Source: Gluconobacter albidus
GTDB taxonomy: Bacteria > Pseudomonadota > Alphaproteobacteria > Acetobacterales > Acetobacteraceae
NCBI RefSeq assembly: GCF_002723915.1
Contig: NZ_BEWL01000011.1
Span: forward strand, 1 to 64,000
Length of the DNA stretch: 64,000 bases
Direction of reading: 5' to 3'
Shown here: in pieces, positions 1 through 64,000 of the stretch
How the letters are laid out: every line of letters starts with the position of its first letter
How positions within the stretch are numbered: position 1 is the stretch's first letter
Position numbers and translations under genes: made by a program
The notes under the pieces: generated by a model
Database searches by the model: none
Seen by the model: the letters and a program-made list of their open reading frames with translations, nothing else
What the model was told of the DNA's origin: nothing

Positions 1-236
1 CTCGGGATCCGACCGCCGGTGATGAGGAAGAACAGGATCGTCCCCAGCCCCGAGCACAGGATCGCCACATTGGGGTCAAACCCCATCAGCAGCGGCCCCA
101 CAACGGTCGATCCCGTCATCGCAAGGACATGCTGGCCGCCGAGCAGGACCGTCTGTCCCACGCCCGGATGCTCGTCAGGCGCGATCATGTCCGTCCGTTG
201 GGCCCGGCGCCAAACCGGAAGCCAGCGTTCACCCAT
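1..236 (-). CDS. NCS2 family nucleobase (uracil/xanthine-type) permease, N-terminal part
   Basis: Inner-membrane purine/pyrimidine permease fragment; the gene continues off the left edge, so only about 78 residues are visible. The reverse-strand reading gives MGERWLPVWRR near the start, then GGQHVLAM at residues 33-40 and PLLMGFDPN at 48-56, followed by a hydrophobic helix ending in TGGRIPS. This is the first transmembrane region of the UraA/RutG branch of the NCS2 family. The ATG at 234-236 is preceded by GGAGGA at good spacing, which fixes the start. It is divergent from the receptor gene to its right. The substrate cannot be decided from the fragment; the N-terminus resembles the RutG-type pyrimidine permease. 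Confidence 0.8.
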   Translation of the reverse strand, partial: MGERWLPVWRRAQRTDMIAPDEHPGVGQTVLLGGQHVLAMTGSTVVGPLLMGFDPNVAILCSGLGTILFFLITGGRIP

Positions 237-656
237 CCTCAGTGTCCTCCGTTCGCGCGGATCTGAGCACGGAGCCGGGCTACATGGGCCTCCACAGCCG
301 ACTTGGAAATACGCGCGCATCGTCATCAATCCTGCCGCGAAATTATCATTCCGTTAAAACAACAACCAAATACATGAACAAAGTTTGAACAAAATTAAAA
401 TACAATACCCCACTTCGAAATTATAAATTTCCATAATTCCGGTAATAACTTCCGTTTCATTTCGTAACAAATGGCCAGAATCAGGTTTTCATGCAACACA
501 ACGATATTAAATTTATATTTAATACGTTTTGGCGCGACTCTCCAGTTCTTCAGTCAATAAAGCCAAGCTATCAGATCATTATGTTATTTTTGCGGAATGA
601 CATCACCCGGTAACGAATCCCCAAGTTTTCTCTCCCAGCGTGAGGATTGTGTTTCT
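237..656. other. AT-rich intergenic region between divergent permease and receptor genes
   Basis: No gene is supported here. The stretch from about 345 to 600 is clearly more AT-rich than its surroundings and should hold the divergent promoters. Two inverted repeats are visible: GAAATT/AATTTC at 417-431 with a 3-base centre, and TATTAAAT/ATTTAATA at 505-524 with a 4-base centre. Either could be an operator, but AT-rich DNA produces such repeats by chance. No Fur box or Pho box was recognised. Confidence 0.4.
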
Positions 657-3600
657 ATGAAAGCCAGATCAGCACCACGTCGAAACATCATGCTTTTCGC
701 CTTTTCCGCGCTGACCGGGGCCGCTGTAACAGCACCCACCGGCTCGGCGCTGGCCCAGGCCGTCAGCGCCTCACAAGACAGCACTGCCGTTCCGAAACAG
801 ACCAAGCCCCAAAGCCGCACTGCCACGGGAAAAGCCTCGGCAACCACATTATCCCGCAAGGCCACGCTGCAAAAAGCCGCCGCAACAGGCGTCAATTCAA
901 CCCGTGCGGAAAGTGTTGTCGTCACGGGAACGCTGTTCCACGACAAGAACCTGAGCAGCGCGTCCCCGATCGAACAGATCACGGCCAAACAGCTCCAGCA
1001 ACGCGGCATCAAAACCGTGACCGATGCTCTCCAGCTTCTGTCATCCAACGGTTCTGGCAACCTGACCAACGCTTTCTCTGCAAATGGCGCCTTCGCGGGC
1101 GGCGCGTCTGCCCCCTCTCTTCGCGGCCTCCAGACCTCCGCAACACTCGTGATGATGGACGGCATGCGCCTGTCCTATTATCCCGCAGGCGATGATGGCG
1201 CGCGCAACTTCGTTGATACGAACTGGATGCCGGCGTCTCTGGTGCAGACCATCGACGTGCAGCAGGATGGCGGCTCCGCACTGTACGGCGCTGACGCCGT
1301 GGCCGGCGTCATCAACATGATCACGCGCGAACAGATCAAGGGCTTCGAAGGCAACGCCGAAGGCGGCCTCAATCAGGGCGGCTATGGCGGCCACCAGCGT
1401 CTCTACGCCAATTACGGCGTGGGTGACGTGGAGAAGGACGGCTACAATTTCTATGTCAATTCGGAATACCAGTCCGATGACATGATCACCAACAGCCAGA
1501 TCGGCTATCCCTACAACACCAGCAACCTGACAGGCATCGGTGGCGGCAACGCGGATGGAAACATCCTCGGCTCAGACGGCACATTCAGCAATGCCGTCAC
1601 GCAGACCACAGGCGTCGCGGCCAAGGCCGTCGACAGCAGCGGAAAATCCCTCAGTGGCTATCAGTTACTCAATCCGACCTCGGGCTGCAACGGTCTGTCC
1701 GGAGCGCATTCGGGCTATGTAACCGGCACGCCAACAGGGTCCGTCAGCAGCCTGTGCCAGCAGGACACAGTCTCGAAATACAGCGTGATCTCACCGTATG
1801 ACCGCCGTGTGGAAGCCACCGCGCATCTCACGGTCAAGCTCGGCCCGCGCGCCAAGCTCGTCAGCATGTTCACCTACTCCCAGAACCTGTCCTCCTACAG
1901 CGGCACACCCAGCGCGTTTTATGCCAACACACAATCACAGCTCGGAACGAGCAAAGGCGTGCTCGCCCCGGCCTATCTGCCGGACGGTTCACTGAACCCG
2001 AACAACCCCTATGCATCCCTCAACGAAAGCGCACAGCTTTACGGACGCTTCATCGACCCCACGGAAGTCACGCAGTTCTCACAGAACTACCGCGGATCCA
2101 TGCATCTGACAGGCTGGGAACCCTCAAGCTGGGGCGGTGACTGGAACTATGACTCCAGCATGGTCGGCATGAATACCGATCTTTCAACAAAATACGGCAA
2201 CTACATCAATATCGGCGATCTCAATAATGCGATCGAGAACGGCACCTATAATTTCGTCGACCAGAGCGCCAATTCCACGGCAGCAAAGAACGCCATCGCG
2301 CCGACAGAAATCGTCCATTCCAAGACAGAAGAATATTCCTGGCAGGCCTCCGTCACCAAAGGGCTCGTCCGACTGCCCGGCGGCATGCTGAACCTCGCGA
2401 TCGGAACCAACGTCCGCTACGAAGGCTTCAGCGCCCCTAACGCCAACCCGGTCGACACCACTGACGTCAACAACCAGTACGAAAGCATCAACCCGTTCAG
2501 CGCGATCGGCCATCGTTACGTCTATTCGGGCTATTTCGAACTGAACGCGCCCATCGTGAAAATGCTGAACGCCGACTTCCAGGGACGTTACGACTCCTAT
2601 TCTACGGGTTTCAGCCATTTTTCTCCAAAAATCGGCGCCACCTTCAAGCCGAGCAAAGAGTTCATGCTCCGTGGCACCTGGTCGCAGGGCTTTCAGGTTC
2701 CGAGTTTCTATGAAACCAACGGCACCACCATTGGCTATACGTCCTACGGCCCGTCGAACCTGACCTGGATCAACCAGCATCTGGATTCCAACGGCAGCAA
2801 GGACAGCTACGCACAGGCCTATAGCCTCGGCGGCCAGAGCGTCGGCAACCCGAACCTCAAGCCCATGACAAACAACACCTTTACGGGTGGCCCGGTCTTT
2901 CACCCCTTCCCGTGGATGACGTTCAGCGCGGAATACTGGTACATCCGCGAGAAGAATGTCATCGTCTCCAACCCGACCCCGGCAGCAACCGTGGCGGCAG
3001 CCTACGAGGCCATGAACACCAACCAGACGGTAATGATCGACGGCAACACCGTGGTCCCGGACATTGCGGATCCGCTGCATCCTGACGCACCCCGCCGTGC
3101 AGGAATCATTGAATCGTCTTACATCAACGCCAACAGCATGATGACCGACGGCGTTGACCTCAACCTGTCGATCACCCATCGCCTGCCCGGCCCGCTGAAG
3201 ATGATCAACTGGTACAGCAACGGCCATGCAACATGGGTCCACCGCTTCAACCAGACCATCCCCGGCGTAGGCGTCGAACGTTTTGCCGGAACCGAAGGCC
3301 CGTGGAACACGACCTCAGCCTCGGGAACGCCCCGCTGGCGCGCCAACTGGCAGAACACCTTCACCTGGAACAAACTCTCGACGACTTTCACGGTCTATTA
3401 CACCAGCGGCTATCACGGCACGGCAGAAGACAACGATGGTCCGGGCACGGCCGGAAACTGCAATTACGCCCTCTATCAGGATGTCAGCAGCTTCTATCCG
3501 TCCCAGTGCAATGTCCGCCATTTCTGGGATCTCGACATGACCGTGAACTACCAGTTCAACAAACAGTGGGCCGGCTACGTCAACATCTACAATCTGGCCG

Positions 3601-3716
3601 GTTTCAAGGCGCCATATGATTTTGGCACCTATGGGTCCTATCTTTACAACTCATCCTGGGCGCAGAGTGGTGCCCTGGGGCGGGCCTTCCGCTTCGGAGT
3701 TACGGCAACACTGTAA
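657..3716 (+). CDS. TonB-dependent outer-membrane receptor (mannosidase-linked)
   Basis: Outer-membrane active transporter powered by TonB. About 1019 residues: a signal peptide (MKARSAPRRN start, hydrophobic core, SALAQA cleavage region near residue 35), a long Lys/Thr/Ala-rich linker, a TonB-box-like ESVVVTG, a plug domain (SLRGL, DGMRL, YGADAVAGVINM) and a long beta-barrel. The start at 657 was chosen because TGAGGA lies 10 bases upstream and the signal peptide begins there; an in-frame ATG at 597 would add 20 non-signal residues. The C-terminus ends in GVTATL rather than the usual terminal aromatic residue. Two GH92 alpha-mannosidase genes follow directly, so the ligand is plausibly a mannose-containing oligosaccharide; this is inferred from context. 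Confidence 0.93.
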   Translation: MKARSAPRRNIMLFAFSALTGAAVTAPTGSALAQAVSASQDSTAVPKQTKPQSRTATGKASATTLSRKATLQKAAATGVNSTRAESVVVTGTLFHDKNLSSASPIEQITAKQLQQRGIKTVTDALQLLSSNGSGNLTNAFSANGAFAGGASAPSLRGLQTSATLVMMDGMRLSYYPAGDDGARNFVDTNWMPASLVQTIDVQQDGGSALYGADAVAGVINMITREQIKGFEGNAEGGLNQGGYGGHQRLYANYGVGDVEKDGYNFYVNSEYQSDDMITNSQIGYPYNTSNLTGIGGGNADGNILGSDGTFSNAVTQTTGVAAKAVDSSGKSLSGYQLLNPTSGCNGLSGAHSGYVTGTPTGSVSSLCQQDTVSKYSVISPYDRRVEATAHLTVKLGPRAKLVSMFTYSQNLSSYSGTPSAFYANTQSQLGTSKGVLAPAYLPDGSLNPNNPYASLNESAQLYGRFIDPTEVTQFSQNYRGSMHLTGWEPSSWGGDWNYDSSMVGMNTDLSTKYGNYINIGDLNNAIENGTYNFVDQSANSTAAKNAIAPTEIVHSKTEEYSWQASVTKGLVRLPGGMLNLAIGTNVRYEGFSAPNANPVDTTDVNNQYESINPFSAIGHRYVYSGYFELNAPIVKMLNADFQGRYDSYSTGFSHFSPKIGATFKPSKEFMLRGTWSQGFQVPSFYETNGTTIGYTSYGPSNLTWINQHLDSNGSKDSYAQAYSLGGQSVGNPNLKPMTNNTFTGGPVFHPFPWMTFSAEYWYIREKNVIVSNPTPAATVAAAYEAMNTNQTVMIDGNTVVPDIADPLHPDAPRRAGIIESSYINANSMMTDGVDLNLSITHRLPGPLKMINWYSNGHATWVHRFNQTIPGVGVERFAGTEGPWNTTSASGTPRWRANWQNTFTWNKLSTTFTVYYTSGYHGTAEDNDGPGTAGNCNYALYQDVSSFYPSQCNVRHFWDLDMTVNYQFNKQWAGYVNIYNLAGFKAPYDFGTYGSYLYNSSWAQSGALGRAFRFGVTATL

Positions 3717-3722
3717 GGCGTG

Positions 3723-6700
3723 ATGCACCACACAATCAGGCGCTCCTCTTCGCGCACGGCATTCCTCATGGCGATGATCGCCATGGGGGTGCCCCGAGCC
3801 TTTCCGGCACCCCCCGCGCCCTCCGGCAGAACGGAGGCGCCTGTGCCATTCACCCTCCAGCCGGGCTCCGGCCCGGACTGGAGCCTGACCAGTGCAGACG
3901 GCCCCACTAAAGACGAAGTTCTAACGGCCCGTGCCGGAAGCGGCCTGACCAACCTCCGAACCCTTCGCCTCGACACCACTGCAACAGACCTGCGGACGGT
4001 CATCGCAAAACCCGGTTCCGCCTTTCGCGTCGCCCGACACTCGCACCTCACCTACACCATCTTCCCTGTCGCCGACCCGCTCTCCCTGACAGACGACGCC
4101 ACATACACCAGCCTCGACATCCTGTTCACCGATGGCACCCGCGCCTCCACACTCGGCGCCCATGATCTTTCCGGCGCCGACCTGACAGCACAGGGTCAGG
4201 GCGCAGGACGCGCACTCTACCCCAACCAGTGGACGCTCGTGGACGTGCCTCTCGGCAACATCGCCGCGGGCCGGACTGTTGCAGCCCTCGAACTGACGTC
4301 CCACGCGCCAAATAGCACAACACGCCGCGTGTATCTTGATGCAGCCTTCATCACCAATATCCCGGATCAAACCAGCCTGACGCCCGCCGACCTCGTGGAC
4401 ACGCGGCGCGGCACCAATGCGAACGGCCATTATTCGCGCGGAAACAACTTCCCCGCCGTGGCCGTGCCGCACGGGTTCAACTTCTGGACACCCGTGACGC
4501 GGGGCAATTCCAACTGGCTTTACCAGTATCAGGAACGCAACGGCCCCGATAACCATCCGCGCCTCGAAGCCCTGTCCCTCAGCCACGAACCCAGCCCGTG
4601 GATGGGCGATCATGATACCTTCCAGATCATGCCAGCCCTCGGCCCAGACACGCCTTCCGCAGACCGGACCGCACGCGCCATCGGCTTCACGCACGACCAC
4701 GAAACCGCCCTGCCCTACCGCTATGCCGTCATACTGGATAACGGAATCGCGGCAGACATGTCCGCGACCGACCACGCGGCCATCCTGCACTTCCGCTATC
4801 CCGGCGGCACAACGCGCGGACAGGTCGTGTTCGACAACATTACCAATCAGGGCCGTCTGAAAATCGCTCCGGACGGACGCAGTGCAGACGGCTACACGGA
4901 TGTCGCCAGCGACCTCTCCACCGGCGCAAGCCGGATGTATGTCCATCTCGAATTCGACCGTCCCGCCGTCACACAAGGCCGCCTGACCGGCCAGAAACGC
5001 GACGACGTGCAAGCCTGGGCCGCGTTCGACACCACAGCCGATCCTACGGTCACGGTCCGGATCGCAACCTCTCTCATCAGTTCCGATCAGGCGCAACACA
5101 ATCTCGCGCTCGAACTACCAAACGGCGCCACACTGGAAACAGTCGCACAGGCTGCGAAAGCCGCCTGGAACAGCAGGCTGGACCGCATCCAGATCCCCGT
5201 CGCACCTCCGGATGAGCAGCGCACGCTCTACGGCAACCTCTACCGCCTCTATCTCTACCCCAACAACGCGGCTGAAAATGTCGGCACAATGGAGGCACCG
5301 CATCTGCGACATGCCAGCCCGTTCCAGCCGAGACAGCACCCCGACGGCCCAACGCAGACCGGCGCTCCGGTTGTGGACGGCCCGCTCTACGTCAATAACG
5401 GTTTCTGGGACACATACCGCACGGCATGGCCCGCCTATGCACTGCTGACACCCGAAGAAGACGGCCAGTTGATCGACGGTTTCGTCCAGCAATACCGCGA
5501 AGGCGGCTGGATCGCGCGCTGGTCTTCGCCCGGCTATGCCGACCTCATGACCGGAACAAGTGCAGACGTCGCCTTCGCGGACGCCTACGCCAAACATGTC
5601 CGCAACTTCGATGCCGCGTCCTTCTATCGCGCAGGCCTGAAGGACGCGACCGTCATGCCCGACAATCCCGGCGTGGGCCGCAAAGGCCTCAACCGTTCCA
5701 TGTTCAGAGGCTACACCGACACCGATACGGACGAAGCCCTGTCATGGTCCAATGCCGCCACACTCAATGATTTTGCTCTGGGTGAAATGGCTGCCTCCCT
5801 GTCCGCTTCCACGCCCGATGCGACAAAAGCCGATTACGCGGCGGAAAGCTGGTATCTGCACAACCGGGCCCTGAACTACGTCCATCTGTTCGACCGGGAT
5901 GTCGGGTTTTTCGTCGGCCGCCGCCCGGACGGACAGTGGAGAACCACGAAAGAACAGTTCGATCCGCTCGCCTGGGGTGGCGACTATACCGAGACAAACG
6001 CCTGGACCATGGCCTTCGACCCCGTTCAGGACGGGCAGGGACTTGCCAGCCTCTACGGCGGACGCGACGGACTGGCGCGCAAGCTGGACGCCTATTTCGC
6101 AACACCCGGCGTCTATCACACCGGCGCCTATGGCGGCGTAATCCACGAAATGCGGGAAATGCACGACATCCGCATGGGCCAGTACAGCCACAGCAACCAG
6201 CCCGCACATCATATCCTCTATCTGTACGACACCGCCGGCCAACCCTGGAAAGCGCAGGACAAAATCCGCGACGTCATGAACCGGCTGTATCGCGGCACGG
6301 CGATCGGCCAGGGCTATCCGGGCGATGAGGATAACGGCGAAATGTCGGCCTGGTGGATCTTCAGCGCGGCGGGGTTCTATCCGCTGCGCATGGGCACACC
6401 GACCTACGCCATCGGCGCGCCGCGCTTCGAGACCATGCGGCTGACGCTCGGAAAAGGACATGTCCTGACAGTCCGGGCGCCCGGTATCAGCGACCGCAAC
6501 CGCTTCGTCCAGTCCGTCAGCCTGAACGGCAAACCGCTCACGCGCTGGTGGCTGGGCCATGACGACATCGCGGATGGAGGCGACCTGCTGTTCCGCATGG
6601 GGCCGCATCCCTCGCACTGGGGAACCGCGCCAGAAGCGTCGCTGCCCTCCCTGACCCCGGCCGGACACAGCCCTGACCCCGCGGTCGATCTGGCCGATAT

Positions 6701-7073
6701 CGCCGGGGCAACCCATACCGGACCGGACGCGCTGTTCGACAATGACGCCCTGACCTCCGCTTCCCTTGACGGCGCAGACGTCACCGTCACACGCCCTGCC
6801 GGAGCTTCCGCGCTGGCCTATACGCTCACCTCCACCGACATGCCCGGCCATGCTCCGTCCGCATGGGACGTACTGGCTTCGGATGACGGAAAGACATGGC
6901 AGAAAATCGACCATCGCGAGAACGAAACATTCCCCTGGAAACACCAGACACGCCCGTTCCTTCTACCCGACCATACGCCGCACAGACTGTATCGCTGGCA
7001 TGTGCTCCAGCCCGCTTCTGCCGAGGCCGGAGAGTTTGAACTGCTGGGCCACGCTCACCCCCCGTCCCCCTGA
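3723..7073 (+). CDS. Exported GH92 family alpha-mannosidase with accessory carbohydrate-binding-like ends
   Basis: Glycoside hydrolase family 92 enzymes are calcium-dependent exo-alpha-mannosidases acting on alpha-mannans and N-glycans. The protein (about 1116 residues) has a signal peptide, an N-terminal beta-sandwich region of about 200 residues, the GH92 N-domain (DTRRGTN, SHEPSPWMGDHD) and the catalytic (alpha/alpha)6 domain with DYTETNAW near residue 757 and GDEDNGEMSAWW near 867. A C-terminal module of about 150 residues (ASDDGKTWQKI) resembles F5/8-type-C/CBM32 sandwiches. The start is GTG 3720 or the adjoining ATG 3723, a few bases after the receptor stop, so translation is probably coupled. 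It is longer than the second GH92 copy because of the extra end modules. Mannosidic linkage specificity cannot be read from the sequence. Confidence 0.9.
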   Translation: MHHTIRRSSSRTAFLMAMIAMGVPRAFPAPPAPSGRTEAPVPFTLQPGSGPDWSLTSADGPTKDEVLTARAGSGLTNLRTLRLDTTATDLRTVIAKPGSAFRVARHSHLTYTIFPVADPLSLTDDATYTSLDILFTDGTRASTLGAHDLSGADLTAQGQGAGRALYPNQWTLVDVPLGNIAAGRTVAALELTSHAPNSTTRRVYLDAAFITNIPDQTSLTPADLVDTRRGTNANGHYSRGNNFPAVAVPHGFNFWTPVTRGNSNWLYQYQERNGPDNHPRLEALSLSHEPSPWMGDHDTFQIMPALGPDTPSADRTARAIGFTHDHETALPYRYAVILDNGIAADMSATDHAAILHFRYPGGTTRGQVVFDNITNQGRLKIAPDGRSADGYTDVASDLSTGASRMYVHLEFDRPAVTQGRLTGQKRDDVQAWAAFDTTADPTVTVRIATSLISSDQAQHNLALELPNGATLETVAQAAKAAWNSRLDRIQIPVAPPDEQRTLYGNLYRLYLYPNNAAENVGTMEAPHLRHASPFQPRQHPDGPTQTGAPVVDGPLYVNNGFWDTYRTAWPAYALLTPEEDGQLIDGFVQQYREGGWIARWSSPGYADLMTGTSADVAFADAYAKHVRNFDAASFYRAGLKDATVMPDNPGVGRKGLNRSMFRGYTDTDTDEALSWSNAATLNDFALGEMAASLSASTPDATKADYAAESWYLHNRALNYVHLFDRDVGFFVGRRPDGQWRTTKEQFDPLAWGGDYTETNAWTMAFDPVQDGQGLASLYGGRDGLARKLDAYFATPGVYHTGAYGGVIHEMREMHDIRMGQYSHSNQPAHHILYLYDTAGQPWKAQDKIRDVMNRLYRGTAIGQGYPGDEDNGEMSAWWIFSAAGFYPLRMGTPTYAIGAPRFETMRLTLGKGHVLTVRAPGISDRNRFVQSVSLNGKPLTRWWLGHDDIADGGDLLFRMGPHPSHWGTAPEASLPSLTPAGHSPDPAVDLADIAGATHTGPDALFDNDALTSASLDGADVTVTRPAGASALAYTLTSTDMPGHAPSAWDVLASDDGKTWQKIDHRENETFPWKHQTRPFLLPDHTPHRLYRWHVLQPASAEAGEFELLGHAHPPSP

Positions 7074-7102
7074 CCGTTTATTTCCCGGAGTCCCAAGCCC
7101 TT

Positions 7103-9412
7103 ATGTCGCTTTCCACACTCGCCCGAAGCCTTCTGGCCGCAACCCTCCTGTCCGGAACGGCTTTCCTGCCCGTCCATGCCCAGACCACACCGCAGCAGCC
7201 CCCAAAGCCGGACGCCTCTCCCGCCTCTGCTGTAGATCCGCGCATCGGAACCGGAGGCGCCGGACATACCTATCCCGGCGCCACCATGCCATTCGGAATG
7301 ATCCAGCTCTCCCCCGATACCGCGATGACGGATTTCCATCACGCCTACGCCTGGGCGGCGGGCTATCAGTATGATGATCCGACGATCCTGGGCTTCTCGC
7401 ACACCCATTTCTCGGGCGCAGGCCATTCCGATCTCGGCGACGTTCTGATGATGCCGATTACGGGCGACGTACGACTGGAGCCCGGCGACGCCGCCGTGCC
7501 GGAAAGCGGATACCGCTCCCGCTTCCGCCACGCCACGGAAGTGGAAACTCCGGGCTATTACGCCGTCACGCTCGACGACTATAAAATCCGCGCCGAACTG
7601 AGCGCCTCCCGCCGTGTCGGATGGCACCGCTATACGTTCCCCAAAGGCAAACCCGCCCATCTGCTGCTGGACCTGCGACCCAGCATCTACGACTATCCGG
7701 GCAAGGTTCTGTGGGCGCGCCTGCATGTTGCCCCCGATGGGACGGTCTCGGGCTGCCGGACCACGCGGGGATGGGCGCCGGGGCGGACCCTGTGTTTTGC
7801 CATGCGTTTTTCAAAACCCATGACGGAACGCACACTGTATAACCGCGAAACGAAAGTGGCCTATCGCGGCTTCGGCGGCCCCGGGAACCACCCTGTCGAC
7901 CATGAGGCCCAGAATGGCCGCGAACTGGAAGGCGTGTTCGATTTCGGACGCCTGAAAGAGCCGCTCCTCGTCAAAACCTCCATCTCCCCGGTCAGCGAGG
8001 AAAACGCCGTCGCCAATCTCGACAGCGAAGGACAGGGCTGGGATTTCGACGCACAGCACAACACGGCCCTGGGCGCATGGAACGAGGCCCTGTCAGTCAT
8101 CGACATGCAGGGCACGGCGGAGCAGCGGACGCAGTTCTATACCGCGCTCTATCACGTCATGCTGGCCCCCACGCTCAGCATGGATGCCAACGGCGACTTC
8201 ACCGGCCCGGACTATCAGCGCCACCGCGCGGATGGGTTCGAGTTCTACTCCACATGGTCAATGTGGGACGTTTACCGCGCGCAACAGCCGCTTCTGGCCA
8301 TCCTGCGCCCCGATATGAGCTCACATTTCATCCGCTCGCTCATCGCATCCCAGCAGACCAGCCCGTTCGGCCTGCTGCCGGTCTGGGCGTATCAGGGCCT
8401 CGAGACCTGGTGCATGATCGGCTATCACGCCGTACCGGTCATTGCGGATGCGTATCTGGCGGGCGTGCGCGGCTTTGATGCCGAAGCCGCGCTCAAGGGC
8501 ATGATCCGCAGCGCGACCTACGGACCCTACGGCGATCTGACCGACTACATGAAAATCGGCTACGTCCCGATCGACAAGGAGCCCGAGGGCGCTTCCAAGA
8601 CACTGGAATACGCCTATGACGACTGGGCACTGGCCCGCATGGCGCGCGCGATGGGCAAAACCGACGTGGCGCGCACGTTCGAAAAGCGCTCCGACAACTG
8701 GCGGAAAGTCTGGGACCCCGAAACGCGCTTCATGCGCGCCCGCACATCCTCAGGCGCGTTCCACACGCCCTTCACCCCCGCCGCGGCCGCTTATGGAAGC
8801 GATTATACCGAAGGCAATGCCTGGCAGTATTCGTGGTATGTGCCGCAGAATATTCCGGGCCTGATCAAGGTCCTGGGCGGCCGCGAAAAATTCACGTCAC
8901 GGATCGACGAACTGTTCGACACGAAGGTCGATCCCGCGATTTTCAAGAACGTCGAGGATATCAGCGGTCTGATCGGCTGGTACGCACATGGCAACGAACC
9001 CGACCATCATGTCGCCTATCTCTACGACTACGCAGGTGCCCCGTGGAAAACGCAGCAGCGTCTGACACAGATCATGCAGACGCAATACGCCCTGCGCCCC
9101 GACGGTCTGGCGGGCAATGACGATCTGGGCCAGATGTCCGCATGGTATCTGTTCACGGCCATGGGTTTCTACCCTGTCGCCCCGGCCAGTCAGGAATATG
9201 CAATCGGCCGGCCCTTCGTCTCCCGTGCCACCATGCATCTGGGCAACGGACATGATTTTACGGTCACAGCCGACAATCTGGACGACGCTCATCCCTACGT
9301 CGGCCAGATGACGCTCAACGGTCAGCCTTTAAGCACCCCGTTCCTGCATCAGCAGGACGTTCTCGCAGGCGGCGAACTGCACTTCGTCATGCAGGCCCAG
9401 CCACCGGCATAA
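7103..9412 (+). CDS. Exported GH92 family alpha-mannosidase
   Basis: Second GH92 exo-alpha-mannosidase of the cassette, 769 residues, close to the usual family length. The signal peptide ends in LPVHAQ. The N-domain shows DPRIGTGGAGHTYPGA, PFGMIQLSPDT and the FSHTHFSGAGHSD motif typical of the family. The catalytic domain has DYTEGNAWQYSW (conserved Glu570) and GNDDLGQMSAWYLF (about 671-684), the acid/base region signatures. ATG 7103 is preceded by GGAG 12 bases upstream; the gene lies 29 bases after the first GH92 gene, giving a three-gene operon with the receptor. The different domain architecture of the pair suggests complementary linkage specificity, which is inference. Confidence 0.93.
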   Translation: MSLSTLARSLLAATLLSGTAFLPVHAQTTPQQPPKPDASPASAVDPRIGTGGAGHTYPGATMPFGMIQLSPDTAMTDFHHAYAWAAGYQYDDPTILGFSHTHFSGAGHSDLGDVLMMPITGDVRLEPGDAAVPESGYRSRFRHATEVETPGYYAVTLDDYKIRAELSASRRVGWHRYTFPKGKPAHLLLDLRPSIYDYPGKVLWARLHVAPDGTVSGCRTTRGWAPGRTLCFAMRFSKPMTERTLYNRETKVAYRGFGGPGNHPVDHEAQNGRELEGVFDFGRLKEPLLVKTSISPVSEENAVANLDSEGQGWDFDAQHNTALGAWNEALSVIDMQGTAEQRTQFYTALYHVMLAPTLSMDANGDFTGPDYQRHRADGFEFYSTWSMWDVYRAQQPLLAILRPDMSSHFIRSLIASQQTSPFGLLPVWAYQGLETWCMIGYHAVPVIADAYLAGVRGFDAEAALKGMIRSATYGPYGDLTDYMKIGYVPIDKEPEGASKTLEYAYDDWALARMARAMGKTDVARTFEKRSDNWRKVWDPETRFMRARTSSGAFHTPFTPAAAAYGSDYTEGNAWQYSWYVPQNIPGLIKVLGGREKFTSRIDELFDTKVDPAIFKNVEDISGLIGWYAHGNEPDHHVAYLYDYAGAPWKTQQRLTQIMQTQYALRPDGLAGNDDLGQMSAWYLFTAMGFYPVAPASQEYAIGRPFVSRATMHLGNGHDFTVTADNLDDAHPYVGQMTLNGQPLSTPFLHQQDVLAGGELHFVMQAQPPA

Positions 9413-9424
9413 CGTCTGATGAAA

Positions 9425-9455
9425 GGGAAGACCCGCAGTAACGCGCGGTCTTCCC
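9425..9455 (+). terminator. Hairpin after the GH92 cassette
   Basis: A perfect 9-bp inverted repeat, GGGAAGACC and GGTCTTCCC, with a 13-base loop lies 13 bases after the second GH92 stop. It separates this cassette from the next receptor operon. There is no T-tract after it, so it may be a pause or RNA-stability hairpin rather than a classical Rho-independent terminator. Confidence 0.5.
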
Positions 9456-9549
9456 GACCGGAACCTGAATCAGAACTATACTCCGCATTAAAGGACGAGA
9501 ACCTATTCTGAAAAATTATTTACTTCTTCATAATATTTATGAAACATAT

Positions 9550-9567
9550 TTGTCATGAAACTATTAC
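9550..9567 (+). promoter_or_regulatory. Possible Pho box (PhoB site)
   Basis: The sequence TTGTCATGAAACTATTAC matches the two-half PhoB site design: TTGTCAT, a 4-base spacer, then CTATTAC, which agrees with CTGTCAT at 4 of 7 positions. It lies about 85 bases upstream of a receptor gene that is followed by a phospholipase C gene, a pair that phosphate starvation could sensibly control. The second half is weak, so this is a candidate only. Confidence 0.35.
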
Positions 9568-9650
9568 ACGACATCACAGATACGCGAACATAATGTTCGC
9601 CGCGTTATCACCGCCCAGATTTTATCTTCTTGATGCCGGGAAAACGCGAA

Positions 9651-12041
9651 ATGAAAAAGAATGGTGTCCTGCTCACCACCTGTCTGAGTTCGTTGGTCTT
9701 CTACAGCGCCCATGCGGCTCCAGTCCCTGCAAAAACATCCTCCCACGGAGACGCTGCCCAGCACAGGACACCCCGGCCAGCCCCCCAGAAGGCCGCCGCC
9801 AGAAAAAGCAGCACACCGGACGCTGCCATTTCCAACAAATCAGAATCCATCGTCGTTCTCGGCTCCGGCGCCTCACGCGAAACCCAGACCCTTTCCCATC
9901 TGGCGCTACAGGAAGTCGCCCCCGGCACCAGCCCGCTGAAGACGCTCTCGAAACTCCCCGGCGTCATGTTCACGTCTTCAGACCCGCTGGGCGCTTACGA
10001 ATGGTCGCAGCAGATCATTATTCGTGGCTTCGACCAGAGCCGTCTGGGCTTTACGATGGATGGCATCCCGCTCGGCAACCTCGCCTATGGCAACGATAAC
10101 GGTCTGTCGATCGGCCGCGCCCTGCAGACCGAAAACAACGGCCCCGCAACACTCGCCCAGGGTGCAGGATCAGTCGGCGTTGCCGCCTCGAACGACCTCG
10201 GCGGCGCACTCGAATTCACGTCCATCGACCCCACCACCAAATATGGCGTGGACGTCGCCGGAACGGTTGGATCCTACGGCACATGGCGCACATTCGCCCG
10301 CGTCAATTCCGGCACGCTGCCGGGCGGCGGACGACTGTACGTCTCATACGATTATCAGGACGCCAACAAATGGAAAGGCGACGGCATCCAGCAGCAACAG
10401 CAGGCAAACGCCAAGTTCATCCAGCCGCTGGGGGAGAAGGTCAAGCTGACCCTGTTCGGCGATTACAGCCAGCGCGCGGAAAATGATTATCAGGATCTGT
10501 CCCTGCAGCTGATCCACACCCGCGGCTACAATGTCGATAACGTCACCAACGACTACGGACTGGCCAAGCAGATCGCCCGGGCCTACCAGAACGGCACGGC
10601 CTTCCCGCAGGGCATCACCAATCAGGACCAGTCCTATTACAACTCCGCCGGCCTGCGTCAGGACGCGCTGGGCTACGGACGACTGGACTTTGACATTACC
10701 AGCCGCCTCAAAGGCTACGCCACGGTCTACGGCCATACCAATACCGGCGAAGGCATTTACGCCACACCCTACGAACCCACGCCTGACTCACTGGGTGGCT
10801 CGCCCATTTCGGTACGAACCACCGAATATGATATCCACCGCGAAGGCTTTATCGGCGGCCTGACCTACAAAATCGCCCATCACACGATCGACGGCGGCTT
10901 CTGGTTCGAAAACAACGACTTCGAACAGGCACGCCGTTTTTATCCGCTGAGCGAAAGCGGCTATACCGGCAGTTCAGTTCACTGGTTCCGCAACAATCCG
11001 TTCGCCACGCAGTGGCAGAGCGCGTTCAATACCAAGACATACCAGTTCCACCTTCAGGACACCTGGCAGATCACTCCGGCCTTCAAGCTGAATTACGGCT
11101 TCAAGTCGCTGGTCGTCGACAATCACGCCCGCCAGCTTGAAGGCAATTACATGGGCACGCCGGTCGCCAACACCTATGCCGGAGGGTCCATCACATCAGC
11201 CAACGGCTTCCTGCCGCAGCTTGGCGGCAATTACCGAATCAATCGTCACAACGAAATCTTCGCCGATTTCGCACGCAACATGGCGGCCTTCGACAATTCC
11301 ACAACCGGCGCGACCAGCCCTTTTGCAATGACGACCGCAGCATATGCAGCGGCCAAGAATTCGCTGCATCCTGAAATGTCCTACAGCGAAGAAATCGGCT
11401 ACCGCTATCACGACCACCGCATCCAGGCGTCACTGACCGGCTATTACATCGAATTTGAAAACCGCCTTGCCTCCATCTCACCTGTGTCCAGCGGCACGAA
11501 CGTTCAGGGCTATGCCAGCATCCTGAGCAATGTCGGCGGTGTCACGGCACGCGGCATCGACGCTGCCTTCAACTACCATTTCACCGATAACTGGTCGATT
11601 TACGCCTCCTACGCCTACAACCAGTCCACCTATGACGACAACCTGACGACCGGCGGCGTGACATACGCCACCAAAGGCAAGAGCGTTGTCGCCATGCCGC
11701 GCAATCTGGCCAACGTACAGCTCAGCTACGACGACGGCTCGATCTGGGGCAATGTCGGCATGCAGTATCAAGGCCGCAGAACCTACACCTACACCAACGA
11801 CCAGTGGATCAAGCCGAACGACATCTTCAACCTGAATGTCGGCTATCGCTTCCATAGCCATAACTGGGTGCTGCATGGTCTGGACGCCCAGATCAACGTC
11901 ACCAACCTGTTCGACAAACGCTATGTCGCCACCGTCGGCAGCACGGGCTTTGCCGTCAGCGACCCGACCGGAAGCCTGCAGACCCTTCAGGCCGGTGCCC
12001 CCCGCATGGTGTTCTTTACCCTGCGCAAGCACTTCTTCTGA
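9651..12041 (+). CDS. TonB-dependent outer-membrane receptor (phospholipase-linked)
   Basis: Outer-membrane TonB-dependent transporter of about 796 residues. It has a short signal peptide (MKKNGVLLTT to YSAHA), an Ala/Pro/Lys linker, a TonB-box-like ESIVVLG, and a plug with IIIRGFDQSRLGFTMDG and SNDLGGALEF. The barrel ends in LRKHFF, giving the classic C-terminal Phe for outer-membrane assembly. The start at 9651 was chosen over an upstream TTG because it begins the signal peptide and follows GGGA at 9-base spacing. A phospholipase C gene starts 29 bases downstream, so the ligand may be a product of lipid breakdown or a phosphorylated compound; this is context inference. Confidence 0.92.
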   Translation: MKKNGVLLTTCLSSLVFYSAHAAPVPAKTSSHGDAAQHRTPRPAPQKAAARKSSTPDAAISNKSESIVVLGSGASRETQTLSHLALQEVAPGTSPLKTLSKLPGVMFTSSDPLGAYEWSQQIIIRGFDQSRLGFTMDGIPLGNLAYGNDNGLSIGRALQTENNGPATLAQGAGSVGVAASNDLGGALEFTSIDPTTKYGVDVAGTVGSYGTWRTFARVNSGTLPGGGRLYVSYDYQDANKWKGDGIQQQQQANAKFIQPLGEKVKLTLFGDYSQRAENDYQDLSLQLIHTRGYNVDNVTNDYGLAKQIARAYQNGTAFPQGITNQDQSYYNSAGLRQDALGYGRLDFDITSRLKGYATVYGHTNTGEGIYATPYEPTPDSLGGSPISVRTTEYDIHREGFIGGLTYKIAHHTIDGGFWFENNDFEQARRFYPLSESGYTGSSVHWFRNNPFATQWQSAFNTKTYQFHLQDTWQITPAFKLNYGFKSLVVDNHARQLEGNYMGTPVANTYAGGSITSANGFLPQLGGNYRINRHNEIFADFARNMAAFDNSTTGATSPFAMTTAAYAAAKNSLHPEMSYSEEIGYRYHDHRIQASLTGYYIEFENRLASISPVSSGTNVQGYASILSNVGGVTARGIDAAFNYHFTDNWSIYASYAYNQSTYDDNLTTGGVTYATKGKSVVAMPRNLANVQLSYDDGSIWGNVGMQYQGRRTYTYTNDQWIKPNDIFNLNVGYRFHSHNWVLHGLDAQINVTNLFDKRYVATVGSTGFAVSDPTGSLQTLQAGAPRMVFFTLRKHFF

Positions 12042-12070
12042 TCGCTGACCTCTTCACGGATGACGCCCTG

Positions 12071-14086
12071 ATGCCACGTTCCCCCAGCCGTCGACAGTTT
12101 CTCCGGTTCGGCTCCGCCACCGCGGCGGCAGCCCTCCTGCCCGAGAACCTGAAGCGTGCTCTCGCCATCGCGCCGCATACCGTCACAGGCACGATTCAGG
12201 ACGTGGAACATGTCGTCATCCTGATGCAGGAAAACCGGTCTTTCGATCACTATTTCGGCTGCCTTCAGGGGGTGCGCGGCCACGCAGACCCCCGCGCCGA
12301 ACGCCTGCCGGACGGCAGCAGCGTCTTTGCCCAGCCGGACGGAAAGGGAGGCACCGTCCTCCCGTTCCTGTTCAACACAGCCCACACCTCCAGCGCCTGC
12401 CTCGCCAGTCTCGATCACAGCTGGAAAGGCACCCAGGCCGCATGGAACGACTGGAACACATGGATCTCCCACAAGGGGCCCATGACCATGGGTCATTTCA
12501 CCCGCGCTGAAATTCCCTATTATTACGCCCTCGCCGACGCTTTTACGATCTGCGACGCCTATCACGCCTCCCTTTTCGGCCCGACCAATCCCAACCGTCT
12601 CTTCCTGTTTTCCGGAACGAGCGGTCTGGCCGTTGGCCATTCCGGCAAACAGGCCGTTGAGAATGTAGATGACGGGAACTGGTCGGCCGACATGGCCCAT
12701 GACCACCCCGATTTCACGCCGTTCCGCTGGGACACCTATCCAGAAAAACTTCAGGACGCCGGTGTCTCATGGCGCGTCTATCAGGAATACGACAATTTCG
12801 GCGACAACCCGCTGGCGTCCTTCGCGCAGTTTCGCAACCTCGACCCGGCATCCTGGCAGTATCGCAGGGCGCGTCAGATCGTGCCCGGCTCCACCGAAAC
12901 CGACATGCACACAACCGAAGGTCGCTATCTTGTCGCCGAATTCGAACGCGACATCTCGGAAGGACGCCTGCCTCAGGTCTCATGGATCGTCCCGCCCACA
13001 GCCCTGAGCGAACACCCCAACGCCCCACCCGGCTACGGCGAACACCTCATTTCCCAGCTCATGGACGTTTTCGTCCGCCATCCCGACGTCTGGTCACGCA
13101 CCGTCTTCATCCTCAATTACGATGAAAATGACGGGTTTTTCGACCACGTCCCCGCCCCGGTCCCCGCACTGACCGCGGAGCAGGGCGGTGGGACGGTTTC
13201 AACACAGGGAGAGTCCTATCACGATGTTCCGGTCGGACTCGGCCCGCGCGTCCCCGCCATCATCGTCTCGCCCTGGACAAAAGGCGGCTGGGTCAATTCG
13301 CAGGTGTTCGACCACACCTCCGTTCTGCGCTTTCTTGAAGCGCGGTTTGGTGTTAAATGCCCGAACATCACGCCGTGGCGTCGCAGCGTATGCGGCGACC
13401 TGACATCCGTGTTCGATTTTGCCCAGACAGACCGGACATGGACCGCAAGCCTCCCAAACACGGACGACTATCTCCCCGAAACGCGACGCTCCTGCGTGCT
13501 TCCCCATCCGGTCGTCCCGACAGTCCAGAAACTGCCCCGACAGGAAACTGGACAACGCCCGGCCCGCGCCCTGCCCTATCATTTACAGGCCGATTTCCTC
13601 GCCCCCGAAACCCTCAGACTGACCAATACGGGCCTACAGGGCACCGTCTTCCGGGTCCGTTCCAACGGCACCACCCGACATTACACCCTCGATGCCCGCA
13701 CCAGCCTGTCCGTTCCGGCAAACCCTTCCGATCAGAATTCCGTCACGGTTCACGGCCCCAACGGCTTTTATCGCGCCCTGCGCGGACAGGAGCTTCCCGA
13801 AGCCACACTCCAGTACGATCCGCAGCGTGACGTCCTGCTGCTGTCGCTTCGCAACGGGACGCCCAAGCTCCAGAACTTCCACATCACGGAAAAACACAGC
13901 GCCAGAGATCGCACAATTTCCCTGCAGCCCGACGAAACCCTGACGACCCCCTGGGCCATTGCCCCGGCTTCATACTGGTACGATCTGCTCATCCAGTCCG
14001 CCGAACGGCCCCACACAACCCTGCAACTGGCGGGGCACATCGAAAATGGCCAGCCGAGCCTGACAGAGCCTCACGCGAAGCCATAG
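12071..14086 (+). CDS. Tat-exported phosphocholine-type phospholipase C
   Basis: Hydrolyses phospholipids such as phosphatidylcholine to diacylglycerol and a phosphorylated head group. The 671-residue protein begins with a twin-arginine signal (SRRQFLRFG at 6-14), fitting export of a folded enzyme. The phosphoesterase domain shows ENRSFDHYFG (Glu54, Asn55), GPTNPNRLFLF around the presumed nucleophile, and NYDENDGFFDH, the metal-site motifs of the PLC/AcpA superfamily. After about residue 500 comes a pair of C-terminal beta domains (YHLQADF, ENGQPSL) like the bacterial phospholipase C C-terminal repeats. It follows the receptor gene in the same operon and may be phosphate-regulated. Family placement is sure; exact head-group preference is not. 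Confidence 0.92.
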   Translation: MPRSPSRRQFLRFGSATAAAALLPENLKRALAIAPHTVTGTIQDVEHVVILMQENRSFDHYFGCLQGVRGHADPRAERLPDGSSVFAQPDGKGGTVLPFLFNTAHTSSACLASLDHSWKGTQAAWNDWNTWISHKGPMTMGHFTRAEIPYYYALADAFTICDAYHASLFGPTNPNRLFLFSGTSGLAVGHSGKQAVENVDDGNWSADMAHDHPDFTPFRWDTYPEKLQDAGVSWRVYQEYDNFGDNPLASFAQFRNLDPASWQYRRARQIVPGSTETDMHTTEGRYLVAEFERDISEGRLPQVSWIVPPTALSEHPNAPPGYGEHLISQLMDVFVRHPDVWSRTVFILNYDENDGFFDHVPAPVPALTAEQGGGTVSTQGESYHDVPVGLGPRVPAIIVSPWTKGGWVNSQVFDHTSVLRFLEARFGVKCPNITPWRRSVCGDLTSVFDFAQTDRTWTASLPNTDDYLPETRRSCVLPHPVVPTVQKLPRQETGQRPARALPYHLQADFLAPETLRLTNTGLQGTVFRVRSNGTTRHYTLDARTSLSVPANPSDQNSVTVHGPNGFYRALRGQELPEATLQYDPQRDVLLLSLRNGTPKLQNFHITEKHSARDRTISLQPDETLTTPWAIAPASYWYDLLIQSAERPHTTLQLAGHIENGQPSLTEPHAKP

Positions 14087-14108
14087 CATCTGACCACCTG
14101 GTGGAAAC

Positions 14109-14504
14109 TCAACCGCGATACTGGTTCTCGGAAACCTGCTCCAGCCAGTCCACCGGAGAGCCATCCTGCTTTTCCTGAATGGCAATATGGCTCATCGCCG
14201 TGGTGGCCGTGGCGCCATGCCAGTGCTTTTCATCAGGCGCGAACCAGACGGTATCACCCGGACGTATTTCTTCAACCGGCCCACCTTCGCGCTGCACCCA
14301 GCCACAGCCAGCAGTCACGATCAGCGTCTGCCCGAGCGGATGGGTGTGCCATGCAGTCCGCGCCCCCGGCTCAAAAGTGACAAGTGCCGTCGTCACCCGC
14401 GCTGGTTCGGGAGGATTGAAAAGCGGGTCAATCCGCACCCTCCCTGTAAACCAGTCAGACGGTCCCTTCACGGAAGACTGAGATCCAATGCGCGTAATTT
14501 CCAT
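14109..14504 (-). CDS. Small metal-binding cupin of the (R)-hydroxynitrile lyase type
   Basis: A 131-residue single-domain cupin closely resembling the manganese-dependent hydroxynitrile lyase of Granulicella tundricola, which reversibly cleaves cyanohydrins such as (R)-mandelonitrile. It has the same length and the same metal ligands at the same positions: His53, His55, Gln59 (in AWHTHPLGQ) and His94 (EKHWHGA). It begins [12 protein letters not shown] 14502-14504 has AGGAG 7 bases upstream, so the 27-residue upstream in-frame extension is rejected. It is convergent with the phospholipase gene and lies 200 bases downstream of a short-chain dehydrogenase on the same strand. The physiological role of this family is uncertain; cyanohydrin lyase activity may be incidental. 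Confidence 0.85.
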
Positions 14505-14704
14505 GACCGATACTCCTGTATATGCCGCAAAACCGTTGAATTCTGTTTTTTTTATGAAGGCCGCCGCATCATTGCGCGCGCTCAACCCGGATATTACGAT
14601 ATGTTTTCGTAATGAATTTTTCTGGCTGCCGCGCAGGACATCAGGGGGCGCCTTTTACGCGCCTGCCTGTTTCAGCCATCGCGGCAGACCTGCTCCGGAA
14701 TGCG

Positions 14705-15451
14705 TCAGACCTGCTGTTTGGTCGGACGGAAAAGAATTTCGTTGATGTCCACATCTTCGGGCTGACTGATCGCAAAAGCCACACACCGGGCAAAAGACTC
14801 AGCACTGATCGCAATACCGGGTACGAAATTCCGAAGCTGTTCCGCAGTCGCTTCGTCATGAATGCCGTCGAGCAGTTCCGATTGCACAGCGCCCGGGGAA
14901 ATAACGGTCGTACGCAGATTGTAGGGCTTCACTTCCCCCCGCAGCCCTTCGGAGAGCGCCCGCACGGCAAATTTCGTGGCGGAATACACGGCACTGTTTT
15001 CAAGAACGCGATGGCCAGCAACCGAAGACACATTGATGATATGGCCGCTTTTTTTCGCCTTCATATGCGGCAGAGCTGCGGCAATTCCATACAGAACACC
15101 TTTGATATTCACATCAATCATCAGGTCCCACTCATCGACGCGCAGATTTTCCAGCGGTGAGAGAGGCATGACGCCCGCATTATTGAGCAGAACGTCAATC
15201 CGGCCATAGGTCCTGACGGCAGTATCGACAAGGTTTTGAACCGAAGCGCGGTCCGTCACATCAGTTTCGACTGCAAGCGCCGTTCCACCCTTGGCGATAA
15301 TCTCTTCCGCAAGGGCCCTGATCCGGTCTTCACGCCGTGCGCCCAGCACTACAGTCGCACCCTGCTCCGCAAGATGAAGGGCAGCCTGCGCTCCCAGACC
15401 GCTGCTCGCACCCGTAATGACAACAATCTTGCTGGCAATAGCCTTGTTCAT
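14705..15451 (-). CDS. Short-chain dehydrogenase/reductase (classical SDR)
   Basis: NAD(P)-dependent cytoplasmic oxidoreductase of 248 residues with a Rossmann fold. Visible motifs: TGASSGLG (cofactor loop, about 13-20), LGARRE (Arg after the second strand, hinting at NADP), LLNNAGVM (about 90), NVSSVAG with the catalytic Ser, and YSATKFA with the catalytic Tyr and Lys. [11 protein letters not shown] follows. It resembles YdfG-like 3-hydroxy acid/serine dehydrogenases, but the substrate is not predictable. The exported methyltransferase-fold gene ends 18 bases before its start on the same strand, so the two are probably cotranscribed. Confidence 0.92.
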
Positions 15452-15469
15452 GATCCGGCTCCGTCTTGA

Positions 15470-16252
15470 TCAATGTGCAATTTTTTCAAATTTGAGGACA
15501 AAATTATCCCCCTCGCCTATGGCCGCATATTTGGCGTGGTCCCTGTCCTTGAGGGCAAAGGTCGGCGGCAGGGTCCACACACCTTTGGGCCAGTTGGCCG
15601 TATCCTTTGGATTGGCGTTGATTTCCGATGATCCAACCAGCCTGAAACCCGCTTTTTCAATCAGCCCAATGGCGTAAGACTGGCGGACATATCCGTCCTT
15701 CGCGCTAGGGTCCTGCGGAGCCGTCGTATGACCCCGATGGTCTTCGACGCCAAAAATCCCGCCCGGCTTCAGAACCCGATGAATGGCCGCAAGCATCTGC
15801 GGCGCATTCCCCGCTTCCATCCAGTTGTGAAGATTGCGGAACGTCAGCACCAGATCCGCACTGTCAGCCGGCGCGAAGTCGAGATGCCCCGCATCAAACT
15901 GCGTAGTTCTGAAACTTCCCTCAAGCGCGGGATGCGCCGCCAGCATTTTGCTGAATGCCGAGCCCGCCTTGTCCTCCGGCCCAAGAGCCAGCGTATAGGT
16001 GCCTTTATCATGTAGATACGGGCCAAGGATCTGTGTCCAGTACCCTCCGCCCGGCCAGATCTCGACAACATTCGCATCCGGCCGCAGTCCGAAAAACTGC
16101 AATTCCTCCAGAGGATGCCGCACCGGATCACGCGCCACGAACCGCTCGTCCCTGCTTGTGGACTGGATCGCCTGATTCAGATCAGCCGCCCTCAGCGCCG
16201 GGCCTGACGCAAGCATAGTGAGCGCACAGATGACAGGATAAACCGCTTTCAT
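15470..16252 (-). CDS. Exported class I methyltransferase-fold protein (COG4798 type)
   Basis: A 260-residue protein with a clear signal peptide (MKAVYPVICALTMLASGPALRAAD), so it is predicted to be periplasmic. The mature part shows a SAM-methyltransferase-like fold: VVEIWPGGGYWTQIL in place of the usual ExGxGxG, DLVLTFRNLHNW, HRVLKPGGIFGVEDHRG and a C-terminal IEKAGFRLVGSSE. It matches the group of predicted methyltransferases that are secreted, although SAM is not known in the periplasm, so it may bind another ligand or act without SAM. The start was set at 16252 by the signal peptide and a GGGAAGAG ribosome site. It lies between a LysR gene and the SDR gene on the same strand. Confidence 0.82.
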   Translation of the reverse strand: MKAVYPVICALTMLASGPALRAADLNQAIQSTSRDERFVARDPVRHPLEELQFFGLRPDANVVEIWPGGGYWTQILGPYLHDKGTYTLALGPEDKAGSAFSKMLAAHPALEGSFRTTQFDAGHLDFAPADSADLVLTFRNLHNWMEAGNAPQMLAAIHRVLKPGGIFGVEDHRGHTTAPQDPSAKDGYVRQSYAIGLIEKAGFRLVGSSEINANPKDTANWPKGVWTLPPTFALKDRDHAKYAAIGEGDNFVLKFEKIAH

Positions 16253-16353
16253 GATCTCTTCCCTCGTCGCTGCGGGAAATGCCCGACACATGTTTATGTA
16301 GGGTCTCATTGCCCGCACGATTAGCCCCTCAAAACTGCATAAAGTCTTCGGCT

Positions 16354-17268
16354 TTACTCATGAATGCGAAACTCAGCCGCCCTATGCCGCATCTCTTCAA
16401 CAAACAGTGAGAACGGCATCGTATTCTGATGATGGTGCGGGAAGCAGAGGTGATATCCGGTCCAATATGGGCACCAGTCTTCCAGAACCTGAACCAGACG
16501 TCCTTCGGCGACATATTTTTCCGCGACCATTTCCGGTAAATGCGCCAGCCCCAGCCCGTCCAGACAGGCATCGCGAATGGAAAAAACGTTGTTGAAAATC
16601 AACGGCCCATCAACACGGACCCTGACATCGCGCCCGTCTTTCTCAAATTCCCAAGCATAGATTCCGCCATGCGTCGGCAGGCGGATCGTAATACAGGAAT
16701 GCTTCAGAAGATCAGGCGGGACCTTGGGTTTCGGGTTTTGCTTGAAATAGGACTTTGACCCTACGACCACAAAACGGATATCCGGCGTCAGCGGAACCGA
16801 CGCCATTTCTTTTGTCACCTGCTCTCCCAGACGGACGGCCGCGTCAAAACGTTCCGATACGATATCAATCAGCCTGAGATCAGCATTGATTTCGATTTTC
16901 ACATCAGGATATTTTTTCAGAAAGGCCTCGATCTTCGGACGCAGGATATAGGCCGTGATGTCATCTGTCGCAGTGATGCGGATCATACCGCTTGGCGTGC
17001 CTCGCAACTGCCCCAGTGAGGCAAGCTGCACCTCGATCTGATCAAAATGCGGACCAATATTGCGCAACAGATACTCGCCCGCAGTCGTTGGCGTCACGCT
17101 GCGTGTCGTCCGGGTCAGAAGGCGCAGGCCAAGCCGCTCCTCCAGAAGCCGGATCGTATGACTCAGCGCCGACTGCGACACGCCCAACTTCGCGGCGGCG
17201 CGCGTAAAACTCTTCTCACGGGCCACGGCCAGAAACGCGAGCAGGTCATTCAAGTTCTCGCGCGACAT
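16354..17268 (-). CDS. LysR family transcriptional regulator
   Basis: A 304-residue DNA-binding regulator. The N-terminal winged helix-turn-helix (about residues 5-65) contains SFTRAAAKLGVSQSALSHTIRLLEERLGLRLL; the rest is the periplasmic-binding-protein-like effector domain (IRITATDDIT, FDAAVRLGE). It lies upstream of the methyltransferase-fold, SDR and cupin genes on the same strand, so it may head that group or regulate it; LysR proteins more often regulate a divergent gene, and none survives here because the far side holds an insertion-sequence relic. The inducer is unknown. Confidence 0.9.
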   Translation of the reverse strand: MSRENLNDLLAFLAVAREKSFTRAAAKLGVSQSALSHTIRLLEERLGLRLLTRTTRSVTPTTAGEYLLRNIGPHFDQIEVQLASLGQLRGTPSGMIRITATDDITAYILRPKIEAFLKKYPDVKIEINADLRLIDIVSERFDAAVRLGEQVTKEMASVPLTPDIRFVVVGSKSYFKQNPKPKVPPDLLKHSCITIRLPTHGGIYAWEFEKDGRDVRVRVDGPLIFNNVFSIRDACLDGLGLAHLPEMVAEKYVAEGRLVQVLEDWCPYWTGYHLCFPHHHQNTMPFSLFVEEMRHRAAEFRIHE

Positions 17269-17447
17269 CTATGAGCGTTCCTCATCAAAATTCTCACATT
17301 ATTTTAGGCAGCACACGACCAGCCGTCCAGACACTCCCTCAATGCGCCGCAGACCCTGTCGTCTTCCCGAAACGGATCGCACAGCATAATGACACTGATA
17401 ATCTTTCAGAAATTCATCATCATATTTGGAATATACAGTTTCATGAA

Positions 17448-17762
17448 TCATTTTTTGAGAGAGAAGATGAAGCTTACTGCGACGCGGATTGCAGGCATGA
17501 ATATATGAGCGCAGCGATCGTATCTGGCTGCAACACCTCGCCAGCTTTTCAGTTCTGCAAACGATAACCTGATCCGGGTGCGGTCACGGCCTCTGTCCCC
17601 GATGACTTCTTCTGTCTCGTCGGGGAAATCTGCCCGCAGCACGCCTGTGCTTTTAAAATCACGATCTGACCCGCTATCAGATGCAGGCGAACAGGCTGAC
17701 CGTGACCATTACACATGGCATGCAGCTTTGATTTCAGGGCGCCTTTTTTCCGTATGATTGGC
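17448..17762 (-). pseudogene. Decayed IS5-family transposase, C-terminal remnant
   Basis: Reverse-strand readings in two frames together recover the end of an IS5-type DDE transposase. Near 17743 back to 17670 one reads GALKSKLHAMCNGHGQPVRLHLIAGQ, the conserved block before the second Asp. After a frame break, GDRGRD, then FAELKSWRGVAARYDRCAHIF and a hydrophobic tail, the usual transposase end, run to 17448. The N-terminal half is missing and the reading frame is broken, so it cannot be active. It sits between two LysR genes and abuts the stop of one, marking a past insertion and a boundary between gene blocks. Confidence 0.78.
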
Positions 17763-17774
17763 GGAGAAGCCCCC

Positions 17775-18665
17775 TCAGGATTTCCGGGACGCAGACGGAG
17801 TATGATTCCCGGACACCTCGTCCAGATAACGAATCAGAGCGTCCCGCCCTTCCGACACGCGGCCACGCAACGTCATGACCCCCACTTCGCGTGTAATACC
17901 CGGTTCCCCCAGAGGCAGCATGCGAATGTTCGGAACAACACTGACTGCCCCAATCTGGGGCATGATCGTACAGCCCATATTGTTGGCGACCATCTGGAGG
18001 ATCGTATGCAGGTCCTCGGTCTCAATCACCTGACGCGGAGACAGGCCCTGCATTTTCAGGAAACGGTCCAGAGTGCGCCCCCCAAAGGAGCGGCTGTCAT
18101 ACCGGATAAAGGGCTGCGTCTCCAGAATCTGGCGCCAGTCCTCATTCTCCAGGGGCGCAGGCACCACCATGACATAATCCTGACTAACCACAGGATGCCA
18201 CTGCATATACGGCATCAGCCCGAATGGTGGTCGCACGATCACCGCAGCATCCAGCTCCCCGGCATCCAGCCGCTCCAGAAGCCCCATTGAAAGCCCCGGA
18301 ACGATCCGGATTTTCAGGTCTGGAAATTCCACATGCAGCCTCGTCACGGCCGGAGCCAGCAGGCTGGTCTGAACGGTGGAAATAGCCCCGATCCGCAAAA
18401 GCGCAGTTTCGGGCCTGCCACGCGTCGCACTGCGAAGCGCATCGAAAGACGACAGCAGGTCCTCGACCTGACAGAGTATGGCCCGCCCCGCCGCCGTCAG
18501 CATCACGGACCGCCCCGAGCGTTCAAAGAGCCCGTAGCCCAGCTCGTCTTCCAGTCGGCGGATCTGGGCACTGATAGCCGACTGGGTCAGCCCGATGGTT
18601 TTTGCAGCTGCGGCAAAACTTTCCATCTGCGCGGCGACAACAAATGTGCGGAGTTCGGAGATCAC
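17775..18665 (-). CDS. LysR family transcriptional regulator, divergent from receptor and pxp operon
   Basis: A 296-residue LysR protein. The winged helix-turn-helix includes SFAAAAKTIGLTQSAISAQIRRLEDELGYGLFERS; the effector domain follows from about residue 90 (LLRIGAISTVQTSLLAPAV). It is divergent from the receptor, MFS and pxp operon across 261 bases, the classical LysR arrangement, so it most likely controls that operon in response to a pathway compound, perhaps 5-oxoproline or a related cyclic amide. This is context inference. The extreme C-terminal tail runs right up to the IS5-family relic, so the last few residues may have been altered by the insertion. Confidence 0.9.
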   Translation of the reverse strand: MISELRTFVVAAQMESFAAAAKTIGLTQSAISAQIRRLEDELGYGLFERSGRSVMLTAAGRAILCQVEDLLSSFDALRSATRGRPETALLRIGAISTVQTSLLAPAVTRLHVEFPDLKIRIVPGLSMGLLERLDAGELDAAVIVRPPFGLMPYMQWHPVVSQDYVMVVPAPLENEDWRQILETQPFIRYDSRSFGGRTLDRFLKMQGLSPRQVIETEDLHTILQMVANNMGCTIMPQIGAVSVVPNIRMLPLGEPGITREVGVMTLRGRVSEGRDALIRYLDEVSGNHTPSASRKS

Positions 18666-18926
18666 AGGCGAAGGATCATAAATATTCTTCCTTTAGATCA
18701 TCATCAGACATTTTATTTTGATATTCAACAACTAAAGTGTACGAAACCCTGTCCCAACACAGCCAGTTTCCCAAGCCTGAAACAGGGTTTTTCAGTACGC
18801 AACGGAGAGAAACCGACTCCGTTCTCTGAGGGAAACATTTTAATTGCAGGATCGTTATATGTATGATTTGTTCATGAAAAGCACATAACACCAGCCGCCC
18901 TTCGAGACCCGGAGGACATTGAGGAA

Positions 18927-21431
18927 ATGCCCATGCACAAGTGTTTTGGTCCCAAGGCTTTCTTGATGTGCGGCGCAGCCCTCAGCACAATCGTATCACT
19001 CAGCCCGGCTGCACTGGGCGCGACGACGCGGGCCAGAACGCCAGTACATTCCTCCCCCGCCAAGAGCCGCAAACAGATCACGGCGCGCCCGGCCGCAAAG
19101 CCCCCCCAGGCGCCCACACGCCATTCAATCGTTTCGAAATCCGCTCCTGAAGAAATGCGCGTTACCGGCACGGCAACCACCGGCCAATCCGTGATGAACA
19201 CCTCGACGCCGGTTCACAGCACCACACAGGTCACAGTCGTTTCGGGCGCGCAGCTTCTGGCCACCGGCCAGACAAATGTCATGCAGGCACTGGCGCAGGC
19301 ATCGGCATCCATCACGTCCCCACCCCAGTCCGGCGTCGGAAACAGCGGCTTCATCCAGACCATGCAGCTTCGCGGCCAGTCCGCCGACGATACGCTCATC
19401 CTCGTCAACGGACACCGCCGCCATATCGGTGCCAATTTCAACGCCAATGCCGGCCCCAACTGGGGCACCGAACCCACCGACATCTCCCTGATCCCGATTT
19501 CGGCAATCGACCACATCGAGGTCATTACCGAAGGTGCCACCGCACTCTACGGTCAGGACGCTCTGGCAGGTGCGGTCAACATCGTCCTCAAGCAGCGTAC
19601 GCATGGCGGCTCCATCAATTTCCAGAACAGTGGTTTTTACGCCGGTGACGGGCAGGCGCTGAACGGTTACGCGGATTGGGCCACAGCACTTGGTAAAAAC
19701 GGCGGCTATCTCGACCTGGCGGCGCAGGTTACCCACCAGCTTCCCACCAACCGCAGCGGCCTTTTCGTGGGACAGCTGTATCCGGTCGGCGATTCCCGCA
19801 ACGAAACAGCCAGCCGCGATGTGCAGCGCGGCCTCGGTATTCCAAAATCAACGCTGGAAACCATCAGCGAAAACATGGCGATCCCGCTGAACGAAAACCT
19901 CAGCCTCTACAGCACTTCGACTTTCAGCCACCGCAAGGCTCATGTGGCCGAAACCTACCGCAGTGCCGGAAACAGCCTGACCAACATCAATCTCTGGCCC
20001 AATGGCGCACAGCCCTATATCGGCATGGACCAGTACGACTTCGAAACAGACAACGGCATCAAGGCGCATAAATTCGGCTTCGCCTGGGACGCTTACGTCA
20101 ATTACGGCCGTGACGATCAGGCCTATTCCACCCTCGACAGCAACAACATGTCTCTCGGCGATGCCAGCCCGCGCGATTTTTATGACGGCAAAACCATCAC
20201 TTCAGAGCTTTCGACCGGCCTGCGCGGCTCACGCTTCTTCAACACGTCATGGCTGCCCAAGCCGATTGCCCTGCGCTTTGGCGGCGAATATCGCCGTGAC
20301 ACCTTCCAGATGACCGAAGGCGAAGAAGCCTCATGGGTCGGCCTCGGCGCAACCGACCACGCCGGCAACGTCCCGCTCGCCGTCACCAACCGTGGACGCG
20401 ACATCTATGACGGCAACGTCAACCTCGATTTTTACGTCACGAAAAAATGGGAATGGTCCCTCGGCGGTCGTGCCACGAGCTACAACCATCTCGCCACCGT
20501 CACGACCGGCTCGATCGGAACGCGCTACAACTTCAACAAACACTGGGCCATCCGCGCCAGCATCAACACCGGTTATCGCCCGCCAACACTGGGCCAGACC
20601 TATTATTTCTATAACGCCCCCTTCGCCAACTACGCCGTGGACCAGCTTCCCAACAGCAGCGCCGCCGCAAAGGCGCTCGGCGCAGGTCACATCAAGGGTG
20701 AATATTCCCGCAACTACAGCATCGGCATCGACGCCACGCCCCTCAAGGACTGGAACGTCACCGCAAACCTGTATTACATCGCGATCAATGACCGTCTGGC
20801 CAGCACCACGACCCTCGGCGGCGCAGGTGTGGCCGACATTCTCGAGGCTTCAGGCCTGAACAACGTCACCTACGCCTCCTATTACACAAACCCCGTCAAC
20901 ACCCAGACCTACGGCGGTGACATCGACACCAACTACACCCTGCACACCAAACGCGCCGGCACGTTCCGCTTCGACTTCACATTCAACTACTCCGACAACG
21001 AAATCCGCAGCCGCAACAAGACCCCTGCCGTCCTGTCAAACATGGGCCTGTCCACGTTCAACACCTATGCCGAAGAAATGCTTCTGCACTCCGCACCAAA
21101 GAACCGCGAAAACCTCACGGTCAACTGGAATTACGGCAAGTGGAACGTCATGGTGCAGGAACAGCGCTACGGCTCCATCATCTTCCTCGCCAGCCCCACG
21201 GCGGCCCCGATGGAACAGCGCCCGGCTTTCCTGACCAACATGTCCGTCAGCTACAAGATCCTGCCGAAATGGAGCGTCACGGTAGGCGCGAACAACCTGG
21301 GCAACAAATACCCGACCCGCGTCCCCAAGGCGACCGCAGCACCGCTCTTCAACGAATACAAATATGCCTACTATTCGCCTTACGGCTTCAACGGCGGCAT
21401 GTACTATGTCCAGACCGGCCTGACTTTCTAA
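18927..21431 (+). CDS. TonB-dependent outer-membrane receptor heading the 5-oxoprolinase operon
   Basis: Outer-membrane TonB-dependent transporter of about 834 residues. It has a signal peptide (CGAALSTIVSLSPAALGA), a basic linker, a plug (TMQLRGQSADDTLILVNGHRR, YGQDALAGAVNIVLK) and a long barrel. Starts at 18927 and 18933 are both possible: GGAGG serves the first and GAGGA the second. It is a clear paralogue of the receptor at 38209-40782, sharing for example QNSGFYAGDGQ and VNGxRRH motifs. It sits directly upstream of an MFS carrier and pxpB-pxpC-pxpA on the same strand, so it probably brings in the compound these genes degrade. Confidence 0.92.
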   Translation: MPMHKCFGPKAFLMCGAALSTIVSLSPAALGATTRARTPVHSSPAKSRKQITARPAAKPPQAPTRHSIVSKSAPEEMRVTGTATTGQSVMNTSTPVHSTTQVTVVSGAQLLATGQTNVMQALAQASASITSPPQSGVGNSGFIQTMQLRGQSADDTLILVNGHRRHIGANFNANAGPNWGTEPTDISLIPISAIDHIEVITEGATALYGQDALAGAVNIVLKQRTHGGSINFQNSGFYAGDGQALNGYADWATALGKNGGYLDLAAQVTHQLPTNRSGLFVGQLYPVGDSRNETASRDVQRGLGIPKSTLETISENMAIPLNENLSLYSTSTFSHRKAHVAETYRSAGNSLTNINLWPNGAQPYIGMDQYDFETDNGIKAHKFGFAWDAYVNYGRDDQAYSTLDSNNMSLGDASPRDFYDGKTITSELSTGLRGSRFFNTSWLPKPIALRFGGEYRRDTFQMTEGEEASWVGLGATDHAGNVPLAVTNRGRDIYDGNVNLDFYVTKKWEWSLGGRATSYNHLATVTTGSIGTRYNFNKHWAIRASINTGYRPPTLGQTYYFYNAPFANYAVDQLPNSSAAAKALGAGHIKGEYSRNYSIGIDATPLKDWNVTANLYYIAINDRLASTTTLGGAGVADILEASGLNNVTYASYYTNPVNTQTYGGDIDTNYTLHTKRAGTFRFDFTFNYSDNEIRSRNKTPAVLSNMGLSTFNTYAEEMLLHSAPKNRENLTVNWNYGKWNVMVQEQRYGSIIFLASPTAAPMEQRPAFLTNMSVSYKILPKWSVTVGANNLGNKYPTRVPKATAAPLFNEYKYAYYSPYGFNGGMYYVQTGLTF

Positions 21432-21482
21432 GATTTTTCCAAAGACAGACCGACTGAGATCCACCGGAAAGAGGCGCATTTC

Positions 21483-22724
21483 TTGCAGACAGTTCCAGAA
21501 GATCGCCGGCCTTTCCGGTTCGTCATATACGCCCTCACCATCACCATGTGCGTGATCTGCTACGGAGACCGGGCCGCCCTGTCCGTGGGCATGCCCCAGA
21601 TCGCCCATGAATTTGCCCTCACACCGGGGGAGACGGGCTGGGTCCTCTCCAGCTTCCTCTGGTCCTATTTCATCCTGAACCTGCCCAGCGCGATCCTTCT
21701 GGACCGCTTCGGCGTGCGGATCATCGGTGCGGCCGCCGTAGCCCTGTGGTCGCTCGCCATGATCCTCGGCAGCCTGACCGCCACCGTCCCGGCCTTCATC
21801 GCCACCCGCATCCTGCTGGGCGTCGGAGAAGCCCCCACCTTCGCACTCGGCAACAAGGTCGTCCGGGCCTGGGCGCCGCTACACGAACGTGGGCTTATGA
21901 TGACCGCCTTCATCTGCGGCATCCCCATCGGGCTGGCCTGCGGTGCCGCCTCGGGCGGGTGGCTGATTGCCCATTACGGCTGGCGCCCGGCATTTTCGTT
22001 GCTCGGCGCGCTGGGGCTGGTCTGGTCCGTGGTCTGGCTCCTGACCCACCCGCGCCCCGCACGCGGCACACAGGCCACATCCTTTTCCCTGATCTCGGTG
22101 CCGACCCTGTTCCGCTCCTCGGCTTTCTGGGGCATCGTGATCGCGCAGTGCTGCGCCAATTATGCCAACTTCCTGCTGATGTCCTGGCTGCCGATCATCA
22201 TGCGCCAGACCCTGCATCTCGGCACCGAACAGTCCGGAGCCTATACGGCCTGCTGCTATGTCGGCGCGGCCATCCTCTCGATCACGGCTGGAAAAATCGG
22301 CGAAACGCTCGTTCGCGGATCAAACCTTTCTCTGGGAGGGCGCCGAAAGGTCGTGTGCCTGTACCTCGTTCTGGCCTCTTCCATGGGGTTTCTGCCGCTC
22401 TGCGGAACGGCCGCGACCATCATTCCGCTCCTCGCCGTCTCCATGGCCTTCATGGCAGGCGGAACGGGGGCCAACATGGCCCTCCTGGCGGACCTGCTTG
22501 TGGAAGACGAAATCCTCGGCTCCGTGACCGGCCTGACCCTGACCTTCTCCAACGGCCTCGGCATTCTGGCCCCGGTCATGACGGGATATCTGCTTCAGGC
22601 CACCGGCAATTTCCACGGCGTTTTCTACATCACAGGCATCATCATCCTGTGCGGCGCGCTGGCCGCTGCCCTCCTTCCCCGGCGGCCGTTCCATGGCCGC
22701 ACCCAGCCGGATCAGACTGCATGA
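21483..22724 (+). CDS. MFS transporter, anion/cation symporter (ACS) type
   Basis: Inner-membrane carrier of 413 residues with 12 predicted membrane helices. The N-terminus shows YGDRAALSVGMPQIAHEF followed by SYFILNLPSAILLDRFGVR, the ACS family signature seen in hexuronate, galactonate and phthalate symporters, which carry organic anions. The start is TTG at 21483, supported by GAGG at 8-base spacing; the next ATG would fall inside the first helix. The stop overlaps the pxpB start by ATGA. Given the operon, uptake of 5-oxoproline or a related carboxylated amide is likely, but the substrate is inferred. Confidence 0.9.
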   Translation: MQTVPEDRRPFRFVIYALTITMCVICYGDRAALSVGMPQIAHEFALTPGETGWVLSSFLWSYFILNLPSAILLDRFGVRIIGAAAVALWSLAMILGSLTATVPAFIATRILLGVGEAPTFALGNKVVRAWAPLHERGLMMTAFICGIPIGLACGAASGGWLIAHYGWRPAFSLLGALGLVWSVVWLLTHPRPARGTQATSFSLISVPTLFRSSAFWGIVIAQCCANYANFLLMSWLPIIMRQTLHLGTEQSGAYTACCYVGAAILSITAGKIGETLVRGSNLSLGGRRKVVCLYLVLASSMGFLPLCGTAATIIPLLAVSMAFMAGGTGANMALLADLLVEDEILGSVTGLTLTFSNGLGILAPVMTGYLLQATGNFHGVFYITGIIILCGALAAALLPRRPFHGRTQPDQTA

Positions 22725-23362
22725 CCCGTATTCACATGGCAGGCGCGGGCGGCCTCCTGCTGGACGCCGCCGACGGCCCGTTCAGCGACACGACACAGCG
22801 CCGCATCTGGGCCACCAGCCGCGAACTGAACACCCGGCCAGACGTCCTCCAGACAATCCCCGGCGTCAACAACCTTCTCGTCACGTTCGACGCCGTACAG
22901 ACTGACCCTTCCGCCATGGAAGAGCTGCTCCGGACCGTCTGGACACAGGCCTCTGCCGAAGAGGTGCCGTCCCGCGAGATCGTGGTGCCGGTCGTCTATG
23001 GCGGGGCATTCGGCGAAGATCTGGCGCTCGTCGCCCGCTTCGCCAACCTGACGGAAGAGGAAACCATCAACGCCCACATGGCCGGTCGCTACAGCGTCGC
23101 CGCCATCGGCGCCATGGCGGGTTTCGTGTACCTGACCGGACTGGACCCGCGTCTGGCCATCCCCCGCCGCGACTCCCCGCGTCTGCGGGTGGAGGAAGGG
23201 GCTGTGGTCATCGGCGGCGGCCACGCAGGCATGATGCCCTGCACCTCGCCGTCTGGCTGGCATATCCTCGGCCGGACGGATCTGTGCCTGTTCGACGCCT
23301 TCCGTCCCGAGCCCGGCCTGCTGCGTCTGGGCGACACCGTCCGTTTTGTGAGGGCCTCATGA
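22721..23362 (+). CDS. pxpB: 5-oxoprolinase subunit PxpB (KipI/allophanate hydrolase subunit 1 family)
   Basis: Subunit of the prokaryotic ATP-dependent 5-oxoprolinase PxpABC, which opens 5-oxo-L-proline to glutamate. The 213-residue protein begins MTRIHMAGAGGLLLDA and has the family core REIVVPVVYGGAFGEDL, MAGRYSVAAIGAMAGFVYLTGLDP, LAIPRRDSPRL and a terminal LFDAFRPEPGLLRLGDTVRF. The start ATG 22721 overlaps the MFS stop (ATGA), and the stop overlaps the pxpC start in the same way, so translation is coupled. KipI also resembles part of the carboxyltransferase domain of urea carboxylase, which matters because biotin carboxylase and carrier genes lie just downstream. Confidence 0.9.
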   Translation: MTRIHMAGAGGLLLDAADGPFSDTTQRRIWATSRELNTRPDVLQTIPGVNNLLVTFDAVQTDPSAMEELLRTVWTQASAEEVPSREIVVPVVYGGAFGEDLALVARFANLTEEETINAHMAGRYSVAAIGAMAGFVYLTGLDPRLAIPRRDSPRLRVEEGAVVIGGGHAGMMPCTSPSGWHILGRTDLCLFDAFRPEPGLLRLGDTVRFVRAS

Positions 23363-24330
23363 TCGAAATCCTGACCGGCTCCTCCCTCAACACCATTCAG
23401 GATTTCGGCCGTCCTCACGCCATGGCCATGGGCGTGGCGCAGGGCGGCGCCATGGACCGTCTGGCCCTGAGCCACGGCAACCTGCTCCTCGACAATCCGG
23501 TGGACGCCGCCGGGATTGAGATCGTATTTTTCCCCTTCCGCGTGCGCTTTCACGCCGAGACGTCCTTTGCCGTCACCGGTGCCGCCTGCCCCGCCACGCT
23601 GGACGACCTGAAACTCCCACGCGACTGGGCCATCACCGCCAGACCCGGCCAGACTCTGACGCTCCGCGCGCCGGAACAGGGCGCCCGCGCCTATCTGACA
23701 TTCCGGGGCGGTCTGGACGTGCCCCCGGTTCTGGGCGCGCGTTCGACGGATCTCAAAGGCGGCTTCGGCGGCCTTGAGGGGCGCGCCCTGCAGAAAGGCG
23801 ACCGCCTCTCCTGCCTCGCAGCCTCCACACTGCGCATGCCCGCCGCAGGCTACGGTCTCACGCGCCCCTGCCCGCTTCCCCCCGCAGACCGCACCCGGAT
23901 CCGCGTCCTGCCTGCCGCCGAACATGACGTCTTCACGCCCGAAAGCCTGCAAACCTTCCACTCCGCAGCCTGGACCCTGACCCCCAGCGCAAACCGCATG
24001 GGCTATCGGCTCGAAGGGCAGAACGTTCTGAAACTCTCACGGCCGCTCAGCCTGTTTTCCCACGGCATCCTTCCCGGAACCGTTCAGGTGCCGCCCGCAG
24101 GCCAGCCGATCATCCAGATGATGGATGCCAATACCTGCGGCGGCTATCCCAAGATCGCCACCGTCATTGCGCCGGACCTGCGCCTGCTGTCCCAAACAGT
24201 CGTCGGCACACCTGTCCATTTCGAAACCATCACGCGCGATGACGCGGTGCAGATTATCCGGCGGGAAGCTGCGGAGTTGATTCGGCTTGCTGCCGAAATC
24301 GCCACACTCCGCACACAGCTCGTTTTCTGA
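23359..24330 (+). CDS. pxpC: 5-oxoprolinase subunit PxpC (KipA/allophanate hydrolase subunit 2 family)
   Basis: Partner of PxpB; the two form the heteromeric ATP-using part of 5-oxoprolinase. 323 residues with the family marks GSSLNTIQDFGRPHAMAMGVAQGGAMD, LLLDNPVDAAGIEI, AYLTFRGGLDVPPVLGARSTDL, FTPESLQTF, NRMGYRLEG and SHGILPGTVQVPPAGQPIIQMMD. The start at 23359 overlaps the pxpB stop by 4 bases. Homologous to the second half of the carboxyltransferase region of urea carboxylase. It is followed after 54 bases by pxpA. Confidence 0.92.
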   Translation: MIEILTGSSLNTIQDFGRPHAMAMGVAQGGAMDRLALSHGNLLLDNPVDAAGIEIVFFPFRVRFHAETSFAVTGAACPATLDDLKLPRDWAITARPGQTLTLRAPEQGARAYLTFRGGLDVPPVLGARSTDLKGGFGGLEGRALQKGDRLSCLAASTLRMPAAGYGLTRPCPLPPADRTRIRVLPAAEHDVFTPESLQTFHSAAWTLTPSANRMGYRLEGQNVLKLSRPLSLFSHGILPGTVQVPPAGQPIIQMMDANTCGGYPKIATVIAPDLRLLSQTVVGTPVHFETITRDDAVQIIRREAAELIRLAAEIATLRTQLVF

Positions 24331-24384
24331 TGCCCCATCCTGTTTTCACGGCCCTGTTTTTCCATGTCCGGGAGTTCTGACACC

Positions 24385-25149
24385 ATGACCGCCAAAACCA
24401 TCGACCTGAACGCCGATCTGGGCGAGAGCTTCGGCCATTACACAATGGGCAATGACAGCGCGATGCTGGACATCGTGACCTCCGCCAACGTCGCCTGCGG
24501 CTTTCACGGCGGCGACCCGGAAGTCATGGCCGAGACCTTCCGCATCGCACGCGAAAAAGGCGTCTCCGTCGGCTCCCATCCCGGCTTCCCGGACCTGTGG
24601 GGCTTCGGACGCCGCGTCATGCCCTTCACACCCGCCCAGATCGAACGGATCGTGGCCTACCAGATGGGCGCGGCCCAGGCCCTCGCCACCTATTCCGGCC
24701 ACCGCATAACCTACATGAAAACCCATGGCGCGCTGGGCAACCTGACCGAACGCGATCCCGCCGTTGCCGAAGCCATCGTCAATGCGGTCAAGGCGGTCGA
24801 TCCGAACCTCCCCATCATGGCCATCGCCCTGAGCCATCTGGACCGCATCGGACGCGAGCGGGGCCTGACCGTGTTCTCGGAAATCTTCGCGGACCGCGCC
24901 TATACGGAAGACGGACATCTCGTCTCGCGCAAGGAGCCGGGAGCGGTCCTGCATGATGCCGAATTCGCGGCCGCCCGCGCCGTGCGCATGGTGCAGGCCG
25001 GCGCCATCGAAACCATCTCCGGAAAAATGCTGCCGACCCGCATTGATACGATCTGCGTGCATGGGGACAACGCGGAATCCGTGGATGTCGCCCGCAAGGT
25101 CCGCGCGGGCTTCGAAGCCGCGGGCATCACTTTGCGCGCCCTGACCTGA
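24385..25149 (+). CDS. pxpA: 5-oxoprolinase subunit PxpA (LamB/YcsF family)
   Basis: Catalytic-type subunit of PxpABC 5-oxoprolinase, 254 residues. Family signatures are unmistakable: DLNADLGESFG at the N-terminus, TSANVACGFHGGDP, GSHPGFPDLWGFGRR, YMKTHGALGN, FSEIFADRAY and ICVHGDN near the C-terminus. ATG 24385 was chosen because GGAG lies 10 bases upstream; an in-frame ATG at 24364 lacks one. Gene order here is B, C, A rather than A first. A biotin carrier gene follows after 25 bases, so the operon continues into a carboxylase module. Confidence 0.93.
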   Translation: MTAKTIDLNADLGESFGHYTMGNDSAMLDIVTSANVACGFHGGDPEVMAETFRIAREKGVSVGSHPGFPDLWGFGRRVMPFTPAQIERIVAYQMGAAQALATYSGHRITYMKTHGALGNLTERDPAVAEAIVNAVKAVDPNLPIMAIALSHLDRIGRERGLTVFSEIFADRAYTEDGHLVSRKEPGAVLHDAEFAAARAVRMVQAGAIETISGKMLPTRIDTICVHGDNAESVDVARKVRAGFEAAGITLRALT

Positions 25150-25174
25150 AGCAGACCGGAAAGCCAACCGCCCC

Positions 25175-25619
25175 ATGATCCCCGATCTCAAGATCCTCGA
25201 CGCCCTGATGGCCCGGATGCAGGCGCTGGGCATTACCGAACTCGACTATTCCCGCGACGGCGAGCACATCCGTCTGGTGCGCGGCGCACAGGACAGCAGC
25301 CCCCAGCCGACCAGCCCGGCCCCGGCGGCCGCAGCCTCCACGCTTTCTGTCCTCGAAAAAGCCTCCGCTCCGGCCAAAACCGAAACCACGATCGACGCCC
25401 CCATGCACGGCCAGTTCTACGCCTCCCCGGCCCCGGATGCGCCGCCTTTCGTCAAGCCGGGCGACATCGTGGCGGAAGGACAACCGCTCTATATTCTCGA
25501 AGTCATGAAAACACTCTCGCGCATCGAGGCCGAGTTCTCCTGCCGGATCGTCGCCGTGCTGGCCGCGAATGCAGATGCCGTCTCCCCCGGAACGCCGCTC
25601 TTCACCGTGGAGCCACTCG

Positions 25620-25627
<8 letters not shown>
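25175..25627 (+). CDS. Biotin carboxyl carrier protein (AccB-like)
   Basis: Carries the biotin arm of a biotin-dependent carboxylase. 150 residues: an AccB-like N-terminal helix region (LKILDALMARMQALGITEL, then DGEHIRLVRG), an Ala/Pro-rich linker, and a C-terminal biotinyl domain with APMHGQFYASPAPDAP and the biotinylation motif EVMK, in which Lys112 is the acceptor. It overlaps the biotin carboxylase gene by 8 bases. Because it is in the pxp operon rather than with fatty-acid genes, it probably serves a dedicated carboxylase; housekeeping acetyl-CoA carboxylase is the alternative, but no carboxyltransferase accA or accD is present. Confidence 0.88.
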
Positions 25628-26986
<1,359 letters not shown>

Positions 26987-26990
<4 letters not shown>

Positions 26991-27385
26991 CTTTTCTTGA
27001 AGACCTTCTGAACGACCTTCCCGAACTGGTTGGCCGGATGAGACATCACGATGTCCGTCATGTTTCTCTGAAAAACGGGACAGGCGCGCTTGCCCTGACA
27101 CTGTCGGAGAACGCCGGTCAGACGCCTCCGGCGCACCCTGTCGCCCCACCCGCAAAAGCGGAAAACACGCCCGTTCCCAGCCCCGAAATGGGCGTATTCC
27201 GCTCAAACGGGCTGGGTGAAAACCACCCCGTTCGCTCCGGCGAGATCGTGGGTTTTGTCGAGGCAGGCCCCCTCCGCCTGCCCGTTACCGCCACGGCAGA
27301 CGGCACGCTCGGCCCCGCGCTGATCGGGGATGGCTGCGTCGTAGGCTATCATGACGTGCTCTTCCGGATTCACCCGGATGGCTGA
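26987..27385 (+). CDS. Biotinyl/lipoyl-domain-like protein lacking the biotin lysine
   Basis: A 132-residue protein translationally coupled to the biotin carboxylase gene (ATGA overlap). It has the same layout as AccB: a helical N-terminus (FLEDLLNDLPELVGRMR, then VSLKNGTGALALTL), a Pro/Ala linker, and a C-terminal beta domain. Aligned without gaps to the carrier encoded upstream, the biotinylation motif EVMK becomes EAGP, with Pro95 where biotinyl-lysine should be. It therefore cannot be biotinylated in the usual way and may be a structural or regulatory partner of the carboxylase or a degenerating duplicate. Similar non-modifiable carriers may be overlooked in other genomes. Confidence 0.7.
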
Positions 27386-27388
27386 GAC

Positions 27389-27410
27389 GCCGCGTTCAGA
27401 GAGACGCGGC
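27389..27410. terminator. Possible hairpin between convergent genes
   Basis: GCCGCGT and ACGCGGC form a 7-bp stem with an 8-base loop just after the carrier-like gene and overlapping the end of the convergent regulator gene. It lacks a T-tract on either strand, so terminator function is only possible. Confidence 0.3.
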
Positions 27411-27959
27411 AGACCGCGACGCCTGCTCGTAAAAGCCCGTCAGCACACGCAGCGCCTTGGCAACCTCGGCGATCGTGACGCCGCCGACTTCCCGGTTCTG
27501 GGGAATATGCTCCAACAGGCAGATCCGGCGCAGACGCGCATATTCCATGCAGACTTCCCGCCCCTTCTGTGTGGTGGTGACGAAGACTTCCTTGCCATGC
27601 CGCCTGCGCCGGATCAGCCCGTGTTCGTCGAGCTTCTTCATCGCGTAGTTCAGGTAATGCCGCTCGGACAGGTTCAGGGTGAACATCAGGTCCGCAATGC
27701 TCTTCTCGCGGTTCCGGTGATTGACGCTATGCAGAATGAGCGTGTCGAGCGCCGAGAGATCCGGCAGACCCGCCGCCGCCATCCCCCGAGACATCCAGCG
27801 ATGAAACGCATGGTTCACGACAGTCAGGGCAAATTCGAATTCGCTCAGATCCTCGTTGCCCGGCACCGCCAGATGCGACGAGGACACGATGAAGGCCCGT
27901 TCCATATCCGCAACATCCGGCATCGCCGGCGCAGGGCTCTCGGTTTTCCCGTCCTTCAT
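27396..27959 (-). CDS. Winged-helix (MarR-like) transcriptional regulator
   Basis: A 187-residue predicted DNA-binding protein. The middle holds a MarR-type winged helix: LSALDTLILHSVNHRNREKSIADLMFTLNLSERHYLNYAMKKLDEHGLIRRRRHGKEVFVTTTQKG, flanked by helices probably used for dimerisation. It is transcribed towards the pxp operon end and away from hyuA, across 75 bases, so it likely controls hyuAB and itself. In that gap the heptamer CCCGATA occurs twice in direct orientation (27991-27997 and 28014-28020), a weak operator candidate. Effector unknown. Confidence 0.85.
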   Translation of the reverse strand: MKDGKTESPAPAMPDVADMERAFIVSSSHLAVPGNEDLSEFEFALTVVNHAFHRWMSRGMAAAGLPDLSALDTLILHSVNHRNREKSIADLMFTLNLSERHYLNYAMKKLDEHGLIRRRRHGKEVFVTTTQKGREVCMEYARLRRICLLEHIPQNREVGGVTIAEVAKALRVLTGFYEQASRSAASL

Positions 27960-28034
27960 GGTTCGTCCTCTCCGTCAGCGAACATCTCTTCCCGATATCC
28001 TATTGCACTCTAACCCGATACGGAAAACACAGGC

Positions 28035-30125
28035 ATGGTCGACAGCACACAAATCCGTCTCGCCGCTGATATCGGTGGCACATTCACGGACGTGGTCCTC
28101 CAGACCCCGCAGGGACGTCTGACCCGCAAGGTCCTCACCACCCCCGCCGCCCCCGAAGAAGGGGTCATGAGCGGCATCGGCCTCGTGATCGAAGACGCCG
28201 GACTGCGCTTTCCGGACGTGACGGTCTTCGTGCATGGCACGACGCTTGCCACAAACGCCATCATCGAACGCCGGGGCGCCCGCACGGCCCTCATCGGAAC
28301 GCAGGGCTTTCGGGACATTCTCGAAATCGGCACTGAAAGCCGGTTCAACCAGTATGACCTGATGCTGCAAAAACCCAGCCCCCTCGTCCCCCGTGATCTG
28401 CGTTTCACCGTCCCCGAGCGCATGGACGCCCGCGGCACGGTCCAGCTTCCGCTGGATGAGGCGGCCGTTCTGGCCCTCGTGCCGCAACTCCGAGAGGCCC
28501 AGGTCGAGAGCATCGCTGTGGCGTTCCTCCATGCCTATGCCAATCCGGCTCATGAACGCCGCGTGCAGGCCCTTCTTCAGGAGGCCATGCCGGACATCAC
28601 CATTTCCATTTCAAGCGACGTCTGCCCCGAAATCCGGGAGTACGAACGCACCTCCACCACGGTCGCGAATGCTTATGTCCAGCCCCTGATGGCAGGCTAT
28701 CTGGGACGCCTGCGCGAAGCCCTTAATGCAAAGGGCTTTCAGGGCGCGCTCTATCTCGTCACATCCGGCGGCGGTCTCACCGCGCTGGAAACGGCGCGGC
28801 AGTTCCCCGTCCGGCTTGTGGAATCCGGCCCGGCGGGGGGGGCGATCTTCGCCGCACAATGCGCCGAGCGTCTGGGGGAAGACCGCGTCCTGTCCTTCGA
28901 CATGGGCGGCACGACCGCAAAAGTCTGCCTGATCGAAGACGGAGAGCCCGCATCCTCCCGTTTCTTCGAAGTGGACCGCACGGCCCGATTCATGAAAGGA
29001 TCCGGCCTGCCCTTACGGATCCCTGTGATCGAAATGGTCGAGATCGGCGCGGGCGGCGGCTCCATCGCCCATCTGGATGCGATGAAGCGCGTCGTCGTCG
29101 GGCCGGAAAGCGCGTCTTCCGTTCCCGGACCGGCCTGTTACGGGCTTGGAGGCAAGCGCCCCGCCGTTACGGATGCGGACGTGATGCTCGGCCTGATCCG
29201 ACCGGAAAACTTCGCGGGCGGCAGCATCCAGCTCCAGCCGGACCGCTCCGCCGAAGCCCTTCTGGCCGATATCGGCACCCCGCTAGGCCTGTCGGCAGAA
29301 ATGTCCGCCCATGCGGTCTATGAAATTGTCTGCGAAAACATGGCCAGCGCCGCCCGCGTTCATGCGGCCGAGCGTGGCGCCGTCATCGGCGACCATACCA
29401 TGATCGCCTTTGGTGGCGCAGCCCCCCTCCATGCTGCGCGTGTTGCGGAAAAGCTTGGAATCCAGCGCCTCGTCATTCCATCCAATGCGGGTGTCGGCTC
29501 AGCCGTGGGCTTTCTCGCTGCACCAGTCTCGTTCGAACTGGTGCGTTCTTTCCCCATGCGTCTGGACGACAGCTTCAATTCGGAAGAGGTTTCAGCCCTG
29601 CTGGATGACATGACGCAGGCCGCACACGGCATGGTTCAGGACGATGCCCGGACGGAAACCCTCCATATCCGGCGCGCGGGGTTCATGCGCTATGTCGGTC
29701 AGGGCCATGAAATCATCGTGACCCTCCCGGACGGCGCCATCAGCAGCGATCACCTGTCCGCGCTTCGGGACGCGTTCGAGGCGGAATATGCGCGCCAGTT
29801 TGCCCGGGTCATCCCGCATGCCGCCGTCGAAATCCTGAACTGGTCCGTCAGCGTGTCCACCACCCCGCGAAAATACCCGCCTTTTGAGGCCGCTCCGACC
29901 CTGCATGACGCAGTTTCCGCCGATATCCGGAAACTCTTCGACGGCGCAACCGGCACTCATGTCGATCTGCCGGTCTACGAACGGACCGATATGGGGCCGG
30001 GCAGCCGTGTTTCCGGCCCTGCCCTGATCGCCGAAAAAGAAACCACGACCTACGTCTCCTCCCGCTACACCGCCCATCTGGACGGTAGCGGCAACATCAT
30101 TCTGGACATGAAGGACGCCGTCTGA
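28035..30125 (+). CDS. hyuA: Hydantoinase/oxoprolinase subunit A (HyuA family)
   Basis: ATP-dependent ring-opening amidohydrolase subunit, 696 residues. The N-terminal ASKHA-type fold shows ADIGGTFTDVVLQ and VFVHGTTLATNAIIERRGA; the middle has the second phosphate motif LSFDMGGTTAKVCLIEDG and EIGAGGGSIAHLD, with GPACYGLGGKRPAVTDAD after it; the C-terminal SHS2-like part includes VRRAGF-type IRRAGFMRYVGQGHE. Together with subunit B it is like N-methylhydantoinase, 5-oxoprolinase and acetophenone carboxylase relatives, which cannot be told apart by eye. The stop overlaps the hyuB start by one base. Unusually, it lies next to a complete PxpABC 5-oxoprolinase set. Confidence 0.9.
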   Translation: MVDSTQIRLAADIGGTFTDVVLQTPQGRLTRKVLTTPAAPEEGVMSGIGLVIEDAGLRFPDVTVFVHGTTLATNAIIERRGARTALIGTQGFRDILEIGTESRFNQYDLMLQKPSPLVPRDLRFTVPERMDARGTVQLPLDEAAVLALVPQLREAQVESIAVAFLHAYANPAHERRVQALLQEAMPDITISISSDVCPEIREYERTSTTVANAYVQPLMAGYLGRLREALNAKGFQGALYLVTSGGGLTALETARQFPVRLVESGPAGGAIFAAQCAERLGEDRVLSFDMGGTTAKVCLIEDGEPASSRFFEVDRTARFMKGSGLPLRIPVIEMVEIGAGGGSIAHLDAMKRVVVGPESASSVPGPACYGLGGKRPAVTDADVMLGLIRPENFAGGSIQLQPDRSAEALLADIGTPLGLSAEMSAHAVYEIVCENMASAARVHAAERGAVIGDHTMIAFGGAAPLHAARVAEKLGIQRLVIPSNAGVGSAVGFLAAPVSFELVRSFPMRLDDSFNSEEVSALLDDMTQAAHGMVQDDARTETLHIRRAGFMRYVGQGHEIIVTLPDGAISSDHLSALRDAFEAEYARQFARVIPHAAVEILNWSVSVSTTPRKYPPFEAAPTLHDAVSADIRKLFDGATGTHVDLPVYERTDMGPGSRVSGPALIAEKETTTYVSSRYTAHLDGSGNIILDMKDAV

Positions 30126-31693
30126 TGAGCGCGCACTCCCATAAGGAAATCGATTTCCAGATCATGTGGAACCGCCTGATCGCCGTCGTCGGCGAACAGG
30201 CCCAGGTGCTGATCCGCACGGCATTCAGCCCCATCGTGCGGGAATGCGAGGATATCTCGGCAGGCATTTTCGATCTGCAAGGCCGGATGATTGCGCAGGC
30301 CGTGACAGGCACGCCCGGGCACGTCAATTCCATGGCGGAATCCGTCGGCCATTTCCTGCGCCACTTCCCGATCTCGTCCATGAAGGAGGGAGATGCCTAC
30401 ATCACGAACGATCCGTGGATGGGAACCGGGCATCTCAACGATTTCGTCATTACGACCCCGGCGTTCCACAAGGGCCGTCTGGTCGGACTGTTCTCCTGCA
30501 CCAGCCATCTGATGGATATCGGCGGCCTGGGCAACGGGCCGGAAGCAACGGACGTCTTCATGGAAGGCCTCTCGATCCCGATGCTCAAGCTGATTGATCA
30601 GGGACAGGTCAACGAGACGTTGATGGCCATGATCCGCGCCAATACGCGCCTGCCGGTGGATACGGAAGGCGATACCTATTCGCTGGCGGCCTGTAACGAT
30701 GTCGGCGTCCGAGCCCTGTGCGATATGATGGACGAATTCCGGCTCGACACACTCGACCCGCTGGCCGATTTCATCATCGAACGCTCCCGCCAGGCCGTTC
30801 TGGACAAGATCGCGGCCCTTCCGCAAGGAACATGGTCTCATGAGATGACCATCGACGGCTACAACGCACCGCTCACGCTCAAGGCAAAGCTCACTGTCGG
30901 CGGTGACTATGTCAGCGTCAGCTATGACGGCTCCCCCCCAGCCGTGGGACGCGGGATCAATGTCCCGATGGCCTATACACGCGCCTATACGGTCTTCGGA
31001 CTGGCCTGTGCGATCTCGCCAGACGTCCCCAACAACGCAGGCTCACTGGCTCCCTATCACGTCGAGGCACCAGAAGGGTCCGTCCTGAACGCAATGCGTC
31101 CCGCCCCCGTCTCCTCCCGCCACGTCATCGGACAGATGCTGCCGGACATGGTGTTCGGATGCCTCCGCACGCCCCTGCCCGAGCGCGTTCCAGCAGAAGG
31201 CACATCCTGCCTGTGGAACATTGCCGTGCGCGGACAGTGGTTCCCGAAAGGAGCAACCACGCCCCAGACCTACGCGCTCGCCATCACGACCAATGGCGGT
31301 ACCGGGGCCCGCCCCGGCCTGAACGGCCTGTCCGCCACGGCTTTTCCATCCGGCGTACACGGCACCCCGATTGAAATCGCGGAAATCCAGTGCCCGCTCA
31401 TCTTCTGGGAAAAAGAACTGCGCGAAAACAGCGGCGGGCTTGGCCTGACCAAAGGCGGCGACGGGCAGATCATGAAGATCGGCACCACCCAGAAACAGCC
31501 CTTCGAGCTGCTGGCCGCCTTTGACCGCGTCGATCACCCGGCCCGTGGCGCACTCGGCGGACAGGACGGCGCGGCAGGCCGGGTCGAAACCGCCTCAGGC
31601 CGCAAGCTCGCGGGCAAGGGCCTTCAGATTCTGGAAGCGGACGATGTGCTCGTCCTCCTGACACCAGGCGGCGGCGGCCTCGGCGCCCCCTGA
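30125..31693 (+). CDS. hyuB: Hydantoinase/oxoprolinase subunit B (HyuB family)
   Basis: Partner of HyuA in an ATP-dependent cyclic-amide hydrolase, 522 residues, the usual length for the B subunit. Signatures: RTAFSPIVRECEDISAGIFD, GTPGHVNSMAESVGHFL, YITNDPWMGTGHLNDF, FSCTSHLMDIGGLG, and a Gly-rich C-terminus (GGLGLTKGGDGQIMKIG, LLTPGGGGLGAP). ATG overlaps the hyuA stop in TGATG, so the two are coupled. The operon ends at a strong 12-bp hairpin. Confidence 0.92.
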   Translation: MSAHSHKEIDFQIMWNRLIAVVGEQAQVLIRTAFSPIVRECEDISAGIFDLQGRMIAQAVTGTPGHVNSMAESVGHFLRHFPISSMKEGDAYITNDPWMGTGHLNDFVITTPAFHKGRLVGLFSCTSHLMDIGGLGNGPEATDVFMEGLSIPMLKLIDQGQVNETLMAMIRANTRLPVDTEGDTYSLAACNDVGVRALCDMMDEFRLDTLDPLADFIIERSRQAVLDKIAALPQGTWSHEMTIDGYNAPLTLKAKLTVGGDYVSVSYDGSPPAVGRGINVPMAYTRAYTVFGLACAISPDVPNNAGSLAPYHVEAPEGSVLNAMRPAPVSSRHVIGQMLPDMVFGCLRTPLPERVPAEGTSCLWNIAVRGQWFPKGATTPQTYALAITTNGGTGARPGLNGLSATAFPSGVHGTPIEIAEIQCPLIFWEKELRENSGGLGLTKGGDGQIMKIGTTQKQPFELLAAFDRVDHPARGALGGQDGAAGRVETASGRKLAGKGLQILEADDVLVLLTPGGGGLGAP

Positions 31694-31700
31694 TTGTCTC

Positions 31701-31730
31701 CCGCGCCCTTCCCGAAACGGAAGGGCGCGG
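31701..31730. terminator. Strong bidirectional hairpin between hyuB and the convergent dehydrogenase
   Basis: CCGCGCCCTTCC and GGAAGGGCGCGG form a perfect 12-bp stem with the loop CGAAAC, between two converging genes (hyuB stop at 31693, dehydrogenase stop at 31742). Its place and strength fit a shared terminator, although there is no obvious T-tract. Confidence 0.6.
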
Positions 31731-31741
31731 AACTCAACTGT

Positions 31742-32686
31742 TCAAAGACAATGCGGCGGCACACGCCCCGCAAGAGCGTCCTGAACCTGCGACGCACACA
31801 GCATCGCCATACGGCGCAAGGCCTGTTCCGTCGTCGCGCCGATATGCGGCGTCAGAACCACATTCGGCGCCCGCAGCAACGGATCATCCGACAGCGGAGG
31901 CTCGGGCGACATCACGTCCAGCCCCGCTCCGCCGACATACCCGGTCTCCAGAGCCTTCGCCAGCGCAGGACCATCCACCTCCCCGCCCCGGCTGGTATTG
32001 ATCAGAACTGCGCCTTTCTTCAGGCGCGACAGCGCCTGAGCGTCAATCGTGGGCTGACCGCTCCCCTGCGCCGGACGATGCAGCGACAGCACATCCGAGA
32101 CGCCCAGAAGGTCCTCAAGGCTCTGCGCCCGCTCCACGCCCGCGGCCTCGAACACCTCCGCCGGAACGCTCGGAGACCACGCCACAACGCGCATTCCCAA
32201 CCCCTGACCCGCAATCTGCGCGACATGCCGGGCAATGGCGCCAAACCCCACGAGCCCGATCGTCCGTCCGTGCAGTTCCGTGCCGTTGTTCGTATACCGA
32301 AACGCCCAGTTCCCCTCCCGCACGGCACGATCCGCCTCGCACAGACGCCGCATGACCGCCAGCAGAAGCCCGATCGTCATTTCCGCAACGGACCGACTGT
32401 TGGTATTGGGCGCATTCGTCACCAGAACGCCCCGCTCCGCTGCAGCAGCCTTGGCGATCCGGTTCGTGCCCGAACCGTGACAGGAAATGATTTTCAGCTT
32501 CGGCGCGGCGCGCAGCGCCTCTTCGCTCAGTCCCAGATCGCGCGTAATCACCGCATCCGCGTCGCCGATTTCGCGAATCACCGCCTCCATCGAAGGTTCC
32601 GTAGCATAACGGGTCGTGATTCCGGCCTCGTTCAGACAGGTTACGGCATCGGGATGGATCTGTTGTGTAATGAAACACAGACTCAT
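31742..32686 (-). CDS. D-isomer-specific 2-hydroxyacid dehydrogenase (SerA-like)
   Basis: NAD-dependent cytoplasmic dehydrogenase of 314 residues, reducing a 2-oxo acid to a D-2-hydroxy acid or the reverse. The catalytic triad is present: Arg in INTSRGGEVD, Glu in LDVMSPEPP and His in LTPHIGATTEQ. The cofactor loop reads GLVGFGAIARHVA, so the third glycine of GxGxxG is Ala, which is tolerated in some relatives. It resembles phosphoglycerate dehydrogenase without regulatory domains. It is convergent with hyuB and is followed 83 bases upstream by a DUF2848 gene on the same strand, then an MHS carrier, forming a minus-strand group. Substrate unknown. Confidence 0.9.
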   Translation of the reverse strand: MSLCFITQQIHPDAVTCLNEAGITTRYATEPSMEAVIREIGDADAVITRDLGLSEEALRAAPKLKIISCHGSGTNRIAKAAAAERGVLVTNAPNTNSRSVAEMTIGLLLAVMRRLCEADRAVREGNWAFRYTNNGTELHGRTIGLVGFGAIARHVAQIAGQGLGMRVVAWSPSVPAEVFEAAGVERAQSLEDLLGVSDVLSLHRPAQGSGQPTIDAQALSRLKKGAVLINTSRGGEVDGPALAKALETGYVGGAGLDVMSPEPPLSDDPLLRAPNVVLTPHIGATTEQALRRMAMLCASQVQDALAGRVPPHCL

Positions 32687-32768
32687 GGTGCTGGTTTTCC
32701 ACAGTAAAGAAGCTCAAGGAGCGGAATGATGGCATACCGCGCCCGCTTGTCCATGCCCAAAAGCCCCT

Positions 32769-33422
32769 TCACGCAACCACGGGAAGCTCCCGGATGGCGT
32801 AATGGTGTGACAGCACACTGCCGGTCCGCGGATCAGACAGCTCGACGGTAAGACTCTCGGTCCGGACAATCCCATTGAGCGTAGGAACGGTTCCACAGAA
32901 CATCAGGCTCCCCGGCCCAAAGACCCGGCCCTCCCGCTGCTCCCAGCGCGACACCAGATCCAGCGGATTGAGCAGGGACGCCGCAAGGCCTTCCTGATAA
33001 GGCGTTCTTTCAGCCGTAAAGGACCGCAGCACCATCTCGTCCCACCGATCCGCCACATCCGCAAACCGCCAGAACGCCCGACCGCTGACCTTGGGACAAA
33101 CCTGCTTGGACAACGCCACACTATAGGCTTCGCTTTCACGATCCGTATGGTCGGACCCCACGCCCACCAGCAGATCGCTCTGTGTACGCAACAAAACCGG
33201 CTCGACCTCGCCCGAAGTCTGGCCGCCCAGCACATCAATCACAGGCGCCATGCTCAGGGTTTCATGCCCGACCCGGTAAAACAGCGGCACGTCCGAAGGC
33301 GGCGCCACCCCAAGGGCCGCCAGCTCGTCGATATGATGCTGCACATCCGCCGCATCCCGCCCGGCCCAGCCAGCCACAATGACCTCCCTGACCGCAGTCA
33401 GATCGGGATAGAAAATTTCCAT
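32769..33422 (-). CDS. DUF2848 family protein
   Basis: A 217-residue cytoplasmic protein matching the DUF2848 family in length and in motifs: VAGWAGRDAADVQHHIDELAALGV, PLFYRVG, VLGGQTSGEVEPVLL, VGVGSDHTDRESE and PGSLMFCGTVPTLNGI. The charged VGSDHTDRE block could be a metal site, and the final part recalls fumarylacetoacetate-hydrolase-like folds, but no function is established. ATG 33422 has AGGAA 10 bases upstream. It lies between an MHS transporter gene and a 2-hydroxyacid dehydrogenase gene on the same strand, so it probably acts on the transported compound. Confidence 0.8.
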   Translation of the reverse strand: MEIFYPDLTAVREVIVAGWAGRDAADVQHHIDELAALGVAPPSDVPLFYRVGHETLSMAPVIDVLGGQTSGEVEPVLLRTQSDLLVGVGSDHTDRESEAYSVALSKQVCPKVSGRAFWRFADVADRWDEMVLRSFTAERTPYQEGLAASLLNPLDLVSRWEQREGRVFGPGSLMFCGTVPTLNGIVRTESLTVELSDPRTGSVLSHHYAIRELPVVA

Positions 33423-33457
33423 ATTTCAGCGTTCCTGTTGGAATCAGTCAGCCACAC

Positions 33458-34726
33458 TCAGCGCGTCCCGCGGGCCAGCATCGCGCCCGCGCCAGAAACG
33501 AGAAGTGCCACGACCACATAAAGAGAAATGGACAGTTCGAGATGCGTCGCCCGGAACAGCGTCACCATGATAAGCGGCGCAAAAGCCCCACCCCCCGCAA
33601 GACTGCCACAGGTATAAGCGATCGAAGAGCCGGAATAACGGACCTCGACCGGAAACTGCTGGCTGATGAGCGCGCCCTGAACCGCATACATGATGGCGTG
33701 AACCGACAGACCAAGACAGATTCCGAAGCCCAGCATGAGCGCCTGATGGGAAGCCGCACACCAGAAAAACACAAACGCGGCAGGCAGGGCGCAAACCGTC
33801 CCCACAAGGAAAATCCGTTTCGCCCCCCAGCGGTTGCTGAAGCGCCCCGCCAGCAGCGTGACGATCACCCCCCAGGCCGATCCTGCAAACACGGCCATCA
33901 GCGCCGCAGACCGCGTATGCTCCCCCGTCTGGGTCACATAGCTCAGACTGAAAACCGTCAGCAGCGCATACAGAACATCCGGCCCGATCCGGGTACTCGC
34001 AGCGATCAGCAGGGAGCGCCCATGATGACGCAGGACCGCGCCCACCGGGTTGGCCAGAACCTCACCCTGCGCTTTGCGTTCGGCAAACTGGGGCGGCTCT
34101 GAAAGGGAAGACCTGACCACCCATCCCGCCGCCAGAAGCAGCAGGCTCAGAAACAGCGGCAGACGCCATCCCCAGTCCTGAAAGGACGCGGCATCCATGG
34201 AGCGCGTCACCCCCCAGATCACCCCTGCGGACAGGACCGTTCCAAGCCCCGGTCCAAGCTGGGACCATGTCGCCCCCATGCCCATCGCCGTTTCCGAATT
34301 CTGTTCCGCCGTCAGAAGGAGCGCGCCGGCCCACTCTCCACCCAATGCGATCCCCTGCAAAAACCGCAGCAGAACAAGCAGAACCGGACTGATCGCCCCA
34401 AGCCGCGCATAACCGGGCAGCAGTGCAATCAGACCCGTCGTCAGCCCCATAAGCGCCAGCGTCAGCATGAGAACATGCCTGCGACCGGTCCGGTCCCCGA
34501 GCCAGCCGAAAATCACACTGCCCAAAGGCCGCGACACATATCCCACGGCATAGGTCGAGAACGCCAGAAGGGTTCCCATCCACGGCAGCGCCTCGGGAAA
34601 AAAGACATGGTTAAACACGAGTGCCGCAAGCGTGTTGTAAACCATGAAATCATACCACTCGAACGTGGTCCCGATCGCGCTCCCCAGAGCAAGACGCACA
34701 GGCGACGTCGTCATGCGCCAGAACAT
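33458..34726 (-). CDS. MFS transporter, metabolite:proton symporter (MHS) type
   Basis: Inner-membrane proton symporter of 422 residues with 12 predicted helices. The MHS marks are clear: SAIGTTFEWYDFMVYNTLAALVF, YVSRPLGSVIFGWLGDRTGRRHVL, LRFLQGIALGGEWAGA. This group includes shikimate, alpha-ketoglutarate and proline/betaine carriers. An alternative start at 34714 is possible. It lies upstream of DUF2848 and the 2-hydroxyacid dehydrogenase on the same strand, so it likely feeds them with an organic acid. The start is separated by 277 bases from the divergent DUF1445 gene. Confidence 0.9.
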   Translation of the reverse strand: MFWRMTTSPVRLALGSAIGTTFEWYDFMVYNTLAALVFNHVFFPEALPWMGTLLAFSTYAVGYVSRPLGSVIFGWLGDRTGRRHVLMLTLALMGLTTGLIALLPGYARLGAISPVLLVLLRFLQGIALGGEWAGALLLTAEQNSETAMGMGATWSQLGPGLGTVLSAGVIWGVTRSMDAASFQDWGWRLPLFLSLLLLAAGWVVRSSLSEPPQFAERKAQGEVLANPVGAVLRHHGRSLLIAASTRIGPDVLYALLTVFSLSYVTQTGEHTRSAALMAVFAGSAWGVIVTLLAGRFSNRWGAKRIFLVGTVCALPAAFVFFWCAASHQALMLGFGICLGLSVHAIMYAVQGALISQQFPVEVRYSGSSIAYTCGSLAGGGAFAPLIMVTLFRATHLELSISLYVVVALLVSGAGAMLARGTR

Positions 34727-35003
34727 CCGCTCACGGAAGATCCAGCCTGCCGGGCGCCTGAGAACCGGTTCGTTTCATGATGCATACAATATCCAAAAGC
34801 GTCGGATTTTTATTCCGGAGCATTCATTCTGAACATTCCAATGCAATGCCGTCAAAAGATTTAAGCACAAAAAAGGCCCATAACGGATATTTATACCTCA
34901 ACATTTATTTTGATGATTTGAATCCCGAACGCAACGACTGTTAGCCTTCCGGAACCATCACTGTCATCGCCCGGCCTGTCTGCCGCGAACAAGGACGCAA
35001 ACG

Positions 35004-35843
35004 ATGTCTGAATCCGCTTTGCCGATCCCTCCCCTTTTCCACACATCGCCCGAAGACGTCCGCGCGCTGTGCCGGTCCAATACGGCCGGAACCGTCACCG
35101 CAGGCATGGCCGCAGGTTTCATCCAGGCCAATCTGGTCATCCTCCCCAAAGCATATGCCGAGGATTTCGCAGAATTCTGCCGCCTGAACCCCAAGCCCTG
35201 CCCTCTCGTCGGCATGTCCCAACCCGGCGAATATGATACCCCGGCGCTGGGACGTAACCTCGACATCCGGACCGACCTGCCGCTTTACCGCGTCTGGCAG
35301 GATGGAGTTTTAACAGACGAAGTGACGGATATTCTGTCGTTCTGGCAGGACGATTTCGTCGTTTTTGCGCTGGGATGTTCCTTTTCCTTCGAAAACGCCT
35401 TCATGGCCTGCAACGTCCCCATGCGGCATTTCGAAACGGGTCTGGGCGTGTCCATGTACCGCACGAATATTGCCTGCACACCCGTCGGACCATTTTCCGG
35501 CCCAGTCGTCGTCTCGATGCGTCCTTTCCGCTCGCCAGACCTGATCAAGGCCACGGAAATCAGTTCCCGCATCCCTCTGGCTCATGGCGGACCAGTCCAG
35601 ATCGGCTTTCCCGAAGAAATCGGCATCATCGACATCGAAAAACCCGATTACGGCGCCCGCACCGAAATCCGCTCCCATGAGTTCCCCGCCTTCTGGGCCT
35701 GCGGAGTGACGCCCCAGGCCGTTCTGGCCGCAAGCCGTCTTCCCTTTGCCATCACACATGCTCCCGGCGCCATGCTCGTGACGGATATTCCCATTCCCGA
35801 TTATGAAAATCTTGTCTCGGAACATTCCGGAAAAATAATATAA
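35004..35843 (+). CDS. DUF1445 putative hydro-lyase / D-glutamate cyclase N-half homologue (YcsI-like)
   Basis: A 279-residue cytoplasmic protein of the family called putative hydro-lyase, D-glutamate cyclase or YcsI. Family marks: [88 protein letters not shown] and [12 protein letters not shown]. In animals this domain is fused to DUF4392 in D-glutamate cyclase, which converts D-glutamate to 5-oxo-D-proline; a separate DUF4392 gene lies at 41479-42549. B. subtilis ycsI sits with the 5-oxoprolinase genes, supporting a 5-oxoproline link. AAGGA precedes ATG 35004. An MFS gene follows after 9 bases. Confidence 0.88.
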
Positions 35844-35852
35844 ACCAAAGTT

Positions 35853-37157
35853 ATGCCTCCACACGCTCAGGATGATTCCGTGCCCTCTGATCACACGCTC
35901 TTCCGGGTGGCCGTCCGGCGCATCATCCCGCTGCTGGTCGTCTGCTACATGTTTTCCTATCTGGATCGCATCAATCTCAGCTTCGCCCGCGCGGCGATGG
36001 AACAGGACCTCCACTTCTCGGATGCAACCTTCGGGCTGGGCGCCGGGCTGTTCTTCGTAGGCTACATCGTCTTTCAGGTCCCCTCCGCGCTCCTGCTCGA
36101 AAAATTCGGACCCCGCCGGACGATCGCCGCAATCATGATCGCATGGAGCCTGATTTCCTTCCTGTTCGTCATCATCAGTACAGCCTGGGAATTCTGCGCC
36201 CTGCGTGTCCTGCTCGGCGCCGCGGAGGCAGGCTTTTATCCGGCCGTTCTGTACTATCTGGCCCTCTGGTTCCCGGACTCGATCCGTGCGCGCGTCACTA
36301 CGGGCTTCCTGATCGCCATACCGCTCTCAGGCGCCATCGGCGGCCCGGTTTCCACCTATCTTCTGGGCGCCTTCGATCAGGTCCTGTCAGTCCACGCATG
36401 GAAATGGATGATCCTGATCGAGGCAATCCCGCCCCTGCTGCTCGGACTGACGGTTCTGAAACGCCTTGACGACGGACCGGCCTCCGCCGCATGGCTGGAT
36501 GCCCCCACGAAACAGGCCATCCTGACCCGCCTTCCGGCCCAGAACATCTCCACAAACGACACGACATCCGTATTCGCTGCGCTGAAACAGCCTGAAGTCC
36601 TGCTCCTCGTCGTCATCTGTTTCTGTCAGGCCGTCTGCAATTACGGAATCGTCTTCTGGGTCCCGACCTTCATCGAACAGGTCATCGCTCCCGCTCCCGG
36701 ACAGCTCGGCTTCTATACGGCCATTCCCTTCGCCGTCGCCGCCCTGGCCATGGTGCTCAACGCCCGCAGCTCCGACAGACATAACGAACGCTGCTGGCAT
36801 CTGGCCGGCCCTTTCCTGACAGTTGCCCTCTGTCTGGTCCTGACTTTCCTGTTGCAGTCCCACGGCGCAATCGCACTGGTTTTCCTGACCATCGCACTCG
36901 CAGCAGCCCTCTGCGTCACAGCCATGATCTTCACCGTAACGCCCCATGTGCTCGAAAAACGCACACTGGCGACAGGGCTTGCATGGATCAACAGCCTTGG
37001 CGCGATCGGCGGCCTTGTGGGCCCCTACGGCATCGGCTGGATGCGCGAGCATCTGCACTCTCCGCTCTCGGGGGTCTTTCTGGTCGCAGCCTGTGCCACC
37101 CTGGGCGCCATAACGACGGTCTACACGCTCTCCTCGCCCGTCCGGCGGACAGCCTGA
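35853..37157 (+). CDS. MFS transporter, ACS (tartrate/hexuronate-like) type
   Basis: Inner-membrane carrier of 434 residues with 12 predicted helices. The N-terminal block MFSYLDRINLSFARAAMEQDLHFSDATFGLGAGLFFVGYIVFQVPS is typical of the tartrate/phthalate branch of the ACS family, which imports organic anions. It is the second ACS carrier of the island but belongs to a different branch from the one at 21483. It is nine bases after the DUF1445 gene, so the two are cotranscribed, and convergent with a LysR gene whose stop is 3 bases away. Substrate is inferred to be an acidic amino acid derivative. Confidence 0.9.
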   Translation: MPPHAQDDSVPSDHTLFRVAVRRIIPLLVVCYMFSYLDRINLSFARAAMEQDLHFSDATFGLGAGLFFVGYIVFQVPSALLLEKFGPRRTIAAIMIAWSLISFLFVIISTAWEFCALRVLLGAAEAGFYPAVLYYLALWFPDSIRARVTTGFLIAIPLSGAIGGPVSTYLLGAFDQVLSVHAWKWMILIEAIPPLLLGLTVLKRLDDGPASAAWLDAPTKQAILTRLPAQNISTNDTTSVFAALKQPEVLLLVVICFCQAVCNYGIVFWVPTFIEQVIAPAPGQLGFYTAIPFAVAALAMVLNARSSDRHNERCWHLAGPFLTVALCLVLTFLLQSHGAIALVFLTIALAAALCVTAMIFTVTPHVLEKRTLATGLAWINSLGAIGGLVGPYGIGWMREHLHSPLSGVFLVAACATLGAITTVYTLSSPVRRTA

Positions 37158-37160
37158 CCC

Positions 37161-38051
37161 TCAGGTCACATTGGCCGACACACGTTCCGCAATGGAGATA
37201 ACGTCCTCGACAATCGCCGAACCATGACTGATCAGCCGCCCTGCGACACATCGCAGCAAAGGAAGCTTCATGCCCGTCTCGAACACCCGAAGCTTCCCGC
37301 TGGCCAGATAATCCCGCATGACCGCATAGGGCAGCAGAGCCAGCCCTTCTCCCCCCAGCGTGAGCGCCAGAATGGACGGCAGGGAACTCATGGTGTCCAC
37401 CCGGTGATGGACGATCCCCTCCCGCGCCAGAAAATTGCGGATCGCCGAATGGGGAATGGTGTTGCGCGACAGGGTCATGATGGAAATCGACGGCGCCTGC
37501 CCCAGATCCAGCTTGCCATTACTCGGCAGTGCGAAATGCTCCCTGCCAACCATCGCAGTCTCGTAGTTGCACAGCTCGCTTTCGATCAGACGCGGTGAAT
37601 TGACCGGCCCCAGAAAGAACCCCACATCCAGCATTCCTTTGGTGATTTTCCGGGAAATTTCATCAGAAACCGAAATCTCCAGGTCCACTGTCAGATTTGG
37701 ATATTTGTGGCGGATCTCGATCAGAAGATCCGAAATCCAGGTCTGGGAAATGGTTTCGATCGCTCCGATACGCAGGATTCCTGTTGCGTCCTGATGTCCT
37801 TTGACCGTCTGGATCATTTCATCACGCAGATCGAGGATCTGACGGGCATACTGCACCACCGTCATTCCGACCGGCGTGAGCGTGATGGATTTGGGGGCCC
37901 GATGAAAAATACTGGCCCCCAGAAGCGCCTCAAGATGCGAAATCCGGACGGACACCGCTGGCTGCGTCATCCGCAGGGCATCGGCTGCCGCCCGGAAACT
38001 CCCCAGCCGCTCGATCCACAGAACCGTCTCAAGAGACTTGAAATCCATCAT
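37161..38051 (-). CDS. LysR family transcriptional regulator
   Basis: A 296-residue LysR protein. The helix-turn-helix contains SFRAAADALRMTQPAVSVRISHLEALLGASIFHR, with the effector domain starting near residue 90 (ILRIGAIETISQTWISDLLIEI). ATG 38051 and 38048 are adjacent possible starts. It is on the same strand as, and downstream of, the receptor at 38209-40782, separated by a strong terminator, so it has its own promoter. It probably regulates the neighbouring DUF1445-MFS or receptor genes. Confidence 0.9.
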   Translation of the reverse strand: MMDFKSLETVLWIERLGSFRAAADALRMTQPAVSVRISHLEALLGASIFHRAPKSITLTPVGMTVVQYARQILDLRDEMIQTVKGHQDATGILRIGAIETISQTWISDLLIEIRHKYPNLTVDLEISVSDEISRKITKGMLDVGFFLGPVNSPRLIESELCNYETAMVGREHFALPSNGKLDLGQAPSISIMTLSRNTIPHSAIRNFLAREGIVHHRVDTMSSLPSILALTLGGEGLALLPYAVMRDYLASGKLRVFETGMKLPLLRCVAGRLISHGSAIVEDVISIAERVSANVT

Positions 38052-38139
38052 GAACGTCTCTGTCCTTTCCTATGCTCCGACAATGACGCCGATCTTTTTA
38101 CGATACCGGAACAGGAGACCCGCCACCAACCGTACCGGT

Positions 38140-38171
38140 AAAAAAATATCCTGCCCCGAAGGGCAGGATAT
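38140..38171 (-). terminator. Rho-independent terminator of the receptor gene
   Basis: Reading the minus strand, an 11-bp perfect stem closed by a TTCG loop (ATATCCTGCCC with GGGCAGGATAT) is followed directly by seven T residues. It lies 38 bases after the receptor stop, which makes it a textbook intrinsic terminator for that gene. Confidence 0.88.
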
Positions 38172-38208
38172 CGCAGAACCGGCAGGACAATGGTTCAGGA
38201 ACAGCCCC

Positions 38209-40782
38209 TCAGAACTGGAAGGCCGTCTTGACGTAATACATGCCGCCACTGAAGCCGTAAGGCGAGTTGTTGGGATAAATAAACGCATTCTGCAGTGCGG
38301 CGCGCGAGGCAGCGTTCGCCTTGCCCGGATAATGATTCCCAAGGTTGAAAGCGCCCCCTGCGATATGCCAGCGTTTGGTGATGTCATATCCCAGTTCAAG
38401 ATTGGTGATATAGGACGGCTTGGCATAGGTCCACTGGGCCTGCGTCAGAGACGGTGCCGCAACCCATGTATAAGACCCGAAACGCTGCTCCTGCACACGG
38501 GCCGAGAACGGTCCGCGATGCCAGACAACCGTCAGGTTCTCAATATTCTTGGGCGAAGAATGCAGCAGATATTCCGCATTCGTCCGGTTGAATGACGACA
38601 GCCCAAGCTGCTGAAGGGTCGAGGGGGTCGCGTTATGGTGCGAAATTTCACTATCCGCGATATTGAGGGAGAAGCGGAAGTCGAAATCACCAAGATGTCC
38701 AGTCTTCAGATGATAGGCCGTCGTGACGTCCCCACCATTCGTAACCGTATTGACCGGATTGCCGTAATAGGCCGCATACAGCACGTTGGGCAGCCCGGCC
38801 GCAGAGAGCAGGCTTTCCACTTCGGTCCCGCCGAACTGGGTGCTGTTATACAGACGGTCGTTGATGGAAATCCGATAGAGATTAGCCGTCAGCGTCCAGT
38901 TCGGCAGCAGCGTGGCATCCACACCAATGCTGTAGCTCCGGGACTGCTCACCCCGCAGCTTCGTTGCGCCCAGAACCTTGGCCCAGTTCGAATTCACCGG
39001 AAGCTGCGCCGTCCGGTATGTCGGGAATGTCGTTTCGGCAAAGAACCCTTCCTCCGCAAGCGTCGGCGCCCGGTATCCCGTGTTGACGTTCCCCCGGAAC
39101 GCAAGGTTCTTGCTCACATTATAGCGTGTTCCGACTGACCCCGAAGGATGAACGCCAAGATCGTCATAGCTGACCGCATGGCCACCGAGCGTCCATTCCC
39201 ATTTGGGCGTGACGTAGAAATCCAGATTGACGTGCCCATCAAAAATACCACGGTTCAGAATGCTGCCAGCCGCCGCAGGAATTCCGAATTTGTCCACCGC
39301 ACCCGCAGACGCCATTTTTCCGGCATTAGGCCCATCGAGAATGGGAACCCCGCCATTCTCCACAGACGCTTCATCACCCTTGCCAACCTGATAGGTATCG
39401 AAACGATAATCGAAACCATAACTCAGATTGACCGGACGTGGCAGAAAGGACGTCTTGATGATCTTCGTGCTGTTGAACCCGGCATCCAGCTCGGTAGAGA
39501 CAAACTGTCCCGTGTAAAAACTCGTCGGGCTGTCCAGTCCCATCGTGGGATTGTCTGTATCAACAATATGGTTGATCTGCTGATTACGACCATAATTGAC
39601 GAAGAAATCCCACTGCATTCCCAGAAAACTATGCGCGCGGATACCATTATTGACCTGAAAATCCCATTCCGCGGCATGCCACATCGGCTCCATACCATTC
39701 GGATGGAGCGCGCGCACAACGTTATCGTTGGACGGCGCACGATACGTCTCAGGCGCAATGATGTCCTTATGGGCAAAAGTCGAGGTATTGTAGACTTCCC
39801 AGTTATCCGTCACCGGATAGGCCATGTTGACGCTGGCGGTTTCAAGCAGCATCCGGATATTGCCTGCCAGACGCTGCACGTCCTTGCTGGCGGTCTCGTT
39901 GCGTGGATCCCCCGCAAAATACAGGTTGGACGGATAATCGCCCGAACGGTTGGTGGAAAGCTGGTTGTTGATCTGGGCCGCCACGTTCAGATAACCACCA
40001 TGACGCCCCAGGGCAAAGCCGTAATCGGCATTGCCATCGAAGGACTGCCCGTCTCCCGCATAAAAGCCGCTGTTCTGGAGATTGATCGAGCCGCCCTTGC
40101 TGTCTTTCTTCAGAACAATATTGACCGCACCGGCCTCGGCATCCTGACCGTACAGCGCACTCGCGCCTTCAGTAATGATCTCGACATGGTCAATCGCGCT
40201 GACCGGGATCAGGGACAGATCCGCCGGGTCCGTCCCGTAGTTCGGACCGGCCTGATAATAATTGAAATTGGCGTCCACATGCCGGCGCTTGCCGTTGACC
40301 AGCATCAGCGTCTGATCCGCGCCAAGATTTCGCAACTGCATCGTCTTGTTGAAGCCGTTGCTGCCCATGCCGCCGAAAGGAGATGACGTCACGGCAGCGG
40401 AAAGCTGGGACAGCGCGGCGAGGATGTTGGTCTGACCGGTCTCCTTGAGCTGCTGCGAGGAATACCGGAAAACCTGTACCGTACTATGCTCCCGCGTGGA
40501 GGCCGAAAAAACGCTTTCTCCTGGAACCTGCGTCCCGCGAACGGCAATGCTTTCCGTGTCCTTCGCACTGATCTGAGTCACCTTCCTGCGATCCGTTTTT
40601 TTAACGGAACGAGAGGAGGCGTCAGTGGGATGAGCAACATGGACGGTCTTTTTCCCGGACGACGAAGTCACGTCCCTGCCCTGTAATGTTCCTTGCGCCA
40701 GTGCAGCATGACACAGCGACGTCGTCAGAAGACACGCCGTGCTCAGGGAGAGAGAGCGGGAGAGGTATTTCAAGGCGAACAT
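38209..40782 (-). CDS. TonB-dependent outer-membrane receptor, paralogue of the pxp-linked receptor
   Basis: Outer-membrane TonB-dependent transporter of about 857 residues. Signal peptide MFALKYLSRSLSLSTACLL to HAALAQ, then a Ser/Lys linker, a TonB-box-like ESIAVRG, a plug (TMQLRNLGADQTLMLVNGKRR, YGQDAEAGAVNIVLKK) and a barrel ending in VKTAFQF with the C-terminal Phe. ATG 40782 was chosen because AGGAG lies 9 bases upstream and the signal peptide starts there; the open frame extends 41 residues further without one. It is a close relative of the receptor at 18927-21431. It is downstream of RidA, DUF4392 and dehydratase genes on the same strand, separated by 242 bases, and ends at a strong terminator. 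Confidence 0.92.
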   Translation of the reverse strand: MFALKYLSRSLSLSTACLLTTSLCHAALAQGTLQGRDVTSSSGKKTVHVAHPTDASSRSVKKTDRRKVTQISAKDTESIAVRGTQVPGESVFSASTREHSTVQVFRYSSQQLKETGQTNILAALSQLSAAVTSSPFGGMGSNGFNKTMQLRNLGADQTLMLVNGKRRHVDANFNYYQAGPNYGTDPADLSLIPVSAIDHVEIITEGASALYGQDAEAGAVNIVLKKDSKGGSINLQNSGFYAGDGQSFDGNADYGFALGRHGGYLNVAAQINNQLSTNRSGDYPSNLYFAGDPRNETASKDVQRLAGNIRMLLETASVNMAYPVTDNWEVYNTSTFAHKDIIAPETYRAPSNDNVVRALHPNGMEPMWHAAEWDFQVNNGIRAHSFLGMQWDFFVNYGRNQQINHIVDTDNPTMGLDSPTSFYTGQFVSTELDAGFNSTKIIKTSFLPRPVNLSYGFDYRFDTYQVGKGDEASVENGGVPILDGPNAGKMASAGAVDKFGIPAAAGSILNRGIFDGHVNLDFYVTPKWEWTLGGHAVSYDDLGVHPSGSVGTRYNVSKNLAFRGNVNTGYRAPTLAEEGFFAETTFPTYRTAQLPVNSNWAKVLGATKLRGEQSRSYSIGVDATLLPNWTLTANLYRISINDRLYNSTQFGGTEVESLLSAAGLPNVLYAAYYGNPVNTVTNGGDVTTAYHLKTGHLGDFDFRFSLNIADSEISHHNATPSTLQQLGLSSFNRTNAEYLLHSSPKNIENLTVVWHRGPFSARVQEQRFGSYTWVAAPSLTQAQWTYAKPSYITNLELGYDITKRWHIAGGAFNLGNHYPGKANAASRAALQNAFIYPNNSPYGFSGGMYYVKTAFQF

Positions 40783-41024
40783 TTTCACGCACTCCTGGGA
40801 TCTGGGGATCAAAAGGCAGCTTTCCGCCGGAATTTCTTCATATGAGACGCGATTACCTTCCCTCCGGCAGTGTTCGTTCCGCCCGGTCAGTATTTTCGCT
40901 TTCATTTCCAGTTGATAATACGAAAACTTGATACGTTATTGGAACGTTTATCTTGTTATCCGCGCCAATAAATTTCTTTTATACCCCTCTGGGGGACGAT
41001 CACAGCCGACCGGCCGGACAGGAA

Positions 41025-41486
41025 TCAGTCGATTTTGAACATGGCTTCCACCTCGACCGCCATCCCGGATGGCAACGAGGAGGTCCCGGTCGCGATCCGC
41101 ACATGGCATCCTGCGTCCCCCAGAACCTCCCCGAACAGATCGGAGGCACCGTTCAAAACTTTGGCCTGCTGTTCGAAGTCTTCCAAACACCGCACCACCC
41201 CCGCCACCCGGACGAGCCGCCTGATCCGGGACAAATCTCCCTCAAGGAAATTCCAGACATGCGCCAGGATGTTGAGCCCACACAGCCGCGCCGCCTGCTG
41301 CCCCTCCTCGACGGAAAGATCCCTGCCCACGACCCCCTTGTAGCGAAGATCGTCTCCCCAGCGTGGCCCCTGTCCCGCGACAAACAGAAAACCGTCGCAG
41401 GAGAGGATCGGCGTATAATTGCCTCGCGGAACACTGACGGGCGGAAGAATTACGCCACCCTCAAGCACAGCCCCCGCCTCACGCAC
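41025..41486 (-). CDS. RidA/YjgF family protein (deaminase type)
   Basis: Small cytoplasmic protein of 153 residues. RidA proteins hydrolyse reactive enamine/imine intermediates such as 2-aminoacrylate released by PLP enzymes. Motifs: LPPVSVPRGNYTPILSCDGFLFVAGQGPRWGD, GLNILAHVWNFLEGDLSRIRRLVRVAGVV, and the terminal VRIATGTSSLPSGMAVEVEAMF with the conserved Arg. It overlaps the DUF4392 gene by 8 bases and lies in the same operon as a serine/threonine dehydratase-like PLP enzyme, which would make exactly the intermediates RidA removes. Confidence 0.9.
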   Translation of the reverse strand: MREAGAVLEGGVILPPVSVPRGNYTPILSCDGFLFVAGQGPRWGDDLRYKGVVGRDLSVEEGQQAARLCGLNILAHVWNFLEGDLSRIRRLVRVAGVVRCLEDFEQQAKVLNGASDLFGEVLGDAGCHVRIATGTSSLPSGMAVEVEAMFKID

Positions 41487-42549
41487 GGATCTGCCTCCAG
41501 TCCCCGGACTGGCCCTGCCAGTTGGTGACCATCCCGAGATGACGTTGCAACGTTTTACGGAATACCTGAATCAAACCGCGCCATTCCTCCGCAGCAATTC
41601 CGTCCGTCGCAGGCTCCGGCCCCATGAACATCCCGTCCACACCGCCACTCGCCACACAGGCTTCAATACAGCGGACTTCCAGCTCCGGCTCGTGAAAAAC
41701 AGCCTGATTTTCCACCAGACAGGCCAGAGCCGCCACAAGACCGGTCGCCCCCCAGTTCGAGACATTCGCGACGATAAGATGGTCCGTTGCCGTCTCAGCC
41801 GCCACACCACCCCGTCCTTCAATGCCGCAGTCACGGGCCTTGGCGATCTTCTGTTTCAGTTCCGCAGCGATCACACCCATGCCGAGTTCATTGCCGCCAT
41901 CCCCGATCCCGATGGAACGCAGCCCCCGCACCCGTGCCTGTGCGAACAGGTAGTCCAGATCCGCAACCATTCCATCCAGCGGACGGCCACCCAGACCATG
42001 ATACAATCCCCTGTCATTGACGCCAGGCCGTTCGATCGCAATCAGGAGGCTCGGCTGAACCTGATCGAGCAATGCATCGCACGCTTTGCGACTGCCGGCG
42101 TCATCCTTGGGCACAGTCGCAACATAAACCGGCCGCAGATAGGGAACCGGTACGATCTTCCCGTCTGCGGGCAGATCGAACGGTGCAAGACCCGCGCCGC
42201 GACAGGTCGCGAACATCATCTCCCGCCAGTCCTCGTCCACGACAATGACCGTTTCGCGCGACAGGCCCAGAAAGATCGAGCGCGCAATAAATGCAGCGCC
42301 CACAGGCCCATCCGTTTCCGGAACGCCGCCGCCTTCGGGGAAACCCGTGGCGATCAGAACAGGCCCCGGACGCTCCGCCACCTGTCCGACAATCATCTCG
42401 GCCGCAGCCATGCACATGCTGCCCGGCTGACGCTTCTGGAGCGCAGCGTAAATCATGCCGATACTGCCAACACCCGTATAATCCAGCACCATGAAGTCAT
42501 CAATGGTTGCGGACAGACGTTCATACAGCGCTGTTCCACTCTTCAACAT
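41479..42549 (-). CDS. DUF4392 protein / D-glutamate cyclase C-half homologue
   Basis: A 356-residue cytoplasmic protein of the DUF4392 family, the C-terminal half of animal D-glutamate cyclase (DGLUCY). Motifs include VLIATGFPEGGGVPETDGPVGAAFIARSI, LIAIERPGVNDRGLYHGLGGRPL, and SIGIGDGGNELGMGVI. The Gly-rich and acidic blocks suggest a nucleotide- or metal-binding site, unproven. It lies 18 bases after the PLP dehydratase gene and overlaps RidA, so the three are one operon. Together with the DUF1445 gene of the same island it restores both DGLUCY halves as separate proteins, pointing to D-glutamate/5-oxo-D-proline interconversion. Confidence 0.85.
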   Translation of the reverse strand: MLKSGTALYERLSATIDDFMVLDYTGVGSIGMIYAALQKRQPGSMCMAAAEMIVGQVAERPGPVLIATGFPEGGGVPETDGPVGAAFIARSIFLGLSRETVIVVDEDWREMMFATCRGAGLAPFDLPADGKIVPVPYLRPVYVATVPKDDAGSRKACDALLDQVQPSLLIAIERPGVNDRGLYHGLGGRPLDGMVADLDYLFAQARVRGLRSIGIGDGGNELGMGVIAAELKQKIAKARDCGIEGRGGVAAETATDHLIVANVSNWGATGLVAALACLVENQAVFHEPELEVRCIEACVASGGVDGMFMGPEPATDGIAAEEWRGLIQVFRKTLQRHLGMVTNWQGQSGDWRQIRA

Positions 42550-42567
42550 TCTGAATACGCCTTTTAT

Positions 42568-43548
42568 TTACAGTATTGAAGAATAGACAGACGGATCGAC
42601 ATTCCCGCCACTCAGCACCGCCACCGTCACCTTCCCCCGTACATCGAGCTTTCCCGAAAGAATAGCCGCAAGCGGTGCGGCTCCGCCGGGCTCCGCCACA
42701 AGTTTGAAATGCTCGAAGCAGTTGGCCATGCCGACCCGGATCTCGGCATCATTCACAACCAGACCGTCCGCCAGCAGGGCGTGATTGGTCGGAAAGGTGA
42801 GTGCGCCCGGCGTAGGCACCATCAGCGAATCACACAGCGTGTTCATGCCAGCCGCGTTCTCGACCCGATGCCCGGACGCCAGCGATCTGGCCAGATCGTC
42901 AAACCCTGCGGGCTCCACGGAATAGATGGACGTTTCCGGGCGACAGGTGCGGACAGCCGTCGCAATCCCCGCCACCAGTCCACCGCCACTCGCACTGGAA
43001 AGCACATTGTCGGGCATGACACCCAGCTCCCGGCACTGCTCCATGATCTCAAGGCCCACCGTGCCCTGACCCGCCATGACGTTGAAATCATCATAGGGCG
43101 GAACAATGACGGCGCCCTCGGATTCCGCAATCTGCGCGCCGATTTCCTCGCGGTTTTCCGTCGCGCGGTCATAGAGCCTGACCTTGGCGCCATAACGGCG
43201 CGCACCCTCGATTTTCATCTGCGGGGCACTCTCGGGCATGATGATATGAGCCGGAATATCCAGCAGCGCACAGACCGCCGAAATCGCCAGGGCATGATTT
43301 CCCGAAGACCACGCCACCACACCGCCGCGCCGTTCGCCCGGCGTGAGTTGCAGAATACGGTTACAGGCCCCACGAAACTTGAACGAACCCGTTTTCTGAA
43401 GCATTTCCGGTTTAACCAGAATACGCCCCCCCAGCCTTTCGTTCAACACGGGACTTTCAAGAAGAGGCGTCCGGACCACATGATCGCGTATGCGACACGA
43501 CGCTGCGAATATTTCGGAAAAATTCAGCGTTCTGTTTTCAGACTGCAT
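42568..43548 (-). CDS. PLP-dependent serine/threonine dehydratase or serine racemase family enzyme
   Basis: Fold-type II PLP enzyme of about 326 residues, removing ammonia from serine, threonine or 3-hydroxyaspartate, or racemising serine. GSFKFRGA holds the PLP lysine (Lys57); WSSGNHALAIS is the substrate loop; SSASGGGLVAG is the phosphate-binding Gly loop; VLSGGNVD lies near the C-terminus. There is no regulatory domain. Start 43548 (MQSENRTLNF) was chosen because it matches the usual N-terminus; in-frame ATGs at 43593, 43584 and 43581 would add up to 15 residues. It leads the DUF4392-RidA operon. A hydroxyaspartate or D-amino acid role would fit the island. Confidence 0.87.
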   Translation of the reverse strand: MQSENRTLNFSEIFAASCRIRDHVVRTPLLESPVLNERLGGRILVKPEMLQKTGSFKFRGACNRILQLTPGERRGGVVAWSSGNHALAISAVCALLDIPAHIIMPESAPQMKIEGARRYGAKVRLYDRATENREEIGAQIAESEGAVIVPPYDDFNVMAGQGTVGLEIMEQCRELGVMPDNVLSSASGGGLVAGIATAVRTCRPETSIYSVEPAGFDDLARSLASGHRVENAAGMNTLCDSLMVPTPGALTFPTNHALLADGLVVNDAEIRVGMANCFEHFKLVAEPGGAAPLAAILSGKLDVRGKVTVAVLSGGNVDPSVYSSIL

Positions 43549-43721
43549 CACAGATACTTTCCCCACTTCTGATGGGGTCATCATTCTTTTCAAACGTTTC
43601 TCAAATCAAATATTATCTTTGTATAACCCGCCATAAAGAACGCTTATGCCTGCCGCACCTTCGCGCCCGATGCGGCCTCGCGTTTCGCCTGAAAAATCCC
43701 GTTTTTAAAAAATCTCCAGTT

Positions 43722-43740
43722 GACAATGATTCTCATTATC
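43722..43740 (+). promoter_or_regulatory. Fur box upstream of the siderophore receptor operon
   Basis: GACAATGATTCTCATTATC matches the 19-base Fur consensus at 16 of 19 positions. It overlaps a TTGACA -35 element at 43720-43725 and ends 40 bases before the receptor start, so iron-bound Fur would block the promoter. A -10 is less clear (near 43742-43748). Confidence 0.85.
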
Positions 43741-43780
43741 GAAATAGGAAGGGTAAATTTAGTTTTAATGAAGGCGCTCC

Positions 43781-46060
43781 ATGAGTTTCTCCCGGCTTAT
43801 CTGTGGTACGGCGTCCTGCCTCGCCCTGAGCGCACAGATCGCATCCGCAACCCCCTCTGATCCGCAGGACAAGCGCACGGGGAAAACCACGTCCGGCCAG
43901 ACCGCCGGGCCTGCGCAACCGAAAGCGACGGGTTCGCCTGCCGAAATCATCACCGTCACCGCAACAGGCCTGTCGCAGGCCGGAGCCTCGACCAAAACCC
44001 GCACACCCATCATCGAATCTCCCCAGACGATCTCGATCGTCAGCCGCGACGAAATCGAACTGCGCTCCTCCCCCACCATCGCCGACGCCCTCGCCTACAC
44101 CGCAGGCGTCCAGGCCGAACCACAGGGCATCGACAACCGGGTTGACGAAGTGTCCGTGCGTGGATTTGGGGCGGGCGGTTTTTCATCGAACAACAATTTC
44201 GTGGACGGCCTGCGCCTGCCCGCCGGCGGCCAGTGGACGCGCACATCGTTCGATCCGTTCGCCCTCCAGCAGATCGACGTCCTGAAAGGCCCCTCCGGAG
44301 CATTGTACGGCCAGACGGCGCCCGGCGGCGTGGTCAATCTGGTCACGAAACGTCCGACGGAAAAAAGCGAAGGCGAGTTCTTCCTCCAGAGCAGCGGATA
44401 TACCGATCTGGAAAACTGGCAGGGGCAGGCTTCCGGCGATATATCGGGAAAACTGACCCATAGCGGCAGCCTCACGGGCCGGATGGTCGCTCTGGCGAAA
44501 TATGGCGGCACACAGGTCAATGATGTCACGGCAGGCCGCTATTATGTCTCGCCCAGTCTGACATGGAAATTCGCCCCCCATTCGACATGGACACTGCTTG
44601 CGCAATACCAGCGCGATGTCGGCGGCTCGACATTCCAGTTCCTGCCCGCAACAGGCACGCTTTACGCATCCAAAGGCCGCTACATCGCCAATGATGCCAA
44701 TATCGGCGAACCCGACTGGAACACATTCGACCGCAATCAGGCTCTTTTCGGATCGTTCCTGGAACATCGCTTCAACCGTTTCCTGACGGTTCGGAACAAC
44801 GTCCGCTACACCTATCTCGACACGCTCTACCGCTCCACGGTCCTCTCAGGCGATACGCTTGCGAAATGTACCAGTACCGTTGCGGGATGCGTGGCGGGAG
44901 AGACGGTCAACCGCCGCGCCGTCGAAGGCCGGGGGCGGTCACAGGGCGTCGCCATGGACACACAGGTCGAAGGCCATGTCCGCACCGGCCCCGTACGTCA
45001 CCTCATCCTTGCCGGAACGGACTATTTCTATACGGACTGGAACCATGACCGCGATCTCGTCAGCGCGACACTGGTCAAGCCGCTTCTGAACATTTTCGAT
45101 CCTGTCAGCCGCGGCAGCGCGGGTTACGAAAGCAACCTGTCCCCGCAGGTCTATACGTCCACGGTCAGCCGCCAGAACGGAATCTATTTTCAGGACCAGC
45201 TCAAGTTCGAGCGCCTGCGCGTTACGATCGGCGGCCGTCAGGACTGGGCCAATGACAACACCTACAATATCCTGACCCGCAAACGCTACATCACCCCCTC
45301 GCAGGCCTTCACCTGGCGCGCGGGCGGCGTCTATCTGTTCGATAACGGACTGGCACCCTATTTCAGCTATGCCCAGTCCTTCCAGCCGACCGTCTCCGAT
45401 CCGTCCACGGCCAAGAACGGCCTGCCCTTCAAGCCGACCACCGGAGACCAGTACGAAGCCGGCATCCGCTACCAGTACGGCAAGAGCATCTATGTCACGT
45501 TCGGCGGTTATCAGATCACCCAGAAGAACATGACGACCCCCGACCCCGACGGCGAAACCTGCGGCACCGCGACCTGCCTGATCCAGACAGGCAAAGGTCG
45601 CGTCCGCGGCCTCGAACTCGAAGGGCGCGCCACCCTTCCATGGGACATGGCCGTGATCTTCACCGGAACGCGCAGCGACGCCCGCATCCGGCAGTCCAAC
45701 ACGGCAGGGCAGATCGGCAACTACCTGCCGCAGGCCCCGAAATGGATGGCCTCGCTCTTCATCGACCAGCGCATCCGCTACGGCGCTCTCCGCGGTCTGG
45801 GGGTCGGCGGCGGCGTGCGCTACACCGGCACAAGCTACGGCGACACGGCCAATAAACTGGCCATCCCGGACTACACACTGTTCGACACTTTCCTCCGCTA
45901 CGATGTCGGCGATGCCCACCCCGCCTATAAGGGCCTGATGCTCTCGCTCAACATGCGCAACGTCGCCAACAAGCGCTTCGTCGCAACCTGTACGGCGGTG
46001 GCCGCCTGCTATTACGGACAGGGCAGAAATCTCACCGCCCGGCTGGAATACCGCTGGTGA
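43781..46060 (+). CDS. TonB-dependent siderophore receptor
   Basis: Ferric-siderophore outer-membrane receptor of 759 residues. Signal peptide MSFSRLICGTASCLALSAQIASA; TonB-box region EIITVTATG; plug with SPQTISIVSRDEIE, SVRGFGAGG, FVDGLRLPAG, IDVLKGPSGALYGQTAPGGVVNLVTKRPT, the standard order of the FhuA/FpvA class; barrel ending in LEYRW with a terminal aromatic. A Fur box precedes it. Its stop overlaps the next start (GTGA), giving a four-gene iron operon with two small membrane proteins and a PepSY protein. Ligand unknown; ferrichrome or hydroxamate siderophores are common for this class. Confidence 0.94.
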   Translation: MSFSRLICGTASCLALSAQIASATPSDPQDKRTGKTTSGQTAGPAQPKATGSPAEIITVTATGLSQAGASTKTRTPIIESPQTISIVSRDEIELRSSPTIADALAYTAGVQAEPQGIDNRVDEVSVRGFGAGGFSSNNNFVDGLRLPAGGQWTRTSFDPFALQQIDVLKGPSGALYGQTAPGGVVNLVTKRPTEKSEGEFFLQSSGYTDLENWQGQASGDISGKLTHSGSLTGRMVALAKYGGTQVNDVTAGRYYVSPSLTWKFAPHSTWTLLAQYQRDVGGSTFQFLPATGTLYASKGRYIANDANIGEPDWNTFDRNQALFGSFLEHRFNRFLTVRNNVRYTYLDTLYRSTVLSGDTLAKCTSTVAGCVAGETVNRRAVEGRGRSQGVAMDTQVEGHVRTGPVRHLILAGTDYFYTDWNHDRDLVSATLVKPLLNIFDPVSRGSAGYESNLSPQVYTSTVSRQNGIYFQDQLKFERLRVTIGGRQDWANDNTYNILTRKRYITPSQAFTWRAGGVYLFDNGLAPYFSYAQSFQPTVSDPSTAKNGLPFKPTTGDQYEAGIRYQYGKSIYVTFGGYQITQKNMTTPDPDGETCGTATCLIQTGKGRVRGLELEGRATLPWDMAVIFTGTRSDARIRQSNTAGQIGNYLPQAPKWMASLFIDQRIRYGALRGLGVGGGVRYTGTSYGDTANKLAIPDYTLFDTFLRYDVGDAHPAYKGLMLSLNMRNVANKRFVATCTAVAACYYGQGRNLTARLEYRW

Positions 46061-46335
46061 GTCCGCCCCTGTCCTACGCTCTCGCAACCCTGTTCATCGC
46101 AGGGGGCGGAGCACTGCTCTATGCATGTTCCGCCAACCAGAAACTCCTGAACCACCCCCTGCAAGGCAACATTCCGGTTCTGCTCGGGGTCGGGTTTCTG
46201 CCTGCCGGAACGGCCATCCTGACAACCACAACGAGCTTCTGCACCGCCTGCCTGATGAGCATGACCCTGCTCATGATCGTCTGGTGCCTGCTGCCATTGA
46301 GCGCATCTCTTCTCGCGGCCAGATCCCGTCCATGA
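46057..46335 (+). CDS. Small membrane protein of the iron operon (DUF3325-like, tentative)
   Basis: A 92-residue protein with about three hydrophobic helices (YALATLFIAGGGALLYACSA, IPVLLGVGFLPAGTAILTTT, MTLLMIVWCLLPLSASLLAA). It starts at GTG 46057, which overlaps the receptor stop, and its stop overlaps the next ATG. Its position between a siderophore receptor and PepSY protein is where DUF3325 and DUF3649 small proteins usually lie; it fits DUF3325 best, but assignment is tentative. Probably acts at the inner membrane with the PepSY protein in iron release or reduction. Confidence 0.75.
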   Translation: MSPPLSYALATLFIAGGGALLYACSANQKLLNHPLQGNIPVLLGVGFLPAGTAILTTTTSFCTACLMSMTLLMIVWCLLPLSASLLAARSRP

Positions 46336-46631
46336 CGAAGCTGCCCCAAACCCTCGACAACCGGCACTGGGTCGCGAAAGTCTCCGCCGCCATCCTCGCG
46401 GGCGGCGGGATGACGTTCGCCATCATGGCCGTCCTCGGACGACTCATCGGCGCCAATGGCGACCCCAGAAGCCTCTCTGCCCAGGCCCTGATGTGGCTGA
46501 CGGCCGTTCTCTGGGTGCTGATGCTGGGAACCTGCTTCCTGTTCTCCACGGGCCGCCGGGCCTGGGCGGTGCTGGGCGGGGGCTGCGTCGCCTTCTGGGG
46601 TCTCTTCCTGCTCCTGAGAGCATTATCCTGA
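46332..46631 (+). CDS. Small membrane protein of the iron operon (DUF3649-like)
   Basis: A 99-residue protein with three predicted helices: VSAAILAGGGMTFAIMAVLG, LMWLTAVLWVLMLGTCFLFS and AWAVLGGGCVAFWGLFLLLRAL. The pattern of AAxLWxLMxxxCFLFS followed by RRAWAVL resembles DUF3649, found in siderophore operons and sometimes called an iron transporter. ATG 46332 overlaps the upstream stop and the stop overlaps the PepSY start (TGATG), so translation is coupled through all four genes. Confidence 0.8.
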   Translation: MTKLPQTLDNRHWVAKVSAAILAGGGMTFAIMAVLGRLIGANGDPRSLSAQALMWLTAVLWVLMLGTCFLFSTGRRAWAVLGGGCVAFWGLFLLLRALS

Positions 46632-48028
46632 TGAAAATCCGCTCCGACATCCTGCGCGTCTACCGCGAGGTCCATAGCTGGGTCGGGATCTGTGCCGGAC
46701 TGCTTCTGTTCGTGGCGTTCTTCGCCGGTGCGATCAGCATGTTCGAACAGCCCCTCCAGAACCTGACCTCACCCCAACTCGACATGCCGCCCCCGGTACC
46801 TTTGTCCAAGACACCAGATCTGCTCGAAAAGGTCTTCAGCGCCTATCCGCAGGCCCGGCAGACCTACACAATCCTGCTCGCCCCGGACCGCACCCTTCCT
46901 GGCCGCCTGGCATGGCCTGTACACCCGCCCCACGGCCACGACGCAGGGCCGATGTTCGTCGCAACGCTTGCCCCCGACGGCGCGCTGGTCGTCCGTCAGC
47001 AGGCCATCACCCCGGTCGCGCATTTCATCGACATGCTGCATCAGGAACTGGGCATCCCCCTGCCCCATGCAATCAGCCGACCGTTCATGGGCATCATCGC
47101 GCTCCTCTACGGCATGGCCCTGATCTCGGGCGTGCTGCTGTTCCTGCCCACGCTGGCCCGCAACCTGTTCGCGTTCCGCTTCCGCGAGGGACCGCGCAAA
47201 CTCTGGCTGGACCTGCACAATCTGCTGGGTTTCTTTTCGCTGCCCTTTCACATCGTCATGGCCCTGACCTCTGTGGTCTTCGCATTCCATGACCCCATTT
47301 TCGCAGTGCAAAGCCGGGTTTTCGCCACATCCCATGCCTCCCAGCATCTTCCGACGCATACAAGGCCTCATCCCATCACTGCGGACCAACACCCCGACGC
47401 ACGGCTCCTCACCCCGACCGAACTCGTGACGTCCCTCGGAACACAGGCCCCTGGCTTCGTCCCCACCACACTGGCCTATAGCCAGGGCCATGGCGGCATG
47501 ATGCTGCGTGTCAGCGGGCAGGACAGCCGCTACAGCATGCGCGGCCCCACGGCAGGCTTCGCCACGGTCGATCCCCGCAGCGGCAAAATCCTGTCCGCAG
47601 ATTATCTCCCCGGCCATCAGAAAACCGGCTTTGCCATCCTGACGGTTTTCTTCGCCCTGCATTTCGGCAGTTTCGGCGGCAACGCAATCCGCTGGGGCTA
47701 TGTCGTTCTGGGTCTTGCAGGGGCTGGCATGTTCTATACCGGCAACCGGCTCTGGATCGACGCCCGCCGCCGCCGCGAAAAAGCGGCAGGCCTTCCCCAT
47801 GACAGCCTCCCCACCAGCATTCTGGCCCGCCTGACCCCCGGCTGGACCGCAGGCTGCATCAGCGGAACCGGCGTGATCCTTCTGGCAGGACTGCTAAAGC
47901 CTGACCTCATGACCGAAACCGTCGTGACCTCCGCATATTACGGCGTTTTCCTCGGATGCATCGCGGTCTTCCTGTTCAAACCCCAGAGGCTCCGCTCAAC
48001 GCCCCAGTCAACGTCTCAAATGTCCTGA
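46631..48028 (+). CDS. PepSY-associated TM family protein (iron uptake, PiuB-like)
   Basis: A 465-residue inner-membrane protein with four or more helices and a large periplasmic loop. The N-terminus [34 protein letters not shown] and the later [30 protein letters not shown] and [30 protein letters not shown] are the PepSY-TM signature, with conserved His in membrane helices that may bind haem. Family members are thought to reduce ferric siderophores at the inner membrane. ATG 46631 is coupled to the previous gene. Its last 13 bases overlap the convergent hutI gene. Confidence 0.9.
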
Positions 48029-49254
48029 ACGCAGCGCCCCTCAAAAATACGACGCGTGGGGCGCAGACCGCCCACCCAGTAAGACAGTTCATGCGGGCCA
48101 GTCACATCCCACAGCGCCATATCCGCCCGCATCCCCTGCCGCAGCATACCCACCTGCTGCCCCAGCCCCAGAGCCCGCGCCCCCACGGACGTCACCGCCC
48201 GGAAGCTCTCTTCGGGCGTCAGACGAAACAGCGTGCAGCCCATGTTCATGACGGCCGTCAGCCCCAGAACAGGGGACGTCCCCGGATTGCAGTCTGTCGC
48301 AAGTCCGATACCCACGCCATGCTCACGCAGCAATGCGACAGGCGGAAGCTGCTTTTCGCGGATGAAATAGAATGCGCCAGGAAGCAGCATCGCAACCGTC
48401 CCATGACGCGCCATGCTCATGACAGCCTGCTCATCCGCATATTCCAGATGATCCGCAGACAACCCATGATACCGCGCGGCCAGAACCGTCCCTCCGCCCA
48501 GAGAAAGCTGCTCGGCATGAATGCGGACGGGCAGTCCGAGCGTCTGGGCCGCCTCGAACAGGATTTCCGTCTGGGCGGGTGAAAAGGCGATCGTCTCACA
48601 GAACGCATCCACGCTATCAACCAGCTTTTCTTCATGAAGAACCGGCAGAACTTCCTCGACCAGAAACGTCACATACGCGTCCGCACGCCCCTGATATTCG
48701 GGCGGCACCGCATGCGCGCCCAGAAACGTCTTGTGCACACGGACCGGCAGCTGCTCGCCGATCGCCCGCGCCACCCGCAACTGTTTGAGTTCGTCCGCAA
48801 GGGTCAGTCCGTAGCCTGACTTCACTTCCAGCGTCGTGGTGCCTTCGCGGATCATCGTACGCACCCGCTTGAGGGACGCCTCCAGAAGCTCCTGCTCCGA
48901 TGCCGCGCGCGTCGCCGCAACCGTCGAGAGAATACCGCCGCCCTTGCGCGCAATCTCCTCATAGGACGCCCCGTTCAGCCTTTCCGCGAACTCACGACTG
49001 CGATCGCCCGCAAACACGACATGCGTATGCGCGTCGACCAGCCCCGGCGTCAGCCAGCCGCCGCGCCCGTCCTCGATCCGGATGGCCAGATTTTCCGGCA
49101 CATCCGGCAGATCCGCCTGCGCGCCAATCCAGCAGATCGCCCCGTCGTGCACGCCCACTGCACCATTGCGGATACATCCATACCCATCCCCGGCCGTGAC
49201 GAGAGCCTCACCACCCGTCGCAAGATGGACATTGAGCCAAAGGACGTCCCACAT
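48016..49254 (-). CDS. hutI: Imidazolonepropionase
   Basis: Third step of histidine degradation: hydrolyses 4-imidazolone-5-propanoate to N-formimidoyl-L-glutamate. 412 residues of the metal-dependent amidohydrolase superfamily. [20 protein letters not shown] holds metal ligands His76 and His78; further marks are [56 protein letters not shown] and [12 protein letters not shown] with the metal Asp. The start has GGAGA 6 bases upstream. It is divergent from hutF, with a HutC-type operator between them, and slightly overlaps the PepSY gene end. Confidence 0.95.
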
Positions 49255-49287
49255 GGTTCTTCTCCGAATTGTTCCGGTTACGGTGAT

Positions 49288-49303
49288 ATATGTATATACA
49301 TAT
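49288..49303. promoter_or_regulatory. HutC-type operator between hutI and hutF
   Basis: ATATGTATATACATAT is a perfect 16-base palindrome centred between the divergent hutI and hutF genes, with the TGTATATACA core of HutC sites. Binding here would repress both genes until urocanate relieves it. Confidence 0.75.
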
Positions 49304-49387
49304 CAGTCAATCCCATTATGATCCTGCCCGGAAAACGGAACCCGCTTGCCCAAAGCGCCTTCCCCTCGTGCAACCTGGAATTTTGTT

Positions 49388-50758
49388 ATGACCGAAGTGT
49401 TTGCAAAACAGGCCCTCCTGCCACAGGGGTGGCGCCGCAACGTCCAGATCACCATCGCCGCTGACGGGACGTTCACCTCCGTCACCCCCGACAGCACACC
49501 TGGCCCGGATATGCAGCTTCTGGACATGGTCGTGCCCCCGCAGATCAGCCTGCATTCCCACGCCTTCCAGCGCGCCATGGCAGGACTGGCAGAGCGCCGA
49601 CAGAACCCGGACGACACCTTCTGGACGTGGCGCACGCGCATGTACCAGCTCGCGCATCGCATCTCCCCGGAGCAGATGCAGGACGTGGCCGCCTTCCTGT
49701 ATATGCAGATGCTCAAGGCCGGCTACGCGCAGGTCGCCGAATTCCATTACCTGCACAACGCCGTCGACGGACGCCCCTATGCGTCCCCGGCCGAAATGTC
49801 CTCACGCCTCGCCGCAGCCGCCACCGATGCAGGTATCGGCATCACGCTCCTCCCCACCCTCTACGCCCGTGGCGGGTTTGACGGCAGCCCGCTGAACGAC
49901 GCCCAGAAACGCTTCGCCAGCACCCCGGACATGATCGCCCGCATCCTGTCCGACCTCCAGTCCGACTGGCACGGTTCGCCACTGGTGACGGCCGGGATAG
50001 GCCTGCACTCCCTCCGCGCCGTGGACATCCACACCCTCGGCGACCTGCTCCGCGCAGCAGGCCCCGCCGCCCCGATCCATATTCACATCGCCGAACAGCA
50101 GCGCGAGGTGGAAACCTGCCTCTCCGTCACGGGACAACGCCCCGTAGAGCATCTGATGAGCCACCTGCCCGTCGATGCCCGCTGGTGCCTCGTCCACGCC
50201 ACCCATCTCTCGGCCGAAGAAGTCACCGCCATCGCCCGCTCCGAGGCCGTGGCCGGTCTCTGCCCGATCACGGAAGCCAATCTGGGAGACGGCATTTTCC
50301 CGTTCGAAGCCTATGTCGCGCAATCAGGTCGCTTCGGCATTGGCAGCGACAGCAACGTCCTGCTCAGCCCGTGGGAAGAGCTCCGCCTTCTGGAATATGG
50401 CCTGCGCCTGCAAAGCCAGAGACGCTGCGTGGCCCTCCCCCCGGACCACAAGGGGTCGATCGGCGCATGGCTGTACCGCCAGAGCCTCGCCGGGGGGACG
50501 CAGGCCAGCGGCCTGCCCCTCAGCGGCCTGCAACCCGGCGCCCGCGCCGATCTGTGCGTCCTCGACGAACAGGCCCTGTCCCTGCCGGACCTTCAGAACG
50601 ACGACATTCTCGACTCTGCCATTTTCGCGACCTCAAGCCCCCCCGTCCGGCACGTCATGTGCGCCGGACAATGGCGCATCACCGATGGCCACCACCCCGA
50701 CGAAGCCCGCCTGACCAGGGCTTTTCATGCAACCCTGCGCACCCTGATGGCTGCCTGA
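49388..50758 (+). CDS. hutF: Formimidoylglutamate deiminase
   Basis: Converts N-formimidoyl-L-glutamate to N-formyl-L-glutamate and ammonia, the deiminase branch of the hut pathway. 456 residues of the amidohydrolase superfamily: PPQISLHSHAFQRAMAG with metal His56 and His58, TFWTWRTRMYQLA, EFHYLHNAVDG, IHIHIAEQQREVE, CLVHATHLSAEE and FGIGSDSNVLLSPWEELR. ATG 49388 has GGAA 7 bases upstream; the frame extends upstream by 14 residues without support. It is followed by hutG after 19 bases. Confidence 0.95.
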   Translation: MTEVFAKQALLPQGWRRNVQITIAADGTFTSVTPDSTPGPDMQLLDMVVPPQISLHSHAFQRAMAGLAERRQNPDDTFWTWRTRMYQLAHRISPEQMQDVAAFLYMQMLKAGYAQVAEFHYLHNAVDGRPYASPAEMSSRLAAAATDAGIGITLLPTLYARGGFDGSPLNDAQKRFASTPDMIARILSDLQSDWHGSPLVTAGIGLHSLRAVDIHTLGDLLRAAGPAAPIHIHIAEQQREVETCLSVTGQRPVEHLMSHLPVDARWCLVHATHLSAEEVTAIARSEAVAGLCPITEANLGDGIFPFEAYVAQSGRFGIGSDSNVLLSPWEELRLLEYGLRLQSQRRCVALPPDHKGSIGAWLYRQSLAGGTQASGLPLSGLQPGARADLCVLDEQALSLPDLQNDDILDSAIFATSSPPVRHVMCAGQWRITDGHHPDEARLTRAFHATLRTLMAA

Positions 50759-50777
50759 GATTTCCCGGATCACAACC

Positions 50778-51581
50778 ATGACGACCGTTTTTTCCTTTAC
50801 TCCCGGCACCCTCCCGATCCTGATCACAATCCCCCATGCGGGCGACCGTCTGGCGCCGGGCATGGACGAGCGCATGACCCCGCGCGGCAGAAAACTGCCC
50901 GATACCGACTGGTACATGGAACATCTCTATGCCTTCGCGCTGTCAAAAGGGATCGGCATCCTGCGCGCAAATTTCTCCCGTTATGTCGTGGACCTGAACC
51001 GAGGCCGGGATGACGCCGCCCTTTATGCCGGACGGCCCAGCACGGGTCTGGTGCCGCTGCTGGGCTTTGACGGACAGCCCATCTATCAGGACGGTCAGGC
51101 GCCGGATGCCGACGAAATCGCCGCACGGACAGAGCAGTACTGGCAGCCCTATCACGACGCCGTACAGGCCGAACTGACGCGCCTCCGGGAACAGTTCGGA
51201 TGGGCGATCCTGTGGGATGCCCATTCCATCTGCTCGGAAATTCCCAGACTGTTCGAAGGGCGCCTGCCGGACCTGAACTTCGGCACCAACAGCGGGACCT
51301 CCTGCGCACCCTCACTGGCCGAAGCGCTCCTTGCCCGCGCAGAAACGCTCACCGCCTACACCCATGTCCGCGACGGCCGATTCAAAGGCGGCTACACAAC
51401 GCGCCATTACGGCCAGCCAGCGGACAACATCCACGCCATCCAGCTCGAAATCGCCCAGTCCACCTATCTTGCCTCAGAGCAGGACCCCTGGCCCATCGAC
51501 CTTCAGGCCGCCGCCAGTCTCTCGGCCGCCATCGAACCCCTGTTGGCAACAGCCGCAGACTGGCGCCCCGAAAGCTCCTGA
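50778..51581 (+). CDS. hutG: N-formylglutamate deformylase
   Basis: Last step of this hut branch: N-formyl-L-glutamate to formate and L-glutamate. 267 residues of the FGase family: ILITIPHAGDRLAPGM, DTDWYMEHLYAF, ANFSRYVVDLNRGRDD, LWDAHSICSEIPRLFEGRLPDLNFGTNSG, FKGGYTTRHYGQP and HAIQLEIAQSTYL. Conserved His and Asp residues could serve the zinc site. It is the second gene of the hutF-hutG operon, and its end lies 3 bases from the convergent hutD end. Confidence 0.94.
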   Translation: MTTVFSFTPGTLPILITIPHAGDRLAPGMDERMTPRGRKLPDTDWYMEHLYAFALSKGIGILRANFSRYVVDLNRGRDDAALYAGRPSTGLVPLLGFDGQPIYQDGQAPDADEIAARTEQYWQPYHDAVQAELTRLREQFGWAILWDAHSICSEIPRLFEGRLPDLNFGTNSGTSCAPSLAEALLARAETLTAYTHVRDGRFKGGYTTRHYGQPADNIHAIQLEIAQSTYLASEQDPWPIDLQAAASLSAAIEPLLATAADWRPESS

Positions 51582-51584
51582 ACA

Positions 51585-52169
51585 TCAGCCGGGGGCAACG
51601 CAATACAAAAGGCCGTCCCCGGCCGATTCCAGCCGCCTGCCACTCCCTTCCGGCAGCACCAGATACGCCCCGGCCACGCAGGTCCGGGGCTGCCCCGACG
51701 CTCCCTCAAACACCCAGCATCCCCGCGCGACAACCACCGCGCGCGCCGCAGACACTTCAAAACCCGAAGCATCCCCGCCCCGAACCGCCTCCATCCGCCA
51801 CGGGCGGTCCGCAGGATGCATCAGGTTCACCACCTGAACCGGCCCGTCCACAAGAACGGCTTCCACATCCAGATCACCGGAAAACGTCAGAATTTCCCCG
51901 GCCCGGACGACTTCCCGCTCCGTCCCGTCCGAAAGACGAAGCCGCACGCCCTGCCCCGTCAGCAGCGCAATCTGCCTCGAAATTCCCGGAAACCGCGAGA
52001 AAGCGCCATCCTGCGTAATCTCCGCAACGCTCAGACGCCACTCTTCGCCAGAAACAATGACCCGCGTCAGGCCACCACCGTTTTTCCACGCCTGCGCGAC
52101 AAGGTTTTCAACCGGCTGCGGCCCACGGGACAACGGGAAAAGATTGTCATTTTCCGGATCCGGCTTCAT
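51585..52169 (-). CDS. hutD: HutD family cupin protein
   Basis: About 194 residues. HutD is a bicupin-fold protein conserved in proteobacterial hut clusters and thought to limit excess pathway activity; it has no known enzymatic reaction. Family marks: AWKNGGGLTRVI, WRLSVAEITQDGAFSRFPGISRQIALLTGQGVRL, FSGDLDVEAVL and VVNLMHPADRP. Start 52169 (MKPDPENDNLF) gives the usual length; an in-frame ATG at 52202 would touch the operator, and a longer frame upstream is not supported. Divergent from hutC. Confidence 0.88.
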   Translation of the reverse strand: MKPDPENDNLFPLSRGPQPVENLVAQAWKNGGGLTRVIVSGEEWRLSVAEITQDGAFSRFPGISRQIALLTGQGVRLRLSDGTEREVVRAGEILTFSGDLDVEAVLVDGPVQVVNLMHPADRPWRMEAVRGGDASGFEVSAARAVVVARGCWVFEGASGQPRTCVAGAYLVLPEGSGRRLESAGDGLLYCVAPG

Positions 52170-52203
52170 ATGGTCATACGCCTGCTTAGGGGTGTGTCTC
52201 ATA

Positions 52204-52213
52204 TGTAAGTACA
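52204..52213. promoter_or_regulatory. HutC-type operator between hutD and hutC
   Basis: TGTAAGTACA keeps the TGTA-N2-TACA symmetry of the HutC core seen at the hutI/hutF site. It lies between divergent hutD and hutC, 20 bases before the hutC start, fitting autoregulation. Confidence 0.5.
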
Positions 52214-52233
52214 ACAACCCGGCAGGATCAGAA

Positions 52234-53019
52234 ATGCTCTCCCGCCCACAGAGGGCAGACCAGTCCTCAAGAGAAGAAAAGGCAGCGGGCGCCGTGTCGC
52301 AGATCCTGGACAAGACGAAGACCATCGCACGTTACGAGCAGGTGAAAGCATTCATCATCGAACGGATCGACTGCGGGGAATGGAAAGTCGGCCACCGCCT
52401 CCCCTCCGAACATGAATTCGTCGAACAGCTCGGTATTTCCCGCATGACGATCCACCGGGCGCTGCGGGAACTGACAGCCGAAGGGATCGTCCGACGGGCA
52501 CAGGGGGTCGGCACCTTCGTGGCCCAGCCCGCCAAACGCGTCGAACTTCTGGAAATCCGCGATATCATCGACGACATCGTCGCCAGCGGCCACCAGCACC
52601 GCGCCGAAGTCATCGCCGTGGAGACGGTGCGCGCCGACAGCGATCTGGCCACGGCGTTCGAACAGCGCCCCGGCACACGTCTGTTCCGCTCCCTGATCGT
52701 CCATTACGAAGACGATGTGCCCCTTCAGCTTGAAGAGCGCTACGTCTCTCCGCATTTCGCCCCGGATTATCTGGAACAGGATTTCACCCACATCAATCCG
52801 CACCGCCATCTCTACGGAATCGCCGGACCGGAAGAAATCGAACATGTGGTCTTCGCCGTCACGCCGCCGCAGGAGATCTGCACCCTTCTGCAACTCGACG
52901 AACCGGAAGCCTGCCTGCAACTGATGCGCCGCACATGGGTCGACGGCCGCGTCGTCATGAAGGGCATCTTCACCTATTCCGGCAACCGCTACAGCTTCGG
53001 CGGGCGCTACCGCCCCTAA
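52234..53019 (+). CDS. hutC: Histidine utilisation repressor, GntR/UTRA family
   Basis: Repressor of hut genes, released by urocanate. 261 residues: an N-terminal GntR winged helix-turn-helix (ARYEQVKAFIIERIDCGEWKVGHRLPSEHEFVEQLGISRMTIHRALRELTAEGIVRRAQGVGTFV) and a C-terminal UTRA effector domain (LFRSLIVHYEDDVPLQLEERYVSPHFAPDYLEQDF, YSGNRYSFGGRYRP). ATG 52234 has AGGA about 7 bases upstream; the open frame reaches back much further without a start signal. It is followed by the hutH-like gene after 93 bases. Confidence 0.94.
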   Translation: MLSRPQRADQSSREEKAAGAVSQILDKTKTIARYEQVKAFIIERIDCGEWKVGHRLPSEHEFVEQLGISRMTIHRALRELTAEGIVRRAQGVGTFVAQPAKRVELLEIRDIIDDIVASGHQHRAEVIAVETVRADSDLATAFEQRPGTRLFRSLIVHYEDDVPLQLEERYVSPHFAPDYLEQDFTHINPHRHLYGIAGPEEIEHVVFAVTPPQEICTLLQLDEPEACLQLMRRTWVDGRVVMKGIFTYSGNRYSFGGRYRP

Positions 53020-53085
53020 AGACAACACCCTGAAAACAACGCCCGGCGGATTGACGCCCCCGACACGCCGCCTCTAGAGTTCTCT

Positions 53086-53098
53086 CTTGTATAGACAA
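53086..53098. promoter_or_regulatory. HutC-type operator upstream of the hutH-like gene
   Basis: CTTGTATAGACAA is an imperfect palindrome with the TTGTATA...ACAA form of HutC sites, lying 15 bases before the GTG start of the ammonia-lyase homologue. It suggests that gene is controlled separately from hutC and in step with the other hut genes. Confidence 0.6.
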
Positions 53099-53112
53099 CC
53101 AAGAGACCCGCC

Positions 53113-54621
53113 GTGACCGAACTTCTGCTCGATCAGCCTTTCTCTCCGCAGGACATCTGCGACATTGCCCGGAACAGAAAAACGGTCCGGCTGTCGCAGG
53201 CCGCGCGGCAGCGGCTTGAGGACGCCAACCGGCGCCTGCGTGTGCTGGTCGAGAGCAAGTCCGCCGCCTACGGCCTCAATACGGGCGTGGGCGGCCTGTC
53301 GGACACACGCATCACGCCCGAAAAACAGTCCACTCTCTCCCGCAAGATTCTCTTCAGCCATGCCACGGGGCTCGGCCCGCCCCTCAGTGCCGAAGCAACG
53401 CGCGCCATCATGGCCTGCGCCGTCAACCAGTATTGTCTGGGCTATTCCGGCCTGCGCGCGGAGATCGTCGATCGCCTCGTCGCTTTCCTCAACCACGATT
53501 GCCTGCCGATCGTGCCAAGAGACGGATCGGTCGGATATCTCACACACATGGCCCATATTTCCCTGACCCTGATCGGTCACGGAACGCTCCGGACCAATGC
53601 CACGGAACAGCCCGCCGCCGAGGTGCTGGAACGGCTCGGTTTCACCCCACTCGTTCTTGAAGCCAAGGAAGGGCTGTGTCTGGTCAACGGCCTCTCCTGC
53701 GCCACCGGAATTGCCAGCCTCGTCACGGAAGAAGCCGCCGCCTGCCTCCACTGGGCAGATCGGATCGCCGCCGCAACTTTTGATGTCCTTGGCGGACAAC
53801 AGCGCGCCTTCGATCCACGCTCTGCAAACCTCCGCATCCCGCCCGGCCATCGCGCCGTCTCACAAACCCTCAACCAGAATCTGGCAGATTCCGCCCGCCT
53901 TGCGGACGCCCGTGGCCAGCGCACACAGGACGCCCTGAGTCTGCGCGCCATCCCCCATATTCATGGATCGGTCCATGACGCCCTGACCGGCATCCGCCAC
54001 ACCGTCACACACGAACTGCAAAGCCTGTCCGACAACCCCGCCATCATTGAGGACGAAACAGGCATCGGCGCATTCTCCGAAGCCCATGCCGTCGGCGCCA
54101 GCATCGCCCGCGTCATGGACGAAGCCGCCATCGCGCTGGCCTCTCTGGGCGCCGTCTCCGAACGCCGTCTGGACCGCATGGTCAACCCCCTGCTCAGCCC
54201 GTTCCCGGCGTTCCTGTCGAGCGATTCCGGCACGGGAAGCGGCTTCATGATCGCGCAATACACGGCGGCCTCGCTTGTCAGCACCAACCGCCGCAACGCC
54301 CTCCCCGCCAGTCTGGATGGCGGCATTACCTCAGGTCTTCAGGAAGACATTCTTGTCCACGCCACACCAGCGGCTCTCAAGGCACGGGACGTTGTCGCCA
54401 ATACGCGATCCATTCTCGCGATCGAACTTCTGGCCCTCTGTCAGGCCGTGGACCTCGCCGGCCTCACCGGAAAAATCGCCCCCCGAACGCTGGAGCTTTA
54501 CAACAGCGTGCGGGCCGTCCTGCCCCTTTACGAGGAAGACCACCCGCTAGCGGACGATATCACCCGACTTGAAGCCCTGATGCAGGCCGACCCTCCGTGC
54601 CGGACGCCCGGATCTCCCTGA
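53113..54621 (+). CDS. Histidine ammonia-lyase homologue without the MIO tripeptide
   Basis: Member of the aromatic amino acid lyase family (HAL/PAL), 502 residues, in the hutH position. True HutH makes urocanate from histidine using the MIO cofactor built from Ala142-Ser143-Gly144. Here numbering matches through YGLNTGVG (Tyr53) and GSVG (138-141), but Ala-Ser-Gly is absent: Gly141 is followed by Tyr142 (GSVGYLTHMAHI). GGNFH is replaced by GAFSEAH and the SANQED region by SGLQED. The fold otherwise looks intact (SDNPAI, SERRLDRM, SGFMIAQYTAASL), with no frameshift. MIO-less members of the family include ergothionase, which eliminates trimethylamine from ergothioneine; that or another elimination is possible. 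Starts at GTG 53113. Confidence 0.85.
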   Translation: MTELLLDQPFSPQDICDIARNRKTVRLSQAARQRLEDANRRLRVLVESKSAAYGLNTGVGGLSDTRITPEKQSTLSRKILFSHATGLGPPLSAEATRAIMACAVNQYCLGYSGLRAEIVDRLVAFLNHDCLPIVPRDGSVGYLTHMAHISLTLIGHGTLRTNATEQPAAEVLERLGFTPLVLEAKEGLCLVNGLSCATGIASLVTEEAAACLHWADRIAAATFDVLGGQQRAFDPRSANLRIPPGHRAVSQTLNQNLADSARLADARGQRTQDALSLRAIPHIHGSVHDALTGIRHTVTHELQSLSDNPAIIEDETGIGAFSEAHAVGASIARVMDEAAIALASLGAVSERRLDRMVNPLLSPFPAFLSSDSGTGSGFMIAQYTAASLVSTNRRNALPASLDGGITSGLQEDILVHATPAALKARDVVANTRSILAIELLALCQAVDLAGLTGKIAPRTLELYNSVRAVLPLYEEDHPLADDITRLEALMQADPPCRTPGSP

Positions 54622-55762
54622 GGAGAACAGGCAGCCCGAACGGAAGGCTGACCACACAGGCCACACACCCGGCAATGCCAAGCATCGTGAAAGAGGCATG
54701 ATCAACAATCAGCCCCCCAAGCGGTGCCCCCAGGGCATATCCCATACGGTCCATGCCGCCGCAGAACGTCCCGACCCGACCCGTATGATCCAGCGCAGCT
54801 GCACTTCCCAGCAGCCACGCATAAGACAGCATGGAACAGTTCCAGTAGATGATGACGCCCGCCGTATAGCTCCAGGAATCCCACGCGCAACACGCCAGCA
54901 ACCCGCCCACGCCCGTTCCCACCAGCGTCAGCGGCAGAATGATCTCCCGCCGCAGCCGCTGCGCCAGCGCGCCGACAATGAAACTGACCAGAACGCTGGA
55001 CACGATACCCACCGTCGAGAGAAAAACGATATAATCAACTGACAGATGAATGGCCCGCCCGACCCGCTCGGCAAAGGACCACGCCATGCTCGATCCCAGA
55101 GACGACCCCACCCAGATAAACAGCAGCGCCACCCCGCCACGCGTCAGACGCATCTTTTCCGTACTCTGCCGGACCGGCAATGGGGGCGCATGGCGCAGTG
55201 TTGCCATGAACGGCGCAATCACCGCAACAATAACCGCGATCCCGACAAAAACCCCCAGTTCGCCAAAACTGCGCGTGGCGTAAGGGATGGCGTCGATCAC
55301 CGCCACCAGAACGATCAGCCCCCCGCCATTGGAAATGGCATACATCCGGTCAGGGTTTTCACTCGCCGACGCCGCACAGACATAGGACCGCCCCAGCAGC
55401 GCCTCGCCCAGACCAAACAGAAGCGCACAGCCCCACGTCCATGCCGAAGAAGACAGGCCTGTCGCCGTCAGCAGAGACGACAGAACCGCCAGCCCCGCAC
55501 CCAGAAACGCCGTCATGACCACCGAAACGCGCCCCGTCAGACGGGACAGCACCACCATGAAAACCGCAAAGGAAATGATTTCGAAAAAGCCGAACATCCC
55601 CGCCCGACTGGCGGACTGATGCAGCCCTGACATCAGTGCATCAATCTGAAAGGGCATCACGGACGAACCGAGATACGCACACCCGGAGCAGATGCTGAGC
55701 CCCAGAGACAGCAGCAGAAGCTGCCGCCCCGGAAGATAACGGGTCGCCTGTATCCCTGTCAT
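54560..55762 (-). CDS. MFS transporter in the hut locus
   Basis: Inner-membrane carrier of 400 residues with about 12 helices (LLLLSLGLSICSGCAYLGSSVMPFQI, FFEIISFAVFMVVLSRLTGRVSVVMTAFLGAG, LLFIWVGSSLGSSMAWSFAERVGRAI). It does not match a named MFS subfamily by eye. Its position downstream of hutU and beside the hutH-like gene suggests uptake of histidine, urocanate or a betaine relative, which is inference. Its 3' end overlaps the convergent hutH-like gene by 62 bases. A terminator at 55790-55820 separates it from hutU, so it may need its own promoter or read-through. Confidence 0.85.
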   Translation of the reverse strand: MTGIQATRYLPGRQLLLLSLGLSICSGCAYLGSSVMPFQIDALMSGLHQSASRAGMFGFFEIISFAVFMVVLSRLTGRVSVVMTAFLGAGLAVLSSLLTATGLSSSAWTWGCALLFGLGEALLGRSYVCAASASENPDRMYAISNGGGLIVLVAVIDAIPYATRSFGELGVFVGIAVIVAVIAPFMATLRHAPPLPVRQSTEKMRLTRGGVALLFIWVGSSLGSSMAWSFAERVGRAIHLSVDYIVFLSTVGIVSSVLVSFIVGALAQRLRREIILPLTLVGTGVGGLLACCAWDSWSYTAGVIIYWNCSMLSYAWLLGSAAALDHTGRVGTFCGGMDRMGYALGAPLGGLIVDHASFTMLGIAGCVACVVSLPFGLPVLLREIRASGTEGRPASGLQVG

Positions 55763-55789
55763 GATGATCGCAGTTATCCTGTCATAATC

Positions 55790-55820
55790 AAAAAAAGGCG
55801 CATTCCCGAAGAATGCGCCT
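55790..55820 (-). terminator. Rho-independent terminator after hutU
   Basis: On the minus strand, AGGCGCATTC and GAATGCGCCT form a 10-bp stem with a five-base TTCGG loop, followed by a run of T residues, just after the hutU stop. It is a standard intrinsic terminator. Confidence 0.88.
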
Positions 55821-55828
55821 CTGAGACC

Positions 55829-57523
55829 TCATTCCTTGTTCGTAATCATGGGCAGGTTCAAGCCCTTTTCATGCGCACAGGAAACAGCAATGTCGTAGCC
55901 GGCATCAGCATGCCGCATCACGCCCGTGGCCGGATCATTCCACAGCACACGCCCCAAACGGGCTGCGGCATCCTCTGTGCCATCTGCGACAATGACCATG
56001 CCCGAATGCTGGGAGAATCCCATCCCGACACCACCGCCATGATGCAGTGATACCCAGGTCGCACCCGAAGCGGTATTGAGCAGAGCATTCAGCAACGGCC
56101 AGTCGGAAACAGCGTCCGATCCATCCCGCATGGCCTCCGTTTCACGATTGGGACTGGCCACCGACCCACTGTCCAGATGATCCCGTCCGATCACAATCGG
56201 CGCCTTCAGCTCACCCTTGGCCACCATCTCGTTAAACGCCAGACCCAGCCGGTGACGGTCCCCGAGCCCCACCCAGCAGATCCGGGACGGCAGACCCTGG
56301 AACTGGATTTTCTCCCGTGCCATATCCAGCCAGTTGTGCAGATGCTTGTCGTCCGGCAGCAGTTCCTTGACCTTCGCATCGGTCTTGTAGATGTCCTCCG
56401 GATCGCCTGACAGCGCCGCCCAGCGGAACGGACCGATCCCCCGGCAGAACAGCGGGCGGATATAGGCCGGTACAAATCCCGGAAACGCAAAGGCATCTTC
56501 CAGCCCTTCTTCCAGCGCCATCTGGCGGATGTTGTTGCCGTAATCGAAGGTCGGCACCCCCATCCGATGGAACTCTACCATTGCCTCGACCTGAAGCCGC
56601 ATGGACTCCCGCGCCGCTTTCTCAACCGCCGCCGGGTCCGTAATCCGCAGCTTCTCGGCCTTCTCCAGCGACCATCCAGCCGGGAGATATCCATTCAGCG
56701 GATCATGCGCGGATGTCTGGTCCGTCACACCATCCGGACGGATGCCACGGCGCACCAGCTCCGGGAAGACTTCAGCCGCATTGCCCAGAAGCCCCACGGA
56801 AACCGCCTCGCCCTTCGCGCAGGCCTCATGAATGATCTGCAACGCCTCATCCAGATCCTGCACCTGCCGGTCCAGATAGCCCGTCTCCAGACGCTTCTGA
56901 ATGCGCGACGGCTCACATTCCACCGCCAGCATGGACGCTCCGGCCATCACGGCGGCCAGCGGCTGCGCACCGCTCATACCCCCCAGACCACCCGTCAGAA
57001 TCCAGCGGCCCTTGAGGTCGCCACCGTAATACTGGCGCCCCATCTCAACGAACGTCTCATACGTCCCCTGAACAATCCCCTGACTTCCGATATAGATCCA
57101 GGACCCGGCCGTCATCTGGCCGTACATCATCAGCCCCGCCCGATCGAGCTCGTTGAACTTCTCCCAGGTCGCCCAGTGCGGCACGAGATTGGAATTCGCA
57201 ATCAGAACACGCGGCGCATTGGCATGCGTCCGGAACACACCAACCGGCTTGCCGGACTGAACGATCAGCGTCTCTTCATCCTCCAGCTCTCGCAGGGCTT
57301 CCACGATCCGGTCATAGCAGTCCCAGTTCCGCGCAGCCCTTCCAATCCCGCCATAAACCACAAGCTCCGACGGCTTCTCCGCGACTTCCGGATCGAGATT
57401 GTTCATCAGCATCCGCATGGCCGCTTCGGTCTGCCACGACTTCGCACTGATCTCGGAGCCATGGTCGGCACGGATCACACGATCATTCGACAGACGGGAC
57501 GACACGGAAGGAGAATTGACCAT
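55829..57523 (-). CDS. hutU: Urocanate hydratase
   Basis: Second hut step: urocanate plus water to 4-imidazolone-5-propanoate, using tightly bound NAD as electrophile. 564 residues and fully canonical: [76 protein letters not shown] with Cys416 (equivalent to the P. putida active-site Cys410), [65 protein letters not shown] 57523 follows GGAG; an upstream ATG is part of that ribosome site. It lies 47 bases downstream of a receptor gene on the same strand. Confidence 0.97.
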
Positions 57524-57570
57524 GAGTAAGGTCTCCATTTTCAGAAAAACAGAAAGAGGTTTGGAAAAGT

Positions 57571-59961
57571 TCAGAAGCCCGCAGCCACGGTCATCGCCGT
57601 CGTAAATCGCGGCGCGATGTAATATCCGGGGGAGCTTCCATCAATGGATGTCCCGTAAATGCCACGGGTGGTCTGGGCATTCAGCTGCGGCGACGCAATA
57701 CCGGACAGGACTTTCTCATCCGTCAGGTTGATGAACGCGACCCGGATTTCCGGATGTTTGACAAAACCGACGCTCGGCAGACGATACCCCAGAGACAGGT
57801 TGAACGTCTTGTAAGCGGGCATTTTTTCATCGTTCATAAAGGTCGAATACTGCGAGCCGGTGTATTTGAACGAGAACGTTCCGAAGAAATTCTTGTAGTC
57901 ATAGACAAGACCGAAAGATCCCTGAAACGACGGACTGCGAACCGCCGTCTTCCCTGCCGTCGGCAGATAATCGTTTCCGACCTGAATATTGTTGTCGATC
58001 GTCGCATGAAGATATTCGACAGACACATAAGGCGAAAAGCCATGAAACGGCATCAGCCCTGCTTCGAAATCCACACCGCGCGACGTCTGTCCGCCGCCGT
58101 TGATCGTCGAATAGACCGGAACGTTATTGACGTAACGCAGGCTGGACACCTGCCTGTTTGTGAAGTTGTAGTTGAACAGGGCCAGACTGGCATGAATGAT
58201 CCGGTCCTGATAGCGATATCCCAGCTCTTCGGAAATCGAATATTCAGGCTTGATCCCCGGATTGCCCTGCGTTGAAATAGCCCCACCCGAATAGGAATTG
58301 TACAGGGTGTCATCAATCGGCATCAATGTATTGGTGCTGGCATTGATGAAGACCTGATTGTGGGAATCAATCTTGTACGTCGCCGAAACGCGCGGCAGCG
58401 GCTGGAAGTTATTGGCCCCGACATGATACTGCGTGCCCGGCAGACCATTGGTCCCGGCCTTGCTCATCATCAGCGTCTTGATGCCACCCACAATCTTCAG
58501 CCGATCATTGAGAAGCGAAATCTCATCCTGCAAGTAGAGCGCATTCGTCTGCGTGACGGTATGCTCCTTCTCCGCCAGATACGGCTGACCATTGCTCATG
58601 GTCACGTTCCGCAGGCTCCAGGCCGAAGCCGGATTGCCTGAAGCATCGACCGACGAAAACGGCATCGACAGATCATCAACGCTATACTGATACCAGTATC
58701 CCAGCGTCACTTTCTGCACCCCGAACTGACGGGACAGGGACGCGTTGAACCCGCCTACGGACTGCACGCCCACGTAATCGCTTCTCACACTCCCGCCCGA
58801 CGCCTGGGCATCCGGAATGGTCACGGAAACAGGTTCCGTTCCGTAATAGTTGCCGTCAGACGACAGCGTGGAAGACGCCGGAGAATTCTGCATCGCATAC
58901 AGGAAATAAGGCGTCACATTGAGCTTCACCTTCCCCGGAAGCGTAAAGTCGGAGGGCAGACTCATCATGATCTGCTCCCATTTCCAGCGGTTCTGCCGCC
59001 AGTAATCCGAGCTTCCGGGCGTAAATGTCCCGTTCCATGCATAACTCCGTCCCGAAGTCTGCCAGTCGGCAAGCGTCGGGTTCGGATTGTACATGTAGTT
59101 CATGTCAACATACGACCCGACCAGCTTCATCCGGTCGCCGTTTGCAAATTCCTTCTTGAAGCCGAAGTCGATATGCCGGCGCATCTGCCGCCCCGGTCCG
59201 AGGGAATTCTTGGCCGTTCCGTTGGAAAACGACACATAGGCCGAAAGACCCGTATTCCCGATATCCCCAGTATCGAAACGTCCGAAGAACCGCTGAAGGT
59301 TCAGCGTGCCGTAACTGTAATCGACCAGTCCGCCCATCTTGTGAGACGGATCGCGCATCAGCGTCGTAACCTGGCCGCCCGAAGCATTGACCACAGGCGC
59401 CGTGATGGACGAAGACCCCTGCGTCAGACTGACGGAATCAATATCTTCACCATCCGCCCAGTATGTCGGATAGCCGTTATAGGTCTCGATATCGTTGACC
59501 GGCATGCCTTCCCAGACCTGCCCGATCTCGTTGCCCCCCAACCCGCGCACGCTCAGCATCGAATTGGCCGCAAAACCGTAAGGATCACTCTGGGAAAGAT
59601 TGGCACCCGGCGCCAGCGAAACAGCCTGATAGGCCGTCGTCGTCGACGCCTGCTTGTTGATATATTCCGAAGTCACGGTACTGCGCATGTCGCCGCCCGT
59701 CTGAACGGCCATCAGCCCCCCGCCCGCAATGTGCCGGACCTTGCCATACGCCCCGTCCTCACCCGCCGCATGCACGGAAATAACCTCCGGCCCCCGCGCA
59801 CTGACAGAATGAGACTTCCGCTTCACCGGTGCCCCGGCGGCATGCGCCTGCAACCGCGAACGCGCATGTGTTGCCGACGCGGCTCCAGCCAGAGAGGTCG
59901 ACGCCAGAAACGTCATGGTGGAAAGGGCTACACAAGCACGACGGCGTTTTGCGATTGGCAT
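57571..59961 (-). CDS. TonB-dependent outer-membrane receptor of the hut locus
   Basis: Outer-membrane TonB-dependent transporter of 796 residues. Signal peptide [30 protein letters not shown]; basic linker; plug ([39 protein letters not shown]); barrel ending in TMTVAAGF with the terminal Phe. The start has GCAGG 5 bases upstream. It lies just upstream of hutU on the same strand with 47 bases between, so the two are probably one operon, which makes a histidine- or urocanate-like ligand plausible. A perfect palindrome at 60009-60024 precedes it. Confidence 0.92.
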
Positions 59962-60410
59962 GGTACCTGCTCGGAATCATTTCGTATCGAAGTCACAATG
60001 TCATGTCTGGTTGCATATGCAACCTCCATTTTACACCGATATGACAAAGACATGTCTAAAATTCCCAAAGATCCATAAAAATAATTCCAATATACCAATG
60101 CCTTAGAAAAAAACTCGCTTCCCTCCGAAAAATTCTTTCAACCCGCTCCACACCGCCCAGCAAAAACCTTCCCACCAGCCCTCAGGAACACACAATCAGG
60201 CTCGTCGACCACACTTCTCAAAAAAGAAAAGTCATTAACTAATTGATTTAACTCATTTTTTTATAAACAGAATTTCAGAGAAAAATCCCCTTCACAAGAT
60301 TCGCAGAGACCTACCCTTTCTCCCCTGTAAAATTGTATAGGCAAATCCTCCTTGCGATGAGCGTCCCTCTTGGGCATGCTCGCCACATCTGCCCCTTCCC
60401 GAGAGCGCGC
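59962..60410. other. Intergenic region between receptor and oxygenase genes
   Basis: No gene is supported. The left part carries two palindromes, GGTTGCATATGCAACC at 60009-60024 and AGACATGTCT at 60048-60057, fitting the promoter region of the receptor-hutU operon. The right part is AT-rich with no clear coding frame up to the oxygenase start. Alternative upstream starts for the oxygenase at 60333 (TTG) and 60357 (ATG) lie in it. Confidence 0.5.
60009..60024. promoter_or_regulatory. Palindromic operator candidate before the hut receptor-hutU operon
   Basis: GGTTGCATATGCAACC is a perfect 16-base palindrome about 48 bases upstream of the receptor start. It equals the HutC form TTGTATATACAA with two symmetric substitutions (T to C, A to G), so it could be a variant HutC site; another repressor is possible. 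Confidence 0.5.
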
Positions 60411-61418
60411 ATGTCCTGGACCACGGCTGAAACCGGCGACCCCATCCCGCCCTTCGTACAGAAAGCCAGCACCAGTTCCGGGGCCCTGTCCTTTGACATG
60501 GTGGGCGGACGCAGAATCCTGCTCTTTTTCTTTGATTCTTCGACCAATCCTGCGGTCAAAAGCGTCCTCCAGCGCCTTTCCCACCATCCGGATGTCCTGA
60601 ATCGCAGAGACTGCCTGTTTCTGGGCGTCACCCTCGACAGGGCCGACACGGACGTCCTCAAAAACCGGTCCGATCTCAGATCGGTCTGTTTCCTTTACGA
60701 TACCGACCGCATCTGCCACCGGACGTTCGGAATTGCTGAAAACGCGCCACCGGGCTGGATAGAACTCGACCCGATGATGCATGTCGTCCACACGCAGCTC
60801 CACCGCCCCGGTCTGGAAGAAACGCTTTTCGCGACGTTACTCCAGAAAGCCACCGCCCCGCAGCGCAGCATGCCTGCGCCGGTCCTCATGCTGGATCACG
60901 TTCTGGAACCGGCCTTCTGTCAGGACCTGATCCGGTATCACGACACCCACAATCCCCAGCCCTCTCCCATCCTGACCTCCAATGCCGCAGGACATCCGGT
61001 CCGCACCGTCGCCCCGGATTTCAAACGCCGGCGGGACACGCCCCTGCGCGACCGGGGCATCGTCACAGCGCTGCAAAACCGCATCATCCGCCGCGTCGTC
61101 CCCGAGATTTTCCGGGCTTTCCGCTTCACGGCGACACAAATGGACAGAATGCTCGTCAGCTCCTACGACGCCACCGATAAAGGCTTTTTCGACGCCCATC
61201 GCGACAATACCGTCCCCAGTTCCGCCCACCGCCAGTTCGCCGTCTCCCTCACCCTCAATGACGACTACATGGGCGGAGAACTGATTTTCCCCGAATTCGG
61301 GCCACAGACATTCCGTCCCAATGCTGGCGGAGCCGTCGTATTTTCCTGCGCGCTCCTGCATGCCGTCCAGCCCGTTACATCCGGCCGGAGATACGCCTGC
61401 CTGCCCTTCGTCTACTAA
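60411..61418 (+). CDS. Thioredoxin-fold-like domain fused to a 2OG-Fe(II) oxygenase
   Basis: About 335 residues. Residues 1-160 look like a peroxiredoxin/AhpC-type thioredoxin fold (AETGDPIPPF, SFDMVGGRRILLFFFDSS, GVTLDRADTDVL, FLYDTDRICHRTFGI, GWIELDPMMHVV) but lack a peroxidatic Cys where expected. Residues 170-335 are a prolyl-4-hydroxylase-type oxygenase: LEPAFCQDLIRYHDTH, MLVSSYDATDKGFFDAHRDN with His263 and Asp265, distal His317 in LLHAVQP and the 2OG-binding Arg near 327 (TSGRRYA). The iron site is complete. ATG 60411 begins the family-like N-terminus; ATG 60357 is an alternative. Substrate unknown. Confidence 0.85.
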   Translation: MSWTTAETGDPIPPFVQKASTSSGALSFDMVGGRRILLFFFDSSTNPAVKSVLQRLSHHPDVLNRRDCLFLGVTLDRADTDVLKNRSDLRSVCFLYDTDRICHRTFGIAENAPPGWIELDPMMHVVHTQLHRPGLEETLFATLLQKATAPQRSMPAPVLMLDHVLEPAFCQDLIRYHDTHNPQPSPILTSNAAGHPVRTVAPDFKRRRDTPLRDRGIVTALQNRIIRRVVPEIFRAFRFTATQMDRMLVSSYDATDKGFFDAHRDNTVPSSAHRQFAVSLTLNDDYMGGELIFPEFGPQTFRPNAGGAVVFSCALLHAVQPVTSGRRYACLPFVY

Positions 61419-61426
61419 CCGGAGCG

Positions 61427-62221
61427 TTACTGCTCACCCAGCCTGACCAGAATAGGCATCATCATCGCAAAAAGCTCCGCCTGCGAGGAAATGGCACAGC
61501 GCGTATGGATCTGCTTGCGAAACACCTTCACCGTCTGCACGCTCACCCCCATCAGCCTTGCAATCGAACGGGAGGAATGCCCCCGCAAAATCAGCAAAGC
61601 CGTCTGTGACTGCCGCGCCGTCAGCACGATGCCATACGTCTTTTCAAACTGCTCGCGGAACTCCGCCATGGCATCCTGCGCATTTGCGGTCTGCGCAGCT
61701 TCAAGCCCCGACCAGTGCCGCCCCGCAAGCGCCGCTACAACAGGCTGAATGACCAGAGCCTTCTCCCACTCCGCCGCAACGAATGTCTCTCCCGAACTCG
61801 TATCCCGCCCCAGACAGATATGAATGGAAACATCCGCCGATATCCGGACCAGATACGTCATCTCATCCAGAATATGCGTATCGCGGTAATATTTCAGGTA
61901 ATAATCCGACGCGGCAAAATGATCGGGAACAATATCCTCAAGACGATACAGCCCCGAAGGCGCCCCGGCCCTGTCCACGACAAAAAACGGATCAAGCAGA
62001 TAGATCCCCGTGCAATACGCACTGTCAAAACGGGCGTGGACGCTTTTTTCCTTTGAATGGGTCAACAGACATCTCGGCCGCCCTTCCCCCCCATAGGCAA
62101 GGATCGTCAGGTTATCAATCGGAACACAGCTCTCAAACCATGCCACAAGCCGCTGCTCGAACGCAGGCGTCATCAGCGCCGAAATCACCGCACCAAGCTG
62201 CTGTTCCTGCTGACAAAACAC
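61427..62221 (-). CDS. LuxR-type HTH transcriptional regulator
   Basis: About 264 residues. The C-terminal LuxR helix-turn-helix is clear: [56 protein letters not shown]. The N-terminal 190 residues form an unrecognised sensor ([76 protein letters not shown]), not an obvious autoinducer domain. A GTG start at 62221 has AAGGGG 9 bases upstream; ATG 62278 or 62293 are alternatives. It is divergent from the aminotransferase gene, so it may regulate it. Confidence 0.85.
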
Positions 62222-62326
62222 CCTTCTATACCCCTTCAGGGCAATATACGTCCCATCCACACAGACCCTACCATCACACATCAGAAGCTGCACCCCGCAC
62301 AGCCCCTATGGATGGAGGACCTGAAC

Positions 62327-63700
62327 ATGCCGCCTGCACTGCCCCACACCACCGACGACATTCTCGCGGCAGATACCCATCTCGTCCAATCCTGGGCCGA
62401 CCTCGACGGTCTGAAAAAACCCCATGCCCGCACCGCAATCGTTGCGGCAAAAGGCGCCATGGTCCGCGACAGCAACGGTCAGGACCTGATTGACGGAATT
62501 GGGGGTTTATGGTGCGTCAACGTGGGTCACGGACGCCCCGAAATCATTGACGCCATCTCCAGCCAGCTCTCGACGCTGGATTTCTATTCCACCTTCTACA
62601 CCTTCACCCACCCCACAGCCGCCGCCCTGGCCAGAAAACTGGCGGAACTGGCGCCTGGTAACCTGAACCGGGTCCATTTTTCCACTTCGGGATCGGACGC
62701 CAATGACGGCGCCGTGCGCATCCTGCATCATTATTACGAGCGTCTGGGCAAACCAGAAAAGAAACTCGTCCTGAGCCGCCACGGCGCCTATCACGGCTCG
62801 ACCTATCTCTCCATCGCAATGACCACCCCCGCTTATTCCAAAGGCTGGTCAAAAGCCGAAGGGATCGTCCATCACCTGAAAAAACCGCATTACTGGCGCG
62901 AAGGCGACGGGATGACGGAGGCGGACTTCACAGATCTGCTCATCGCCGACCTGCGCCATGAAATCGAACGCCTCGGCCCCGAAAACATCGCCTGTTTCAT
63001 TGGTGAACCCATCATGGGCGCTGGCGGCGTTATCGTTCCGCCCAAAGGATACCACCGACGCGTTCAGGACGTCTGTCGGGAATACGATATCAAGTTTGTA
63101 GCCGATGAAGTCGTCACGGCGTTCGGACGTCTCGGACATTTCTTCGCTTCCGAAGCGGTTTTCGATACCCAGCCGGACATGATCACCATCGCAAAAGGCG
63201 TCACCTCCGGCTATCAGCCCCTCGCCGCCACGATCATGACCGACGAAATCTACGACGTGGTGTCCGGCCCGGACGGCGTCTTCACCCACGGCATGACCTA
63301 TGCCGGCCATCCGGCCGCCGCTGCCGCTGGTCTGGCGAATATCGCCCTGATGGAAGCCGAACAGATCCCGGAACGGGTACGCGTCACCGGCAAGCTGTTT
63401 GAAAACACATTGCGCGCGCTGGAAGATCTCGACATCGTCGGCGAAGTCCGCGGCAGCCACTTCATGATGGGCATAGAATTCGTCAGGGACAGGACCAGCA
63501 AAGCCCTCTTCGATGCCAAGCTCAACATTGGCATGCTGGTCGCGCGCAAGGCTCAGGAAAAAGGCCTCGTCGCCCGCCCGTTGGGACATATCCTGATCCT
63601 GTCCCCCCCGCTGATCCTGTCGGAAGAGCAGATCGCCAGAATTGGAGACATCCTCCGCGCAAGCATCACGGAGGTCATGCACGACCTTTCAAAACCCTGA
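62327..63700 (+). CDS. Class III PLP aminotransferase (omega-amino acid/polyamine type)
   Basis: PLP-dependent aminotransferase of 457 residues, fold type I, subgroup II, such as putrescine/cadaverine-pyruvate, beta-alanine-pyruvate or taurine-pyruvate transaminases. Marks: [101 protein letters not shown] with the PLP-pairing Asp, [14 protein letters not shown] with the PLP Lys, and [14 protein letters not shown] 62327 has GGAGG 8 bases upstream. It is followed closely by a convergent GhrA-like gene. Amine donor not predictable. Confidence 0.92.
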
Positions 63701-63712
63701 AGGGAGGCGTTC

Positions 63713-64000
63713 TCAATATCCCCAGTCAGGGTGATAAGTCAGGGCGGGGGTCTTCCCCGCCTCGATCTCCCCGATAGCCCCGGCAACATAAGCCGCCTGC
63801 ATTTTACAGGACGCCTCCGCAGCGACATGGGGGGTCACGAAAACCTTCGGGTGCTCCCAGAAAACAGCATCCTGCGGCAGTGGCTCCTGCGCAAAGACAT
63901 CCAGCACAGCCCCCAGCATCCGCCCGCTGTCCAGAGCGGAAATCAGGTCTTCCGCCACCACCTGCTCGCCGCGCCCCACATTGATCAGACTGCCTCCCGG
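63713..64000 (-). CDS. ghrA: Glyoxylate/hydroxypyruvate reductase A-type 2-hydroxyacid dehydrogenase, C-terminal part
   Basis: Only the last 95 residues are in the window; the gene starts beyond the right edge. The reading PGGSLINVGRGEQVVAEDLISALDSGRMLGAVLDVFAQEPLPQDAVFWEHPKVFVTPHVAAEASC contains the catalytic Arg (NVGRGE), Glu (FAQEPLP) and His (TPHVAA) of the D-2-hydroxyacid dehydrogenase family, with the QEPLPxxxxFWxHP spacing typical of GhrA, which reduces glyoxylate and hydroxypyruvate. It is convergent with the aminotransferase gene, 12 bases away. Confidence 0.85.
   Translation of the reverse strand, partial: PGGSLINVGRGEQVVAEDLISALDSGRMLGAVLDVFAQEPLPQDAVFWEHPKVFVTPHVAAEASCKMQAAYVAGAIGEIEAGKTPALTYHPDWGY

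Follow-up and report, generated by a model that had tools for sequence, protein, structure and literature searches.

Organization of the hut locus

The window, that is, the whole stretch of 64,000 nucleotides that was analysed, contains a hut locus in which a lyase gene related to hutH is accompanied by the genes and putative operators listed in Table 1. A preliminary description of this DNA had called HutU, HutI, HutF and HutG canonical, and this was borne out, as each of them, and HutC likewise, scored above the cut-off of its NCBIfam model. When HutU was compared with the thiourocanate hydratase model NF058530, it scored 702 bits, short of the cut-off of 930; the lyase of the window and that of locus L046 are each accompanied by a HutU that is a true urocanate hydratase. 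The label HutD for the ORF on the minus strand next to hutG is our assumption. The TonB-dependent receptor was not specific to loci of this kind, a similar one being found near canonical histidine ammonia-lyase (HAL) in 9 of 21 control loci.

Table 1. Features of the hut locus and their positions in the window
Feature	Position	Strand	Evidence
hutI, imidazolonepropionase	48016..49254	-	TIGR01224, 447 bits (cut-off 298)
HutC-like palindrome ATGTATATACAT	49290..49301	.	Between hutI and hutF
hutF, formimidoylglutamate deiminase	49388..50758	+	NF006684, 622 bits (cut-off 525)
hutG, N-formylglutamate deformylase	50778..51581	+	TIGR02017, 332 bits (cut-off 279)
hutD-like, start uncertain	51585..52325	-	Weak match to NF008488 (Ves), 38 bits, under the cut-off of 292
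hutC, histidine-utilisation repressor, start uncertain	52225..53019	+	TIGR02018, 268 bits (cut-off 220)
HutC-like operator palindrome TTGTATAGACAA	53087..53098	.	26 bp upstream of lyase start; kept in 5/5 congeners
MIO-less HutH homologue (YLxH lyase), proposed hercynine trimethylamine-lyase	53113..54621	+	GTG start, 502 aa; PF00221, 460.6 bits; below HutH cut-offs; clade and residues
GSVGYLTH, site of the missing Ala-Ser-Gly, with Tyr142 and His145	53524..53547	+	Junction between 53535 and 53536; motif common to 83 other clade rows
MFS transporter, between lyase and hutU	54560..55762	-	PF07690, 45.8 bits; kept in 5/5 congeners (synteny)
hutU, urocanate hydratase	55829..57538	-	TIGR01228, 968 bits (cut-off 375)
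TonB-dependent receptor, possible outer-membrane uptake	57571..59961	-	PF00593 and PF07715; synteny; palindrome upstream
HutC-like palindrome TTGCATATGCAA	60011..60022	.	Upstream of TonB-receptor gene

The palindrome pattern gave 8 strand matches (4 places) in the window compared to 1.2 expected, a number reached by none of 100 shuffles. Palindromes of this type are presumably bound by HutC, which would respond to urocanate. In all five Gluconobacter genomes carrying the lyase, the host included, they were found upstream of the lyase, in the hutI/hutF region and upstream of the TonB receptor. In 8 of 8 canonical-HAL loci of congeners that were scanned (L133-L140), palindromes were located at, or close to, the hutU start and the hutF/hutI start, and L047 and L157 had one each, at hutU. 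A partial palindrome (60333-60344) was also seen at the start of an ORF (within 60333-61418) that was labelled 2-oxoglutarate-oxygenase-like by eye and that stays beside the hut locus in congeners.

The lyase lacks the MIO-forming tripeptide

The lyase was assigned to the aromatic amino acid lyase superfamily, its PF00221 score standing far above the Pfam gathering score of 27.3. In contrast, it reached 428.8 bits with TIGR01225 and 432.1 bits with NF006871, below the HutH cut-offs of 539.15 and 524, respectively, compared to 703-708 and 740-758 bits for the canonical HALs of congeners. The alignment with Pseudomonas putida HAL (PDB 1b8f) was ungapped over residues 43-141 and then showed an exact loss of three residues (Ala142-Ser143-Gly144), with GSVG-YLTHMAHI in the window lyase against GSVG-ASG-DLAPLAHM in HAL. 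It agrees with the preliminary description, in which P. putida numbering was followed to Gly141 and the cofactor tripeptide was then missing; the codons at the site read G S V G Y L T H, so that GSVG does directly precede YLTHMAHI. After the gap, Tyr142 of the window lyase was paired with Asp145 of HAL, and His145 with Pro148. The Tyr53 loop was kept, as had been described, and the GGNFH and SANQED motifs were indeed altered, with Ala, Ala and Leu opposite P. putida G327, F329 and N412, respectively, and E414 retained. The AlphaFold model of the lyase had a pLDDT of 92.4 and a pTM of 0.92, and in Foldseek it matched HAL 1b8f with a TM score of 0.90 and ergothionase with 0.88, so that HAL and ergothionase were not told apart by fold.

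A sequencing error at the junction had been named as one of the findings that could overturn this description. The same site was found in four congeners and in 77 of the 80 scanned loci among the matches listed, and chance or a sequencing error is therefore excluded. Among the congeners with the MIO-less lyase, the lyase gene gave pairwise dN/dS values of 0.10-0.14 and hutU gave 0.01-0.03, indicating that the lyase is under purifying selection, weaker than that on hutU; together with the recurrence of the site, this also ruled out a pseudogene.

Lyases in the host genome and in congeners

No other hutH was present in the window, as the preliminary description had stated. It had also considered that histidine might be deaminated elsewhere, and this was not supported: a PF00221 search of the whole host genome (3.29 Mb in 49 contigs, 99.9% complete) found no canonical, Ala-Ser-Gly-containing MIO lyase, and a hidden canonical HAL was thereby rejected. 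The only other PF00221 protein, at C10:53719, carried GSIGCAD without Ala-Ser-Gly and was ergothionase-like, its nearest PDB entry being ergothionase. Its neighbours encode the N-carbamylglutamate hydrolase ErtE, a thiohydantoin desulfurase and a hydratase-like protein that shares 48% identity with HutU; the desulfurase and hydratase-like genes belong to an ergothioneine-type cluster at this other locus and do not lie beside the window lyase. This cluster (L041, G000:C10:46000-62000) looks disrupted, either by decay or by an assembly error, with a TonB receptor ORF of 666 aa compared to 797 in congeners, an MFS gene split in two ORFs, and a hydratase-like gene that stops at about 514 aa with the rest matched separately. 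In the host genome there was no match to PF10017 (EgtD-type), so hercynine would be imported from outside.

Among 26 genomes of the genus, canonical HutU was found in 14, canonical HAL in 9 and the MIO-less lyase in 5 (the host G000, G006, G007, G018 and G020). Both lyases occurred in G006 only, and the other four MIO-less genomes were without canonical HAL. The lyase, hutC, MFS, hutU and TonB genes of the five MIO-less loci were in the same order and matched over nearly their full length, and the congener lyases were 85-95% identical to that of the window. An ergothionase-like gene was found in 4 of the 26 genomes, three of which also had the MIO-less lyase (3/5 compared to 1/21, p = 0.014, an indicative value).

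Departures from this arrangement were also noted. In G006, hutI, hutF and hutG of the MIO-less locus (L035:5462-7902) were fragmented, and a full canonical hut locus was present elsewhere (L047). The hutF gene of G007 was in two pieces near its end. G011 (L157, G011:C7:8000-27000) had hutC, I, F, G and U and a HutD-like gene with a lyase of neither type, and perhaps uses external urocanate.

The lyase belongs to a large conserved clade

The scan of named genomes gave at least 80 loci. In 77 of the 80 among the matches listed, the protein was closer to the window lyase than to canonical HAL, and all 77 carried GS[VA]GY[LI]xH; the other three (L128, L130 and L131) were ordinary ASG lyases. In an even sample of the phylum Pseudomonadota, the clade was found in at least 23 of 398 genomes, own genome included, a lower bound since up to three candidates were scored per genome. 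The profile scores split cleanly, with 23 genomes at 594 bits or more and the next match at 420, and the motif was present in all 22 other positive genomes (21 plus G107, which is L050). At least 19 of the 23 also had a second, lower-scoring lyase or HAL ORF (17 by profile scan, plus G377 and G420). Rather than standing alone, the window lyase belongs to a large conserved clade.

A tree built from 71 rows placed all 35 of the clade members chosen on one branch (100/100), whose join to the HALs was weakly supported (85/14), and six ergothionase-type rows formed a separate group (100/96) on long branches. Both groups were kept in a quick tree of 69 rows from which the MIO-site and other active-site columns had been removed, with SH-aLRT values of 100 for the clade and 94 for ergothionase. 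Judged from sequence, the clade is within the HAL fold and is neither HutH by its defining cofactor nor ergothionase by descent.

The clade is not always recognised as such in annotation. Two Pseudomonas members fell below the TIGR01225 cut-off (535 and 536 bits) but above that of NF006871 (552 and 549 bits), so automatic annotation may name them HAL, and a similar gene bore the name histidine ammonia-lyase in 8 of 20 plasmid records among the matches listed, as judged by gene similarity and not by motif.

Active-site residues are selectively conserved

The active-site alignment comprised 177 rows, of which 84 were YLxH (77 scanned loci, the window, four congeners, L046 and L050), 84 had ASG and 9 were other; four ASG rows that were not HutH-like were dropped from the comparison, leaving 80 of HutH type. 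Ala-Ser-Gly was absent from the window and the 83 other clade rows. Y53, H83, Q277, R283 and E414 were kept in 84/84 YLxH rows and N195 in 83/84. Position 280 was Leu and position 329 Pro or Ala in all 84, compared to Tyr and Phe, respectively, in 80/80 HutH-type ASG rows. Every clade row had Asp216, Arg355 and Tyr383, residues that are seldom found in HAL. Tyr142 and His145 belong to the motif that defines the group, yet they were present in every row picked by similarity.

These patterns suggest a split between a kept side that would hold the histidine skeleton and a changed side that would face the amine. In the HAL of G. kaustophilus, mutation of the residues equivalent to Y53, H83, N195 and E414 abolished activity on histidine, according to the accessible part of PMC11432326, where the equivalents of Asn195 and Glu414 are also described as touching the ammonium or amino group. 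The Asn and Glu kept in the clade could thus be in contact with the amine too, a mild argument against the split.

Other forms of the site were also observed. Rhizobium, Mesorhizobium and further Rhizobiales rows (L065-L067, L069-L075, L083, L088, L090 and L095) had GSAGYL[ST]HNAH, a distinct form within the clade, with a family-3 substrate-binding protein (SBP) beside some and no recognised neighbour beside others. In two other family members, L037 (GSVGASDLAL) and L039 (GSIGGGDLGL), from relatives of the window organism, Ala-Ser-Gly was also not intact and was replaced differently; these are possible further MIO losses.

Comparison with HAL, ergothionase and second HutH copies

With HAL (HutH; TIGR01225; PDB 1b8f) the window lyase shares the fold, the hut context and Y53, H83, N195, Q277, R283 and E414. 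In contrast to HAL, it lacks Ala-Ser-Gly and hence MIO, has Leu for Y280, Ala for F329 and Leu for N412, has Tyr142 and His145 at the vacated site, and fails the HutH cut-offs.

Ergothionase (PDB 6s7j, Treponema denticola) is likewise a MIO-free member of the fold with Leu at position 280, and trimethylamine is the proposed leaving group in both. Its pathway runs through thiourocanate. In contrast to the clade, ergothionase forms a separate tree group, and the T. denticola enzyme retains the MIO-loop length (SSIGEGDIT) and Phe at 329, as read from a PDB-fragment row. The lack of MIO in ergothionase is given in the accessible part of PMC13405746. Membership of the window lyase in ergothionase was rejected on the tree, the MIO-site motif and the hydratase neighbour, which is below the NF058530 cut-off.

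In hut loci of Pseudomonas the second HutH copy, and in Sinorhizobium meliloti a lyase beside betaine-type ABC genes, were found to belong to the same clade, with GSVGYLTH and adjoining OpuAC-type ABC genes (L068, L078 and L105). L078 and L105 have canonical HAL in the same locus, unlike the window organism. We take the Pseudomonas copies to be hutH1/hutH2 and the S. meliloti ABC genes to be HutXWV. In hut genetics of P. fluorescens SBW25, one of two HutH copies was reportedly non-functional for histidine. PA5093 is presumably the MIO-less lyase (compare L105, Pseudomonas aeruginosa PA7). In the accessible part of PMC12772324, hutG is given as PA5093, and the gene labels around PA5093 in that paper may be confused.

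Betaine-type transporter genes lie near many clade lyases

Within 5 kb of the lyase, an OpuAC-type betaine SBP was found in 37/84 and a BCCT transporter in 5/84 clade loci (42/84 in total), compared to 0/21 canonical control loci by the same BLAST criterion. The controls were canonical loci without a MIO-less lyase, one of which (L047) was from a genome with a MIO-less lyase elsewhere. Because the BLAST representatives had been taken from clade loci, a choice that could favour those loci, a second sample from the phylum was recounted with Pfam models. By BLAST, 12 of 21 loci in this sample (including L162 and L164) had such a gene within 5 kb compared to 0 of 19 controls (Fisher p = 6e-5); the 12 positives were spread over four families with 8 in one, so the loci are related and the p values overstate independence and are indicative only. 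PF02028 (BCCT) and PF04069 (OpuAC) recovered the same 12 positives in the 40 genomes and none within 5 kb of HAL in the 19 controls, of which 10 had OpuAC and 10 had BCCT elsewhere in the genome. BCCT was found in G164 and G420, the latter also with OpuAC 4.2 kb away, and OpuAC in G172, G176, G243, G259, G349, G377, G398, G422, G456 and G469.

In L117, L129, L132, L177 and L178 the BCCT gene separated hutU from the lyase, and in L121 it was on the other strand. In L123 the BCCT ORF overlapped the lyase ORF, and its product was nearest to trimethylamine and glycine betaine transporters, but the WAWW segment differed. The gene order in L078 (Pseudomonas) was hutU, hutT, OpuAC ABC genes, MIO-less lyase, HAL, permease, hutI and hutG. 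The window's own transporters are MFS and TonB, not OpuAC or BCCT.

Other neighbours were less uniform. A family-3 amino-acid SBP was found within 5 kb in 28/84 clade loci and hutU in 44/84, and the stretches examined around the 84 loci were without hutU in 34 cases and without HAL in 38. OpuAC-type SBPs can also carry histidine, as does HutXWV of S. meliloti. EgtU, an ergothioneine-specific SBP, binds hercynine about 10,000-fold more weakly, according to the accessible part of PMC9732360, indicating that binding proteins can tell histidine betaines apart.

Proposed function and alternatives

In HAL, a free amino group is activated by the MIO cofactor, whereas ergothionase shows that a quaternary trimethylammonium can leave without it. 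As one of two options, the preliminary description had suggested that the lyase eliminates a better leaving group and that the locus degrades urocanate of unusual origin. This reading is supported, since it fits the MIO loss that co-varies with Y280L and F329P/A as well as the HutC-like operator, the canonical HutU and the betaine transporters next to many relatives. Because a quaternary amine needs no MIO and the product must suit a true urocanate hydratase, hercynine is the simplest compound that fits, and the window gene probably codes for a MIO-free lyase that converts hercynine to urocanate with release of trimethylamine.

The sequence, the clade, the co-variation, the gene context and the conservation of the palindromes were observed directly, and from them we infer the substrate, products, single-residue roles, regulation and each chemical step of the following scheme. 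Hercynine (Nalpha,Nalpha,Nalpha-trimethyl-L-histidine) would be gripped at its histidine skeleton by the residues shared with HAL, His83, Arg283, Asn195 and Glu414, and its beta proton would be taken by Tyr53. The quaternary trimethylammonium would depart in the form of trimethylamine and, unlike a free amino group, would not require electrophilic activation. Space for it would come from the loss of Ala-Ser-Gly, Tyr280 and Phe329, and the vacated site would be rebuilt by Tyr142 and His145. The urocanate would then enter the ordinary hut pathway (HutU, HutI, HutF and HutG) and relieve HutC repression. In the window organism the MIO-less lyase would be the only identified entry to the pathway, and in Pseudomonas a second entry beside normal HutH.

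Several points count against hercynine: the OpuAC proteins may carry histidine, family-3 SBPs are present in a third of the loci, the window's own transporters are of the MFS and TonB types, the BCCT of L123 departs from glycine betaine transporters in its WAWW segment, the lyase is under weaker constraint than hutU, and its fold resembles those of HAL and ergothionase equally well. Mild counter-evidence also comes from the fragmented hut genes of G006 and from the loci that lack hutU, and the main transporter association was confirmed by the Pfam control.

An unlikely alternative, which would still yield urocanate, is that the lyase acts on another Nalpha-substituted histidine, such as dimethylhistidine, a histidine opine or some other conjugate. 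The replacements Y280L and F329P/A would give any bulky N-substituent room on the amine side, and the family-3 amino-acid-type SBPs would suit such a substrate; however, secondary and tertiary amines still need activation, normally by MIO, and the BCCT neighbours suggest quaternary compounds.

That the protein is a paralogue without catalytic activity, retained because it partners another protein structurally or in regulation, is very unlikely. The missing MIO, a dN/dS above that of hutU and the SBW25 copy that reportedly does not function for histidine could be read in this way, but the host genome has no HutH to partner, and purifying selection acts on the gene. Moreover, Y53, H83, R283 and E414 are kept in every clade row, and the equivalents of Y53, H83, N195 and E414 were needed on histidine in G. 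kaustophilus (PMC11432326, accessible part).

Also very unlikely is a histidine ammonia-lyase that works without MIO by using Tyr142 and His145 as a new catalytic device. The complete hut locus, the HutC-like palindrome ahead of the gene and, motif aside, the name given to a similar gene in the plasmid records are in its favour. Nevertheless, relatives coexist with normal HAL in the same locus, for example L078, and the established mechanism makes the loss of free ammonia from histidine chemically unfavourable when no electrophile assists. That the protein is a second ergothionase, with ergothioneine as its substrate, is scarcely credible, since the lyase, although MIO-free and with Leu280 as in ergothionase, falls in a separate tree group, differs at the MIO site in sequence and length (GSVGYLTH compared to SSIGEGDIT), adjoins a HutU under the thiourocanate hydratase cut-off, and is found in a host that already has a separate ergothioneine-type cluster.

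A literature search found no paper on a lyase making urocanate from hercynine among the titles listed; most subscription journals were outside its coverage, and prior publication is possible.

Significance of the clade

Given the HAL name in records and the Pseudomonas members that pass a HAL model, predictions of pathways may attribute the use of histidine to a protein that is probably incapable of it. We lean slightly towards regarding this widespread, misnamed clade as a second gateway to the hut pathway, through which Pseudomonadota would import fungal or microbial hercynine, shed trimethylamine in a rebuilt MIO-free active site and burn the urocanate; in a few species, including the window organism, hercynine would have taken the place of histidine as the sole entry identified, alongside an ergothioneine-type cluster. 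If hercynine is indeed the substrate, the clade would show how a betaine common in fungi can be catabolised and would be a source of trimethylamine in bacteria. The second HutH of Pseudomonas, so far unexplained, would then have a function, and MIO would have been lost in a clade apart from ergothionase.
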